Assembly: GCF_000818175.1 (NCBI RefSeq) | Contig: NZ_JTIY01000002.1 | Coordinates: 374,463 to 410,959, forward strand | DNA: 36,497 nt | Source: Streptomyces sp. AcH 505 | GTDB taxonomy: Bacteria > Actinomycetota > Actinomycetes > Streptomycetales > Streptomycetaceae | Direction of reading: 5' to 3' | Shown: piece by piece, positions 1-36,497 of the stretch | How positions within the stretch are numbered: position 1 is the first letter of the stretch | How the letters are laid out: every line of letters starts with the position of its first letter | The notes under the pieces: generated by a model | Database searches by the model: none | What the model was told of the DNA's origin: nothing | What the model saw: the letters and a program-made list of their open reading frames with translations, nothing else | Program-made: the position numbers and the translations under genes

Positions 1-146
1 AGCCCGCCGTCCGGTGTGCCGCCCGCCGCGGCCAGCGGTGCCTCGGGGCCGCTGCCCGCGAGACCGCGCGCCAGTTCGGCGACGGCCGCGGCGACCGGTC
101 CGCTGTGCGACACGAGCACGATGCCGACGGGCTTCTCGACGCTCAT
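1..146 (-). CDS. dhaM: DhaM, PTS-dependent dihydroxyacetone kinase phosphoryl donor subunit (N-terminal part, cut by window edge)
   Basis: DhaM passes a phosphoryl group from the PTS (HPr) to the ADP held by DhaL, which then phosphorylates DhaK-bound dihydroxyacetone in the cytoplasm. Only the first 48 or so codons are in the window. The visible start, SVEKPVGIVLVSHSGPVA, matches the first beta strand of the EIIA-mannose-like fold, and the His of VSHS is the expected phospho-accepting residue. The ATG overlaps the dhaL stop in an ATGA, so the two genes are translationally coupled as the end of a dhaK-dhaL-dhaM operon. The C-terminal part, where some DhaM proteins carry HPr and EI-like domains, lies outside the window. 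Identification rests on this short stretch plus the operon context. Confidence 0.85.
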   Translation of the reverse strand, partial: MSVEKPVGIVLVSHSGPVAAAVAELARGLAGSGPEAPLAAAGGTPDGG

Positions 147-772
147 CGGCTTTCCTCGGCGGCCGTGCCGAGCGCCGCGATCAGCAGGGCGGCGGACGTC
201 GCGCCGGGGTCTTGGTGCCCGATGCTGCGCTCCCCGAGATAGCTCGCCCTGCCCTTGTGCGCCTGCATCGGCACGGTCGCCGCGGCGCCGGCCTCCGCCG
301 CCTCGGCCGCCGCCCCGAACGACGTGCCGAGCGCGGTGACCGCCGGCTCCAGCGCGTCCAGCATCGTCTTGTCGCCGGCCTTGGCACCGCCGAGCTGGGC
401 CACGGCCGCGACACCCGCGCCGAGCGCCTCGGCCAGCGTGGCGTGGCTGACCTCGGGCTCGTCGCCGAGCGCCTTGCCCGTACGCCGCAGCAGCGTCCCG
501 TACAGCGGTCCCGAGGCGCCGCCCACGGTGGAGATCAGCTGCCGGCCCGCCAGGGTCAGTACGGCGGCGGGCGTGGCCGGCGACTCCTTCTCCAGTACGG
601 CGGTCACGGCCCGGAAGCCGCGCTGCAGGTTGCTGCCGTGGTCGGCGTCGCCGATCGCCGAGTCCAGCTCGGTCAGCCGGTCGGCCTCCCGCTCGACCGC
701 CGCCGCTGTGGCGATGAGCCAGCGGCGGAAGAAGGCGGCGTCGAGCGTCGGGTCGGGTTCCTGGTCAGGCAC
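143..772 (-). CDS. dhaL: DhaL, ADP-binding subunit of PTS-dependent dihydroxyacetone kinase
   Basis: DhaL (209 aa, the usual family length) carries the tightly bound ADP/ATP that phosphorylates dihydroxyacetone bound to DhaK. The Mg-binding Asp cluster is visible in LDSAIGDADHGSNLQRG near the N-terminus, followed by the nucleotide-binding segments GGASGPLYGTLL and GGAKAGDKTMLDAL, in family order. I chose the GTG start at 770-772 because a GAGGAG lies six bases upstream and the family's N-terminus (an acidic segment then AFFRRWL) starts there. A longer open frame upstream runs through the tandem repeat and is not conserved-looking. The stop overlaps the dhaM start by four bases. All catalytic segments appear intact. 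Confidence 0.95.
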   Translation of the reverse strand: MPDQEPDPTLDAAFFRRWLIATAAAVEREADRLTELDSAIGDADHGSNLQRGFRAVTAVLEKESPATPAAVLTLAGRQLISTVGGASGPLYGTLLRRTGKALGDEPEVSHATLAEALGAGVAAVAQLGGAKAGDKTMLDALEPAVTALGTSFGAAAEAAEAGAAATVPMQAHKGRASYLGERSIGHQDPGATSAALLIAALGTAAEESR

Positions 773-798
773 GTGATCTCCTCGAACCGTGAGTCGTT

Positions 799-857
799 CT
801 GTCCTGGGTCGGACTGTCCTGGGTCGGACTGTCTTGTGCGGACTGTCCTGTCTCGGA
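799..857. repeat. 15-bp tandem repeat, four copies, between dhaK and dhaL
   Basis: Four head-to-tail copies of CTGTCCTGGGTCGGA. Copies one (799-813) and two (814-828) are identical. The third (829-842) is one base shorter with three other changes, and the fourth (843-857) differs at two positions. The array fills most of the 92-bp gap between the dhaK stop and the dhaL start, where other dha operons are usually tight. It looks like a replication-slippage array. Whether it affects dhaL translation or mRNA processing cannot be told from sequence. Confidence 0.9.
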
Positions 858-864
858 CGGCGCT

Positions 865-1857
865 TCAGCGACCCCAGCGGAGCGCGGGGGTCTGCACCGG
901 CGCGTCCCACAGTCGCAGCAGGTCCTCGTCGACCTGGCACAGGGTCACCGAACAGCCCGCCATGTCGAGCGAGGTCACATAGTTCCCGACGAGCGTACGA
1001 GCCACCGACACGCCCCGCTCGCCCAGCACCCGCTGCACCTCGGCGTTGAATCCGTACAGCTCCAGCAGCGGGGTGCCGCCCATGCCGTTGACCAGCGCGA
1101 GTACCGGGCCCGTCGGCTTCAGGTCCTCCAGGACCGCGTTCACCGCGAAGTCCGCGATCTCGCGGGACGTCATCATGGCGCGCCGCTCACGGCCCGGCTC
1201 GCCGTGGATGCCGATGCCCAGCTCCAGCTCGCCCTGCGGCAGGTCGAACGTCGGGCTGCCCTTGGCCGGCGTGCTGACGGCGGTCAGCGCGACGCCGAAG
1301 CTGCGCGACGACTCGTTGACCTGCCGGGCGATGGCCTCGACCCGCTCCAGCGGCGCGCCCTCCTCGGCCGCGGCGCCCGCCAGCTTCTCGACGAAGAGCG
1401 TGGCGCCCGTACCGCGCCGGCCGGCCGTGAACAGGCTGTCGGTGACCGCCACGTCATCGTTGACCAGGACCTTCGCGACCTGGACGCCCTCGTCCTCGGC
1501 GAGCTCGGCCGCCATGTCGAAGTTGAGGACGTCGCCGGTGTAGTTCTTCACGATGAACAGCACGCCCGCGCCGCTGTCCACGGCCGCGGCGGCCCGCACC
1601 ATCTGGTCGGGCACGGGACTGGTGAACACCTCGCCGGGACACGCGGCGGAGAGCATCCCCGGGCCGACGAACCCGCCGTGCAGCGGCTCGTGTCCCGAGC
1701 CGCCGCCCGAGACGAGGCCGACCTTGCCGGCGACGGGCGCGTCGCGCCGTACCACCACGCGGTTCGCCACGTCCACGGCGAGGTCCGGATGCGCCGCCGC
1801 CATCCCGCGCAGCGCGTCGTCGACCACGGTTTCCGGCACGTTGATGAGCATCTTCAC
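865..1857 (-). CDS. dhaK: DhaK, dihydroxyacetone-binding subunit of PTS-dependent dihydroxyacetone kinase
   Basis: DhaK (330 aa) covalently binds dihydroxyacetone as a hemiaminal on a histidine and presents it to DhaL for phosphorylation to dihydroxyacetone phosphate. The first-domain substrate loop GGGSGHEPLHGGFVG lies near residue 50, and the second histidine motif GIGIHGEPG, which carries the covalent His in the family, lies near residue 205. The ending LLRLWDAPVQTPALRWG is typical of the family. The start is taken as GTG at 1855-1857 because AGGAGG lies five bases upstream; an ATG two codons later is possible but spaced less well. It is the first gene of dhaK-dhaL-dhaM. No glycerol kinase or glycerol dehydrogenase gene is adjacent inside the window. 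Confidence 0.96.
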   Translation of the reverse strand: MKMLINVPETVVDDALRGMAAAHPDLAVDVANRVVVRRDAPVAGKVGLVSGGGSGHEPLHGGFVGPGMLSAACPGEVFTSPVPDQMVRAAAAVDSGAGVLFIVKNYTGDVLNFDMAAELAEDEGVQVAKVLVNDDVAVTDSLFTAGRRGTGATLFVEKLAGAAAEEGAPLERVEAIARQVNESSRSFGVALTAVSTPAKGSPTFDLPQGELELGIGIHGEPGRERRAMMTSREIADFAVNAVLEDLKPTGPVLALVNGMGGTPLLELYGFNAEVQRVLGERGVSVARTLVGNYVTSLDMAGCSVTLCQVDEDLLRLWDAPVQTPALRWGR

Positions 1858-2020
1858 AGGGTCCTCCTGGGTGCGGTACCGGCCAGGCCCCGGGGACAGG
1901 CTCATGGCGGTTGACGTCGGTCTTCTCGCAGCAGTCAGTCAGCATTCAGTATCGAAGAGACACGCGTGATCGGGAAGTGACGCGCCGTGGACCCGCGATT
2001 CTGCTCGTCCGGTCCTGGAT

Positions 2021-2090
2021 GGTCCTGGCCCGGTCTCAACCGGCCTCAGTCGGTCCCAGTCGGTCCCGTCCGGTCTCAGTCGGTCTTGGC
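2021..2090. repeat. degenerate 10-bp tandem repeat at the 3' end of the SGNH hydrolase gene
   Basis: Consecutive decamers 2031-2090 read CGGTCTCAAC, CGGCCTCAGT, CGGTCCCAGT, CGGTCCCGTC, CGGTCTCAGT and CGGTCTTGGC, with a weaker GGTCCTGG(CC) unit before them. The last unit runs into the final codons and stop of the SGNH hydrolase gene. It sits about 1.2 kb from the 15-bp array between dhaK and dhaL and shares its GGTC-rich character. It gives no strong hairpin. The rest of the 1858-2030 gap holds the dhaK upstream region, with no promoter I can call with confidence. Confidence 0.8.
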
Positions 2091-3263
2091 CACGAAGGGA
2101 CCGTCGGCGCCGAACGCGAGCCGGGCGAAGTTCTCGCCGATGCGCCGCTGCCCCGCCGGGTCCGGGTGGAGCTGGTCGGGCAGGGGAAGCTCGGCGTAGT
2201 CCTCCGGGCCGTACAGGTCGTTGCCGTCGAGGTAGTGCAGATGAGGGTCGTCCGCCGACCGCTGCGCGACGATGCGGGCCAGCTCCTCGCGGATGACGCC
2301 CAGCGTCAGCTTCCCCGCCGCGCGCTCCGCCGGATCGCCGGCCGCCCTGAACCGCAGCGTGCCCTCGGAGATGTCGCTGAAGTCCGGGGCGCTGGGGCCG
2401 GGGGTGTCCTCGTGGATGGGGCAGTGGACGGGGGAGACGACCAGCAGCGGTGCGGTGGGGTGCCCCTCACGGATGGTGTCGAGGAAGCCGTGCACGGCCG
2501 GGGTGAAGGCACGCAGCCGCATCAGGTCGGCGTTGACGAGATTGATGCCGATCTTGACGCTGATCAGGTCGGCCGGGGTGTCCCGCATGGTGCGGGCGGT
2601 GAACGGGTCGAGCAGCGCGCTGCCGCCGAGCCCGAGATTGATCAGCTCCACCGCGCCGAGGGACGCGGCCAGCGCGGGCCAGGTCGTGGTCGGGCTCGCG
2701 GAGTTGGAGCCGTGGCTGATCGAACTCCCGTGGTGCAGCCACACCTTGCGGCCCCGGTCCGGGGCGGGTTCGACGGGCGCGTCGGTGCGCAGCGCGACGA
2801 GCTGGGTGGTCTCGTTGTACGGCAGCCAGATCTCGATGTCCTTGTCCCTGGCGGGCAGTTCGTCGAAGCGGAGCGTGCCGGGCGGGCCCGGTTCCAAGTT
2901 CGCCGTGCCGGTGGTCATGTCGATGTGCAGGACGTTGCCGCCGCTCACACCGGCCTGGCCGGTCAGTTCACCGTCGACGAGCAGGTCGTACACCCCGTCG
3001 GGACGCAGCGGCGCGCCCTCGTAGGACGGCTTGGTGCGCAGGGTTTCGAGTTCGACGGCGGTGGCCCGGGTACGGAACGCCAGCCGCACACCGGACGGCT
3101 GGGACTCCGCCATGGCCAGCTGTCCGTCGGAGTACTGGGCGCGCGCCCAGGCGGGCAGCCGGTGCGGCAGCACGCCCTGTGGGGTCCGCTCCAGTTCGAG
3201 TGCGCCGCGCACGATGTCCTCGGTGATGGGTGTGCTGATCCAGTCGTGCCGGGTGGTGTTCAT
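2076..3263 (-). CDS. SGNH/GDSL-family hydrolase with N-terminal jelly-roll-like domain
   Basis: This 395-aa protein has the two-part layout of actinobacterial SGNH esterases. Residues 1 to about 165 form a beta-rich carbohydrate-esterase-like domain; residues 170 to 385 form the catalytic domain. Block I reads HHGSSISHG (177-185), with Ser181 the likely nucleophile and the usual GDS Asp replaced by Ser. GLGGSA (212-217) supplies the oxyanion glycine, KIGIN near 237 the Asn block, and DQLHPDPAG near the C-terminus the Asp/His pair. No signal peptide is visible, so it should be cytoplasmic. The ATG at 3261-3263 has GGAG four bases upstream. The tightly spaced TetR gene upstream (3349) is transcribed the same way, so they may be co-expressed. 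Substrate unknown; acetyl or acyl esters of sugars are an inference. Confidence 0.85.
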   Translation of the reverse strand: MNTTRHDWISTPITEDIVRGALELERTPQGVLPHRLPAWARAQYSDGQLAMAESQPSGVRLAFRTRATAVELETLRTKPSYEGAPLRPDGVYDLLVDGELTGQAGVSGGNVLHIDMTTGTANLEPGPPGTLRFDELPARDKDIEIWLPYNETTQLVALRTDAPVEPAPDRGRKVWLHHGSSISHGSNSASPTTTWPALAASLGAVELINLGLGGSALLDPFTARTMRDTPADLISVKIGINLVNADLMRLRAFTPAVHGFLDTIREGHPTAPLLVVSPVHCPIHEDTPGPSAPDFSDISEGTLRFRAAGDPAERAAGKLTLGVIREELARIVAQRSADDPHLHYLDGNDLYGPEDYAELPLPDQLHPDPAGQRRIGENFARLAFGADGPFVAKTD

Positions 3264-3348
3264 GGGGCTCCGCCTGCTGTTCGGGATGTTCGGGTGGTCG
3301 GTTGGGCGCTGTGCTGCGTACTGCTGCTCGCTGTGCCGGCCTGACGGG

Positions 3349-3918
3349 TCAGGACCGGGGCCAGTCGCGCAGCATCGCGTCGAGGGAGTCGACGATCCAG
3401 GTCCAGCTCTCCTGGCTGTCGGGCAGGCTGTGGCTGAAACCACCGCTCATCTCCAGGCTCACGTAGCCGTGGAAGACGCTGCCGAGCAGCCGGACCGCGT
3501 GGGTCTGGTCCGGCTCCGTGAGGGCGTACCCGCGCAGGATCGCCCGCGTCATCTGGGCGTGCCGGACGCCGGCGCTCGCCGCCGCCGTCTCCGGGTCGAG
3601 CCTGAGCCGCGCCGCGTCGTAGCGGCCGGGGTGCTCCCGCGCGTAGTCGCGGTACGCGTCGGCGAAGGCGACCAGGGCGTCCTTGCCCGCGCGCCCCGCG
3701 AGGGCGGCGGAGACACGGTCGGCCAGCTCCTCCAAGGCGTACAGGGCGATCCGGATCCTGAGGTCGTCGGAGCTCTTCAGATGCGAGTACAGACTCGCGA
3801 CCTTGACGTCGTACCGCCGGGCGAGCGCCGAGACGGTCACCTGGTCGAAGCCCACCTCGTCGGCGAGCTCCGCGGCTCCCTGGGTCAGGCGTTCCGGGGT
3901 CAGTCCTGCTCGAACCAT
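3349..3918 (-). CDS. TetR-family regulator with WHG-type C-terminal domain
   Basis: This 189-aa protein has a TetR N-terminal helix-turn-helix (VTVSALARRYDVKVASLYSH, residues about 27-46), followed by an all-helical ligand domain ending in SLEMSGGFSH, typical of the WHG (TetR_C) subgroup. I prefer the ATG at 3916-3918 because GGAGG is seven bases upstream; an ATG two codons earlier sits directly against that Shine-Dalgarno. The gene diverges from the FBP/FusB-like gene, and a perfect 9+9 bp inverted repeat lies between them (3952-3976). It most likely represses itself and that gene. The ligand is unknown. The SGNH hydrolase gene lies 85 bp downstream on the same strand and may belong to the same transcript. 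Confidence 0.9.
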   Translation of the reverse strand: MVRAGLTPERLTQGAAELADEVGFDQVTVSALARRYDVKVASLYSHLKSSDDLRIRIALYALEELADRVSAALAGRAGKDALVAFADAYRDYAREHPGRYDAARLRLDPETAAASAGVRHAQMTRAILRGYALTEPDQTHAVRLLGSVFHGYVSLEMSGGFSHSLPDSQESWTWIVDSLDAMLRDWPRS

Positions 3919-3951
3919 AACCATCCCTCCTTCTGCCGAAACCCATTATGC

Positions 3952-3976
3952 ATTTGCCTAAAACCTCTAGGCAAAT
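3952..3976. promoter_or_regulatory. perfect inverted-repeat operator between TetR gene and FBP-domain gene
   Basis: ATTTGCCTA (3952-3960) and TAGGCAAAT (3968-3976) form a perfect 9-bp inverted repeat around a 7-bp spacer, an AT-richer island in this GC-rich sequence. It is the only such palindrome in the 70-bp divergent region, so it is the natural site for the adjacent TetR protein. It covers the proposed -35 and spacer of the promoter for the 3990 gene, which fits repression by promoter occlusion. Confidence 0.75.
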
Positions 3977-3982
3977 TAGCCT
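3954..3982 (+). promoter_or_regulatory. putative sigma-70-type promoter giving a leaderless mRNA for the FBP-domain gene
   Basis: TTGCCT (3954-3959) and TAGCCT (3977-3982) are separated by 17 bp and resemble -35 and -10 boxes. The expected start of transcription, seven or eight bases after the -10, falls at about 3989-3990, the A of the ATG. No Shine-Dalgarno precedes that ATG, consistent with a leaderless transcript, which is common in actinomycetes. Inference from spacing only. Confidence 0.5.
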
Positions 3983-3989
3983 GCGTATC

Positions 3990-4481
3990 ATGAGGCCGCT
4001 GACTGAGCGAGAGATCCGTACCGCGTTCGTGAACTGTTCCAAGGGCGAGGCGAAGCGTCTGTCCGTCCCCCACGACTTGGCCGAACGGCCCTGGGACGAC
4101 CTGGACTTCTTCGGCTGGCGGGACCTCCAGGTCCCCGGCCGCGCCTGCCTCGCCACGGAGCTGGACGGCCGGACCGTGGCGCTCGTGCTGCGCTGCCCGA
4201 GTCCTGCCTTCCAGCAGGGGCGGCGCAGCATGTGCTCGATCTGTCTGACCACGCACAGCGGAGGGGTCTCGCTGATGGTCGCCCCGAAGGCGGGCAAGGC
4301 AGGCCGGGAGGGCAACTCGGTGGGCGCCTACATGTGCAGCGACCTGGCCTGCCCGCTGTATCTGCGGGGGAAGAAGGACGCGGGTGTGGGCGCGCGGCTG
4401 CACGAGACGCTCACCATGGAGCAGAAGATCGAGCGGACCGTGGGGAACCTCGCGTCGTTCATCGCCAAGGTCACCGCGTGA
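3990..4481 (+). CDS. FBP-domain (FusB/FusC-like) putative EF-G-binding treble-clef zinc protein
   Basis: This 163-aa protein has the two-part plan of the FusB/FBP family: a helical N-terminal part (to about residue 45) and a C-terminal treble-clef zinc finger. The zinc ligands are visible as Cys82/Cys85 (MCSICLTTHSGG) and Cys116/Cys121 (YMCSDLACPLYLRG). Family members in firmicutes bind elongation factor G and rescue fusidic-acid-stalled ribosomes. In actinomycetes the natural role is not established, so 'ribosome or EF-G protection' is inference. I took the ATG at 3990 because the conserved MRPLTEREIRTAF begins there; fourteen more codons upstream would run through the operator. It is divergent from, and probably repressed by, the TetR/WHG gene. 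Confidence 0.85.
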   Translation: MRPLTEREIRTAFVNCSKGEAKRLSVPHDLAERPWDDLDFFGWRDLQVPGRACLATELDGRTVALVLRCPSPAFQQGRRSMCSICLTTHSGGVSLMVAPKAGKAGREGNSVGAYMCSDLACPLYLRGKKDAGVGARLHETLTMEQKIERTVGNLASFIAKVTA

Positions 4482-4514
4482 CGTAGCGGCGCGTGGCACC
4501 CGTCGGCTTCGGCC

Positions 4515-5192
4515 TCAGGCGGCCTCAGGCGCGGCCTCGACGGGGTCGCCCACCGCGCCGCCGGTGGCCGTGCGGATCGCGCCCACGATGCGCGCCGAGA
4601 CGGCCGACAGGTCCTTGAACTGGGCGAGATCGGTGCCGGCCAGCAGCATGGCGCCGATGTCCTCGTCCACCACCCGCATCGCCGCCGCGGCCGTCGCGGC
4701 GTGCAGCCGCACCTCGAGGTCGTCGGCCGGGCGGCTCAGCCGGCTCGCGAGGATGCCGGTCAGCTCGTGTTCCACCTGGTCGCAGGCCATCAGCCAGGCC
4801 GAACGGATCGCCGGCTCCGTGTCGCCGAGGGCGATCATCTTGGTGGCGAGCATTTCGTCGGCCAACTCGGCCGGGTCCACGTCGGTCGCGCGCTTCTTCA
4901 GCTCCGCGACGATGTGATCTTCGAGGGAGCTGTGCCGGGGCCAGTCGCGCATCACGTTCATGAACCACTCGACGCCCTGCGTCACGATCGGCTCGGCGCA
5001 GCTCTCCTTGTTGCGGAAGTGCCGCCAGATGGTGCGTACGGAGAGCCCCACCGCGGCCGCGATCTGCTCACCGCTGGTGTCGGCGACGCCCTGCTTCCAG
5101 AACAGGCGCGCCGCCTCCCGGGAGATTTCGAGCCGCAGCCGCAGCCGTCGCTGCTCACTCATTCCGCCTGCCGCGCGCTTGTCCGCCGCCAT
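4515..5192 (-). CDS. TetR/AcrR-family transcriptional regulator
   Basis: This 225-aa protein has an N-terminal TetR helix-turn-helix: EISREAARLFWKQGV, then SGEQIAAAVGLSVRTIWRHF (about residues 40-59), the latter half being the recognition region. A helical ligand-binding domain follows, with a C-terminal tail rich in Ala and Pro. The ATG at 5190-5192 has GGAGG five bases upstream. It lies 54 bp downstream of the LysR gene on the same strand and faces the FBP-domain gene tail to tail, with no efflux pump or enzyme adjacent to name as target. A cluster of overlapping inverted repeats 40-63 bp upstream (5232-5255) is the likely autoregulatory site. Ligand and targets unknown. Confidence 0.9.
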   Translation of the reverse strand: MAADKRAAGGMSEQRRLRLRLEISREAARLFWKQGVADTSGEQIAAAVGLSVRTIWRHFRNKESCAEPIVTQGVEWFMNVMRDWPRHSSLEDHIVAELKKRATDVDPAELADEMLATKMIALGDTEPAIRSAWLMACDQVEHELTGILASRLSRPADDLEVRLHAATAAAAMRVVDEDIGAMLLAGTDLAQFKDLSAVSARIVGAIRTATGGAVGDPVEAAPEAA

Positions 5193-5231
5193 GTCGTCCT
5201 CCGTCCAGGTGTCCGTTACCTCTTGCTCACC

Positions 5232-5255
5232 AGTGTCATCGTGTCACTAAGTGAC
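5232..5255. promoter_or_regulatory. overlapping palindromes upstream of the TetR gene at 4515-5192
   Basis: AGTGTCA-TCG-TGTCACT (5232-5248) is an inverted repeat with one mismatched pair per arm. It overlaps a perfect 13-bp palindrome GTCACT-A-AGTGAC (5243-5255). TetR proteins commonly bind sites of this size next to their own start. The second palindrome also contains the LysR stop codon (5247-5249), so the operator is embedded in the end of the neighbouring gene. Confidence 0.55.
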
Positions 5256-6149
5256 GTCCGTGGCCAGCTCCGGGAGGCGACGCAGCGCGTCCAGCACGAC
5301 ACGTACCGCGGCGCGGGGCGGCGAGCCGCGGCGCACGGCGGCCGTGATCGTACGGGTCACCGGAGTCGGAAGTTCCCTGGTGGCGACGCGATAGCGGCGG
5401 TCGACCGCCAGGCCGGGCAGCAGCGCGATCGACAGCCCGGCCTCGACGTGCTGCAACGTCATCATGTAGTTGCTGAACCGGCACACCACCCGCGGCTCGA
5501 AGCCCGACTGACGGCACAGCCGCTGGGCGAGATTGGCCATGTACGACTGCGGTACGTCGAACGCCCACGACTCGTCCGCGTACGCCGCCAGGTCGACGGC
5601 GCCGCGCCCCGCTGCCGGGTGCCCGGGAGGCACCACGAGCAGGACCGGCTCGGTGGCCAGCGGTACGAGGTCGAGGTCGGGCCCGAGCGGCAGCTCGTCG
5701 AAGTCGGTGGTCGTGATGATGACGTCCGCGTCGCCGTTGCGGAGCGCCGGCATGCTCTCGTGCGGCTCCAGTTGCAGCAACTCGATGTCGAGATGCGGGT
5801 GTTCGCGGGCCAGCCGGGTGACCGCCGGCACCGCCATGGTGTGGATCGCGCTCTGGAACGCCCCCAGCCGCACCAGCCCGGCGGGCTCGTCGCCGAAGCC
5901 GCGCAGCTCCGCCTCGACGGTGTCCATGTGGTCGAGGATCGCCCGCGCCCGCCGCGCGAGGATCAGCCCGGCGGGTGTCAGCCGCACCCGCCGCCCCGTG
6001 CGCTCCAGGAGCTGGGTACGGGTCTCGGCCTCCAGCACGGCGAGCTGCTGGGAGACGCTGGACGGGCTCAGGCTGGCCGCCTGGGCCACGGCCCGGACGG
6101 TGCCCAGTGTGTCCAGCTGGCTCAGCAGGCGCAGTCTCCAGGGATTCAT
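5247..6149 (-). CDS. dgdR: LysR-family regulator, probable DgdR-like controller of dialkylglycine decarboxylase
   Basis: This 300-aa LysR protein has its winged helix-turn-helix at residues about 1-60 (LDTLGTVRAVAQAASLSPSS, then VSQQLAVLEAE) and a periplasmic-binding-protein-like effector domain from about residue 90. It starts at the ATG at 6147-6149; a GTG directly before it is possible, and GGGGAGG lies immediately upstream of both. The gene diverges from the dgdA homologue at 6240 with about 90 bp between starts, the normal arrangement for a LysR regulator and its target. In Burkholderia cepacia, DgdR is a LysR-type repressor beside dgdA; assigning the same role here is inference from context, hence the modest confidence in the symbol. 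The last codons overlap the palindrome upstream of the neighbouring TetR gene. Confidence 0.85.
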   Translation of the reverse strand: MNPWRLRLLSQLDTLGTVRAVAQAASLSPSSVSQQLAVLEAETRTQLLERTGRRVRLTPAGLILARRARAILDHMDTVEAELRGFGDEPAGLVRLGAFQSAIHTMAVPAVTRLAREHPHLDIELLQLEPHESMPALRNGDADVIITTTDFDELPLGPDLDLVPLATEPVLLVVPPGHPAAGRGAVDLAAYADESWAFDVPQSYMANLAQRLCRQSGFEPRVVCRFSNYMMTLQHVEAGLSIALLPGLAVDRRYRVATRELPTPVTRTITAAVRRGSPPRAAVRVVLDALRRLPELATDVT

Positions 6150-6200
6150 CACCTCCCCAGTGTTGTGCGGTTATGCCGAACAGGAAAGCCGGAATCGTGA

Positions 6201-7574
<1,374 letters not shown>

Positions 7575-7586
7575 GCCACGGCTGAG

Positions 7587-7613
7587 GGGCGGGGCCTCGG
7601 TGCGGTCCCGCCC
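7587..7613. terminator. GC hairpin between convergent dgdA and GH30 genes
   Basis: GGGCGGG (7587-7593) and CCCGCCC (7607-7613) form a perfect 7-bp stem with a 13-base loop, 12 bp after the dgdA stop and 27 bp before the stop of the convergent GH30 gene. There is no T-tract, as is usual for streptomycete terminators. It could serve both genes. Confidence 0.55.
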
Positions 7614-7640
7614 GCTCAACTGGCCTTGGCCGGTGGGTGG

Positions 7641-9578
7641 TTACGTGGCGGAGAGCGTGAAGCTCTGGGCCGGGCCGTTGCTGCACGTCCACTGTTGGAG
7701 GCGGGCGCCGTCCGCGGTGGAGACGTCGGTGATGTCCAGGCACTGCGCGGTGTTGTTGCGTGGTGTGAAGCTGTAGCTGCCGTCGCTGTGCTGGACGGGC
7801 TTGAACTGCTCGTTCGTGCCGCCGCCGTAGCCCCACAGCTGGACCTTGACGCCGTTTCCTGTGGCGCCGGGGCCGCCGGTGATGTCCCAGGCCGCGGTGG
7901 CGGCGTTGCGGCTGACGACCTTGTAGTAGCCGCTGTCGGTGGGCTGGAACTGCCACTGCTGGTTGGTGCTGCCGGCGACACAGGTCCACTGCTGCAGTGC
8001 GGTCCCGTTGGCGGTGCCGCCGTTCGCCGCGTCGACACACTTGTGGCTGTTGGTGTTGGCGATCGAGTACCACTTACTCGCATCGATCACACTGCCGCCG
8101 CCGTCGCCGGTCCCGCCGCCTCCGCCGGTCGTGCCGGGCTTCCAGGTGAAGGTCGCCACCGCCTTGGCCGGCACGGAGTAGCTGAAGTTCTGGCCGTTGT
8201 GGTTGACGCCGAAGGTGCGGGCGTTGGCGGTGTCGCCGTTGAGGACGATCAGAGCGATGGAGCCGTCCGGGTTGCGGAAGGCGACATCCTGGAGGTTCCC
8301 CGAACCGAAGGTGTTGGAGTCGACGCGGACCGCGCCGGGCTTGACGAACTTGCTGGCCTGGCCGAGGACGTAGTACTCGGCGTTGTACGCGGCCGTGCCT
8401 GCGGAGTTGTTGACCGTGACGGCGCCCGTGCAGGTGGTGCAGTTCATGCTCGGACCGCCGCTCGGGTCCAGCGCCATGTTCCATGTCACCACGGACTTCG
8501 CCCAGTTGCGGGTCGCGCCGATGATCAGGTTCTCCGTCTGCCAGTCGAGGGAGTCGGCGAACGTGTTGGCGTCGTTGGCGGATTTGCTGCCGGAGCACTC
8601 GGTGAAGTACGCGTCCTTGTTCGGGAACGAGTTGTGCACGACGGACTGCGCGCCCGGGTTGCCGCCGTAGCAGTGCCAGGCCACCCCCGCCGTGTACGGT
8701 CCGGCCGCGGAGTCGCCGAGCACGGTCGAAGGGAAGCCGGTGTCGTCCCAGTTGTGGTCGTAGCCGATGATCTTGGTGCTGAGACCGGCGGACGCGATGG
8801 CGGGGCCGAGATACCCGCCGATCAGTCGGGCCTCGTCGGCCGCCGAGTACGTGGAGCCGGGGTAGTTGGACGGGGAGAACTCCGGCTCGTTCTGCGGGGT
8901 GAGTAGTGAGACGGGGACGCCCGCGGTCTTGTACGCCTGGAGGAACTTGACCAAGTAGTTCGCGTACACCTGGTAGTTGGCGGAGTTCAGTGAGCCGCCC
9001 ACCATCGAACCGCTGCTCTTCATCCAGCCCGGCGGGCTCCAGGGCGTCGCCATGACGGTGGTGCTCGGGTTGAGCTGGAGCGCCTGCTTGAGCAGCGGCA
9101 GGATGTAGTCGTTGTCATGGGCGGTGGAGAAGTGCGTCAGGCTCGGGTCGCTCTGCCCCGCCGGCATGTCGTCGTAGGTGTACTGCGACCGGGCGAAGTC
9201 CGAAGCCCCGATCGGCTGGCGCAGGAAGCTCAGCCCGATGCCCGAGGCGGGGTCGAAGAGCTTGGACATGATCGCGTTCCGCTGGGGCGAGTTGGCGATC
9301 AGCCACGCGGAGGAGTCGGTGAGCGAGGCGCCGAATCCGGTCATGGACTGGTACGTCTTCGACGAGTCGACGCTGATGACCTGTCCGGCCGAGCTCGCAC
9401 CGTCGGCGAAGGTCGCCCCGGACTGCGGAGCCAGCAGCTTGCTCTGGTCCGCCGTCGTCTCCCACACCGATACGGCGGGTCCTGCGGCAGCCTGCGCTGT
9501 GCCCGAACTGACGGCGGTGGCGGCCGAGAAGACCAGCGCCGAGGCCAGCATGGCGGAAAGGATTCTGGTACGGGACAA
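7641..9578 (-). CDS. secreted GH30 glycoside hydrolase with C-terminal CBM13 (ricin-type beta-trefoil)
   Basis: This is a 645-aa secreted enzyme. The TTG at 9576-9578 is the start: AGGAGG lies eight bases upstream, and a signal peptide with cleavage after AQA follows (to about residue 31). Residues about 65-480 are a GH30 (beta/alpha)8 barrel with a side beta domain. TGFGASLTDSSAWL opens the domain, Glu231 in TPQNEP is the acid/base and Glu327 in YFTECSG the nucleophile. A Gly-rich linker near 485-500 leads to a ricin-type lectin domain (502-645) with QQWTC repeats that should bind galactose- or xylose-type sugars. GH30 covers glucosylceramidase, beta-1,6-glucanase, xylanase and beta-1,6-galactanase; motifs alone do not fix the substrate. 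It lies downstream of a LacI gene and is paired with a second GH30 gene. Confidence 0.92.
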   Translation of the reverse strand: MSRTRILSAMLASALVFSAATAVSSGTAQAAAGPAVSVWETTADQSKLLAPQSGATFADGASSAGQVISVDSSKTYQSMTGFGASLTDSSAWLIANSPQRNAIMSKLFDPASGIGLSFLRQPIGASDFARSQYTYDDMPAGQSDPSLTHFSTAHDNDYILPLLKQALQLNPSTTVMATPWSPPGWMKSSGSMVGGSLNSANYQVYANYLVKFLQAYKTAGVPVSLLTPQNEPEFSPSNYPGSTYSAADEARLIGGYLGPAIASAGLSTKIIGYDHNWDDTGFPSTVLGDSAAGPYTAGVAWHCYGGNPGAQSVVHNSFPNKDAYFTECSGSKSANDANTFADSLDWQTENLIIGATRNWAKSVVTWNMALDPSGGPSMNCTTCTGAVTVNNSAGTAAYNAEYYVLGQASKFVKPGAVRVDSNTFGSGNLQDVAFRNPDGSIALIVLNGDTANARTFGVNHNGQNFSYSVPAKAVATFTWKPGTTGGGGGTGDGGGSVIDASKWYSIANTNSHKCVDAANGGTANGTALQQWTCVAGSTNQQWQFQPTDSGYYKVVSRNAATAAWDITGGPGATGNGVKVQLWGYGGGTNEQFKPVQHSDGSYSFTPRNNTAQCLDITDVSTADGARLQQWTCSNGPAQSFTLSAT

Positions 9579-9709
9579 CTCTGTCCCTCCTTCTTCGAAG
9601 GTGGTGGAGCAGCGGGCACCGGGGCATGGCGGGGCGCGACGGGGTGCGGAAAAGGGGGAACGGCCAGGCGGGCCCACGGTGACGGTGCTGCGATGTCACT
9701 GGCGCGATC

Positions 9710-9742
9710 TGACAACAGCCTTGTGTTCAAAGGGTGTTGTCA
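9710..9742. promoter_or_regulatory. inverted repeat upstream of the GH30-CBM13 gene
   Basis: TGACAACA (9710-9717) and TGTTGTCA (9735-9742) are perfect 8-bp arms separated by 17 bp, about 130-165 bp upstream of the GH30 start. The 17-bp gap equals a promoter spacer, so the element could be a promoter/operator region. The adjacent LacI protein is the obvious candidate ligand, but long-spaced arms are atypical for LacI sites. Moderate to low certainty of function; the repeat itself is clear. Confidence 0.5.
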
Positions 9743-9822
9743 TGGGTGGACTGGATGCCACGGTGCCTTCAGCATCCTGATTGAAGGGGAGGATGCCGCA
9801 GCGGTCAAGGGGGCGGGAACCG

Positions 9823-9851
9823 AAAAAAGCCCGACCTGAGCCGGGGCGGGC
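9823..9851 (-). terminator. rho-independent-like terminator of the LacI gene
   Basis: On the minus strand a GC stem (GCCCG paired with CGGGC, 9847-9851 with 9829-9833) is followed directly by six T residues (9823-9828). It lies 46 bp after the LacI stop. This separates LacI transcription from the downstream GH30-CBM13 gene, which therefore needs its own promoter. Confidence 0.6.
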
Positions 9852-9896
9852 CGGATGGAGCGTTCATTTCCTCAACGCGGCGCAGGTGTCAGGGGG

Positions 9897-10913
9897 TCAG
9901 CCCCGTGGCACCGGACCGGTCGATTCCCGCAGCACCAGATGCGTGGCGAGTTCGACATGGAGGGTGTCCACGGTGTGCCGGTCGAGCAGCCGCATCAGCA
10001 GCGACACGGCCATCCGGCCCATCTCCTCCAGCGGCTGACCCACCGTCGTCAGCCGGGGCACCGTGCTGCGGCTCAGATCGGTGTCGTCGAAGCCGGTGAT
10101 CGACAGGTCCGCCGGGACCCGCAGCCCCCGCTCGTACGCGGCCCGCAGCGCGCCGACCGCCGCCTTGTCGTTGAACGCGACCAGGGCGGTGGGGCGTTCG
10201 GGCAGGTCGAGCAGGTCGCCCGCCGCTTCGTAACCCCGGTCGGCCGTCGGTTCGATGGCGCGCAACAGGGCGGGCGACGGCAACAGCCCGGCCTCGGCGA
10301 GCGCGGCGGCGTGGCCGGCGAGCCGGGACTGGGTCGCCAGCCACTCGGTGGGTCCGCCGATGACCCCGATGCGCCGGTGCCCGAGCTGCACCAGATGCGC
10401 GGTGACGGAGCGGGCCGCGGTCAGATTGGCCGCCGACACCGACGCGATGTCCCGGGACAACGGGCTGCTCGGGTCGACCACCACGAACGGCAGCCCCCGG
10501 GCGCGCAGCGCCTCCAGCTCCGTCGCGGGCTCGGGCGGCAGGATCAGCACCGCGCCCGCGAGCCCGGACTCCTGGGCGAGCCCGGCCAGCACCCCCGGCC
10601 GGCGGGCGGCGTCGCCCGCGCTGAGCACCACGCGCCTGCCGTGCAGGTCGAGCGTCTCGGCGATCGAGGAGACGATCACGCCGAAGTAGTCGGTCAGCAC
10701 GTACGGGCAGCGCACATAGATCGCCCCGCCCGAGGCGCCGCGCCGCGCGGGGGCCGGGGCGCCCAGCCGCTCGATCGCCCTGCGCACCAACTCCTGCGTG
10801 TCGGAGGCCACATGCTCGTGCCCGTTCATGACGCGCGAAACCGTGGCGATCGACACGCCCGCTTCGGCGGCGATAGCGCGCACCGTGACCCGGGAACTCC
10901 TCAGCTCAGCCAC
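9897..10913 (-). CDS. LacI-family transcriptional regulator of the flanking GH30 genes (inferred)
   Basis: This 338-aa LacI/GalR protein has the DNA-binding helix-turn-helix at residues 10-35 (VTVRAIAAEAGVSIATVSRV), a hinge helix region near 45-60 and a periplasmic-binding-protein-like effector core with NDKAAVGAL and ITGFDD late in the protein. The GTG at 10911-10913 is used; no Shine-Dalgarno precedes it, so a leaderless mRNA is possible. It sits between two secreted GH30 genes, codirectional with one and divergent from the other, which argues for control of both by a sugar released from their substrate. Repeated GTTWCA elements in the divergent region are candidate binding sites. The ligand cannot be read from sequence. 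Confidence 0.92.
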   Translation of the reverse strand: MAELRSSRVTVRAIAAEAGVSIATVSRVMNGHEHVASDTQELVRRAIERLGAPAPARRGASGGAIYVRCPYVLTDYFGVIVSSIAETLDLHGRRVVLSAGDAARRPGVLAGLAQESGLAGAVLILPPEPATELEALRARGLPFVVVDPSSPLSRDIASVSAANLTAARSVTAHLVQLGHRRIGVIGGPTEWLATQSRLAGHAAALAEAGLLPSPALLRAIEPTADRGYEAAGDLLDLPERPTALVAFNDKAAVGALRAAYERGLRVPADLSITGFDDTDLSRSTVPRLTTVGQPLEEMGRMAVSLLMRLLDRHTVDTLHVELATHLVLRESTGPVPRG

Positions 10914-11050
10914 TTGTTACAGCTTTTCGTTTCATGCGGGCAGCGTAGCGGAGCCGGACTTATCGGCTGTAGAGGGCTTGACAGTCCATGACGGGTACGG
11001 CTTTTCTGTGCACACGTCAAAGAGTTTCCAGGATGTTTCAGTTTGTTACA
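10914..11050. promoter_or_regulatory. divergent LacI/GH30 control region with repeated TTGTTACA elements
   Basis: TTGTTACA occurs twice (10914-10921 and 11043-11050). Each copy is close to a GTTTCA (10929-10934 and 11035-11040), giving four GTTWCA-type half sites that bracket the region. The second pair reads as direct repeats ten bases apart, one helical turn. A TTGACA hexamer at 10978-10983 could be a -35 for the plus-strand GH30 gene, though no good -10 follows at 17-18 bp. The flanking clusters would allow looping by a LacI tetramer or dimer pair; that is inference. Confidence 0.45.
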
Positions 11051-11184
11051 TGACGGGTTTCGGTAACTCGTCCCCGAAGCGGAACCGGCCCGTGTTCACC
11101 GGCTCCGCCGCGCCACGGTCCTGCCTTCACCCGCACCTGCCACCTTCAGCTCCGATCGCGTCCCGTCTCCGAGGAGAACCACTG

Positions 11185-13152
11185 ATGAGACCCTCCCTGA
11201 CTGCGGCGGCCGTCGCGGCGGCCGCACTCTGTCTCGCGTGTCTGCCGGCCGTCCAGACGGCGGCGGTCACGCCGGCCGGCCGGACCGTACCGGCCGGACA
11301 CCACCAGCCGGGCTCGCCGCAGGCGCGGGTGTGGGTGACGACGGCGGACGGGGCCCAGGAACTGCGCGAGCAGGCGCCCGTCGCGTTCCGCGCCGGTGCG
11401 TCCGACCGGACGACCATCACCGTCGACCCGAACCAGAGCTTCCAGCGCATGGACGGCTTCGGCGGTGCGCTCACCGACTCTTCGGCGGCCGTCCTCGCCC
11501 AACTGCCCCGTACAGCACGGGACTCCGCGATGCGGCAGCTCTTCGACCCGGTCCGCGGCATCGGCGTCAGCTTCCTGCGCCAGCCCGTCGGATCCTCCGA
11601 CTTCACGGCCGCGGCCACGCACTACACGTACGACGACGTCCCGGCGGGACAGACCGACTTCGCCCTGCGGCACTTCAGCATCGCCCACGACGAGCGGCAG
11701 ATCCTGCCGCTGCTGCGCCAGGCCAAGCAGCTCAATCCCCGGCTCACCGTGATGGCCACGCCGTGGAGTCCGCCGGCCTGGATGAAGGACAGCGACTCGC
11801 TGGTCGGCGGTCACCTCAAGGACGATCCGGCGGTGTACGACGCGTACGCCCGGTACCTGGTGAAGTACGTCAAGGCGTACGCGGCGGCCGGTGTGCCCGT
11901 CGACTATCTGACCGTCCAGAACGAGCCGCAGAACCGCAAACCCAACGCCTACCCCGGCACCGACCTGCCCGTCGAGCAGGAGGCCAAGGTCATCGAGGCG
12001 CTCGGACCGCTGCTGCACCGGGCCAGCCCGCGTACCAAGATCCTTGCCTACGACCACAACTGGTCGACGCACCCCGACGACATCGCCACCGCCGAGCAGC
12101 TCGGCGAGGACCCGCAGACGGACTACCCGTACCAGGTGCTCGACGGCCCGGCGGCGAAGTGGATCGCGGGTACGGCGTACCACTGCTACTCGGGCGACCC
12201 CAGTGCGCAGAGCGCCCTGCACGACGCCCATCCGGACAAGGGCATCTGGTTCACGGAGTGTTCCGGCTCGCACGGAGCGACCGACACGCCCGCGCAGATC
12301 TTCCGGGGGACCCTGACCTGGCACGCACGGACCATCACCGTCGGCACCACACGCAACTGGGCCAGGTCCGTCGCTGACTGGAACGTCGCACTCGACGCCG
12401 ACGGCGGTCCGCACAACGGCGGTTGCGACACCTGCACCGGGCTGCTGGCCGTGCACGACGACGGGACCGTGACCGCGAACGCCGAGTTCTACACCATCGG
12501 CCACCTGTCGAAGTTCGTACGCCCGGGGGCCGTTCGCATCGCCAGCACCAACTACGGCACCCCCGGCTGGAACGGCCAGCTCACCGATGTCGCCTTCCGC
12601 AACCCGGACGGCTCGACGGCGCTCGTCGTGCACAACGAGAACGACGACCCGCGCACGTTCGCCGTCGCCGTGGGCGACCGGACGTTCGAGTACACCCTCC
12701 CCGGCGGAGCGCTCGCGACCTTCACCTGGCCCAAGTCGGCCGCTCTCACCAGCAGGTTGCACGAGGTGCCCCTGACCGGCGCCCACGCCACCTCCCAGCC
12801 CGCGGGCCAGGACGCGGCGGACCTCGCGACCGACGCGGACGGCTCGACCCGCTGGTCCAGCGGCCAGGCCCAGGAACCGGGCCAGTACGTGCAGATCGAC
12901 CTGGGCAAGCGGCGGGACTTCCGCCGGGTCGCCATCGACAGCGGCGACAACCTGGGCGACTACGCCCGCGGCTGGCAGGTCTCCGTGAGCAACGACGGTA
13001 CGACCTGGCACACGGCGGCCACCGGCACCGGAACAGGCCAACTCACCACGGCGGACCTCCGCCGCACCACCACGGCCCGCTACATCAGGGTGACCTCGAC
13101 AGGCACAGCCCCCAACTGGTGGAGCATCGCCGACCTCCGCCTCTACCGCTGA
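11185..13152 (+). CDS. secreted GH30 glycoside hydrolase with C-terminal F5/8-type C (CBM32-like) domain
   Basis: This is a 655-aa secreted enzyme. The ATG at 11185 has GAGGAG nine bases upstream and begins an Ala-rich signal peptide (residues 1 to about 26). Residues 75-515 are GH30: DGFGGALTDSSAAVL opens the domain, Glu247 in TVQNEP is the acid/base and Glu358 in WFTECSG the nucleophile. Residues 525-655 form a discoidin/F5-8C galactose-binding-like fold with AADLATDADGSTRWSS near the start and YIRVTSTG near the end. It is related in sequence to the GH30-CBM13 protein on the other side of the LacI gene but carries a different binding module, so the two probably target different parts of one polymer. 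An 11-bp hairpin follows the stop. Confidence 0.93.
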   Translation: MRPSLTAAAVAAAALCLACLPAVQTAAVTPAGRTVPAGHHQPGSPQARVWVTTADGAQELREQAPVAFRAGASDRTTITVDPNQSFQRMDGFGGALTDSSAAVLAQLPRTARDSAMRQLFDPVRGIGVSFLRQPVGSSDFTAAATHYTYDDVPAGQTDFALRHFSIAHDERQILPLLRQAKQLNPRLTVMATPWSPPAWMKDSDSLVGGHLKDDPAVYDAYARYLVKYVKAYAAAGVPVDYLTVQNEPQNRKPNAYPGTDLPVEQEAKVIEALGPLLHRASPRTKILAYDHNWSTHPDDIATAEQLGEDPQTDYPYQVLDGPAAKWIAGTAYHCYSGDPSAQSALHDAHPDKGIWFTECSGSHGATDTPAQIFRGTLTWHARTITVGTTRNWARSVADWNVALDADGGPHNGGCDTCTGLLAVHDDGTVTANAEFYTIGHLSKFVRPGAVRIASTNYGTPGWNGQLTDVAFRNPDGSTALVVHNENDDPRTFAVAVGDRTFEYTLPGGALATFTWPKSAALTSRLHEVPLTGAHATSQPAGQDAADLATDADGSTRWSSGQAQEPGQYVQIDLGKRRDFRRVAIDSGDNLGDYARGWQVSVSNDGTTWHTAATGTGTGQLTTADLRRTTTARYIRVTSTGTAPNWWSIADLRLYR

Positions 13153-13162
13153 CCTTGCTCCT

Positions 13163-13190
13163 CCCGCCCGCCCCGGCGAGGGCGGGCGGG
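13163..13190 (+). terminator. strong GC hairpin after GH30-CBM32 gene
   Basis: CCCGCCCGCCC (13163-13173) and GGGCGGGCGGG (13180-13190) form a perfect 11-bp stem with a six-base loop, starting 11 bp after the stop codon. There is no T-tract, typical for streptomycete terminators. Confidence 0.75.
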
Positions 13191-13360
13191 CCCCCATACC
13201 ACCTGTTCGAAAGCTAATTCATCTCATCTGCTGATCCGACCAATCCGTGTGCCGCGCTGATACGAACATATGACTGAGAGATCTCGGGACAGGGCGCGCG
13301 GCACGGACCTCGTCGGCGCTCGGTCGTTTTCATGCGCGCCAGTGGGGAGTGGTCAGGAAG

Positions 13361-14173
13361 ATGGGCACAGCGGTCGAGGAACGCCCGAAGAGAGCAGAGG
13401 ACGCAGGGGAGGCGAAGGAAGCAGACACCGGCGCCGGCGCGCAGAGCGCCGAGACCGGGGAGGCCGCGGGCGGGGTGCCGGCTCTTTCGCCTTATTCTGG
13501 TGGGCCCGTTTTCGTGGACGCCAGTGGCCGGCGGCGGCGGTTGTTCCGTAAGGCGGGGTGGCTGGTGGCCGGGTCGTGCGCCTGTTACGCCGTCGCGCTG
13601 GGCGGCGCCATCGTCGGCGGTACGTCGGCCGCGCCCTGGCTGCCGATACCGGGCATGGTCCAGAAGGCGGAAGGGGCGGTCAAGCAGGACACGCTCGCCG
13701 ATCGCGCGCCCAAGGACTCGGCCCCGAAGCCGCAGGCGGACGCCGGTACGCCCACGTCGGGCAGCGTCGGAGGACCGCTCGCGGGTGCGGGCATCCCGAG
13801 TACCGCCGGACGGACCGCGCAGGAGACGACCGCGAAGGACACCGCCGGCAAGAAGGACTCCGCCTCGGCAGACGAGTCCTCCGGCAAGGCCCCCGCGAAG
13901 AGCGCGGCGGGCGGCGGCAAGGCTCCCGTCGGCACCACCGGCGACCAGAACCCGGCGCCGGACAAGGGCAGTTCGGACAGCGGCTCGGGTTCGGGCTCGG
14001 GCAGTACGACGGCACCCGACGAGTCGGCCGGCGGCAGCGACGACAGCCCGGCGACGAACGAGCCCGCGCCGCCCGCTGAGCAGCCGGCTGCCGACGCCCC
14101 CGCTCCCAGCAACCCCATCGGTGATCTGCTCGGGGGTGTCCTCGGCCTTCCGGGCAAGCTGCTGGGCGGCTAG
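13361..14173 (+). CDS. single-pass membrane protein with long low-complexity extracytoplasmic tail, function unknown
   Basis: This 270-aa protein has a charged N-terminal cytoplasmic part (residues 1-55), a basic stop GRRRRLFRKAG, one transmembrane segment (about 65-90) and then a long Ala/Ser/Gly/Thr/Pro-rich tail with an SGSGSGS run near residue 210. It ends in a hydrophobic, Gly-rich segment (IGDLLGGVLGLPGKLLGG). The stretch FVDASGRRRR-LFRKAGWL followed by APWLPIPG resembles the N-terminus of small membrane proteins found beside glycosyltransferase/polysaccharide deacetylase genes in other streptomycetes (recollection), but no such partner is adjacent here. A GTG four codons upstream (13349) is an alternative start. 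An 11-bp hairpin lies 24 bp after the stop. I assign no function; a cell-surface or wall-spanning role is inference. Confidence 0.7.
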   Translation: MGTAVEERPKRAEDAGEAKEADTGAGAQSAETGEAAGGVPALSPYSGGPVFVDASGRRRRLFRKAGWLVAGSCACYAVALGGAIVGGTSAAPWLPIPGMVQKAEGAVKQDTLADRAPKDSAPKPQADAGTPTSGSVGGPLAGAGIPSTAGRTAQETTAKDTAGKKDSASADESSGKAPAKSAAGGGKAPVGTTGDQNPAPDKGSSDSGSGSGSGSTTAPDESAGGSDDSPATNEPAPPAEQPAADAPAPSNPIGDLLGGVLGLPGKLLGG

Positions 14174-14196
14174 GCCGTCCACGGAGTCAACGCCCT

Positions 14197-14229
14197 GCGG
14201 GCGGTCGGTGCCGGTGGCGCCGACCGCCC
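14197..14229 (+). terminator. strong hairpin downstream of the membrane protein gene
   Basis: CGGGCGGTCGG (14197-14207) and CCGACCGCCCG (14219-14229) are a perfect 11-bp stem, and the loop can itself pair GCC with GGC. It lies 24 bp after the stop of the 13361-14173 gene. The remainder of the gap to 14395 shows nothing further that I can call. Confidence 0.7.
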
Positions 14230-14394
14230 GTACGTATGTGTACGGCGCCCGAGCCGGGCGGCTGGGCAGGTGGTACTGCTGTTCCTACTTTTCGTCTGGC
14301 GGTCACCGCGCCACCAGGGGGATGATCGAACATGTGACTGCCCCGGGTGAGGGCCGCCGACCGCGGTGTCCCCGGGCGCGACGACGGGAGACGT

Positions 14395-14859
14395 ATGACT
14401 GACGACCCGAACGCACGCATCATCGACGAGTTCCGCGCCAACCACGGACAGGTCGGCGGGAACTTCGCGGGTGCGCCGCTGCTTCTGCTGCACACCGTCG
14501 GTGCCCGATCCGGCGCACCCCGTGTCAATCCGATGATGTACCTGGCCGGTGAGGGCCGCTACTTCGTCTTCGCCTCCAAAGCGGGCTCCGACCACAACCC
14601 GGACTGGTACCACAACCTGATCGCCCATCCCGACGTGCGCGTCGAGATCAAGGACGAGACTCTCGACGTCCGTGCCGTCGAGCTGCGTGGCGAGGAGCGG
14701 GACACCGTCTACGCCGAGCAGGCCGGCCTTTACCCCGGGTTCGCCGACTACCAGCGCAAGACCGAGCGGATCATCCCGGTCGTCGCACTCGTCCCCACCG
14801 GCGGTGACGGTGACGACAGCGCCGCGTCCGCCGGCCGCGCGGAAGGGAATCCGTCGTGA
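14395..14859 (+). CDS. deazaflavin (F420)-dependent nitroreductase-family protein
   Basis: This 154-aa protein belongs to the split-barrel DDN/FDOR family that uses F420H2. The family signature runs through residues 22-48: a short NFAG loop, LLLLHTVGARSG and RVNPMMYL. SKAGSDHNPDWYHNLIAHPD around 62-81 is the typical cofactor-phosphate-binding segment. YAEQAGLYPGFADYQRKTER-type endings are characteristic of the actinobacterial 'nitroreductase/deazaflavin-dependent oxidoreductase' group. The ATG at 14395 follows GGGAG by four bases. The TGA overlaps the GTG of the cupin gene, so the two are translationally coupled. Substrate unknown; reduction of quinones, nitro compounds or unsaturated ketones is typical for the family. 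Confidence 0.9.
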   Translation: MTDDPNARIIDEFRANHGQVGGNFAGAPLLLLHTVGARSGAPRVNPMMYLAGEGRYFVFASKAGSDHNPDWYHNLIAHPDVRVEIKDETLDVRAVELRGEERDTVYAEQAGLYPGFADYQRKTERIIPVVALVPTGGDGDDSAASAGRAEGNPS

Positions 14860-15323
14860 GCATCGCCTATCTCGCCCAGCCCGAACAGCAGCAGAAGCTG
14901 GAATGGCTCGACGGAGGCATGTTCTCCGTCCTCCTCGACAGCGCGGCCACCGACGGGCAGCTCACCGTCGGACGGTTCTCCGTCAGCAAGGGGGAGGCGC
15001 CGCCGTACCACATGCACACCAATGAGGACGAAGTCTTCATGCTCATCAAGGGTGAGGCGCTGCTCTGGTCCGACGACCAGGAGATGGAGCTGTCCGAGGG
15101 CGGCATCGTCTTCCTGCCTCGCAACGTGCCGCACGGCTACCGGATCACCTCCGACACGGCCGACCTGCTGATGATCTGCACCCCTGGCGGCATCGAGGGC
15201 ATGTTCCGGCACGCGGGACGTGACATGGCGACGCCGCGTCCCGAGGGCTTCGAGATCTCGAAGGACCGCATGGCCGAGGCCGCCGACATGTACGGGCAGA
15301 TCATCGTCGGCCCGCCGCGCTGA
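14856..15323 (+). CDS. cupin-domain protein (quercetinase/pirin-like single cupin)
   Basis: This 155-aa protein has a single conserved beta-barrel cupin. The first motif contains the metal ligands in PPYHMHTNEDEVFMLIKGE (His-x-His and Glu, residues about 50-68) and the second in LPRNVPHGYRI (His near 95). Proteins of this layout are annotated as quercetin 2,3-dioxygenase-like or simply cupins, and may be oxygenases, isomerases or binding proteins. The GTG start overlaps the stop of the deazaflavin-dependent protein by four bases. A gap of 72 bp separates it from the esterase gene. The trio (reductase, cupin, hydrolase) looks like a short detoxification or aromatic-modification operon; that is inference. 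Confidence 0.88.
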   Translation: MSIAYLAQPEQQQKLEWLDGGMFSVLLDSAATDGQLTVGRFSVSKGEAPPYHMHTNEDEVFMLIKGEALLWSDDQEMELSEGGIVFLPRNVPHGYRITSDTADLLMICTPGGIEGMFRHAGRDMATPRPEGFEISKDRMAEAADMYGQIIVGPPR

Positions 15324-15395
15324 CCCGGGCCCGCACCCGCCCGCGCTCGCCCCGCACCCGCGCGCCGTCCCGCCCCTGTCAGGAAAGGCTCCACC

Positions 15396-16301
15396 TTGTC
15401 CGAGCAACAGCGCCAGGCCCTCGACGAACTGCTGCGGGACGGCCCGCTCGACCTGGGCGGCGACGTCACCGAACAGCGCGCCGTCTTCCACGAGATGATG
15501 ACGTCCGTGCCGCTGCCCGACGACATCACCACCACCGCCGGGGAACTCGGCGGCGTACCGGTGATCACCGTCGAGACCCCGGACAACGACCCCTCGACGG
15601 TCCTGCTGTACTTCCACGGCGGCGCCTACGCCATCGGCTCGGCGGCCGACGCCGTGGGGCTCGCCGCCGACGTCGCCCGGCGCACCGGCACCCGCGCCGT
15701 CTGCGTCGACTACCGGCTGGCTCCGGAGAGCCGGTTCCCGGCTGCTGTGGACGACGCCCTGGCCGCCTACCGCGCCCTGCTGGACGACGGGGTGCCCAGC
15801 TCCACCATCGCCTTCGCCGGGGAGTCGGCCGGCGGCGGCCTCGCCGTCGCCGCGCTGGTCGCCGCGAAGGAGGCCGGCCTGCCGCAACCGGCGTCGGCCG
15901 TGGTCTTCTCCCCGTGGGCCGACCTCACGGTCTCCGGCCGCAGCATCGACGGGAAGGCCGCCGTCGATCCGGCCCTGACCCCCGACGGCATGCGCACCCG
16001 CGCCCACGACTACCTGGGCGAGACCGACCCGGCCACCCCGCTGGCCAGTCCGGTCTTCGCCGATCTCACCGGCCTCGCACCCCTGCTCGTCCAGGTCGGG
16101 TCGCACGAGATCCTGCTGGACGACGCGGTACGTCTCGCCGCCCGCGCCGCCGAGCACGACGTCCATGTCGAGCTGCAGGTCTGGCCCCAAGTGCCGCATG
16201 TCTTCCAGGCGTTCGCCGCCCTGCTGGACGACGCCGACGCCGCGTTGAAGTCGGCCGCCGCCTTCACCCGTGCCCACTGGCCGGAGAGCGACCCCGGGTA
16301 A
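15396..16301 (+). CDS. HSL-type alpha/beta hydrolase (esterase/lipase family IV)
   Basis: This is a 301-aa cytoplasmic esterase of the hormone-sensitive-lipase family. HGGA (74-77) supplies the oxyanion hole, and GESAGG (142-147) carries nucleophile Ser144. Asp242 in VGSHEILLDD and His268 in VPHVFQAF complete the triad. DYRLAPESRFPAAVDD (105-120) is the family's typical segment after the oxyanion strand. The start is TTG at 15396, with AGGAAAGG 9-16 bases upstream; no better ATG fits the conserved N-terminal cap. No signal peptide is present. It follows the cupin gene in the same direction and precedes an MmyB-type regulator by 54 bp. Short-chain esters are the expected substrates. Confidence 0.93.
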   Translation: MSEQQRQALDELLRDGPLDLGGDVTEQRAVFHEMMTSVPLPDDITTTAGELGGVPVITVETPDNDPSTVLLYFHGGAYAIGSAADAVGLAADVARRTGTRAVCVDYRLAPESRFPAAVDDALAAYRALLDDGVPSSTIAFAGESAGGGLAVAALVAAKEAGLPQPASAVVFSPWADLTVSGRSIDGKAAVDPALTPDGMRTRAHDYLGETDPATPLASPVFADLTGLAPLLVQVGSHEILLDDAVRLAARAAEHDVHVELQVWPQVPHVFQAFAALLDDADAALKSAAAFTRAHWPESDPG

Positions 16302-16355
16302 AGAACACGCCCCGCACCGACAAAGCCGCCTGTCGAGCCGTGACATGGGACGATC

Positions 16356-17249
16356 ATGTTGCCCATGGTGCGGACGAACAACTTCGGCATCGCCCTGCGG
16401 GGCTGGCGCGAGCGGCTGTCCCCGCTGGAGGGCGGACTGGCGGCCGAGGACGACGAGGACCGGCGCATCCCCGGCCTGCGCCGCGAGGAACTGGCGCTGC
16501 TGGCGGGCCTGTCGGTGGATTACGTCATCCGGCTGGAACAGGGCCGCGCCCGCAACCCCTCGGCCCAGGTCGTCGACGCCCTCGCCAGGGCGTTGCGGCT
16601 CGACACGGCCGAGCGTGACCACCTGTTCCGCTGCGCCCAGCTGGCACCGCCCGCCGGCGGCGCCGTGTCCATGCACGTACCGGCCCGGGTCCACCGGCTC
16701 GTACGGCAGTTGGGCGACACGCCCGTCGCGGTCTTCGCCGCCGACTGGACGATCATCAGCTGGAACGCGATGTGGTCGGCCGTGGTCGGCGACCCCCGTA
16801 CGTACGACTGGCAGGAGCGCAACCTCGTCACGGGGATGTTCCGCTCGGACGGCCGGCCGGGGCCGGATTCCGTCGCGGCGTGGCCTGTCCGGTCGCGACA
16901 CGGCGAGGAGGCGGAGGAGGCGGCTCTCGTCGCCGATCTGCGGGTGACGGCGGCCGCCTATCCCGCCGATGTGCGCCTCGCCGCGCTCGTCGAACACATG
17001 CTGAGCAGGAGCCCACGCTTCGCCCGGCTCTGGTTCAACGGCACGGCCCGCGCGCTGGTCGGCGACCTCAAGACCGTCTCGCATCCGTCGGTGGGGGAGA
17101 TCGCCCTCGACCTCGACGTCCTGATGGTCGCGGGTGCCGACCTCAGGATCGTCACGTACACGGCCGCCGCCGAGACGGCCGACGAGGCCAAGATGGCCGC
17201 GCTGCGCGCCTCTTGCGATCTCCCGCGACAGCGCCGGGTCTCCGTCTGA
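16356..17249 (+). CDS. XRE-family regulator of the MmyB type
   Basis: This 297-aa protein has an N-terminal XRE helix-turn-helix (RIPGLRREELALLAGLSVDY at about 37-56, then RLEQGRARNPS), which is the hallmark of the MmyB-like family. A C-terminal PAS-like ligand domain from about residue 110 carries the conserved ADWTIISWNAMWSAVVGDP, and LWFNGTARALVGDLKTVSHP lies late in the protein. MmyB-type regulators typically sit next to, and control, a nearby oxidoreductase or hydrolase gene. Here the reductase-cupin-esterase group directly upstream on the same strand is the obvious candidate target. An alternative ATG-GTG start three or four codons downstream is possible. Ligand unknown; fatty-acid binding has been reported for an MmyB structure (recollection). 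Confidence 0.92.
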   Translation: MLPMVRTNNFGIALRGWRERLSPLEGGLAAEDDEDRRIPGLRREELALLAGLSVDYVIRLEQGRARNPSAQVVDALARALRLDTAERDHLFRCAQLAPPAGGAVSMHVPARVHRLVRQLGDTPVAVFAADWTIISWNAMWSAVVGDPRTYDWQERNLVTGMFRSDGRPGPDSVAAWPVRSRHGEEAEEAALVADLRVTAAAYPADVRLAALVEHMLSRSPRFARLWFNGTARALVGDLKTVSHPSVGEIALDLDVLMVAGADLRIVTYTAAAETADEAKMAALRASCDLPRQRRVSV

Positions 17250-17358
17250 CGGTACCCGTGCGCGACACCTTCCCGTGTGCCGCCGTTCATCAACTGGACG
17301 CGCCGGCCCGCTGGACTCGACCCTCGGCCCGGGGAACAGACTCGTCGCAAGGGGATCC

Positions 17359-18582
17359 ATGAGAGCGCACCGGTTGACGATCACGCTGGCCACCCTGGGA
17401 GCGGTCGCGGTCGCCACCACCGTCGGTATCGCCGCGTACGGCTACGGGCACCGCGGATCCCCGACGTGCGTCTCCTCGGTGCCGTTCAGGGCGGGGGAGG
17501 ACGGCTACGACACGTTCCGCATACCCTCCGCCGTGCTGACGCGCGACGGGACGCTGATCGCCTTCGCCGAGGGGCGGGTCGGCGGCGCCGGGGACAGCGG
17601 CCACATCGACGTCGTCCGTAAGCGCTCCGCCGACGGCGGCTGCACCTGGGGGCCGCTCGGCCTGGTCGCGGCGGGGGACGGGCACACCCGCGGCAACCCG
17701 GCGCCGGTCGTGGACCCGCGCACCGGCCGGATCGTCCTGCTCAGCAGCTACAACAGCGGCGAGGTCACCGAGGCCCGGATCATGACGGGCGAGGCCACCG
17801 CGGGGCAGAGCCGCCGGGTCTTCGTGCAGACCAGCGAGGACGACGGCCGTACGTTCTCCGCGCCGCGCGAGATCACCGCGGAGGTGAAGAGGCCCGACTG
17901 GCGGTGGTACGCGACCGGGCCCGGCCATGCCGTCGCCCTCACCACCGGCCCGCACAAGGGCCGGCTCGTCGTACCGGCCAACCACTCGGCTGCGCCGCCG
18001 GCCGGCTCGTCCGACACCGGCCAGGAGGCCAAGTACTACGGCGCCCACGCCATCTACAGCGACGACGGCGGTCTGCACTGGAACATCGGCTATGTGGACG
18101 GCGGTTACGACGGACTGACCAACTCCAACGAGTCGTCCGCCGCCCAACTCCCGGACGGAAGGCTGTACTTCAGCGCGCGGGACCAGAAGGGCAGCGTCCC
18201 GGGCCGCCGCCTCGGCGCGTACTCCGCCGACGGCGGCCGTACGCTCGACGCCCCGTACCGGGCGGAGTCCACCCTCCTCGACGTGCCCATGGTCCAGGGC
18301 AGTCTGCTCCAGACGACAGGCCGCGAAGGCGCGCCCCTGCTGTTCGCGGGACCTTCGGTACCGACGGTGCGCAGGGCCATGGCGATCTGGCGCAGCACCG
18401 ACGGCGGTTCGCGGTTCACGAAGGTCACCACCGTCTCCGAACTGCCCGCCGCCTACTCGGACCTGGTCCAGCCGGACAGCGGAACGGTCGGCCTCTTCTA
18501 CGAGACGGGCGCGGCCGGTCCGTACGAGCGGATCGAGTACCGCAGGATCCCGCTCGGCGACTTCACGGCAAACGGGGGCTGA
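17359..18582 (+). CDS. secreted or membrane-anchored GH33 exo-sialidase
   Basis: This 407-aa protein has an N-terminal hydrophobic segment (residues 8-28) acting as signal peptide or anchor. A six-bladed sialidase propeller follows. The RIP motif is at 54-56 (YDTFRIP) with Arg54 of the triad, and Asp84 in SGHIDVV is the acid/base. Glu258 in NESSAAQLPDGRLYFSARD pairs with nucleophile Tyr366 (AYSDLV); Arg274 is the second triad Arg, with the third near 338. Five Asp-boxes are visible: 90-97, 159-166, 234-241, 289-296 and 346-353. Substrate is presumably terminal sialic acid on glycoconjugates. A sialic-acid catabolic cluster is not present in the window. AAGGGGA lies three bases before the ATG. 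Confidence 0.93.
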   Translation: MRAHRLTITLATLGAVAVATTVGIAAYGYGHRGSPTCVSSVPFRAGEDGYDTFRIPSAVLTRDGTLIAFAEGRVGGAGDSGHIDVVRKRSADGGCTWGPLGLVAAGDGHTRGNPAPVVDPRTGRIVLLSSYNSGEVTEARIMTGEATAGQSRRVFVQTSEDDGRTFSAPREITAEVKRPDWRWYATGPGHAVALTTGPHKGRLVVPANHSAAPPAGSSDTGQEAKYYGAHAIYSDDGGLHWNIGYVDGGYDGLTNSNESSAAQLPDGRLYFSARDQKGSVPGRRLGAYSADGGRTLDAPYRAESTLLDVPMVQGSLLQTTGREGAPLLFAGPSVPTVRRAMAIWRSTDGGSRFTKVTTVSELPAAYSDLVQPDSGTVGLFYETGAAGPYERIEYRRIPLGDFTANGG

Positions 18583-18596
18583 ACCCCCGGCGGGGG
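18574..18596 (+). terminator. mutually exclusive GC hairpins at the sialidase stop codon
   Basis: GGGGG (18574-18578), CCCCC (18584-18588) and GGGGG (18592-18596) follow one another, so the central C-tract can pair with either G-tract. The first hairpin contains the TGA stop. It is the only terminator-like structure before the next gene at 18650. Confidence 0.4.
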
Positions 18597-18649
18597 AACT
18601 GTAGTTGTTCCCCTGCCGGTCCCGCGCCCCGGTCGCTACGGTGACTGGC

Positions 18650-19009
18650 ATGGATGACAAGAACGCGCAGTCAGCCGAGGAGTGGCCGTTACCGCCCTCC
18701 TGGATGTGGGGTTGCCAGGAGTGCGTCTCGCTGTACAAGGCGATGAAGCGGGCGCCCGAGGTGGTGGACGCCGCGCGCAGGGCGGGGGAACCGGGGATCG
18801 ACTACGACCCCATGGACTCGGTGGTGACCACCCAGATCCGGCTGGCCCAGCACATCGCCGCCCGGCACACCGAGGAACTGCCCGGCGTGGACGAGTCGTG
18901 CGAGAGATGCGTGGCCGACGAGGCGGCGCAGCGGTTCCCCGTCGCGCTCAAGCTGGAGCACCGGGCACGTCACCTGTTCGCACCGCCCCGTATCGTGGGC
19001 CTGATGTGA
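18650..19009 (+). CDS. small Cys/His-rich actinobacterial protein of unknown function
   Basis: This 119-aa cytoplasmic protein has no recognised domain. CQEC (about residues 22-25) in SWMWGCQECVSLYKAM, HIAARH in the middle (about 68-73) and CERC (about 84-87) give a Cys-x2-Cys / His-x3-His / Cys-x2-Cys pattern that could bind zinc. The rest is helical and charged. Proteins with this WGCxECxxLY start recur in streptomycetes (recollection) and are annotated as hypothetical. The ATG at 18650 is the first in frame with a GGTGA five bases upstream. It lies alone between the sialidase and the SMP-30-like gene, with 141 bp to the latter. Coding bias and the clustered Cys/His residues support it as real. 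Confidence 0.75.
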   Translation: MDDKNAQSAEEWPLPPSWMWGCQECVSLYKAMKRAPEVVDAARRAGEPGIDYDPMDSVVTTQIRLAQHIAARHTEELPGVDESCERCVADEAAQRFPVALKLEHRARHLFAPPRIVGLM

Positions 19010-19151
19010 CGGCCGCGGTTGACCACCCCGTCGTGGCCCGCGCCTCATCGGCGCACCGGCCTGCGGCGGGCTGACCCTCCCGGGGCCCTCGCGGCCGCGC
19101 GGCCGGTGACTCCCGGCCGGAGCGCCCCCACCGGACCAGGAGGAACGAAGA

Positions 19152-20000
19152 GTGAAAGCCGAGCAGTTGACCGAGGCCGTCGCCGACCACGGCGAGGGAC
19201 CCGTCTGGGCACCGGAATGGGCAGGGCTGCGCTGGGTCGACATGCTCGCCGGTGACGTCCTCCACCTGGAGCCGTCCGGCGAGATCGGCCGGTGGCACGT
19301 CGGCCCCGTCGCCGCCGCCCTGCGGCCACGGACGGCCGGCGGGATGGTGATCGCGACGGAGCACGACTTCGTGGTCGCCGACGCCCCCGGCGAGGAACCC
19401 CGGCTGCTCGCCACCGCGTTGACCGATCCGGCGATCCGCCTCAACGAGGGCGGCTGCGATCCCCAAGGCAACTTCTACTGCGGCACGATGGCCTACGACG
19501 AGACTCCCGGCGCCGGGACGCTCTACCGGCTGCGGCCCGACGGCGACGTGTCGACCGTCCTGACCGGGGTGACGATCTCGAACGGGCTCGCCTGGTCGCC
19601 GGACGGCACGCGTGCCTTCTACGTCGACACGCCGACCGGGCGGGTCGACGTCTTCGACCACGACAGCGCGACGGGCCTGCACAACCGGCGGCCGTTCGTC
19701 ACGATCCCGGCGGACGCGGGCCACCCCGACGGGCTGACCGTCGACGCCGAGGGCGGGATCTGGGTGGCGCTGTGGGACGGCGCGGCCGTACGGCACTACA
19801 GCGCGGCCGGCGCGCTGGAGAGCGTGGTCGAGCTGCCCGTACGCAACATCACCGCCTGCGCCTTCGGCGGTGAGCGCCTCGACGAGCTGTTCATCACCAC
19901 GTCCCGGCACGGGGACGCGGACCCGCACCCCGCGGCCGGCGCGCTGTTCCGGGTCGCGCCCGGCGTACCGGGCCTGCCGGTGGCGCCGTTCGCGGGCTGA
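19152..20000 (+). CDS. SMP-30/gluconolactonase/LRE-family protein (sugar lactonase-like)
   Basis: This 282-aa cytoplasmic six-bladed propeller belongs to the SMP-30/regucalcin/gluconolactonase family. The divalent-metal ligands expected of the family are present: Glu15 in DHGEGPVW, Asn in TISNGLAWSPDG (around residue 140) and Asp in HPDGLTVDAEGGIWVA (around 195). The RLNEGGCDPQGNFYCGTM segment near 97-114 is the substrate-side loop. Members hydrolyse sugar lactones such as glucono- or L-arabinono-lactone. The GTG at 19152 has AGGAGG eight bases upstream. It stands alone, without a sugar dehydrogenase beside it, so which lactone it opens is unknown. Its place in a region of secreted glycosidases fits a sugar-oxidation role. 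Confidence 0.92.
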   Translation: MKAEQLTEAVADHGEGPVWAPEWAGLRWVDMLAGDVLHLEPSGEIGRWHVGPVAAALRPRTAGGMVIATEHDFVVADAPGEEPRLLATALTDPAIRLNEGGCDPQGNFYCGTMAYDETPGAGTLYRLRPDGDVSTVLTGVTISNGLAWSPDGTRAFYVDTPTGRVDVFDHDSATGLHNRRPFVTIPADAGHPDGLTVDAEGGIWVALWDGAAVRHYSAAGALESVVELPVRNITACAFGGERLDELFITTSRHGDADPHPAAGALFRVAPGVPGLPVAPFAG

Positions 20001-20052
20001 ACCCACCCCGGCCCGCTTCAGGCCCGCCCCGCCCCACCTCGCCCCGTCCATG

Positions 20053-20082
20053 TTGACTTCGTCAGACCGGTCTGTCTAGTAT
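20053..20082 (+). promoter_or_regulatory. sigma-70-like promoter of the MFS exporter gene
   Basis: TTGACT (20053-20058) and TAGTAT (20077-20082) are separated by 18 bp and match -35 and -10 consensus well for a streptomycete. The expected transcript start is about 20089-20091, roughly 60 bases before the ATG. The first operator palindrome lies in the spacer and runs into the -10. Confidence 0.65.
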
Positions 20083-20107
20083 CTCGGCTGAGCAGACAGA
20101 CCGGTCT
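20064..20107. promoter_or_regulatory. double TetR-type operator upstream of the MFS exporter
   Basis: AGACCGGTCTGTCT (20064-20077) and its exact inverse AGACAGACCGGTCT (20094-20107) flank a 16-bp spacer. Each arm itself contains the 10-bp palindrome AGACCGGTCT, so there are two complete operator cores about 34 bp apart. One overlaps the promoter spacer and -10; the other lies just downstream of the expected transcript start. GACCGGTC-type cores are classic TetR-family binding sites (family knowledge). No TetR gene is adjacent. Confidence 0.8.
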
Positions 20108-20148
20108 ACTCATCGCGTCTCGCCGATGACGGACGAAGGACTCGCACC

Positions 20149-21402
20149 ATGACGGATCTCGCAGTGCTCGCCGAACCGGCCGTCGACACCCAGGCGCGCC
20201 GGCCGCTACGCGACCGTCGGCTGCCCCCGAGCGCCGCGCTGCTCCTGCTGGCGTCGATCACCGTGTCGTTCCTCGCGGGCTCCAGCGCCCCGACCCCGCT
20301 CTACGCGGTCTACCAGGGGGAGTGGGGCTTCACCCCGATCACCACCACCGTGGTGTTCGGCGTCTACGCGCTCGCCGTGCTGGCCGGGCTGCTGACCCTC
20401 GGCAAGCTCTCCGACCATGTCGGCAGGCGCCCGGTGCTGCTGGCCGCGCTCGCCGTACAGGCCGTGTCCATGGTCGTGTTCGCCACCGCCGAAGGGGTCC
20501 CGGCCCTGCTCGTCGCCCGGATCGTCCAGGGCATCTCCACCGGCGCCGCGCTCGGCGCGATAGGCGCCGGAATGATGGACATCAACCGGCCTCGCGGCAC
20601 GGTCGCCAACGCCGTCGCGCCCGGGGTGGGCACGGCCACCGGTGCGCTCGTCTCCGGCGTCGTCGTCCAGTACCTGCCGGCGCCCACGCACCTGATCTAT
20701 CTGGCCCTGCTGGCCCTGTTCGCGCTCCAGGCGGTCGGCGTCCTGCTGATGACCGAGACGGTCACCCGCAAGCGTGGCGCGCTGTCCTCGCTGGTCCCCG
20801 AGATCAAGCTGCCCCGCGCGGTGCGCCGCCCCGTACTCGTCGCGGCGCCCGTGCTGTTCGCGGTCTGGGCCCTCGCCGGTCTGTACGGATCGCTCGGCCC
20901 GGCGCTCGCCCGGGATCTGGTGGGCTCCTCGTCCTTCGTCTTCGGCGGCCTCGGCCTGTTCGTGCTCGCCGGCGTCGCCGTCGTCGCCGTACTGGCCCTG
21001 CGCGGACTCGCCCCCCGCACGCTGATGCTGACCAGCGTCGCCACGCTGAGCGCGGGCATGGCCGTCACCCTTGTCTCCCTCGCCGAGGGCTCGGCCGCCG
21101 GCTTCTTCCTCGGCACGGCGGTCGCCGGTGTCGGCTTCGGCAGCGGGTTCCAGGGCGGTATCCGCATGGTCATGCCGCTGACCGAGCCGCACGAGAGTTC
21201 CGGGGTGCTCTCGCTCCTGTACGTCGTGTCGTACCTGGGCATGGGCGGGCCCGCGGTCCTCGCCGGTTTCCTCGTCGTCCACGCGGGCGGGCTGCTCACG
21301 ACGGCGCGGGAGTACGGCATCGCGGTGATCGTCCTCGCCGGGATCGCGCTCCTCGGCCTGCTGCGCGGGGGCCCGGCGCCCGCGCTCGCCGCCCGGCGTT
21401 GA
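20149..21402 (+). CDS. MFS transporter, probable drug/metabolite exporter
   Basis: This 417-aa inner-membrane protein has about 12 predicted transmembrane helices. The cytoplasmic loop 2-3 motif A reads GKLSDHVGRRPVLLAAL (near residue 85). LVARIVQGISTGAALGAIGA follows as helix 4, and a helix-5 region with GVGTATGALVSG resembles motif C of drug:H+ antiporters. A hydrophilic N-terminal tail of about 25 residues precedes helix 1. The ATG at 20149 follows GAAGGA by about nine bases. Upstream is a well-formed promoter overlapped by two TetR-type operator cores, so expression is probably inducible by a transported compound. The substrate is unknown. The last in-frame helices and a short C-terminus look complete. 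Confidence 0.92.
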   Translation: MTDLAVLAEPAVDTQARRPLRDRRLPPSAALLLLASITVSFLAGSSAPTPLYAVYQGEWGFTPITTTVVFGVYALAVLAGLLTLGKLSDHVGRRPVLLAALAVQAVSMVVFATAEGVPALLVARIVQGISTGAALGAIGAGMMDINRPRGTVANAVAPGVGTATGALVSGVVVQYLPAPTHLIYLALLALFALQAVGVLLMTETVTRKRGALSSLVPEIKLPRAVRRPVLVAAPVLFAVWALAGLYGSLGPALARDLVGSSSFVFGGLGLFVLAGVAVVAVLALRGLAPRTLMLTSVATLSAGMAVTLVSLAEGSAAGFFLGTAVAGVGFGSGFQGGIRMVMPLTEPHESSGVLSLLYVVSYLGMGGPAVLAGFLVVHAGGLLTTAREYGIAVIVLAGIALLGLLRGGPAPALAARR

Positions 21403-21513
21403 CAAAGCATTCATGAAGCACTGACAAAGATTCGACAAGCCGCTGCCCACACCTCGTACGACGCGGGGTATGGACAGCGGCTTGACCGCGTGCTGTCATA
21501 CGGCGAACCGGGT

Positions 21514-21527
21514 TTCCAACGTTGGAA
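21514..21527. promoter_or_regulatory. 14-bp perfect palindrome overlapping the RBS of the GH2 gene
   Basis: TTCCAACGTTGGAA is a perfect even-length palindrome with a central CG, the usual form of LacI-family operators. Its last bases are part of the GGAAGG ribosome-binding site of the GH2 gene (start 21537). A bound protein would lie in the transcribed leader. The regulator is unknown. Confidence 0.55.
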
Positions 21528-21536
21528 GGTTCTCTG

Positions 21537-23882
21537 ATGACCATCGCGCGCGGGACCGCACGCCTCCCATGGCCAAGACAACTGACCGCACTGGCAGGGC
21601 TGTTGGCGCTCATCGCCACCGCCCTCATCGGCATCGGTTCGGCGCCGGCGCAAGCCGCGGCGTGGACGCCCAAACCGGCCCCCATGACCACCCCGTGGAC
21701 CGCCCAGGTCCCGGTGGACCACCCGCTGCCCGAGTATCCGAGGCCGCAGCTCACCCGGCCCGACTGGGCCAATCTCAACGGCATCTGGGACTTTGCCGTC
21801 ACCGGCCGTGACGCCGGCCAGCCGGCCACGTTCAGCGAGCAGATCCGGGTCCCCTTCGTCGCCGAGTCCGCGCTCTCCGGCATCCAGCGCAAGATCACCG
21901 AAAACGACAAACTCTGGTACAAGCGCACCTTCACCGTCCCCGCCGACTGGCACGGCCGCCATGTCGTCCTCAACTTCGGCGCCTCCGACTGGCAGACCAC
22001 CGTCTGGGTCAACGGACAGCAGGTGGGCGCCCACAAGGGCGGCTACGACGCGTTCAGTTACGACATCACCGCGCAGTTGACGGGCGGCGCCAACACCCTC
22101 GTCGTCTCCGTCTACGACCCGACCCAGACCGGCGGCCAGGCCGTCGGCAAGCAGCGGATCAACGACGTGCGGCCACACAGCGGCGGCGGGATCTTCTACA
22201 CGGCCGCCTCCGGCATCTGGCAGACCGTCTGGCTGGAGCCCGTCGCGGCGGCGCACATCACCCGGCTCGACATGACCCCGAACCTCGCCGACAGCACGCT
22301 GCGGGTGAAGGTCCAGGGCACCGGCCCCGGCGGTCAGCAGGCCAAGGTGACCGTCTCCACCGGCGGCAAGGTCGTCGGCACGGCCACCGGCGCCGTCGGC
22401 GCCGAACTCTCCGTACCCGTCGCGAACCCGCACCTCTGGACCCCCGACGACCCGTTCCTCTACGACGTGCGCGCCGACCTGAGCAGCGGGGCGACGACCT
22501 TCGACTCCGTCGGCGGCTACACCGGCATGCGCTCCATCGCCGTGGCGAAGGTCGGCGGCGTCCTGCGCCCGGTGCTCAACGGCAAGTTCGTCTTCCAGAC
22601 CGGCACGCTCGACCAGGGGTACTGGCCGGACGGCATCTACACGGCGCCCACCGACGACGCGCTCAAGTACGACCTCCAGGCGCACAAAGACCTCGGCTTC
22701 AACATGGTCCGCAAGCACATCAAGGTCGAACCGCAGCGCTGGTTCTACTGGGCGGACAAACTCGGGCTGCTCGTCTGGCAGGACATGCCGGCCATGGACA
22801 CCGGCAAGTCGCCGGACAGCGCGGCGCGCACGCAGTGGGAGAGCGAGTTCCACGCGATCATCGACCAGCACCGCAGCTCGCCCGCGCTGATCCAGTACGT
22901 CGACCAGAACGAAGGTTGGGGCCAGTACGACCAGGCCCGGATCGCCAACGACGTGAAGGCGTACGACCCGTCGCGCCTCGTCGACAACATGAGCGGCGTC
23001 AACTGCTGCGGAGCGGTCGACGGCGGCAACGGCGACGTGGTCGACGACCACGTGTACGTCGGTCCCGGCACGACCGTACCCACCGCCACCAGGGCCGCCG
23101 TGCTCGGCGAGTTCGGCGGACTCGGCCTCAAGGTCCCGGGCCACGAGTGGTTCCCCGGCGGCGGGTTCAGCTACGAGGACCAGCCGAACGCGGCCGCGCT
23201 CGACAACCGGTTCGTGGGGCTCATCGACACGCTCAGGCTCAGCAGGCTGCCGGCCGGGCTCTCCGCCTCGGTGTACACCGAGATCACCGACGTCGAGAAC
23301 GAGTCGAACGGGCTGCTCACCTACGACCGGCAGGTCGTCAAGGTCGACAAGGCCCGGGTGAGGGCCGCCAACGAGGCGCTGATCAGGGCGTCCCAGAACC
23401 CGCCACCGCCGGTGACCGTGCCCACGGGCCAGTACAAGTCCCTGCGGGTCACCACCCCCGGGTACACCGACAAGTATCTGCGCCACCAGGAAGGGCTGGC
23501 CTTCACGACGGTCGTCGACGGCGCGAGCGACGCCCTGCTGAAGAACGACGCCACCTGGAAGATCGTCCCGGGGCTCGCCGGCACCGGCTGCTACTCGTTC
23601 GAGTCACGCAACTACCCCGGCGAGTACCTGCGGCACCGGGACTTCCGGGTCCACCGCGATCCCAGCGACGGCTCCGGGCTGTTCAAGGCGGACGCCACCT
23701 GGTGCGCCGTCGCGGGCGCCGGCGGGGTGCGGTTCGAGGCGTCCGGCTTCCCCGGCAGCTATCTGCGGCACATCAACTCGGAGGTGTGGCTGGCGACCGC
23801 GGGCGGCAGCCATGCCTGGGACAACCCGGCATCGTTCGAGGCCGACACCACCTGGTCGGTGGACGCCCCCTGGGCACCTTGA
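21537..23882 (+). CDS. secreted GH2 glycoside hydrolase with C-terminal CBM42 (AbfB) domain
   Basis: This is a 781-aa secreted enzyme. A signal peptide (1 to about 41, ending AQAAA) follows the ATG at 21537, which has GGAAGG seven bases upstream. Residues about 70-235 are the GH2 sugar-binding jelly roll (LNGIWDF early; NGQQVGAHKGGYDAFSYDIT later) and 240-335 the immunoglobulin-like domain. From 340 to 620 is the TIM barrel, with acid/base Glu459 in YVDQNEGWGQ and likely nucleophile Glu525 in LGEFGG; YTEITDVENESNGLLTYDR near 580 is typical of GH2. Residues 631-776 are an AbfB beta-trefoil with three YLRH repeats, which binds arabinofuranose in known CBM42 modules. This suggests action on arabinose-decorated polymers such as arabinogalactan; the cleaved bond (beta-galactoside, glucuronide or other) is not determinable here. 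Confidence 0.92.
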   Translation: MTIARGTARLPWPRQLTALAGLLALIATALIGIGSAPAQAAAWTPKPAPMTTPWTAQVPVDHPLPEYPRPQLTRPDWANLNGIWDFAVTGRDAGQPATFSEQIRVPFVAESALSGIQRKITENDKLWYKRTFTVPADWHGRHVVLNFGASDWQTTVWVNGQQVGAHKGGYDAFSYDITAQLTGGANTLVVSVYDPTQTGGQAVGKQRINDVRPHSGGGIFYTAASGIWQTVWLEPVAAAHITRLDMTPNLADSTLRVKVQGTGPGGQQAKVTVSTGGKVVGTATGAVGAELSVPVANPHLWTPDDPFLYDVRADLSSGATTFDSVGGYTGMRSIAVAKVGGVLRPVLNGKFVFQTGTLDQGYWPDGIYTAPTDDALKYDLQAHKDLGFNMVRKHIKVEPQRWFYWADKLGLLVWQDMPAMDTGKSPDSAARTQWESEFHAIIDQHRSSPALIQYVDQNEGWGQYDQARIANDVKAYDPSRLVDNMSGVNCCGAVDGGNGDVVDDHVYVGPGTTVPTATRAAVLGEFGGLGLKVPGHEWFPGGGFSYEDQPNAAALDNRFVGLIDTLRLSRLPAGLSASVYTEITDVENESNGLLTYDRQVVKVDKARVRAANEALIRASQNPPPPVTVPTGQYKSLRVTTPGYTDKYLRHQEGLAFTTVVDGASDALLKNDATWKIVPGLAGTGCYSFESRNYPGEYLRHRDFRVHRDPSDGSGLFKADATWCAVAGAGGVRFEASGFPGSYLRHINSEVWLATAGGSHAWDNPASFEADTTWSVDAPWAP

Positions 23883-23924
23883 CCGACCCCGACCAGCCCT
23901 GACCTGGACGGCTGACGCGCACGG

Positions 23925-23967
23925 CTGACGGATCTCCTTCGGCGGCCCTATGATCGATGATCGATCA
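23925..23967 (+). promoter_or_regulatory. promoter and 17-bp palindrome upstream of the SDR gene
   Basis: TATGAT (23949-23954), 18 bp after CTGACG (23925-23930), forms a plausible promoter. A perfect palindrome TGATCGAT-G-ATCGATCA (23951-23967) overlaps the -10 and the expected start point, an arrangement that fits a self-contained operator. The palindrome is partly built from repeated ATCGAT units. GGAGGAG lies eight bases before the ATG at 23989. Confidence 0.55.
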
Positions 23968-23988
23968 CAGTCCGTCGGAGGAGCAGCC

Positions 23989-24729
23989 ATGTCCCGCCCC
24001 GTCACCGTCGTCACCGGAGGCAGCCGTGGCATCGGCGCCGCCACCTGCGTCCGGCTCGCGACCGAAGGACACGACCTCGCCCTCGGCTACGTCAGCGACG
24101 AGGTCGCCGCCGAGCGGACGGCGAAGGCCGTGCGCGCCACCGGCGCCCGGTGTATCACCGTACGGGTCGACGTCTCCGTCGAGGCGGAGGTGGAGCGGCT
24201 GTTCGACACGGCCGTCGAACAGCTCGGCACGGTCACAGGACTGGTCAACAATGCGGCCGTGACCGGGCCGCTCGGCCGCCTCGCCGACACCTCGACCGAG
24301 GTGCTGCGCCGGGTCGTCGACGTCAACCTGCTCGGGCTGCTGCTCTGCTCACGCCGCGCGGCCAGGGACATGACGGCCGCCGGATCCGGCGCCATCGTCA
24401 ACGTCTCCTCGGGGGCCGCCACCCTCGGCAGCCCGGGGGAGTACGTGCACTACGCGGCCACCAAGGCGGCGGTGGACGCGCTGACCGTCGGACTCTCCAA
24501 GGAACTCGGCCCCGACGGGGTGCGGGTCAACGCCGTCGCTCCCGGACTCACCCGCACCGACATGCACGCCACGATGGGCGACCCGGACCGCCCGGCGAAG
24601 ATGGCCCCGAACGTGCCGCTGCGCCGGGCCGCCGAACCGGCCGAGATCGCCGCCGCCATCGCCTGGCTGCTGTCGCCCGACGCCTCGTACGTCACGGGTA
24701 CGGTCCTGCGGGCCGCAGGCGGCCGATGA
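23989..24729 (+). CDS. SDR-family oxidoreductase (FabG/glucose-dehydrogenase-like)
   Basis: This 246-aa classical short-chain dehydrogenase has the nucleotide-binding TGGSRGIG (9-16), NNAA (87-90) and the catalytic Ser140/Ser141, Tyr155 and Lys159 (HYAATKAA). RVNAVAPGLTRTDM late in the protein is the usual post-catalytic strand. Members reduce keto groups or oxidise alcohols with NAD(P). The ATG at 23989 follows GGAGGAG, and a promoter with palindrome lies just upstream. The C-terminus (YVTGTVLRAAGGR) is complete for the family. The stop is immediately followed by the remains of a serine hydrolase gene, so this locus has been rearranged. Substrate unknown. Confidence 0.9.
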   Translation: MSRPVTVVTGGSRGIGAATCVRLATEGHDLALGYVSDEVAAERTAKAVRATGARCITVRVDVSVEAEVERLFDTAVEQLGTVTGLVNNAAVTGPLGRLADTSTEVLRRVVDVNLLGLLLCSRRAARDMTAAGSGAIVNVSSGAATLGSPGEYVHYAATKAAVDALTVGLSKELGPDGVRVNAVAPGLTRTDMHATMGDPDRPAKMAPNVPLRRAAEPAEIAAAIAWLLSPDASYVTGTVLRAAGGR

Positions 24730-25146
24730 GTTTCCGCCGCACTTGGCAACCGCACCGACATCCTCGCCGCCGACATCCCGGCGGGCGGCAAGACCTCGGC
24801 CCGCGCCGTCGCGCGGATGTACGCGGCGCTGCTGGGCGACGTCCCGGGCGTCCGGCTGATCGCGCCGGAGCGGCTGCCGGAGGTGACGGGCGTCGCCGCG
24901 AGCGGCACCGACCAGGTCTTCGGCAACCCGTCGTCCTGGGCGCTGGGTTACGCGGTGTGGCTGCCTGGAGCCACGTCCGGCGCCGCCACGACCGCGTTCG
25001 GTATGGCGGGGGCGGGCGGGAGTTACGCGTACGGCGACCCGGCGACCGGCATCGCCTTCGCGCTGACCAAGAACCGGCTCACCCCGGACTTCGCCGCCGT
25101 GGAGGAGATCAACGGCATCGTGCTCGACGCGCTCGGCAAGCGCTGA
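24730..25146 (+). pseudogene. C-terminal remnant of a beta-lactamase-family serine hydrolase
   Basis: Directly after the SDR stop the same frame continues with ALGNRTDILAADIPAGG, KTSARAVARMYAALLGD and later GSYAYGDPATGIAFALTKNR, ending LDALGKR. These are the last 130 or so residues of a class-C beta-lactamase/esterase EstB-type serine hydrolase, including the region near the third active-site motif. The N-terminal two thirds, with the nucleophile SxxK and the YxN motifs, are missing; no matching sequence lies upstream because the SDR gene occupies that place. An internal ATG at 24817 could yield a 109-aa protein with no catalytic residues. It appears to be a deletion scar, and codon bias is still normal, so the event may be recent. 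Confidence 0.75.
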
Positions 25147-25291
25147 ACTGCCGCTGTGGGGAGGGCGGGTGGACGTACGGCCGATGCGCGGGCGGCTGGT
25201 GTGTGTACCGGGCACCCGCCCGGAGGGGCCGCCGAGGGCTCGGGCATGATGATGACCTTCTTCCCTTCGGCATCGTCCAGAACTGGATCCC

Positions 25292-26125
25292 ATGAGCGTG
25301 ATCAGCGTCGGCCAGGCCATCATCCTCGGAGCCGTCGAGGGGGTGACGGAGTTCCTGCCGGTCTCGTCCACGGGCCATCTGAAGATCGCCGAAGGGCTGA
25401 TGGGCATCCCGGTCGACGACGACTCGGTCGTCGGCTTCTCCGCCGTCATCCAGGTGGGCGCGATCGCGGCCGTGCTCGTCTACTTCTTCAAGGACATCGT
25501 GCGGATCGTCGGCGCCTGGTTCCGGGGCCTGGCACACCGCGAGGAACGGCAGGACCACGACTACAAGTTCGCCTGGTGGGTGATCTACGCGACGATCCCG
25601 ATCGTCATCGTCGGCCTGGCGGCCAAACCGCTGATCGAGGGGCCGCTGGCGTCCCTGTGGGTGGTGGCGGCGTCGCTGATCGTCGGCAGCGGGGTGATGT
25701 GGGCGGCCGACCAGATGGGCCGGCACAAGCGGAGCGAGGCGGACACGACCTTCAAGGACGCGATGCTGGTGGGCAGTTCGCAGATCCTCGCCCTGCTGTT
25801 CCCCGGGTTCTCCCGCTCGGGCGCGACGATGTCCACCGCGCTCGTCCTCGACCTGGACCGGGTGGCGGCCACCCGGCTCTCCTTCTTCCTCGGCATCCCT
25901 GCCCTGACCGGGGCGGGACTGTACGAGCTGAAGGACGCGCTCGGCGCGGGCGTGGGCGCGGCGCCGCTCGCCGCCGGCACCGTCGTCTCGTTCGTGATCG
26001 CCTACGGCTCGATCGCCTGGCTGCTGAAGTTCGTGGCCAAGCACTCCTTCAACGCCTTCGTGATCTACCGCATCGTGATCGGGCTGCTGCTGTTCGGCCT
26101 TCTCGGCGCCGGCGCCCTCGACTGA
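25292..26125 (+). CDS. uppP: undecaprenyl-diphosphatase (BacA/UppP)
   Basis: This 277-aa inner-membrane enzyme dephosphorylates undecaprenyl diphosphate to recycle the lipid carrier for peptidoglycan synthesis, and its overexpression confers bacitracin resistance (family knowledge). Both family signatures are intact: EGVTEFLPVSSTGHL (near residues 16-30) and LLFPGFSRSGATMS (around 168-181). About eight hydrophobic segments are visible. Streptomycetes often have more than one uppP copy, so this may not be the only one. The ATG at 25292 has only GGAT as a weak ribosome site three bases upstream. It stands alone: the preceding gene is a broken hydrolase and the next one is convergent. Confidence 0.96.
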   Translation: MSVISVGQAIILGAVEGVTEFLPVSSTGHLKIAEGLMGIPVDDDSVVGFSAVIQVGAIAAVLVYFFKDIVRIVGAWFRGLAHREERQDHDYKFAWWVIYATIPIVIVGLAAKPLIEGPLASLWVVAASLIVGSGVMWAADQMGRHKRSEADTTFKDAMLVGSSQILALLFPGFSRSGATMSTALVLDLDRVAATRLSFFLGIPALTGAGLYELKDALGAGVGAAPLAAGTVVSFVIAYGSIAWLLKFVAKHSFNAFVIYRIVIGLLLFGLLGAGALD

Positions 26126-26179
26126 CGATGTCGCTGCCTACGGGCCGCTGCCGGCGGGCCGCGACGGACGAGCGCCGCG

Positions 26180-26581
26180 TCACCCGTCGATGGCCTCGGA
26201 CACGTCGCCGTAGATGTTCAGTATCTGATCGGCGCCGGTGACGCAGAGAAGTCTGCGCAGCTGTTCCGGGGGCGCCACGATCCGTAGCTGGGTCGACTGA
26301 TGGGCGCGCAGCAGCAGATTGAGGAAGCTGGAGTCACCGAACGTGACACCGCTGGTGTCGAGGATGATCACCGGATGGCCTGCGGCCTCCGCCAGCGCTT
26401 CCTCCACCGGGCCGAGGGTGTCGGTGTCGAGGTCACCGCGCGCTGCGATGACCCAGGTGTCCTCCAGGGCGTACTGGGCACTGAGAGCATCCGTGGGTCG
26501 TCGGCTGGGGACGCCGGAATCGTCGTTCTCCGGCGTGCGAGGTCTGGGCACACCGAAAGTATGCCCGTACGGGACGGACAA
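26180..26581 (-). CDS. STAS-domain anti-sigma factor antagonist-like protein
   Basis: This 133-aa protein has a disordered N-terminal part (1-35) and a STAS domain. The phosphorylatable serine loop reads DTSGVTFGDSSFLNLLLRAH, with Ser84 or Ser85 the expected target of an anti-sigma kinase. The WVIAARGDLDTDT strand and an ILNIYGDVSEA ending fit the fold. Such proteins bind anti-sigma kinases in the SigB-type partner-switching network of streptomycetes. No kinase, phosphatase or sigma factor gene is adjacent. The TTG start at 26581 is supported by GGGGGC four bases upstream; a GTG at 26551 is possible and would remove ten residues. The gene precedes an SDR gene on the opposite side by 60 bp but is not clearly in its operon. 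Confidence 0.82.
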   Translation of the reverse strand: MSVPYGHTFGVPRPRTPENDDSGVPSRRPTDALSAQYALEDTWVIAARGDLDTDTLGPVEEALAEAAGHPVIILDTSGVTFGDSSFLNLLLRAHQSTQLRIVAPPEQLRRLLCVTGADQILNIYGDVSEAIDG

Positions 26582-26641
26582 TGCGCCCCCGGCTCGGCAT
26601 ATTCATAGCTTGTCGCCCGCCAGGCGTCCGGCCGGTCCGGG

Positions 26642-27430
26642 TCAGAGCGTGGTGATCATGCCGCCGTCGATGACGAAGTCGGCTCCCGTCGTGTTGGCGG
26701 CCCGGTCGCCGGCCAGCCATACGACGAGATCCGCGACCTCCTCGGGGCGGGTGAACCGGCCCGTCACCATGGCGCTCGCCGCCTCTTCGGCGACCGCGGC
26801 GGGATCCTGCCCCGACGCGCGCGCCACCGTGGCGGCGACGCCGCTGCCGCCGAGCCAGAGCGCCGTGGCCACCGGACCGGGGCTCACGGTGTTGACGCGG
26901 ATGCCGCGCGGCCCGAACTCCTTCGACAGCGACTTGCAGAAGTTCGTCAGGGCGCCCTTGGCCGCGCTGTAGTCGACGACCTGCGGATCGGGCAGAAAGG
27001 CGTTGACCGAGCTGACGGTGACGATGTTCCCCGCGCCCCGCTCCAGCAGGAGCGGAAGGGCGGCCCGCGTCATCCGTACGGCGGTCATCAGGGTGGTCGT
27101 CAGCGACTGCTCCCAGTCGTCGTCGGTGACCGTCAGGAAGCCGCCCGTGCGGACGTGCGCGGCGCCGACGTTGTTCACCAGGACGTCCAGACCGCCGTGG
27201 AGCCGCTCCGCCCGCTCGACGAGTTCGGCGGGGCCGGAGGCCGACGTCAGATCCACCGCCACGGCATCGACGTCCGCGTCCTGCGTCAGCTGCCGCAACT
27301 CGTCGGTGACCGTGCGGGAACCGGCGACGACCCGGGCCCCCTCGGCGACGAGGGCGCGCGTCACGGCGAGCCCGATGCCGCGCCCCGCTCCGGTGACGAC
27401 GGCGGTTCTGCCCGTGAGTCCCATGTCCAT
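26642..27430 (-). CDS. SDR-family oxidoreductase
   Basis: This 262-aa classical short-chain dehydrogenase has the cofactor motif TGAGRGIG (13-20), LVNNVGA (84-90), catalytic Ser140/Ser141, Tyr154 and Lys158 (DYSAAKGA), and a complete C-terminus (TTGADFVIDGGMITTL). The N-terminal Gly-rich loop and an Arg near position 39 (SRT) favour NADP(H). The ATG at 27428-27430 has AGAAGGG ten bases upstream; an alternative ATG lies two codons later. It follows an AraC gene 122 bp upstream on the same strand, which is its probable regulator. The substrate is unknown. Compared with the SDR at 23989 it is a separate paralogue with a 16-aa longer chain. Confidence 0.9.
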   Translation of the reverse strand: MDMGLTGRTAVVTGAGRGIGLAVTRALVAEGARVVAGSRTVTDELRQLTQDADVDAVAVDLTSASGPAELVERAERLHGGLDVLVNNVGAAHVRTGGFLTVTDDDWEQSLTTTLMTAVRMTRAALPLLLERGAGNIVTVSSVNAFLPDPQVVDYSAAKGALTNFCKSLSKEFGPRGIRVNTVSPGPVATALWLGGSGVAATVARASGQDPAAVAEEAASAMVTGRFTRPEEVADLVVWLAGDRAANTTGADFVIDGGMITTL

Positions 27431-27552
27431 GGCGATCGGACCCTTCTGCTTCGCCCGACGGCCGCTCCGACGGATCACCGGTGCGCCAGGGGCGCCCGTC
27501 GTGACAGTAGCGCCGGGGGCCCGGCCGGGCCACGAATCAGGAGGGGGGCGTG

Positions 27553-28524
27553 TCAGGCGCCGAGGCCGAGCGACTGCTGGCGGTAGTCGCGGGGCGGTAC
27601 GCCGTAGGCCGCGCAGAAGGCCCGGCTGAAGACGGCGTGGTGGGTGAAGCCCCAGCGCGCGGCGATCCGGTGGACGGGCACCGCGTACTGGGCGGGGTCG
27701 GAGAGGTCGCGGCGGGCGTGTTCCAGGCGCTGGTGGCGTATCCAGCCCGAGACGGTGAGGTCCTGGTCCCGGAAGAGACCGTGCAGATGGCTGGTCGATA
27801 TGTGGTGCGCGGCCGCGACCATGCCGGGGGTCAGCTCGGGGTCGGACAGCTGCGCCCGGATGAACGCCTGCACGCGCAGCGTGAGCGCCCTGCGGTGGCT
27901 CTCCGCCGGCACGGCGTCCTGCGCGTCGAGGTGGTGCGCCAGCGTCGCGGTGAACAGGTCGACCAGTACGGTCTCCAGGCGCGGCCCGTCGGCGTCCGTG
28001 AACGAGGCGGCGTCGTCCACCAGACGGCCGAGGAGCCCCGCCAGCAGCGATCCGACGCCGTCCCTCGCGGACAGCCGTCTGGTCAGCAGCCTGGCGACGT
28101 CCCCCTCCGGCAACGGGACGAGCGCCTTGGGGATTTCGAGCCCTACCCCGCGCAGCGGACCGTCCGGTACGTCGCAGTCGAACGGCAGTGAGGTGTCGAT
28201 GAAGTACATCTGGTCGGCGCGGTGCACGGCGGTCCTGTCGTCCTGCGCGATGGCGACGGCGCCCTGGAACGGCAGGGACAGATGGTAGAGCTCCGGATCG
28301 GACTGCCGGATCAGCCGGGGTGTCCGCCGCCAGCGCAGCGGCTGCATCTGCCCCGGCCAGACGGAGACGGCGCCGAGCTGGATGAGCCGTGACTCGGCCT
28401 TGAACTCGCTGTCGTGGGCGCTGGTCATGTCGGTCGGGCACATCAGCTTCGCCATGCAGTCGCGCCAGTAGTCGAACCTGTCCGCGGCGGCCACGTCGTC
28501 GGTACGGAACACCGTCTCGATCAT
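27553..28524 (-). CDS. AraC-family transcriptional regulator
   Basis: This 323-aa protein has an AraC-like ligand-binding N-terminal domain: an early DRFDYWRD segment typical of the AraC_binding_2 group, then a jelly-roll with LIQLGAVSVWPG and LPFQGAVAI. The C-terminal double helix-turn-helix (about 220-318) has HISTSHLHGLFRDQ as the first recognition unit and RIAARWGFTHHAVFSRAF as the second. The ATG at 28522-28524 is preferred; a GTG two codons earlier is equally open. It probably activates the downstream SDR gene (gap 122 bp) in response to a small molecule. A copy of the 22-bp repeat lies upstream (28643-28685). Ligand unknown. Confidence 0.92.
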   Translation of the reverse strand: MIETVFRTDDVAAADRFDYWRDCMAKLMCPTDMTSAHDSEFKAESRLIQLGAVSVWPGQMQPLRWRRTPRLIRQSDPELYHLSLPFQGAVAIAQDDRTAVHRADQMYFIDTSLPFDCDVPDGPLRGVGLEIPKALVPLPEGDVARLLTRRLSARDGVGSLLAGLLGRLVDDAASFTDADGPRLETVLVDLFTATLAHHLDAQDAVPAESHRRALTLRVQAFIRAQLSDPELTPGMVAAAHHISTSHLHGLFRDQDLTVSGWIRHQRLEHARRDLSDPAQYAVPVHRIAARWGFTHHAVFSRAFCAAYGVPPRDYRQQSLGLGA

Positions 28525-28839
28525 CGCCACGGCCCCACTGTCGTCGGTTCTGTTCGTTCGGCGTACATATTTGCACGGCTCACCGACAGTCGGGTGGTGC
28601 CGTCAACTCCCGAGCGGTCGTTCGGTGTCCGTGCCGATCCGGCCGGCCGTACGACGGCCCCGCGCCGGCCGTGCGACGGCCCCGCCACTGCCCCCCTGTT
28701 TCGGACGTCCCGCAGCCGTGGGAGAGAGTGGGCCCCTGGGCCGTGCCGGCTCCGTCGCAGGTGAGAGCGGTGTTCGGCCCAGGACCGCGGCGCAACCGCC
28801 GCGGTACGCGGGCTACGAAGGTCGGAAGGTGACCCAGGA
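28525..28839. other. 315-bp divergent intergenic region between AraC and prolyl aminopeptidase genes
   Basis: No gene is supported here. The AraC-side part includes an AT-richer stretch (CGTACATATTTGCACG, 28561-28576) that may hold the AraC promoter. The middle holds two copies of a 21-bp direct repeat listed separately. GGAAGG at 28824-28829 is the ribosome site of the gene at 28840. Confidence 0.6.
28643..28685. repeat. two-copy 21-bp direct repeat in the AraC/aminopeptidase intergenic region
   Basis: CCGGCCGTACGACGGCCCCGC (28643-28663) recurs at 28665-28685 with a single A-to-G change and one base between. The unit is itself partly palindromic. Function unknown; it may be a binding site pair or a local duplication. 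Confidence 0.7.
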
Positions 28840-30147
28840 ATGATCATTGCCGAGTACACGCTGCCGGGGATCCATGTGCGCGACCACCGGGCAGAGGTGC
28901 CGCTCGACTGGTCCGACGACCGGAGCCCGGCCCTCTCCGTCTTCGCCAGGGAACTCGTCGACCCCGGCCGCAGGACGGAGGAGCTGCCCTGTCTGGTGTA
29001 TCTGCAGGGCGGCCCCGGCGGCAAGGCGCCCCGGCCGGTCGGCCGCCCCGGCGACGGCTGGCTCGGGCAGGCACTGAAGACACACCGGGTGATCCTGCTC
29101 GACCAGCGCGGCACCGGCCGCAGCACACCGCTCGACGGCGCCGTGATGGAGTCCTTCGGCTCGGCGCGCGAGGCCGCCGACCACCTCTGCCACTTCCGGG
29201 CCGACTCGATCGTCAAGGACGCCGAGCATCTGCGGAAGACCATCTTCGGCGCCACGCCCTGGACGACGCTCGGCCAGAGCTACGGCGGATTCCTCACCCT
29301 CACCTACCTCTCGCAGGCGCCCGAGGGGCTGAGCGCGTGCCTGGTCACCGGCGGTCTGGCGTCCGTCACACCCGACGCCACCGAGGTGTACCGCCGCACC
29401 TACCCCCGTACGGAGGCCAAGAACCGGCTCTTCCAGCGCCGCTACCCGCACGACACCGCCGTGGTGGCCCGGGTCGCCGACCGCGTGGCGGCGGGGGACG
29501 TGACACTGCCCGACGGTGACGTGCTGACCGTACGGCGCCTGCAGACGCTCGGGCTCGACTTCGGCATGAAGCCCGGCTTCGAGCGGATGCACTGGCTGTT
29601 CGACGAGGCGTTCGCCGACGAATCGGCGCAGCGGCTCTCGGCGGCGTTCCTGAGCGAGGTGGGGAACCGCACCGCGTTCGCCGGCAATCCGCTCTTCGCC
29701 GTCATGCAGGAGTCGATCTACGCGAGCGGCGCGAACGGCCCGACGGCGTGGGCCGCCGAACGGGAGCGCGCGAACCACTTGGGCTTCGCCGAGGACGCCA
29801 GGCCGCTGCTGTTCACCGGCGAGATGATGTACCCCTGGATGTTCGAGGAGATCCGCGCGCTGCGCCCCTTCGGCCCCGCCGTGGAACTGCTGGCGGCCCG
29901 TGAGGAGTGGTCGCAGCTGTACGACCTGAAGCGGCTCGCCGCCAACGAGGTCCCCGTCGCGGCGGCGGTCTACTTCGACGACATGTACGTCGACTCCGGA
30001 CTCCAGCTGGAGACGGCGGCGGCGGTGGGCGGCCTGCGGACGTGGGTGACCAACGAGTACGAGCATGATGGCCTCGCCGCCGACGGCCGGGTCTTCGGAC
30101 ACCTGGCCCAAATCCTGCGGGACGCGGGGGAGTTCCCGACGTCGTAG
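28840..30147 (+). CDS. prolyl aminopeptidase-like alpha/beta hydrolase (S33 family)
   Basis: This is a 435-aa cytoplasmic enzyme of the proline iminopeptidase family. LQGGPGGKAPRP (55-66) is the family's HGGPG-like oxyanion loop (Gln replaces His), LLDQRGTGRST (86-96) the conserved strand and GQSYGGF (145-151) the nucleophile elbow with Ser147. The chain continues through a cap domain of about 130 residues and closes with EYEHDGL, which holds the catalytic His (His in EHDG), close to the C-terminus. Members cleave N-terminal proline from short peptides, which would feed proline or hydroxyproline to catabolism. The ATG at 28840 has GGAAGG ten bases upstream. It stands alone, divergent from the AraC gene. 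Confidence 0.92.
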   Translation: MIIAEYTLPGIHVRDHRAEVPLDWSDDRSPALSVFARELVDPGRRTEELPCLVYLQGGPGGKAPRPVGRPGDGWLGQALKTHRVILLDQRGTGRSTPLDGAVMESFGSAREAADHLCHFRADSIVKDAEHLRKTIFGATPWTTLGQSYGGFLTLTYLSQAPEGLSACLVTGGLASVTPDATEVYRRTYPRTEAKNRLFQRRYPHDTAVVARVADRVAAGDVTLPDGDVLTVRRLQTLGLDFGMKPGFERMHWLFDEAFADESAQRLSAAFLSEVGNRTAFAGNPLFAVMQESIYASGANGPTAWAAERERANHLGFAEDARPLLFTGEMMYPWMFEEIRALRPFGPAVELLAAREEWSQLYDLKRLAANEVPVAAAVYFDDMYVDSGLQLETAAAVGGLRTWVTNEYEHDGLAADGRVFGHLAQILRDAGEFPTS

Positions 30148-30357
30148 TCGGTCCCGGCGGGGCGGGTGGAAATGTGCAGGACCTCGCCGTTCTCGTGCAA
30201 CGTGTCTTCTCCCCGCCCCCGGTGCGACGACACGAGCCCCCGGTGGAGTTGCCACGGGACAAGCGCTGCGGATATCGCTTCGGCCGGTGCCAGCTAGGAT
30301 GAACGCGGGCACGCGCGCGTCCCAACTGGGCTGAGTCGGCACGGAAGGAGGCGGACG

Positions 30358-30840
30358 ATGAGCGACCTCCGATCCGACCCCCCGTCCGATCCCGCGTCCG
30401 GTTCCGGCACCCGTCCCGGTTCCGGTTCGGCGGCGACGCTGGCCGGGAAGATCGACGCGCTGTTCCGCGTCGTCCGCCGGTCCAACCGCGAGCAGTACAG
30501 TCACGAAGAGGTCGCGCGCGCCTGCCGCGAAGCGACGGGTGAGAGCTTCTCCGCCACCTACCTCTGGCAGTTGCGCACCGGGCGCAGGGACAATCCCACC
30601 AAGCGCCATCTGGAGGCGCTGGCCCAGTTCTTCGAGGTCCCCGTCGCCTACTTCTTCGACGGTGAGCAGGGCGCCGCCGTCGCCAGGGAACTGGAACTGC
30701 TCGGCGCGCTGCGCGACGCGGGGGTGCGCAGCGTGGCCCTGCGTGCCGTCAACCTCTCGCCCGAGGGCGTCGGCACGATCAGCGACATGATCGATGTGCT
30801 CGCCCGCAGGCAGCGCGACGCCCCCGGCGGCGGCTCCTGA
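30358..30840 (+). CDS. XRE-family transcriptional regulator, first gene of XRE/ImmA-IrrE/MAB_1171c unit
   Basis: This 160-aa protein has a disordered Ser/Pro/Gly-rich N-terminus (1-27), then an XRE helix-turn-helix domain (about 28-100). Its recognition helix region is SATYLWQLRTGRRDNPTKRH (62-81). The domain ends in AQFFEVPVAYFFDGEQG, the common XRE tail. A short helical tail follows. TAGGAT (30295-30300) upstream could be a -10. The next two genes are a metalloprotease-like protein (58 bp away) and a membrane protein. In ImmA/ImmR and IrrE/DdrO systems the protease cleaves a co-encoded XRE repressor. That relationship is plausible here but unproven; the unusual N-terminal tail has no obvious cleavage signal. 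Confidence 0.85.
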   Translation: MSDLRSDPPSDPASGSGTRPGSGSAATLAGKIDALFRVVRRSNREQYSHEEVARACREATGESFSATYLWQLRTGRRDNPTKRHLEALAQFFEVPVAYFFDGEQGAAVARELELLGALRDAGVRSVALRAVNLSPEGVGTISDMIDVLARRQRDAPGGGS

Positions 30841-30898
30841 CGTAATCGGACTCTTCGGTGAAACCTCGCGGGGCCGGCAGGCGGAAGAGGGACGGCGT

Positions 30899-31450
30899 GT
30901 GAGAAATGACCGTCACAGTGGACTGTGGCAACGATGTCAGCGAACCGTCGAAGGGCTGGCCCTGCCGAGCCCGTTCGACGCCGAGACCTTCATCGGGATG
31001 CTCGCGAGCGCCCGCGGCCGGCCGATCGAACTGATCCCGGTCTCCGCACGGCCGCACACCCCGTGCGGGCTGCTGGTCACCACCGACAGCGCCGACTGCA
31101 TCCTCTACACCACGGACACCACCGTCCTGCACCAGCAGCACATCCTGCTGCACGAGGCCGCCCATGTGATCTGCGGCCATCACGAGACCGCCCCCGCGGT
31201 GTCCGCCGCCGCGCGGGTGCTGCTGCCCAACCTGCCGCCGTCACTGGTCCAGCGGGTGCTCGGGCGCAGCGTCTACTCCGAACCCCAGGAGCGGGAGGCC
31301 GAGTTGGTCGCCTCGCTGATCCTGACCCGGGCCCGCAAGCAGGACCGGGCGGCCCCCGCGGCGCCGGCCGGGCGCGACCAGCAGCACTCGCGGGTGCGGC
31401 GGCTGTTCGGCGCGCCGGAGGTCCGCGCTCCGGGATGCGCCGATGACTGA
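30899..31450 (+). CDS. ImmA/IrrE-like zinc metalloprotease
   Basis: This 183-aa protein has the ImmA/IrrE core: HILLHEAAHVICGHH (81-95) with zinc ligands His85 and His89 and catalytic Glu86, and a downstream EPQEREAELVASLILTRA segment (about 128-145) carrying the expected third acidic ligand (Glu133 or nearby). A FDAETFIGMLASARGRPIEL strand-helix pair lies before the core. The GTG at 30899 follows GAGGGA by about six bases; a longer frame upstream is not supported. Its stop overlaps the start of the membrane protein gene by eight bases, so the two are translationally coupled. It follows an XRE gene by 58 bp. It differs from phage ImmA in lacking any phage context. Family proteases cleave XRE repressors; substrate here is unknown. 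Confidence 0.85.
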   Translation: MRNDRHSGLWQRCQRTVEGLALPSPFDAETFIGMLASARGRPIELIPVSARPHTPCGLLVTTDSADCILYTTDTTVLHQQHILLHEAAHVICGHHETAPAVSAAARVLLPNLPPSLVQRVLGRSVYSEPQEREAELVASLILTRARKQDRAAPAAPAGRDQQHSRVRRLFGAPEVRAPGCADD

Positions 31451-32648
31451 TCTCATCTCCGTCCTCGCCGCCGCGGTCTTTCTGGTCTTCGGGGTCGACC
31501 GGCTCGTCAGGAGCCGTGCGGCGGAGGCCGACCCGGCGCAGCGCTATCTGGCGGGCCTGGCCGGGTGCATGGGGACGGCCATGCTCTTCAACGCCCCCGC
31601 CGTCGTGGGCACCCTGTCGGGCGAGGCCGGGCTCGACACGCCGGTCCTGCTGATCACCCATGAACTCAAGACGGCCGGGCTCGGGTTCCTCGTCCTGGTC
31701 GGTCTCGCGGTGAAGTCGCCGCCGCCGGGGCCGCGTTCGGTGCGCCGCCAGATCGCGCTCAACGGCGCGGTGCTGATCGCATCGGCCGCGCTGTTCGGCG
31801 TCGCCGACATCGCCATGGTGGACGACGAGCTGACCGTCCCCGACGGTCACCGGTGGGCACTGGCCGGGTACAACGTGCTCTTCGCGCTCTACGGATGCTG
31901 GTGCCTGCTCGTCCTCACCCGTGAACTGGCCCGCCACGCACGGCGGATGAGCCCGGGACCGCTGCGGGCGGGGCTGCGGCTGATGGTGCTCTCCGCGGTG
32001 TTCGGCGCCGTGTGGACGCTCTGGGCGCTGGCCGACGTACCCGCCGATCTGCGGGAGGGCCGCCAAGGGGTGGGGGAGGACGCGGTGTCGGCGTCGCTCT
32101 CCGTCATCACAGCCGTCCTTGCCACGGCCGGTGCCTCGGCGTCGCTCCTGGAAGGGCCGCTGGGCACCCCGGTCCGGCGGCTGCGCGCCTTCCGCCGGTT
32201 CCGGGCGCTCGAACCGCTGTGGTCGGCGCTGCACGCGCAACTGCCACAGATCGCCCTCGACGAGTCGGCCGCCGCCCGCCGACCTGGCCTGCGCGGCGCC
32301 GAGTTCGCGCTCTACCGTCGGGTGATCGAGATCCGCGACGGCTACCTCGCGCTGCGCCCCTACTTCGACGCGGGCGTGCCCGGCTGGACCTCGCAGACCG
32401 CGGACCTGGCCAGGGACCGCAGGGCGGTGCTGGAGGCCGCGATGATCGCGGCGGCCCTGGAGAACCTGCGGGCGGGCCAGCGCCAGGACGGCGTCCGCCG
32501 TGAGCGGGACGCCGTCCATGTGCCGTCGGTCGTCGTGGGCACGGTCGAGTCGGAGTCGGAGTGGCTGGTCGGCGTCTGCGCCGCCTTCACCTCGTCCCCG
32601 GTGGTGGCCAGGGTCCGCAGCCGGGTCCGCTCGGCCCGCGCGGGCTGA
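31443..32648 (+). CDS. MAB_1171c-family membrane protein with cytoplasmic C-terminal domain
   Basis: This 401-aa protein begins directly with a hydrophobic helix. It shows about seven or eight transmembrane segments in residues 1-235, for example LISVLAAAVFLVFGVDRLV, LGFLVLVGLAV and LNGAVLIASAALFGVADIAM. A soluble domain of about 165 residues follows (235-401), rich in Arg/Leu helices with LEPLWSALHAQLPQIAL and RVIEIRDGYLALRPYF. This plan matches the MAB_1171c putative-transporter/DUF6545 family known only from actinobacteria. The start ATG overlaps the ImmA/IrrE-like stop by eight bases. A topology of membrane sensor domain plus cytoplasmic effector fits a signalling role with the protease and XRE gene, but a transporter role is not excluded. 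Confidence 0.82.
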   Translation: MTDLISVLAAAVFLVFGVDRLVRSRAAEADPAQRYLAGLAGCMGTAMLFNAPAVVGTLSGEAGLDTPVLLITHELKTAGLGFLVLVGLAVKSPPPGPRSVRRQIALNGAVLIASAALFGVADIAMVDDELTVPDGHRWALAGYNVLFALYGCWCLLVLTRELARHARRMSPGPLRAGLRLMVLSAVFGAVWTLWALADVPADLREGRQGVGEDAVSASLSVITAVLATAGASASLLEGPLGTPVRRLRAFRRFRALEPLWSALHAQLPQIALDESAAARRPGLRGAEFALYRRVIEIRDGYLALRPYFDAGVPGWTSQTADLARDRRAVLEAAMIAAALENLRAGQRQDGVRRERDAVHVPSVVVGTVESESEWLVGVCAAFTSSPVVARVRSRVRSARAG

Positions 32649-32658
32649 GGCGCCGTCG

Positions 32659-34251
32659 TCAGCGGTGGCCGTCGGACCGCTTGCGGTGCAGGGTGAACTT
32701 CTCGAACACCGACAGGTCGCCGTTGGGCTTGTTGACGTTGTAGTACGTCACATGCATCCGGGTGGTGTCACCCGCGTGCCGTCCCGGGTCGACGGTGAAA
32801 GCGGCGAAGCCGTACGGGTTCTCGGTGTCCCGCACGCCCGTCCAGACCGCCTGCTCCTTGACGTACGTGGCGGTGCGCTTGCCGTTGGGACCCGGCGCCG
32901 CCGACACCGCGGTGATCACCTTGCCCGTACCGTCCTTGAAGAACGACTGGTTGGTGGTGCCCGAAACACCGCCGCCGCCCAGGACCATGTGCACGGTGCC
33001 GTGGGAGGTGTCGATGTCGTCGGTGGCGTGCGAGACGGGGTTGGGCGTGAGGGTCTCGCTGCCGCGCACCACACCGCGGACGGCCAGCGACCGCTCGTAG
33101 TTGTGCTCGTGACCGCAGAGCACCAGGTCCACACCGTACTTGTCGAACAGCGGCCCGTACTTCTCGCGCAGCCCGAGGTCGGCGCCGTTCGCGTCGGTCG
33201 AGCTGACCATCACCTGGTGCATCGCGACGACGATCCAGTCGATGTCCCGCGAGGCCCGCGCCGCCGTCAGCTCCCTCTCCAGGAACCGCAGCTGCCGGCC
33301 GCCCGAGTAGCCGTTGACATAGACGTCGCCGCCGTCCTGGAGGGCGTTGTCGTCGTTCTGGAGCACGATCACCCGCACCGAGCCCGCCGTGAACGCGTAC
33401 CAGAGACGGGCCAGTTCGGCGTCGGTCTCGGTGGACGGCAGGTCGAAGTACGTCTGGTAGGCACCGAGGCCGAGCGGCCCGTTGGCGCTCTCGATCTCGT
33501 GGTTGCCCGCGGCCGGCATCCACGGCCGGAACCGCGCCGAACGGCTGTTGTTGGTGAAGAAGTTGTTCCAGGTGCGCACCCGGTCGACGTCGAGGTTCGC
33601 GTAGCAGAGGTCGCCGTTGAGCAGGTGGAACAGCGGGGCGACCTGCTCGATGCCGGTGACGATGTCCTTCGTCGCCGGGGTCGAGTTGGCGTCGAGCGCG
33701 ACGGTCCCGTCGGCGGCCCAGGTCACCTGCGGCGCCGACTGGTCACCGAAACTGGTGAAGGTGAGCGGCTGACGGCCGCGCGGCGCGGTCGTGAACATGC
33801 CGCTGTCGGGCGCCGCGCCCTCGTGCGACACGAGATAGACGTAGTCGGTGCCGGGGCTCAGCCGGGAGAGCGCCGCGTGGTGTACGTACACGACACGGCC
33901 GGACTTGCCGTCGGTGTAGGTGCGGGTCCGCGCCTCGGCGGTGGAGCCGAGCCCGTGCTCCAGCGTTCCGTAGAGCACCCGGGGCTTCTTCACGGGACCG
34001 TCGGTCAGCCAGGAGACGACCATCTGGCGGCTGGGATCGGCGCCGAAGGTCAGATGCAGCCCCTGCACGGGCGAGGCGCCGCCCGTGTCCGGCGACGGAT
34101 GGAAGGCGGCGGAGCCGAACCGGGTGTCGGCCTCGGCCGGTGCGGCGCCCAGCAGCGGGGTGGCGGCGGCGACAGCGCCGGCCGCCCCGACCATACCCAG
34201 TGCGTGACGGCGCGTCAGTTTGCCGGACTCGTCGCTGTCGTTCGATACCAT
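32659..34251 (-). CDS. Tat-exported purple acid phosphatase / metallophosphoesterase
   Basis: This 530-aa protein has a twin-arginine signal (KLTRRHALGMVGAAGA, residues 11-26, cleavage about 40) and an N-terminal fibronectin-III-like domain (50-155). A PAP-type dinuclear metal phosphatase domain follows. Metal ligands are visible in order: Asp170 (SFGDQS), Asp214 and Tyr217 (NGDLCYANLD), Asn250/His251 (AAGNHE), His345 (AMHQV), His381/His383 (CGHEHNYE). The Tyr is the charge-transfer ligand that gives purple acid phosphatases their colour. The ATG at 34249-34251 has GGGGAGG eight bases upstream. Three GTTCAC elements lie upstream on the minus strand (34276-34320) and may be PhoP sites. The convergent neighbour is the MAB_1171c gene, ten bp away. 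Substrate is likely organic phosphate esters outside the cell. Confidence 0.93.
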   Translation of the reverse strand: MVSNDSDESGKLTRRHALGMVGAAGAVAAATPLLGAAPAEADTRFGSAAFHPSPDTGGASPVQGLHLTFGADPSRQMVVSWLTDGPVKKPRVLYGTLEHGLGSTAEARTRTYTDGKSGRVVYVHHAALSRLSPGTDYVYLVSHEGAAPDSGMFTTAPRGRQPLTFTSFGDQSAPQVTWAADGTVALDANSTPATKDIVTGIEQVAPLFHLLNGDLCYANLDVDRVRTWNNFFTNNSRSARFRPWMPAAGNHEIESANGPLGLGAYQTYFDLPSTETDAELARLWYAFTAGSVRVIVLQNDDNALQDGGDVYVNGYSGGRQLRFLERELTAARASRDIDWIVVAMHQVMVSSTDANGADLGLREKYGPLFDKYGVDLVLCGHEHNYERSLAVRGVVRGSETLTPNPVSHATDDIDTSHGTVHMVLGGGGVSGTTNQSFFKDGTGKVITAVSAAPGPNGKRTATYVKEQAVWTGVRDTENPYGFAAFTVDPGRHAGDTTRMHVTYYNVNKPNGDLSVFEKFTLHRKRSDGHR

Positions 34252-34275
34252 CGTGGTTCCTCCCCAGGTGGCTCG

Positions 34276-34320
34276 GTGAACGAGTGAACACTCGTCCACC
34301 TCCACGACCCTGCGGTGAAC
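34276..34320 (-). promoter_or_regulatory. GTTCAC repeats upstream of the phosphatase gene, possible PhoP (PHO box) region
   Basis: On the minus strand GTTCAC occurs at 34276-34281, 34284-34289 and 34315-34320, 25 to 70 bp before the phosphatase ATG. Streptomyces PhoP binds direct repeats starting GTTCAC with an 11-base period (established). Here the spacings are 8 and 31 bases, so they do not form a canonical PHO box. The clustering in front of a phosphatase gene is still suggestive. Confidence 0.4.
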
Positions 34321-34349
34321 ACGAACTTGCTTCGGCACGACGAACAGTC

Positions 34350-34382
34350 CCGCCGGGGCCGGGGCAGTCCCCGGCCGGGCGG
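34350..34382 (-). terminator. strong hairpin terminator of the hydroxyproline operon
   Basis: GGCCGGGG (34357-34364) and CCCCGGCC (34369-34376) form a perfect 8-bp stem with a four-base loop, extended by CCGCC (34350-34354) with GGCGG (34378-34382) across a small internal bulge. It begins eight bases after the epimerase stop on the minus strand. Confidence 0.7.
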
Positions 34383-34389
34383 CGGCTCC

Positions 34390-35391
34390 TCAGAGCACGA
34401 AACCGTGCGGGAACGGATCGGCGGGATCCAGCAGATAGTTCGCGGTGCCGGTGATCCAGGCCCGTCCCGAGAACTCCGGTACGACCGCGGGCAGTCCCGC
34501 CACCTCGCTCGTCGCCAGCAGCCTGCCGGTGAACCGGGTGCCGATGAACGACTCGTTCACGAACTCGGTGTCCAGCGGCAGTTCGCCGCGCGCGTGCAGC
34601 TGCGCCATCCGCGCGCAGGTGCCGGTGCCGCACGGCGAGCGGTCGAACCACCCCGGCCGGATCGCCATCGCGTTGCGCGAGTGCCGCGCGTTCGAACCCG
34701 GCGCCAGGAACTGCACATGGCCGCAGCCGCTGATGAGCGGATCCACCGGGTGGCGCGGCAGGTTCTGTTCGTTCACCGCGTGGGAGATCGCGAGCCCGGC
34801 GGCGAGGATGTCGTCCTTGCGCGCCCGGTCGAAGGGCAGCCCGAGGTCGGCCAGTTCGACGATCGCGTAGAAGTTGCCGCCGTACGCCATGTCGTACCGC
34901 ACGTCACCGATCCCGGGGACCGAGACCTTCGCGTCGAGTTCGAGCGCGAAGGCGTCCACATTGCGCAGCGTGACCTGTTCGGCGACGCCGTCGCGCACCG
35001 CGACCCTGGCCTCCACCAGACCCGCGGGGGTGTCGAGGCGTACCACCGTCTCCGGTTCGTCGACCGGGACCATGCCCGTCTCGACCAGCACGGTCGCGAC
35101 GCCCACCGTGCCGTGCCCGCACATCGGCAGGAACCCGCTGACCTCGATGTACAGCACGCCCCAGTCGGCGTCGGGGCGGGTCGGCGGCTGGAGGATCGCG
35201 CCGCTCATGGCCGAGTGCCCACGCGGCTCGTCCACGAGGAACCTGCGCAGTTCGTCCAGGTGCTCGATGGCGTACCGGCGCCGCTCGGCCATCGTGTCGC
35301 CGGGGATCGGCGGCACACCGCCGGTGACCACCCGGGTGGGCATGCCCTCGGTGTGCGAGTCGACCGCGCTGATGGTCCGTACGCTGCGCAT
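34390..35391 (-). CDS. 4-hydroxyproline 2-epimerase / proline racemase family protein
   Basis: This 333-aa enzyme is a cofactor-independent racemase of the proline racemase family. Both catalytic cysteines are present: Cys91 in LPMCGHGTVG and Cys254 in SPCGTGTCARMA. This separates it from trans-3-hydroxyproline dehydratases, where one is a Thr or Ser. DSHTEGMPTRVV (11-22) is the family's opening motif. In the pathway it converts trans-4-hydroxy-L-proline to cis-4-hydroxy-D-proline. The companion genes (a DapA-family protein and an FAD oxidoreductase end) match the next steps, which favours 4-hydroxyproline over proline. The ATG shares one base with the stop of the DapA-like gene (TGATG), so the genes are translationally coupled. 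The GTG/ATG choice is unambiguous here. Confidence 0.93.
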   Translation of the reverse strand: MRSVRTISAVDSHTEGMPTRVVTGGVPPIPGDTMAERRRYAIEHLDELRRFLVDEPRGHSAMSGAILQPPTRPDADWGVLYIEVSGFLPMCGHGTVGVATVLVETGMVPVDEPETVVRLDTPAGLVEARVAVRDGVAEQVTLRNVDAFALELDAKVSVPGIGDVRYDMAYGGNFYAIVELADLGLPFDRARKDDILAAGLAISHAVNEQNLPRHPVDPLISGCGHVQFLAPGSNARHSRNAMAIRPGWFDRSPCGTGTCARMAQLHARGELPLDTEFVNESFIGTRFTGRLLATSEVAGLPAVVPEFSGRAWITGTANYLLDPADPFPHGFVL

Positions 35392-36347
35392 CAGACCTCA
35401 CTCCTCGCCGCGCCGGCCCCCGTGTCGCGCGCGATGGCCTCGATCGCCTTGCGCATCTCGGCCTCGACCTGCGCGCGGTTGACGTCGGTCAGCGGGCCGC
35501 GCGGCGGGCGGCACGGGCCGCCGAAGCGGCCGACCATCTCCATGCCGAGCTTGATGGCCTGGACGAACTCGGTACGGGAGTCCCAGCGGAACGCGGCGAC
35601 CAGCGGCTCGTACAGCGCGCGCGCCTCGTCGAGCTTGCCCGCCCTGGCGAGCGCGAACAGCCGCGCCGACTCGGCGGGGAACACGTTCGGGAAGCCGGCG
35701 AACCAGCCGGTCGCGCCCATCAGCAGGCTCTCCAGGGCGACATCGTCCGCGCCGCTGATGATGTCGAGCTCCGGCGCCCGTTCCTTGATCTCCAGCACCC
35801 GGCGCACATCGCCGGAGAACTCCTTCACCGCCCGGACGTTGTCGATCTGGGCGATCTCCGCCAGCAGTGCGGGCGTCAGGTCGACCTTCGTGTCCACCGG
35901 GTTGTTGTAGACCATGACCGGCAGCCCGACGGCGGCCACCGCCTCGAAGTGCGCCAGCACCTCGCCGTGGTTGGCGCGGTACATCGTCGGCGGCAGGCAC
36001 AGCACCCCGTCGGCGCCGTCCTCGGCGGCGGCCTCGGCCCACCGCGCCGCCTGGTGCGAGCCGACCCCGTGCACCCCGACGATCACCTTGCCGCGGCCCG
36101 CGACGGCCGCTATGGCGGTACGGGCGACCGTGCGGCGCTCCTCGTCGGTCAGCGACGAGTACTCACCCAGCGACCCGTTGGGCCCGACGCCGTCACAGCC
36201 GTTGTCGACCAGCCACCGGCAGTGCTCGGCGTAGCGGTCGTGGTCGACGGCGAGACCGGCGGGCGCCTTCGGGTCGGAGCGGTACGGCAGCGCGGTGGCC
36301 ACCACGACTCCGGTCAGCGGGCTGGTCTCCTGCGTGCTGGGGGTCAT
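35391..36347 (-). CDS. DapA-family aldolase/deaminase, probable pyrroline-4-hydroxy-2-carboxylate deaminase
   Basis: This 318-aa protein is a class-I (Schiff-base) aldolase-fold enzyme of the dihydrodipicolinate synthase family. The Schiff-base Lys175 lies in RAVKEFSGD and the active-site Tyr147 in VMVYNNP. The N-terminal GTTGE of DapA is replaced by GPNGSLGEYSSL (55-66). In hydroxyproline-degradation operons such a protein converts Delta1-pyrroline-4-hydroxy-2-carboxylate to alpha-ketoglutarate semialdehyde with release of ammonia. Assignment rests on the epimerase and FAD oxidoreductase neighbours; a sugar-acid aldolase is the alternative. The ATG overlaps the upstream gene's stop (ATGA) and GAGGAG lies upstream. 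The length and active site are typical. Confidence 0.88.
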   Translation of the reverse strand: MTPSTQETSPLTGVVVATALPYRSDPKAPAGLAVDHDRYAEHCRWLVDNGCDGVGPNGSLGEYSSLTDEERRTVARTAIAAVAGRGKVIVGVHGVGSHQAARWAEAAAEDGADGVLCLPPTMYRANHGEVLAHFEAVAAVGLPVMVYNNPVDTKVDLTPALLAEIAQIDNVRAVKEFSGDVRRVLEIKERAPELDIISGADDVALESLLMGATGWFAGFPNVFPAESARLFALARAGKLDEARALYEPLVAAFRWDSRTEFVQAIKLGMEMVGRFGGPCRPPRGPLTDVNRAQVEAEMRKAIEAIARDTGAGAARSEV

Positions 36348-36497
36348 GACGTGCTCTCCTCGACGGACGGATCGGAACTCTGACGTGGGGTGCCCGGCCG
36401 GCTCGGCGGCTCCGGCGGGCGGGCCAGCTCACCGAGCCTGATCGGCTCGGCGACGGGCCGGTGATGCGGTCCGGTCGGCACCGGGTCACCAGGGCGG
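36344..36497 (-). CDS. C-terminal end of an FAD/NAD(P)-dependent oxidoreductase, probable D-hydroxyproline dehydrogenase subunit (partial)
   Basis: Only the last 50 or so codons are in the window. The readable end, RPVAEPIRLGELARPP, followed by a Pro/Ser-rich tail ending EESTS, resembles the C-terminus of FAD-dependent hcnB/DadA-like oxidoreductases. Its stop overlaps the DapA-family start by four bases (ATGA). As the third gene of the unit, an oxidase/dehydrogenase acting on cis-4-hydroxy-D-proline would complete the pathway between the epimerase and the deaminase. Short evidence, mainly context. Confidence 0.55.
   Translation of the reverse strand, partial: RPGDPVPTGPHHRPVAEPIRLGELARPPEPPSRPGTPRQSSDPSVEESTS

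Follow-up and report, generated by a model that had tools for sequence, protein, structure and literature searches.

The window, a stretch of 36,497 nucleotides from Streptomyces sp. AcH 505, contains a regulatory switch of a known kind with an unusual pair of targets. Comparative sequence data strongly support one palindromic operator of a TetR-family regulator and three target genes: tetR itself, a gene for an SGNH/GDSL hydrolase and a gene for a stand-alone FBP_C protein (FBP) of the FusB/FusC family. The evidence comprises the operator itself, the way in which the promoters are arranged, the conservation of the site in other species, the fact that operator and genes still occur together once they have become unlinked, and the fold family. 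For the link between TetR and FBP, little more support could be obtained from sequence alone. A 2025 review describes the regulation of FusB homologue expression as unknown (PMC12493156), and our search of the open-access literature, which was not exhaustive, found no paper on the control of a Streptomyces FBP gene. A precise regulator, operator and regulon can now be proposed for an actinobacterial branch of the FusB family. The hydrolase, whose link to the regulator an earlier sequence-only reading had overlooked, is a second effector that points to an ester-type signal, and the single-domain FBP offers a means to study the role of the FusB fold at the ribosome apart from fusidic acid resistance. 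The arrangement suggests a two-part defence against a protein-synthesis inhibitor, and its palindrome appears in many soil actinobacteria, as judged from their genomes.

The regulator gene (3349..3918, minus strand; listed start 3924) encodes a TetR-family repressor with TetR_N and TetR_C_33 domains (PF13305, 2.3e-25, 89.7 bits, cut-off 26.8; PF00440, 2.2e-7, 31 bits, cut-off 24). Its start is probably the second ATG at 3918, since AAGGAGGG lies 6 nt before this ATG and the orthologues align from 3918. With this start the divergent gap between tetR and the FBP gene measures about 71 bp, compared with the 70 bp given in the sequence-only reading. The sequence displays the features of a TetR repressor: a helix-turn-helix, a ligand-binding C-terminal domain and a palindromic predicted operator that overlaps the controlled promoters. 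Streptomyces TetR regulators located less than 200 bp from a divergent neighbour are described to repress that neighbour usually (PMC3511530). TetR/tetA-type modules share with the window locus a TetR regulator, a divergent neighbour at <200 bp, a palindromic operator over both promoters and the expectation of autoregulation. However, such modules have two operators and a pump as target, whereas the window locus has one operator, a ribosome-factor domain and a hydrolase as targets, and the hydrolase gene directly behind tetR. Among the immediate neighbours examined, no biosynthetic or resistance cluster was found. A second, unrelated TetR gene (4515-5192) converges on the FBP gene and was matched in loci of the own genome only, and a LysR gene at 5247 was matched elsewhere only weakly, in L375 and L357.

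The predicted operator, ATTTGCCTA-N7-TAGGCAAAT (3952..3976, no strand assigned), is a perfect inverted repeat whose 9-nt arms are 100% complementary and which has conserved counterparts upstream of related genes. When the 71 bp between the genes were shuffled 20,000 times with dinucleotides preserved, 15 shuffles contained an arm of at least 9 bp with a loop of at most 12. Within the window, TTTGCCTA-N7-TAGGCAAA was found once at up to 3 mismatches, and in none of 100 shuffles. The 9.0 Mb genome of the strain contains one exact operator copy and one place with 3 mismatches, which we attribute to chance because the reversed control pattern gives 5 such places. The perfect 9+9 palindrome reported by the earlier reading was found again, but it is not the sole palindrome of the gap, as other 6-nt palindromes are present in the stretch searched. 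The predicted FBP promoter (3954..3982, plus strand) consists of TTGCCT (3954-3959), 17 nt and TAGCCT (3977-3982); transcription would begin on the ATG at 3990 or directly beside it. It is present as described before, though it is weak and falls below the threshold of a consensus promoter scan. What had been taken for a gap with a single promoter contains another one on the minus strand: the predicted tetR-hydrolase promoter TTGCCT-18-CATAAT (3945..3974) is the one promoter-like match of the consensus scan, overlaps the FBP promoter and has a -10 hexamer conserved in the 36-locus alignment described below. The -35 hexamers of both divergent promoters sit within the operator arms.

Conservation of the operator was analyzed in a genus sample of 150 genomes, including the window's own, of which 134 possess an FBP_C gene. 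Among the matches listed, 150 FBP loci came from 133 of these 134 genomes (G044 was left out), and in 36 of them, the own locus included, the divergent neighbour is a TetR close to that of the window. The operator is present in all 36, where 0-4 of its 18 positions deviate, while the next-best site of each locus has at least 6 mismatches; in the alignment of the 36 rows TAGG is invariant and TTGCCTA is off by one base in a single row. Of 110 TetR orthologues, which were those obtained outside the operator scan (L285-L404 left out), 102 are furthermore preceded by an operator with 3 mismatches or fewer, and for the remaining 8 the best site has 4-5 mismatches. The same pattern reversed never reached fewer than 5 mismatches in these 110 orthologues.

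Operator and gene also stay together where regulator and target are apart, and these genomes provide the strongest evidence for the regulatory link. All 11 FBP genes of clade A2 (clade membership was set manually on a FastTree tree) lack an adjoining TetR gene, yet have the operator at a distance of 38 bp from the start, with 1-4 mismatches over 16 positions. All 11 genomes encode a TetR orthologue elsewhere with an operator of its own; most of these operators are well preserved, whereas that of G029 is poor, with 5 mismatches. Similarly, L072 (genome G062) is an FBP gene with operator away from TetR, which is located elsewhere in that genome. A TetR orthologue was detected in 48 of 50 genomes with an operator-bearing FBP gene against 51 of 83 with another FBP gene, numbers that are uncorrected for kinship. 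The two exceptions are G112 and G085. In G112 only about 300 bp separate the operator from the edge of its contig, which is 3,681 bases long, so that a TetR gene may be cut off, and G085 has a site with 4 mismatches together with the TetR paralogue described below. Thus control of the FBP gene by TetR through the operator, as proposed in the sequence-only reading, is supported by comparative sequence data, both from the 36 divergent loci and from unlinked FBP genes. Such control does not extend to FBP genes in general, since the operator is absent from the expected place in 48 clade-A1, 41 clade-C, 6 clade-A3 and 5 clade-D genes. The FBP frames of the clade-A3 loci L057, L080, L085 and L087 lie within very long stop-free stretches of more than 600 aa, which may reflect either a fusion or an open frame in GC-rich DNA.

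A scan of named genomes for the exact operator, made blind to the encoded proteins, placed 95 of at least 120 stretches at TetR, FBP and/or hydrolase genes. Among the stretches listed, 46 had all three genes, 20 TetR and FBP, 19 TetR and hydrolase, 5 FBP alone, 4 TetR alone, 1 hydrolase alone (Rhodococcoides fascians) and 25 none of them. Matches at regulon genes among those listed include Streptomyces, Kitasatospora, Actinacidiphila, Micromonospora, Paractinoplanes, Streptosporangium, Nocardiopsis and Microbispora. The 25 off-regulon stretches fit chance, as 24 of them are, by their titles, non-actinobacterial, the exception being Cryobacterium; about 60 chance matches are expected in the whole collection, as estimated from its size. 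Sorting the at least 120 stretches with other thresholds and without the hydrolase gave 68 with TetR and FBP, 22 with TetR only, 4 with FBP only and 26 with neither. The named-genome scan and the genus sample share some species and are therefore not independent surveys. In L376 (Actinomadura alba) a frame that begins like FBP (ATGAAGCCACTGACTGAACCC) comes after the operator but soon loses its resemblance to the family; by its sequence it looks like an FBP remnant, adjoining TetR and a hydrolase match.

These data bear on the most sceptical explanation, that the palindrome is merely a promoter feature or a product of chance and that the genes are regulated independently. TetR genes with divergent partners are common in Streptomyces (PMC3511530), which lends this view some ground. 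However, the same operator occurs within one genome at unlinked tetR and FBP genes, and also at unlinked tetR and hydrolase genes, while the own genome has but one exact copy and the reversed control stays at 5 mismatches or more. This explanation is already disfavoured, and we regard it as highly improbable.

The second effector gene (2076..3263, minus strand) encodes an SGNH/GDSL hydrolase of the SsfX3 kind. Its ATG at 3263 lies 85 bp past the tetR stop on the same strand, and it is probably co-transcribed with tetR. The protein matches Lipase_GDSL_2 (2.8e-10) and SsfX3_N (7.9e-7) as well as the SsfX3 structure 3skv (E 6.9e-34), with which it shares an N-terminal SsfX3 domain and an SGNH catalytic domain. 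SsfX3 itself is called a GDSL acyltransferase; the window hydrolase differs from it by GSSI instead of GDSI around the nucleophile and by its position behind a TetR gene. Ser180, Asn240, Asp362 and His365 (P0003 numbering, without start Met) are invariant in 131 sequences, and we take them to be the catalytic Ser, the block III Asn and the Asp-x-x-His motif. Reading the sequence by eye revealed no obvious signal peptide.

Among 187 TetR loci, unique by sequence, 5 were too short downstream, which left 182 testable ones; the counts that follow are partly operator-selected, as 80 of the 187 came from the operator scan or other fetches. The hydrolase gene adjoins TetR in 155 of 182 loci with a median gap of 70 bp; 84 have the hydrolase without an adjacent FBP gene, 19 have FBP without the hydrolase and 8 have neither adjacent. 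Hence the hydrolase accompanies TetR more widely than FBP does, and the former view of a regulator dedicated to FBP has to be given up. Thirteen genomes, the own one and 12 without a hydrolase beside TetR, were searched for hydrolase genes elsewhere. Six gave a match, five of them unlinked, and four of these five keep an operator (G118 with 1, G148 with 2, G077 with 3 and G106 with 4 mismatches), while no recognisable operator was seen upstream of the unlinked hydrolase of G023. Based on the counts of linked loci and the operators at unlinked hydrolases, the regulon consists of tetR, hydrolase and FBP, with either effector being dispensable.

Such numbers also nourish the main rival of our interpretation, in which TetR mainly regulates the hydrolase as a catabolic or acyl-metabolite switch, while FBP is a housekeeping ribosome factor that some lineages recruited to this operator and that has no link to antibiotics. 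The 84 loci with the hydrolase alone fit this metabolic reading, as do 8 genomes that keep TetR without any FBP match. The authors of a FusB study likewise suggest that FusB homologues encoded on chromosomes may serve housekeeping roles, with protection as a chance effect (PMC12008383). On the other hand, FBP stands next to TetR without an adjacent hydrolase at 19 loci, and 6 of 7 genomes searched that have a linked TetR-FBP pair but no linked hydrolase gave no hydrolase match at E up to 1e-20, so that FBP alone seems enough to keep the regulator. We regard the metabolic reading as possible, if clearly the less likely one, and continue to prefer a repressor that serves both effectors.

The FBP gene (3990..4481, plus strand) encodes a protein of 163 aa that represents a stand-alone C-terminal treble-clef domain of the FusB/FusC family. 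PF16571 covers residues 8-161 (1.4e-58, 197.3 bits, cut-off 27.2), and no other Pfam domain was detected at E up to 0.1. In the class, FBP_C was found in 84 of 246 sampled genomes and 29 of 103 genera. In sequence searches of the PDB the protein on its own had no FusB-type match, even with E values up to 10 allowed, and a profile matched FusC only (E 0.038). The structure model has a mean pLDDT of 69.5 and is low near the zinc site. Foldseek alone yielded no match below E 0.001 and no FusB among the best 50 rows, while re-alignment of the model resulted in Z 9.6 for FusC (rmsd 2.7 over 111 residues) and Z 9.1 for FusB (rmsd 2.8 over 113 residues). Over FusC, FusB and ribosome-bound FusB chains Z was 7.8-9.6, and no other row exceeded 2.9. 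Residues 1-162 of the model align with FusB/FusC from residue 84-95 on. Consequently, as far as sequence and model can tell, FBP is without the N-terminal four-helix 'wedge' domain of FusB.

In an alignment of 26 proteins (the window FBP and 25 of 69 named-genome genes) C82, C85, C116 and C121 are invariant and form a four-cysteine zinc-type site; the zinc motif of FusB is described as CXXC-X23-CX5C (PMC3352095). F156, K184, Y187 and F208 are reported to be essential for binding of FusB to EF-G (PMC3811445). By a mapping inferred via the FusC alignment, F156 corresponds to Met81, K184 to Val111 and Y187 to Tyr114; at these positions the aligned FBP proteins have Met, Ile or Val for F156, an invariant Val for K184 and a nearly invariant Tyr for Y187. 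FBP shares the FBP_C fold, the four zinc-type cysteines and, by this mapping, the Tyr187 equivalent with FusB, FusC, FusD and FusF, but comprises only the C-terminal domain and, on the same mapping, has not kept Lys184 and Phe156. In the rescue complex, the N-terminal domain of FusB wedges between EF-G domains I and V, whereas the C-terminal domain contacts the small subunit as well as EF-G domain IV; in the FusB-70S complex it also reaches the decoding centre (PMC12008383). With such C-terminal contacts and no wedge domain, binding to EF-G or to the A site would be open to the stand-alone domain, but it would lack the lever. EF-G genes are present in the own genome. The view of the sequence-only reading, a FusB-like protein that protects EF-G, is weakened by the missing wedge and the changed K184 and F156 positions, although the fold belongs to the family.

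The same features argue on the question of fusidic acid. One might assume classical FusB-type resistance, with fusidic acid or a close relative as ligand, FBP removing EF-G from the ribosome and the hydrolase cleaving the acetyl ester of the ligand. The fold match of the FBP model to FusB and FusC, far above all other rows, is compatible with this assumption, and the S. lividans esterase FusH is reported to cleave fusidic acid and derivatives (PMC4476819). However, FBP is wedge-less and has two of three mapped EF-G-binding residues changed, and FusH was obtained from extracellular vesicle exudates (PMC4476819), while the window hydrolase has no obvious signal peptide. We therefore consider fusidic acid resistance improbable. 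The mode of control differs as well, as plasmid fusB is controlled by translational attenuation (PMC12493156) and the window FBP gene by a putative repressor. The WblC/WhiB7 regulon of Streptomyces resembles the present one in comprising inducible genes that act on translation factors and the ribosome (PMC7157823), but its regulator is of a type different from the window TetR. Control of FBP by WblC was rejected, as the 'fusB' of that regulon (SCO6589) is listed among EF-G paralogues, not as FBP_C (PMC7157823).

Leaderless mRNAs can be initiated by whole 70S ribosomes, and the FBP mRNA is a candidate for this class. A Shine-Dalgarno-like tetramer was absent from all operator-bearing FBP genes tested (0/36 in clade B, 0/11 in clade A2, 0/47 in total; three basal genes, L056, L078 and L125, were left out), while between -15 and -6 a TAnnnT motif is present in all 11 clade-A2 genes and in all but one of the 36 clade-B genes. 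Sister clade A1, which carries another operator, has the opposite pattern, with a Shine-Dalgarno sequence in 47 of 48 genes and a TAnnnT -10 in 0 of 48. The distance from operator to start was 13, 14 and 15 nt in 8, 52 and 7 of 69 named-genome FBP genes and 16 nt in one; the start of L347 was miscalled, and L288, L299 and L348, which are cut or without start, were left out. The upstream in-frame ATG at 3948 was rejected as FBP start, as the distance between operator and ATG varies by single bases and the homologues begin with M(K/R)PLTE. The leaderless transcript suspected earlier is thus supported at the level of sequence. Such a start is ordinary, since leaderless mRNAs are common in Streptomyces, with 364 in an S. 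griseus map (PMC8914203).

Repression, leaderless start, induction, ligand class and the action of FBP can be joined into the mechanism that we infer as follows. TetR would act as an autorepressor that binds as a dimer to one operator of 23-25 bp. The two outward promoters overlap and have the operator as their spacer. A single dimer bound there would therefore block both of them, and no more than one promoter at a time could be taken up by RNA polymerase. Without ligand, tetR-hydrolase transcription to the left and leaderless FBP transcription to the right would be shut off; a small ligand would free the operator, leading to tetR and hydrolase expression leftward and FBP expression rightward. 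Since an esterase-like enzyme is paired with a domain that binds translation factors, we propose as ligand a translation inhibitor that is acylated or carries an ester, or a similar metabolite, which the hydrolase would cleave. FBP would bind EF-G and/or the ribosomal A site and thereby ease stalled complexes. In its general form, one repressor that couples an esterase to a ribosome- or EF-G-binding factor and is released by an ester-type inhibitor or like metabolite, we consider this mechanism rather probable. One might speculate further on a two-layer defence, in which TetR senses an acylated inhibitor and co-induces a deacylating hydrolase and a FusB C-terminal domain that acts alone at the A site; in this specific form the idea is rather unlikely. 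If it were true, FBP would represent a form from which FusB-type resistance may have arisen, and its leaderless mRNA would let 70S ribosomes start FBP synthesis while normal initiation is blocked.

Besides this switch, a second, related operator became apparent. AACCTAG-N5-CTAGGTT precedes 37 of 48 clade-A1 FBP genes at up to 2 mismatches and has the core CCTA-N7-TAGG in common with the first operator; the clade-A1 gene L015 also carries a site of the first kind (2 mismatches) at -54. Sites of the CCTAG/CTAGG type often precede the gene of a TetR paralogue that is about 58% identical; in the own genome such a site has 2 mismatches. There the AACCTAG pattern occurs 24 times at up to 3 mismatches against 84 for the reversed control, so that only the position before the paralogue speaks for this site. 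The paralogue is present in 42 of 48 A1 genomes versus 43 of 102 others. Regulator and paralogue differ at residues 39 and 42, mostly Asp and Val versus Gly and Asp (103 and 16 rows, with some genomes represented more than once), which are taken to lie in the recognition helix. From this we infer a duplicated regulator with a shifted operator preference, seen as a correlation in related genomes.

A search of 25 clade-A1 genomes revealed two further sites of the first operator at 3 mismatches, in G007 and G122. At unlinked TetR genes of clade-A1 genomes the half-site containing the tetR -35 often remains intact (TTTGCCTAA) and the other half-site drifts (TTAGGTAGA, TTAGGAAAT), as if one arm were held by promoter function. 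Neither operator was found at the 41 clade-C FBP genes. Several of these loci (e.g., L065, L066, L088 and L101) have TTAGTTTC or TTAGCTTTC shortly before the ATG, a pattern that suggests a third mode of control and perhaps also leaderless starts. The own genome, in which the window FBP is the only FBP match, carries the paralogue as L154 (G000:C1:5090258-5090827; 58% identity) with an AACCTAG-N5-CTAGG-type site before the gene. Beside L154, an alpha/beta hydrolase-like frame and a divergent frame can be read from the translations.
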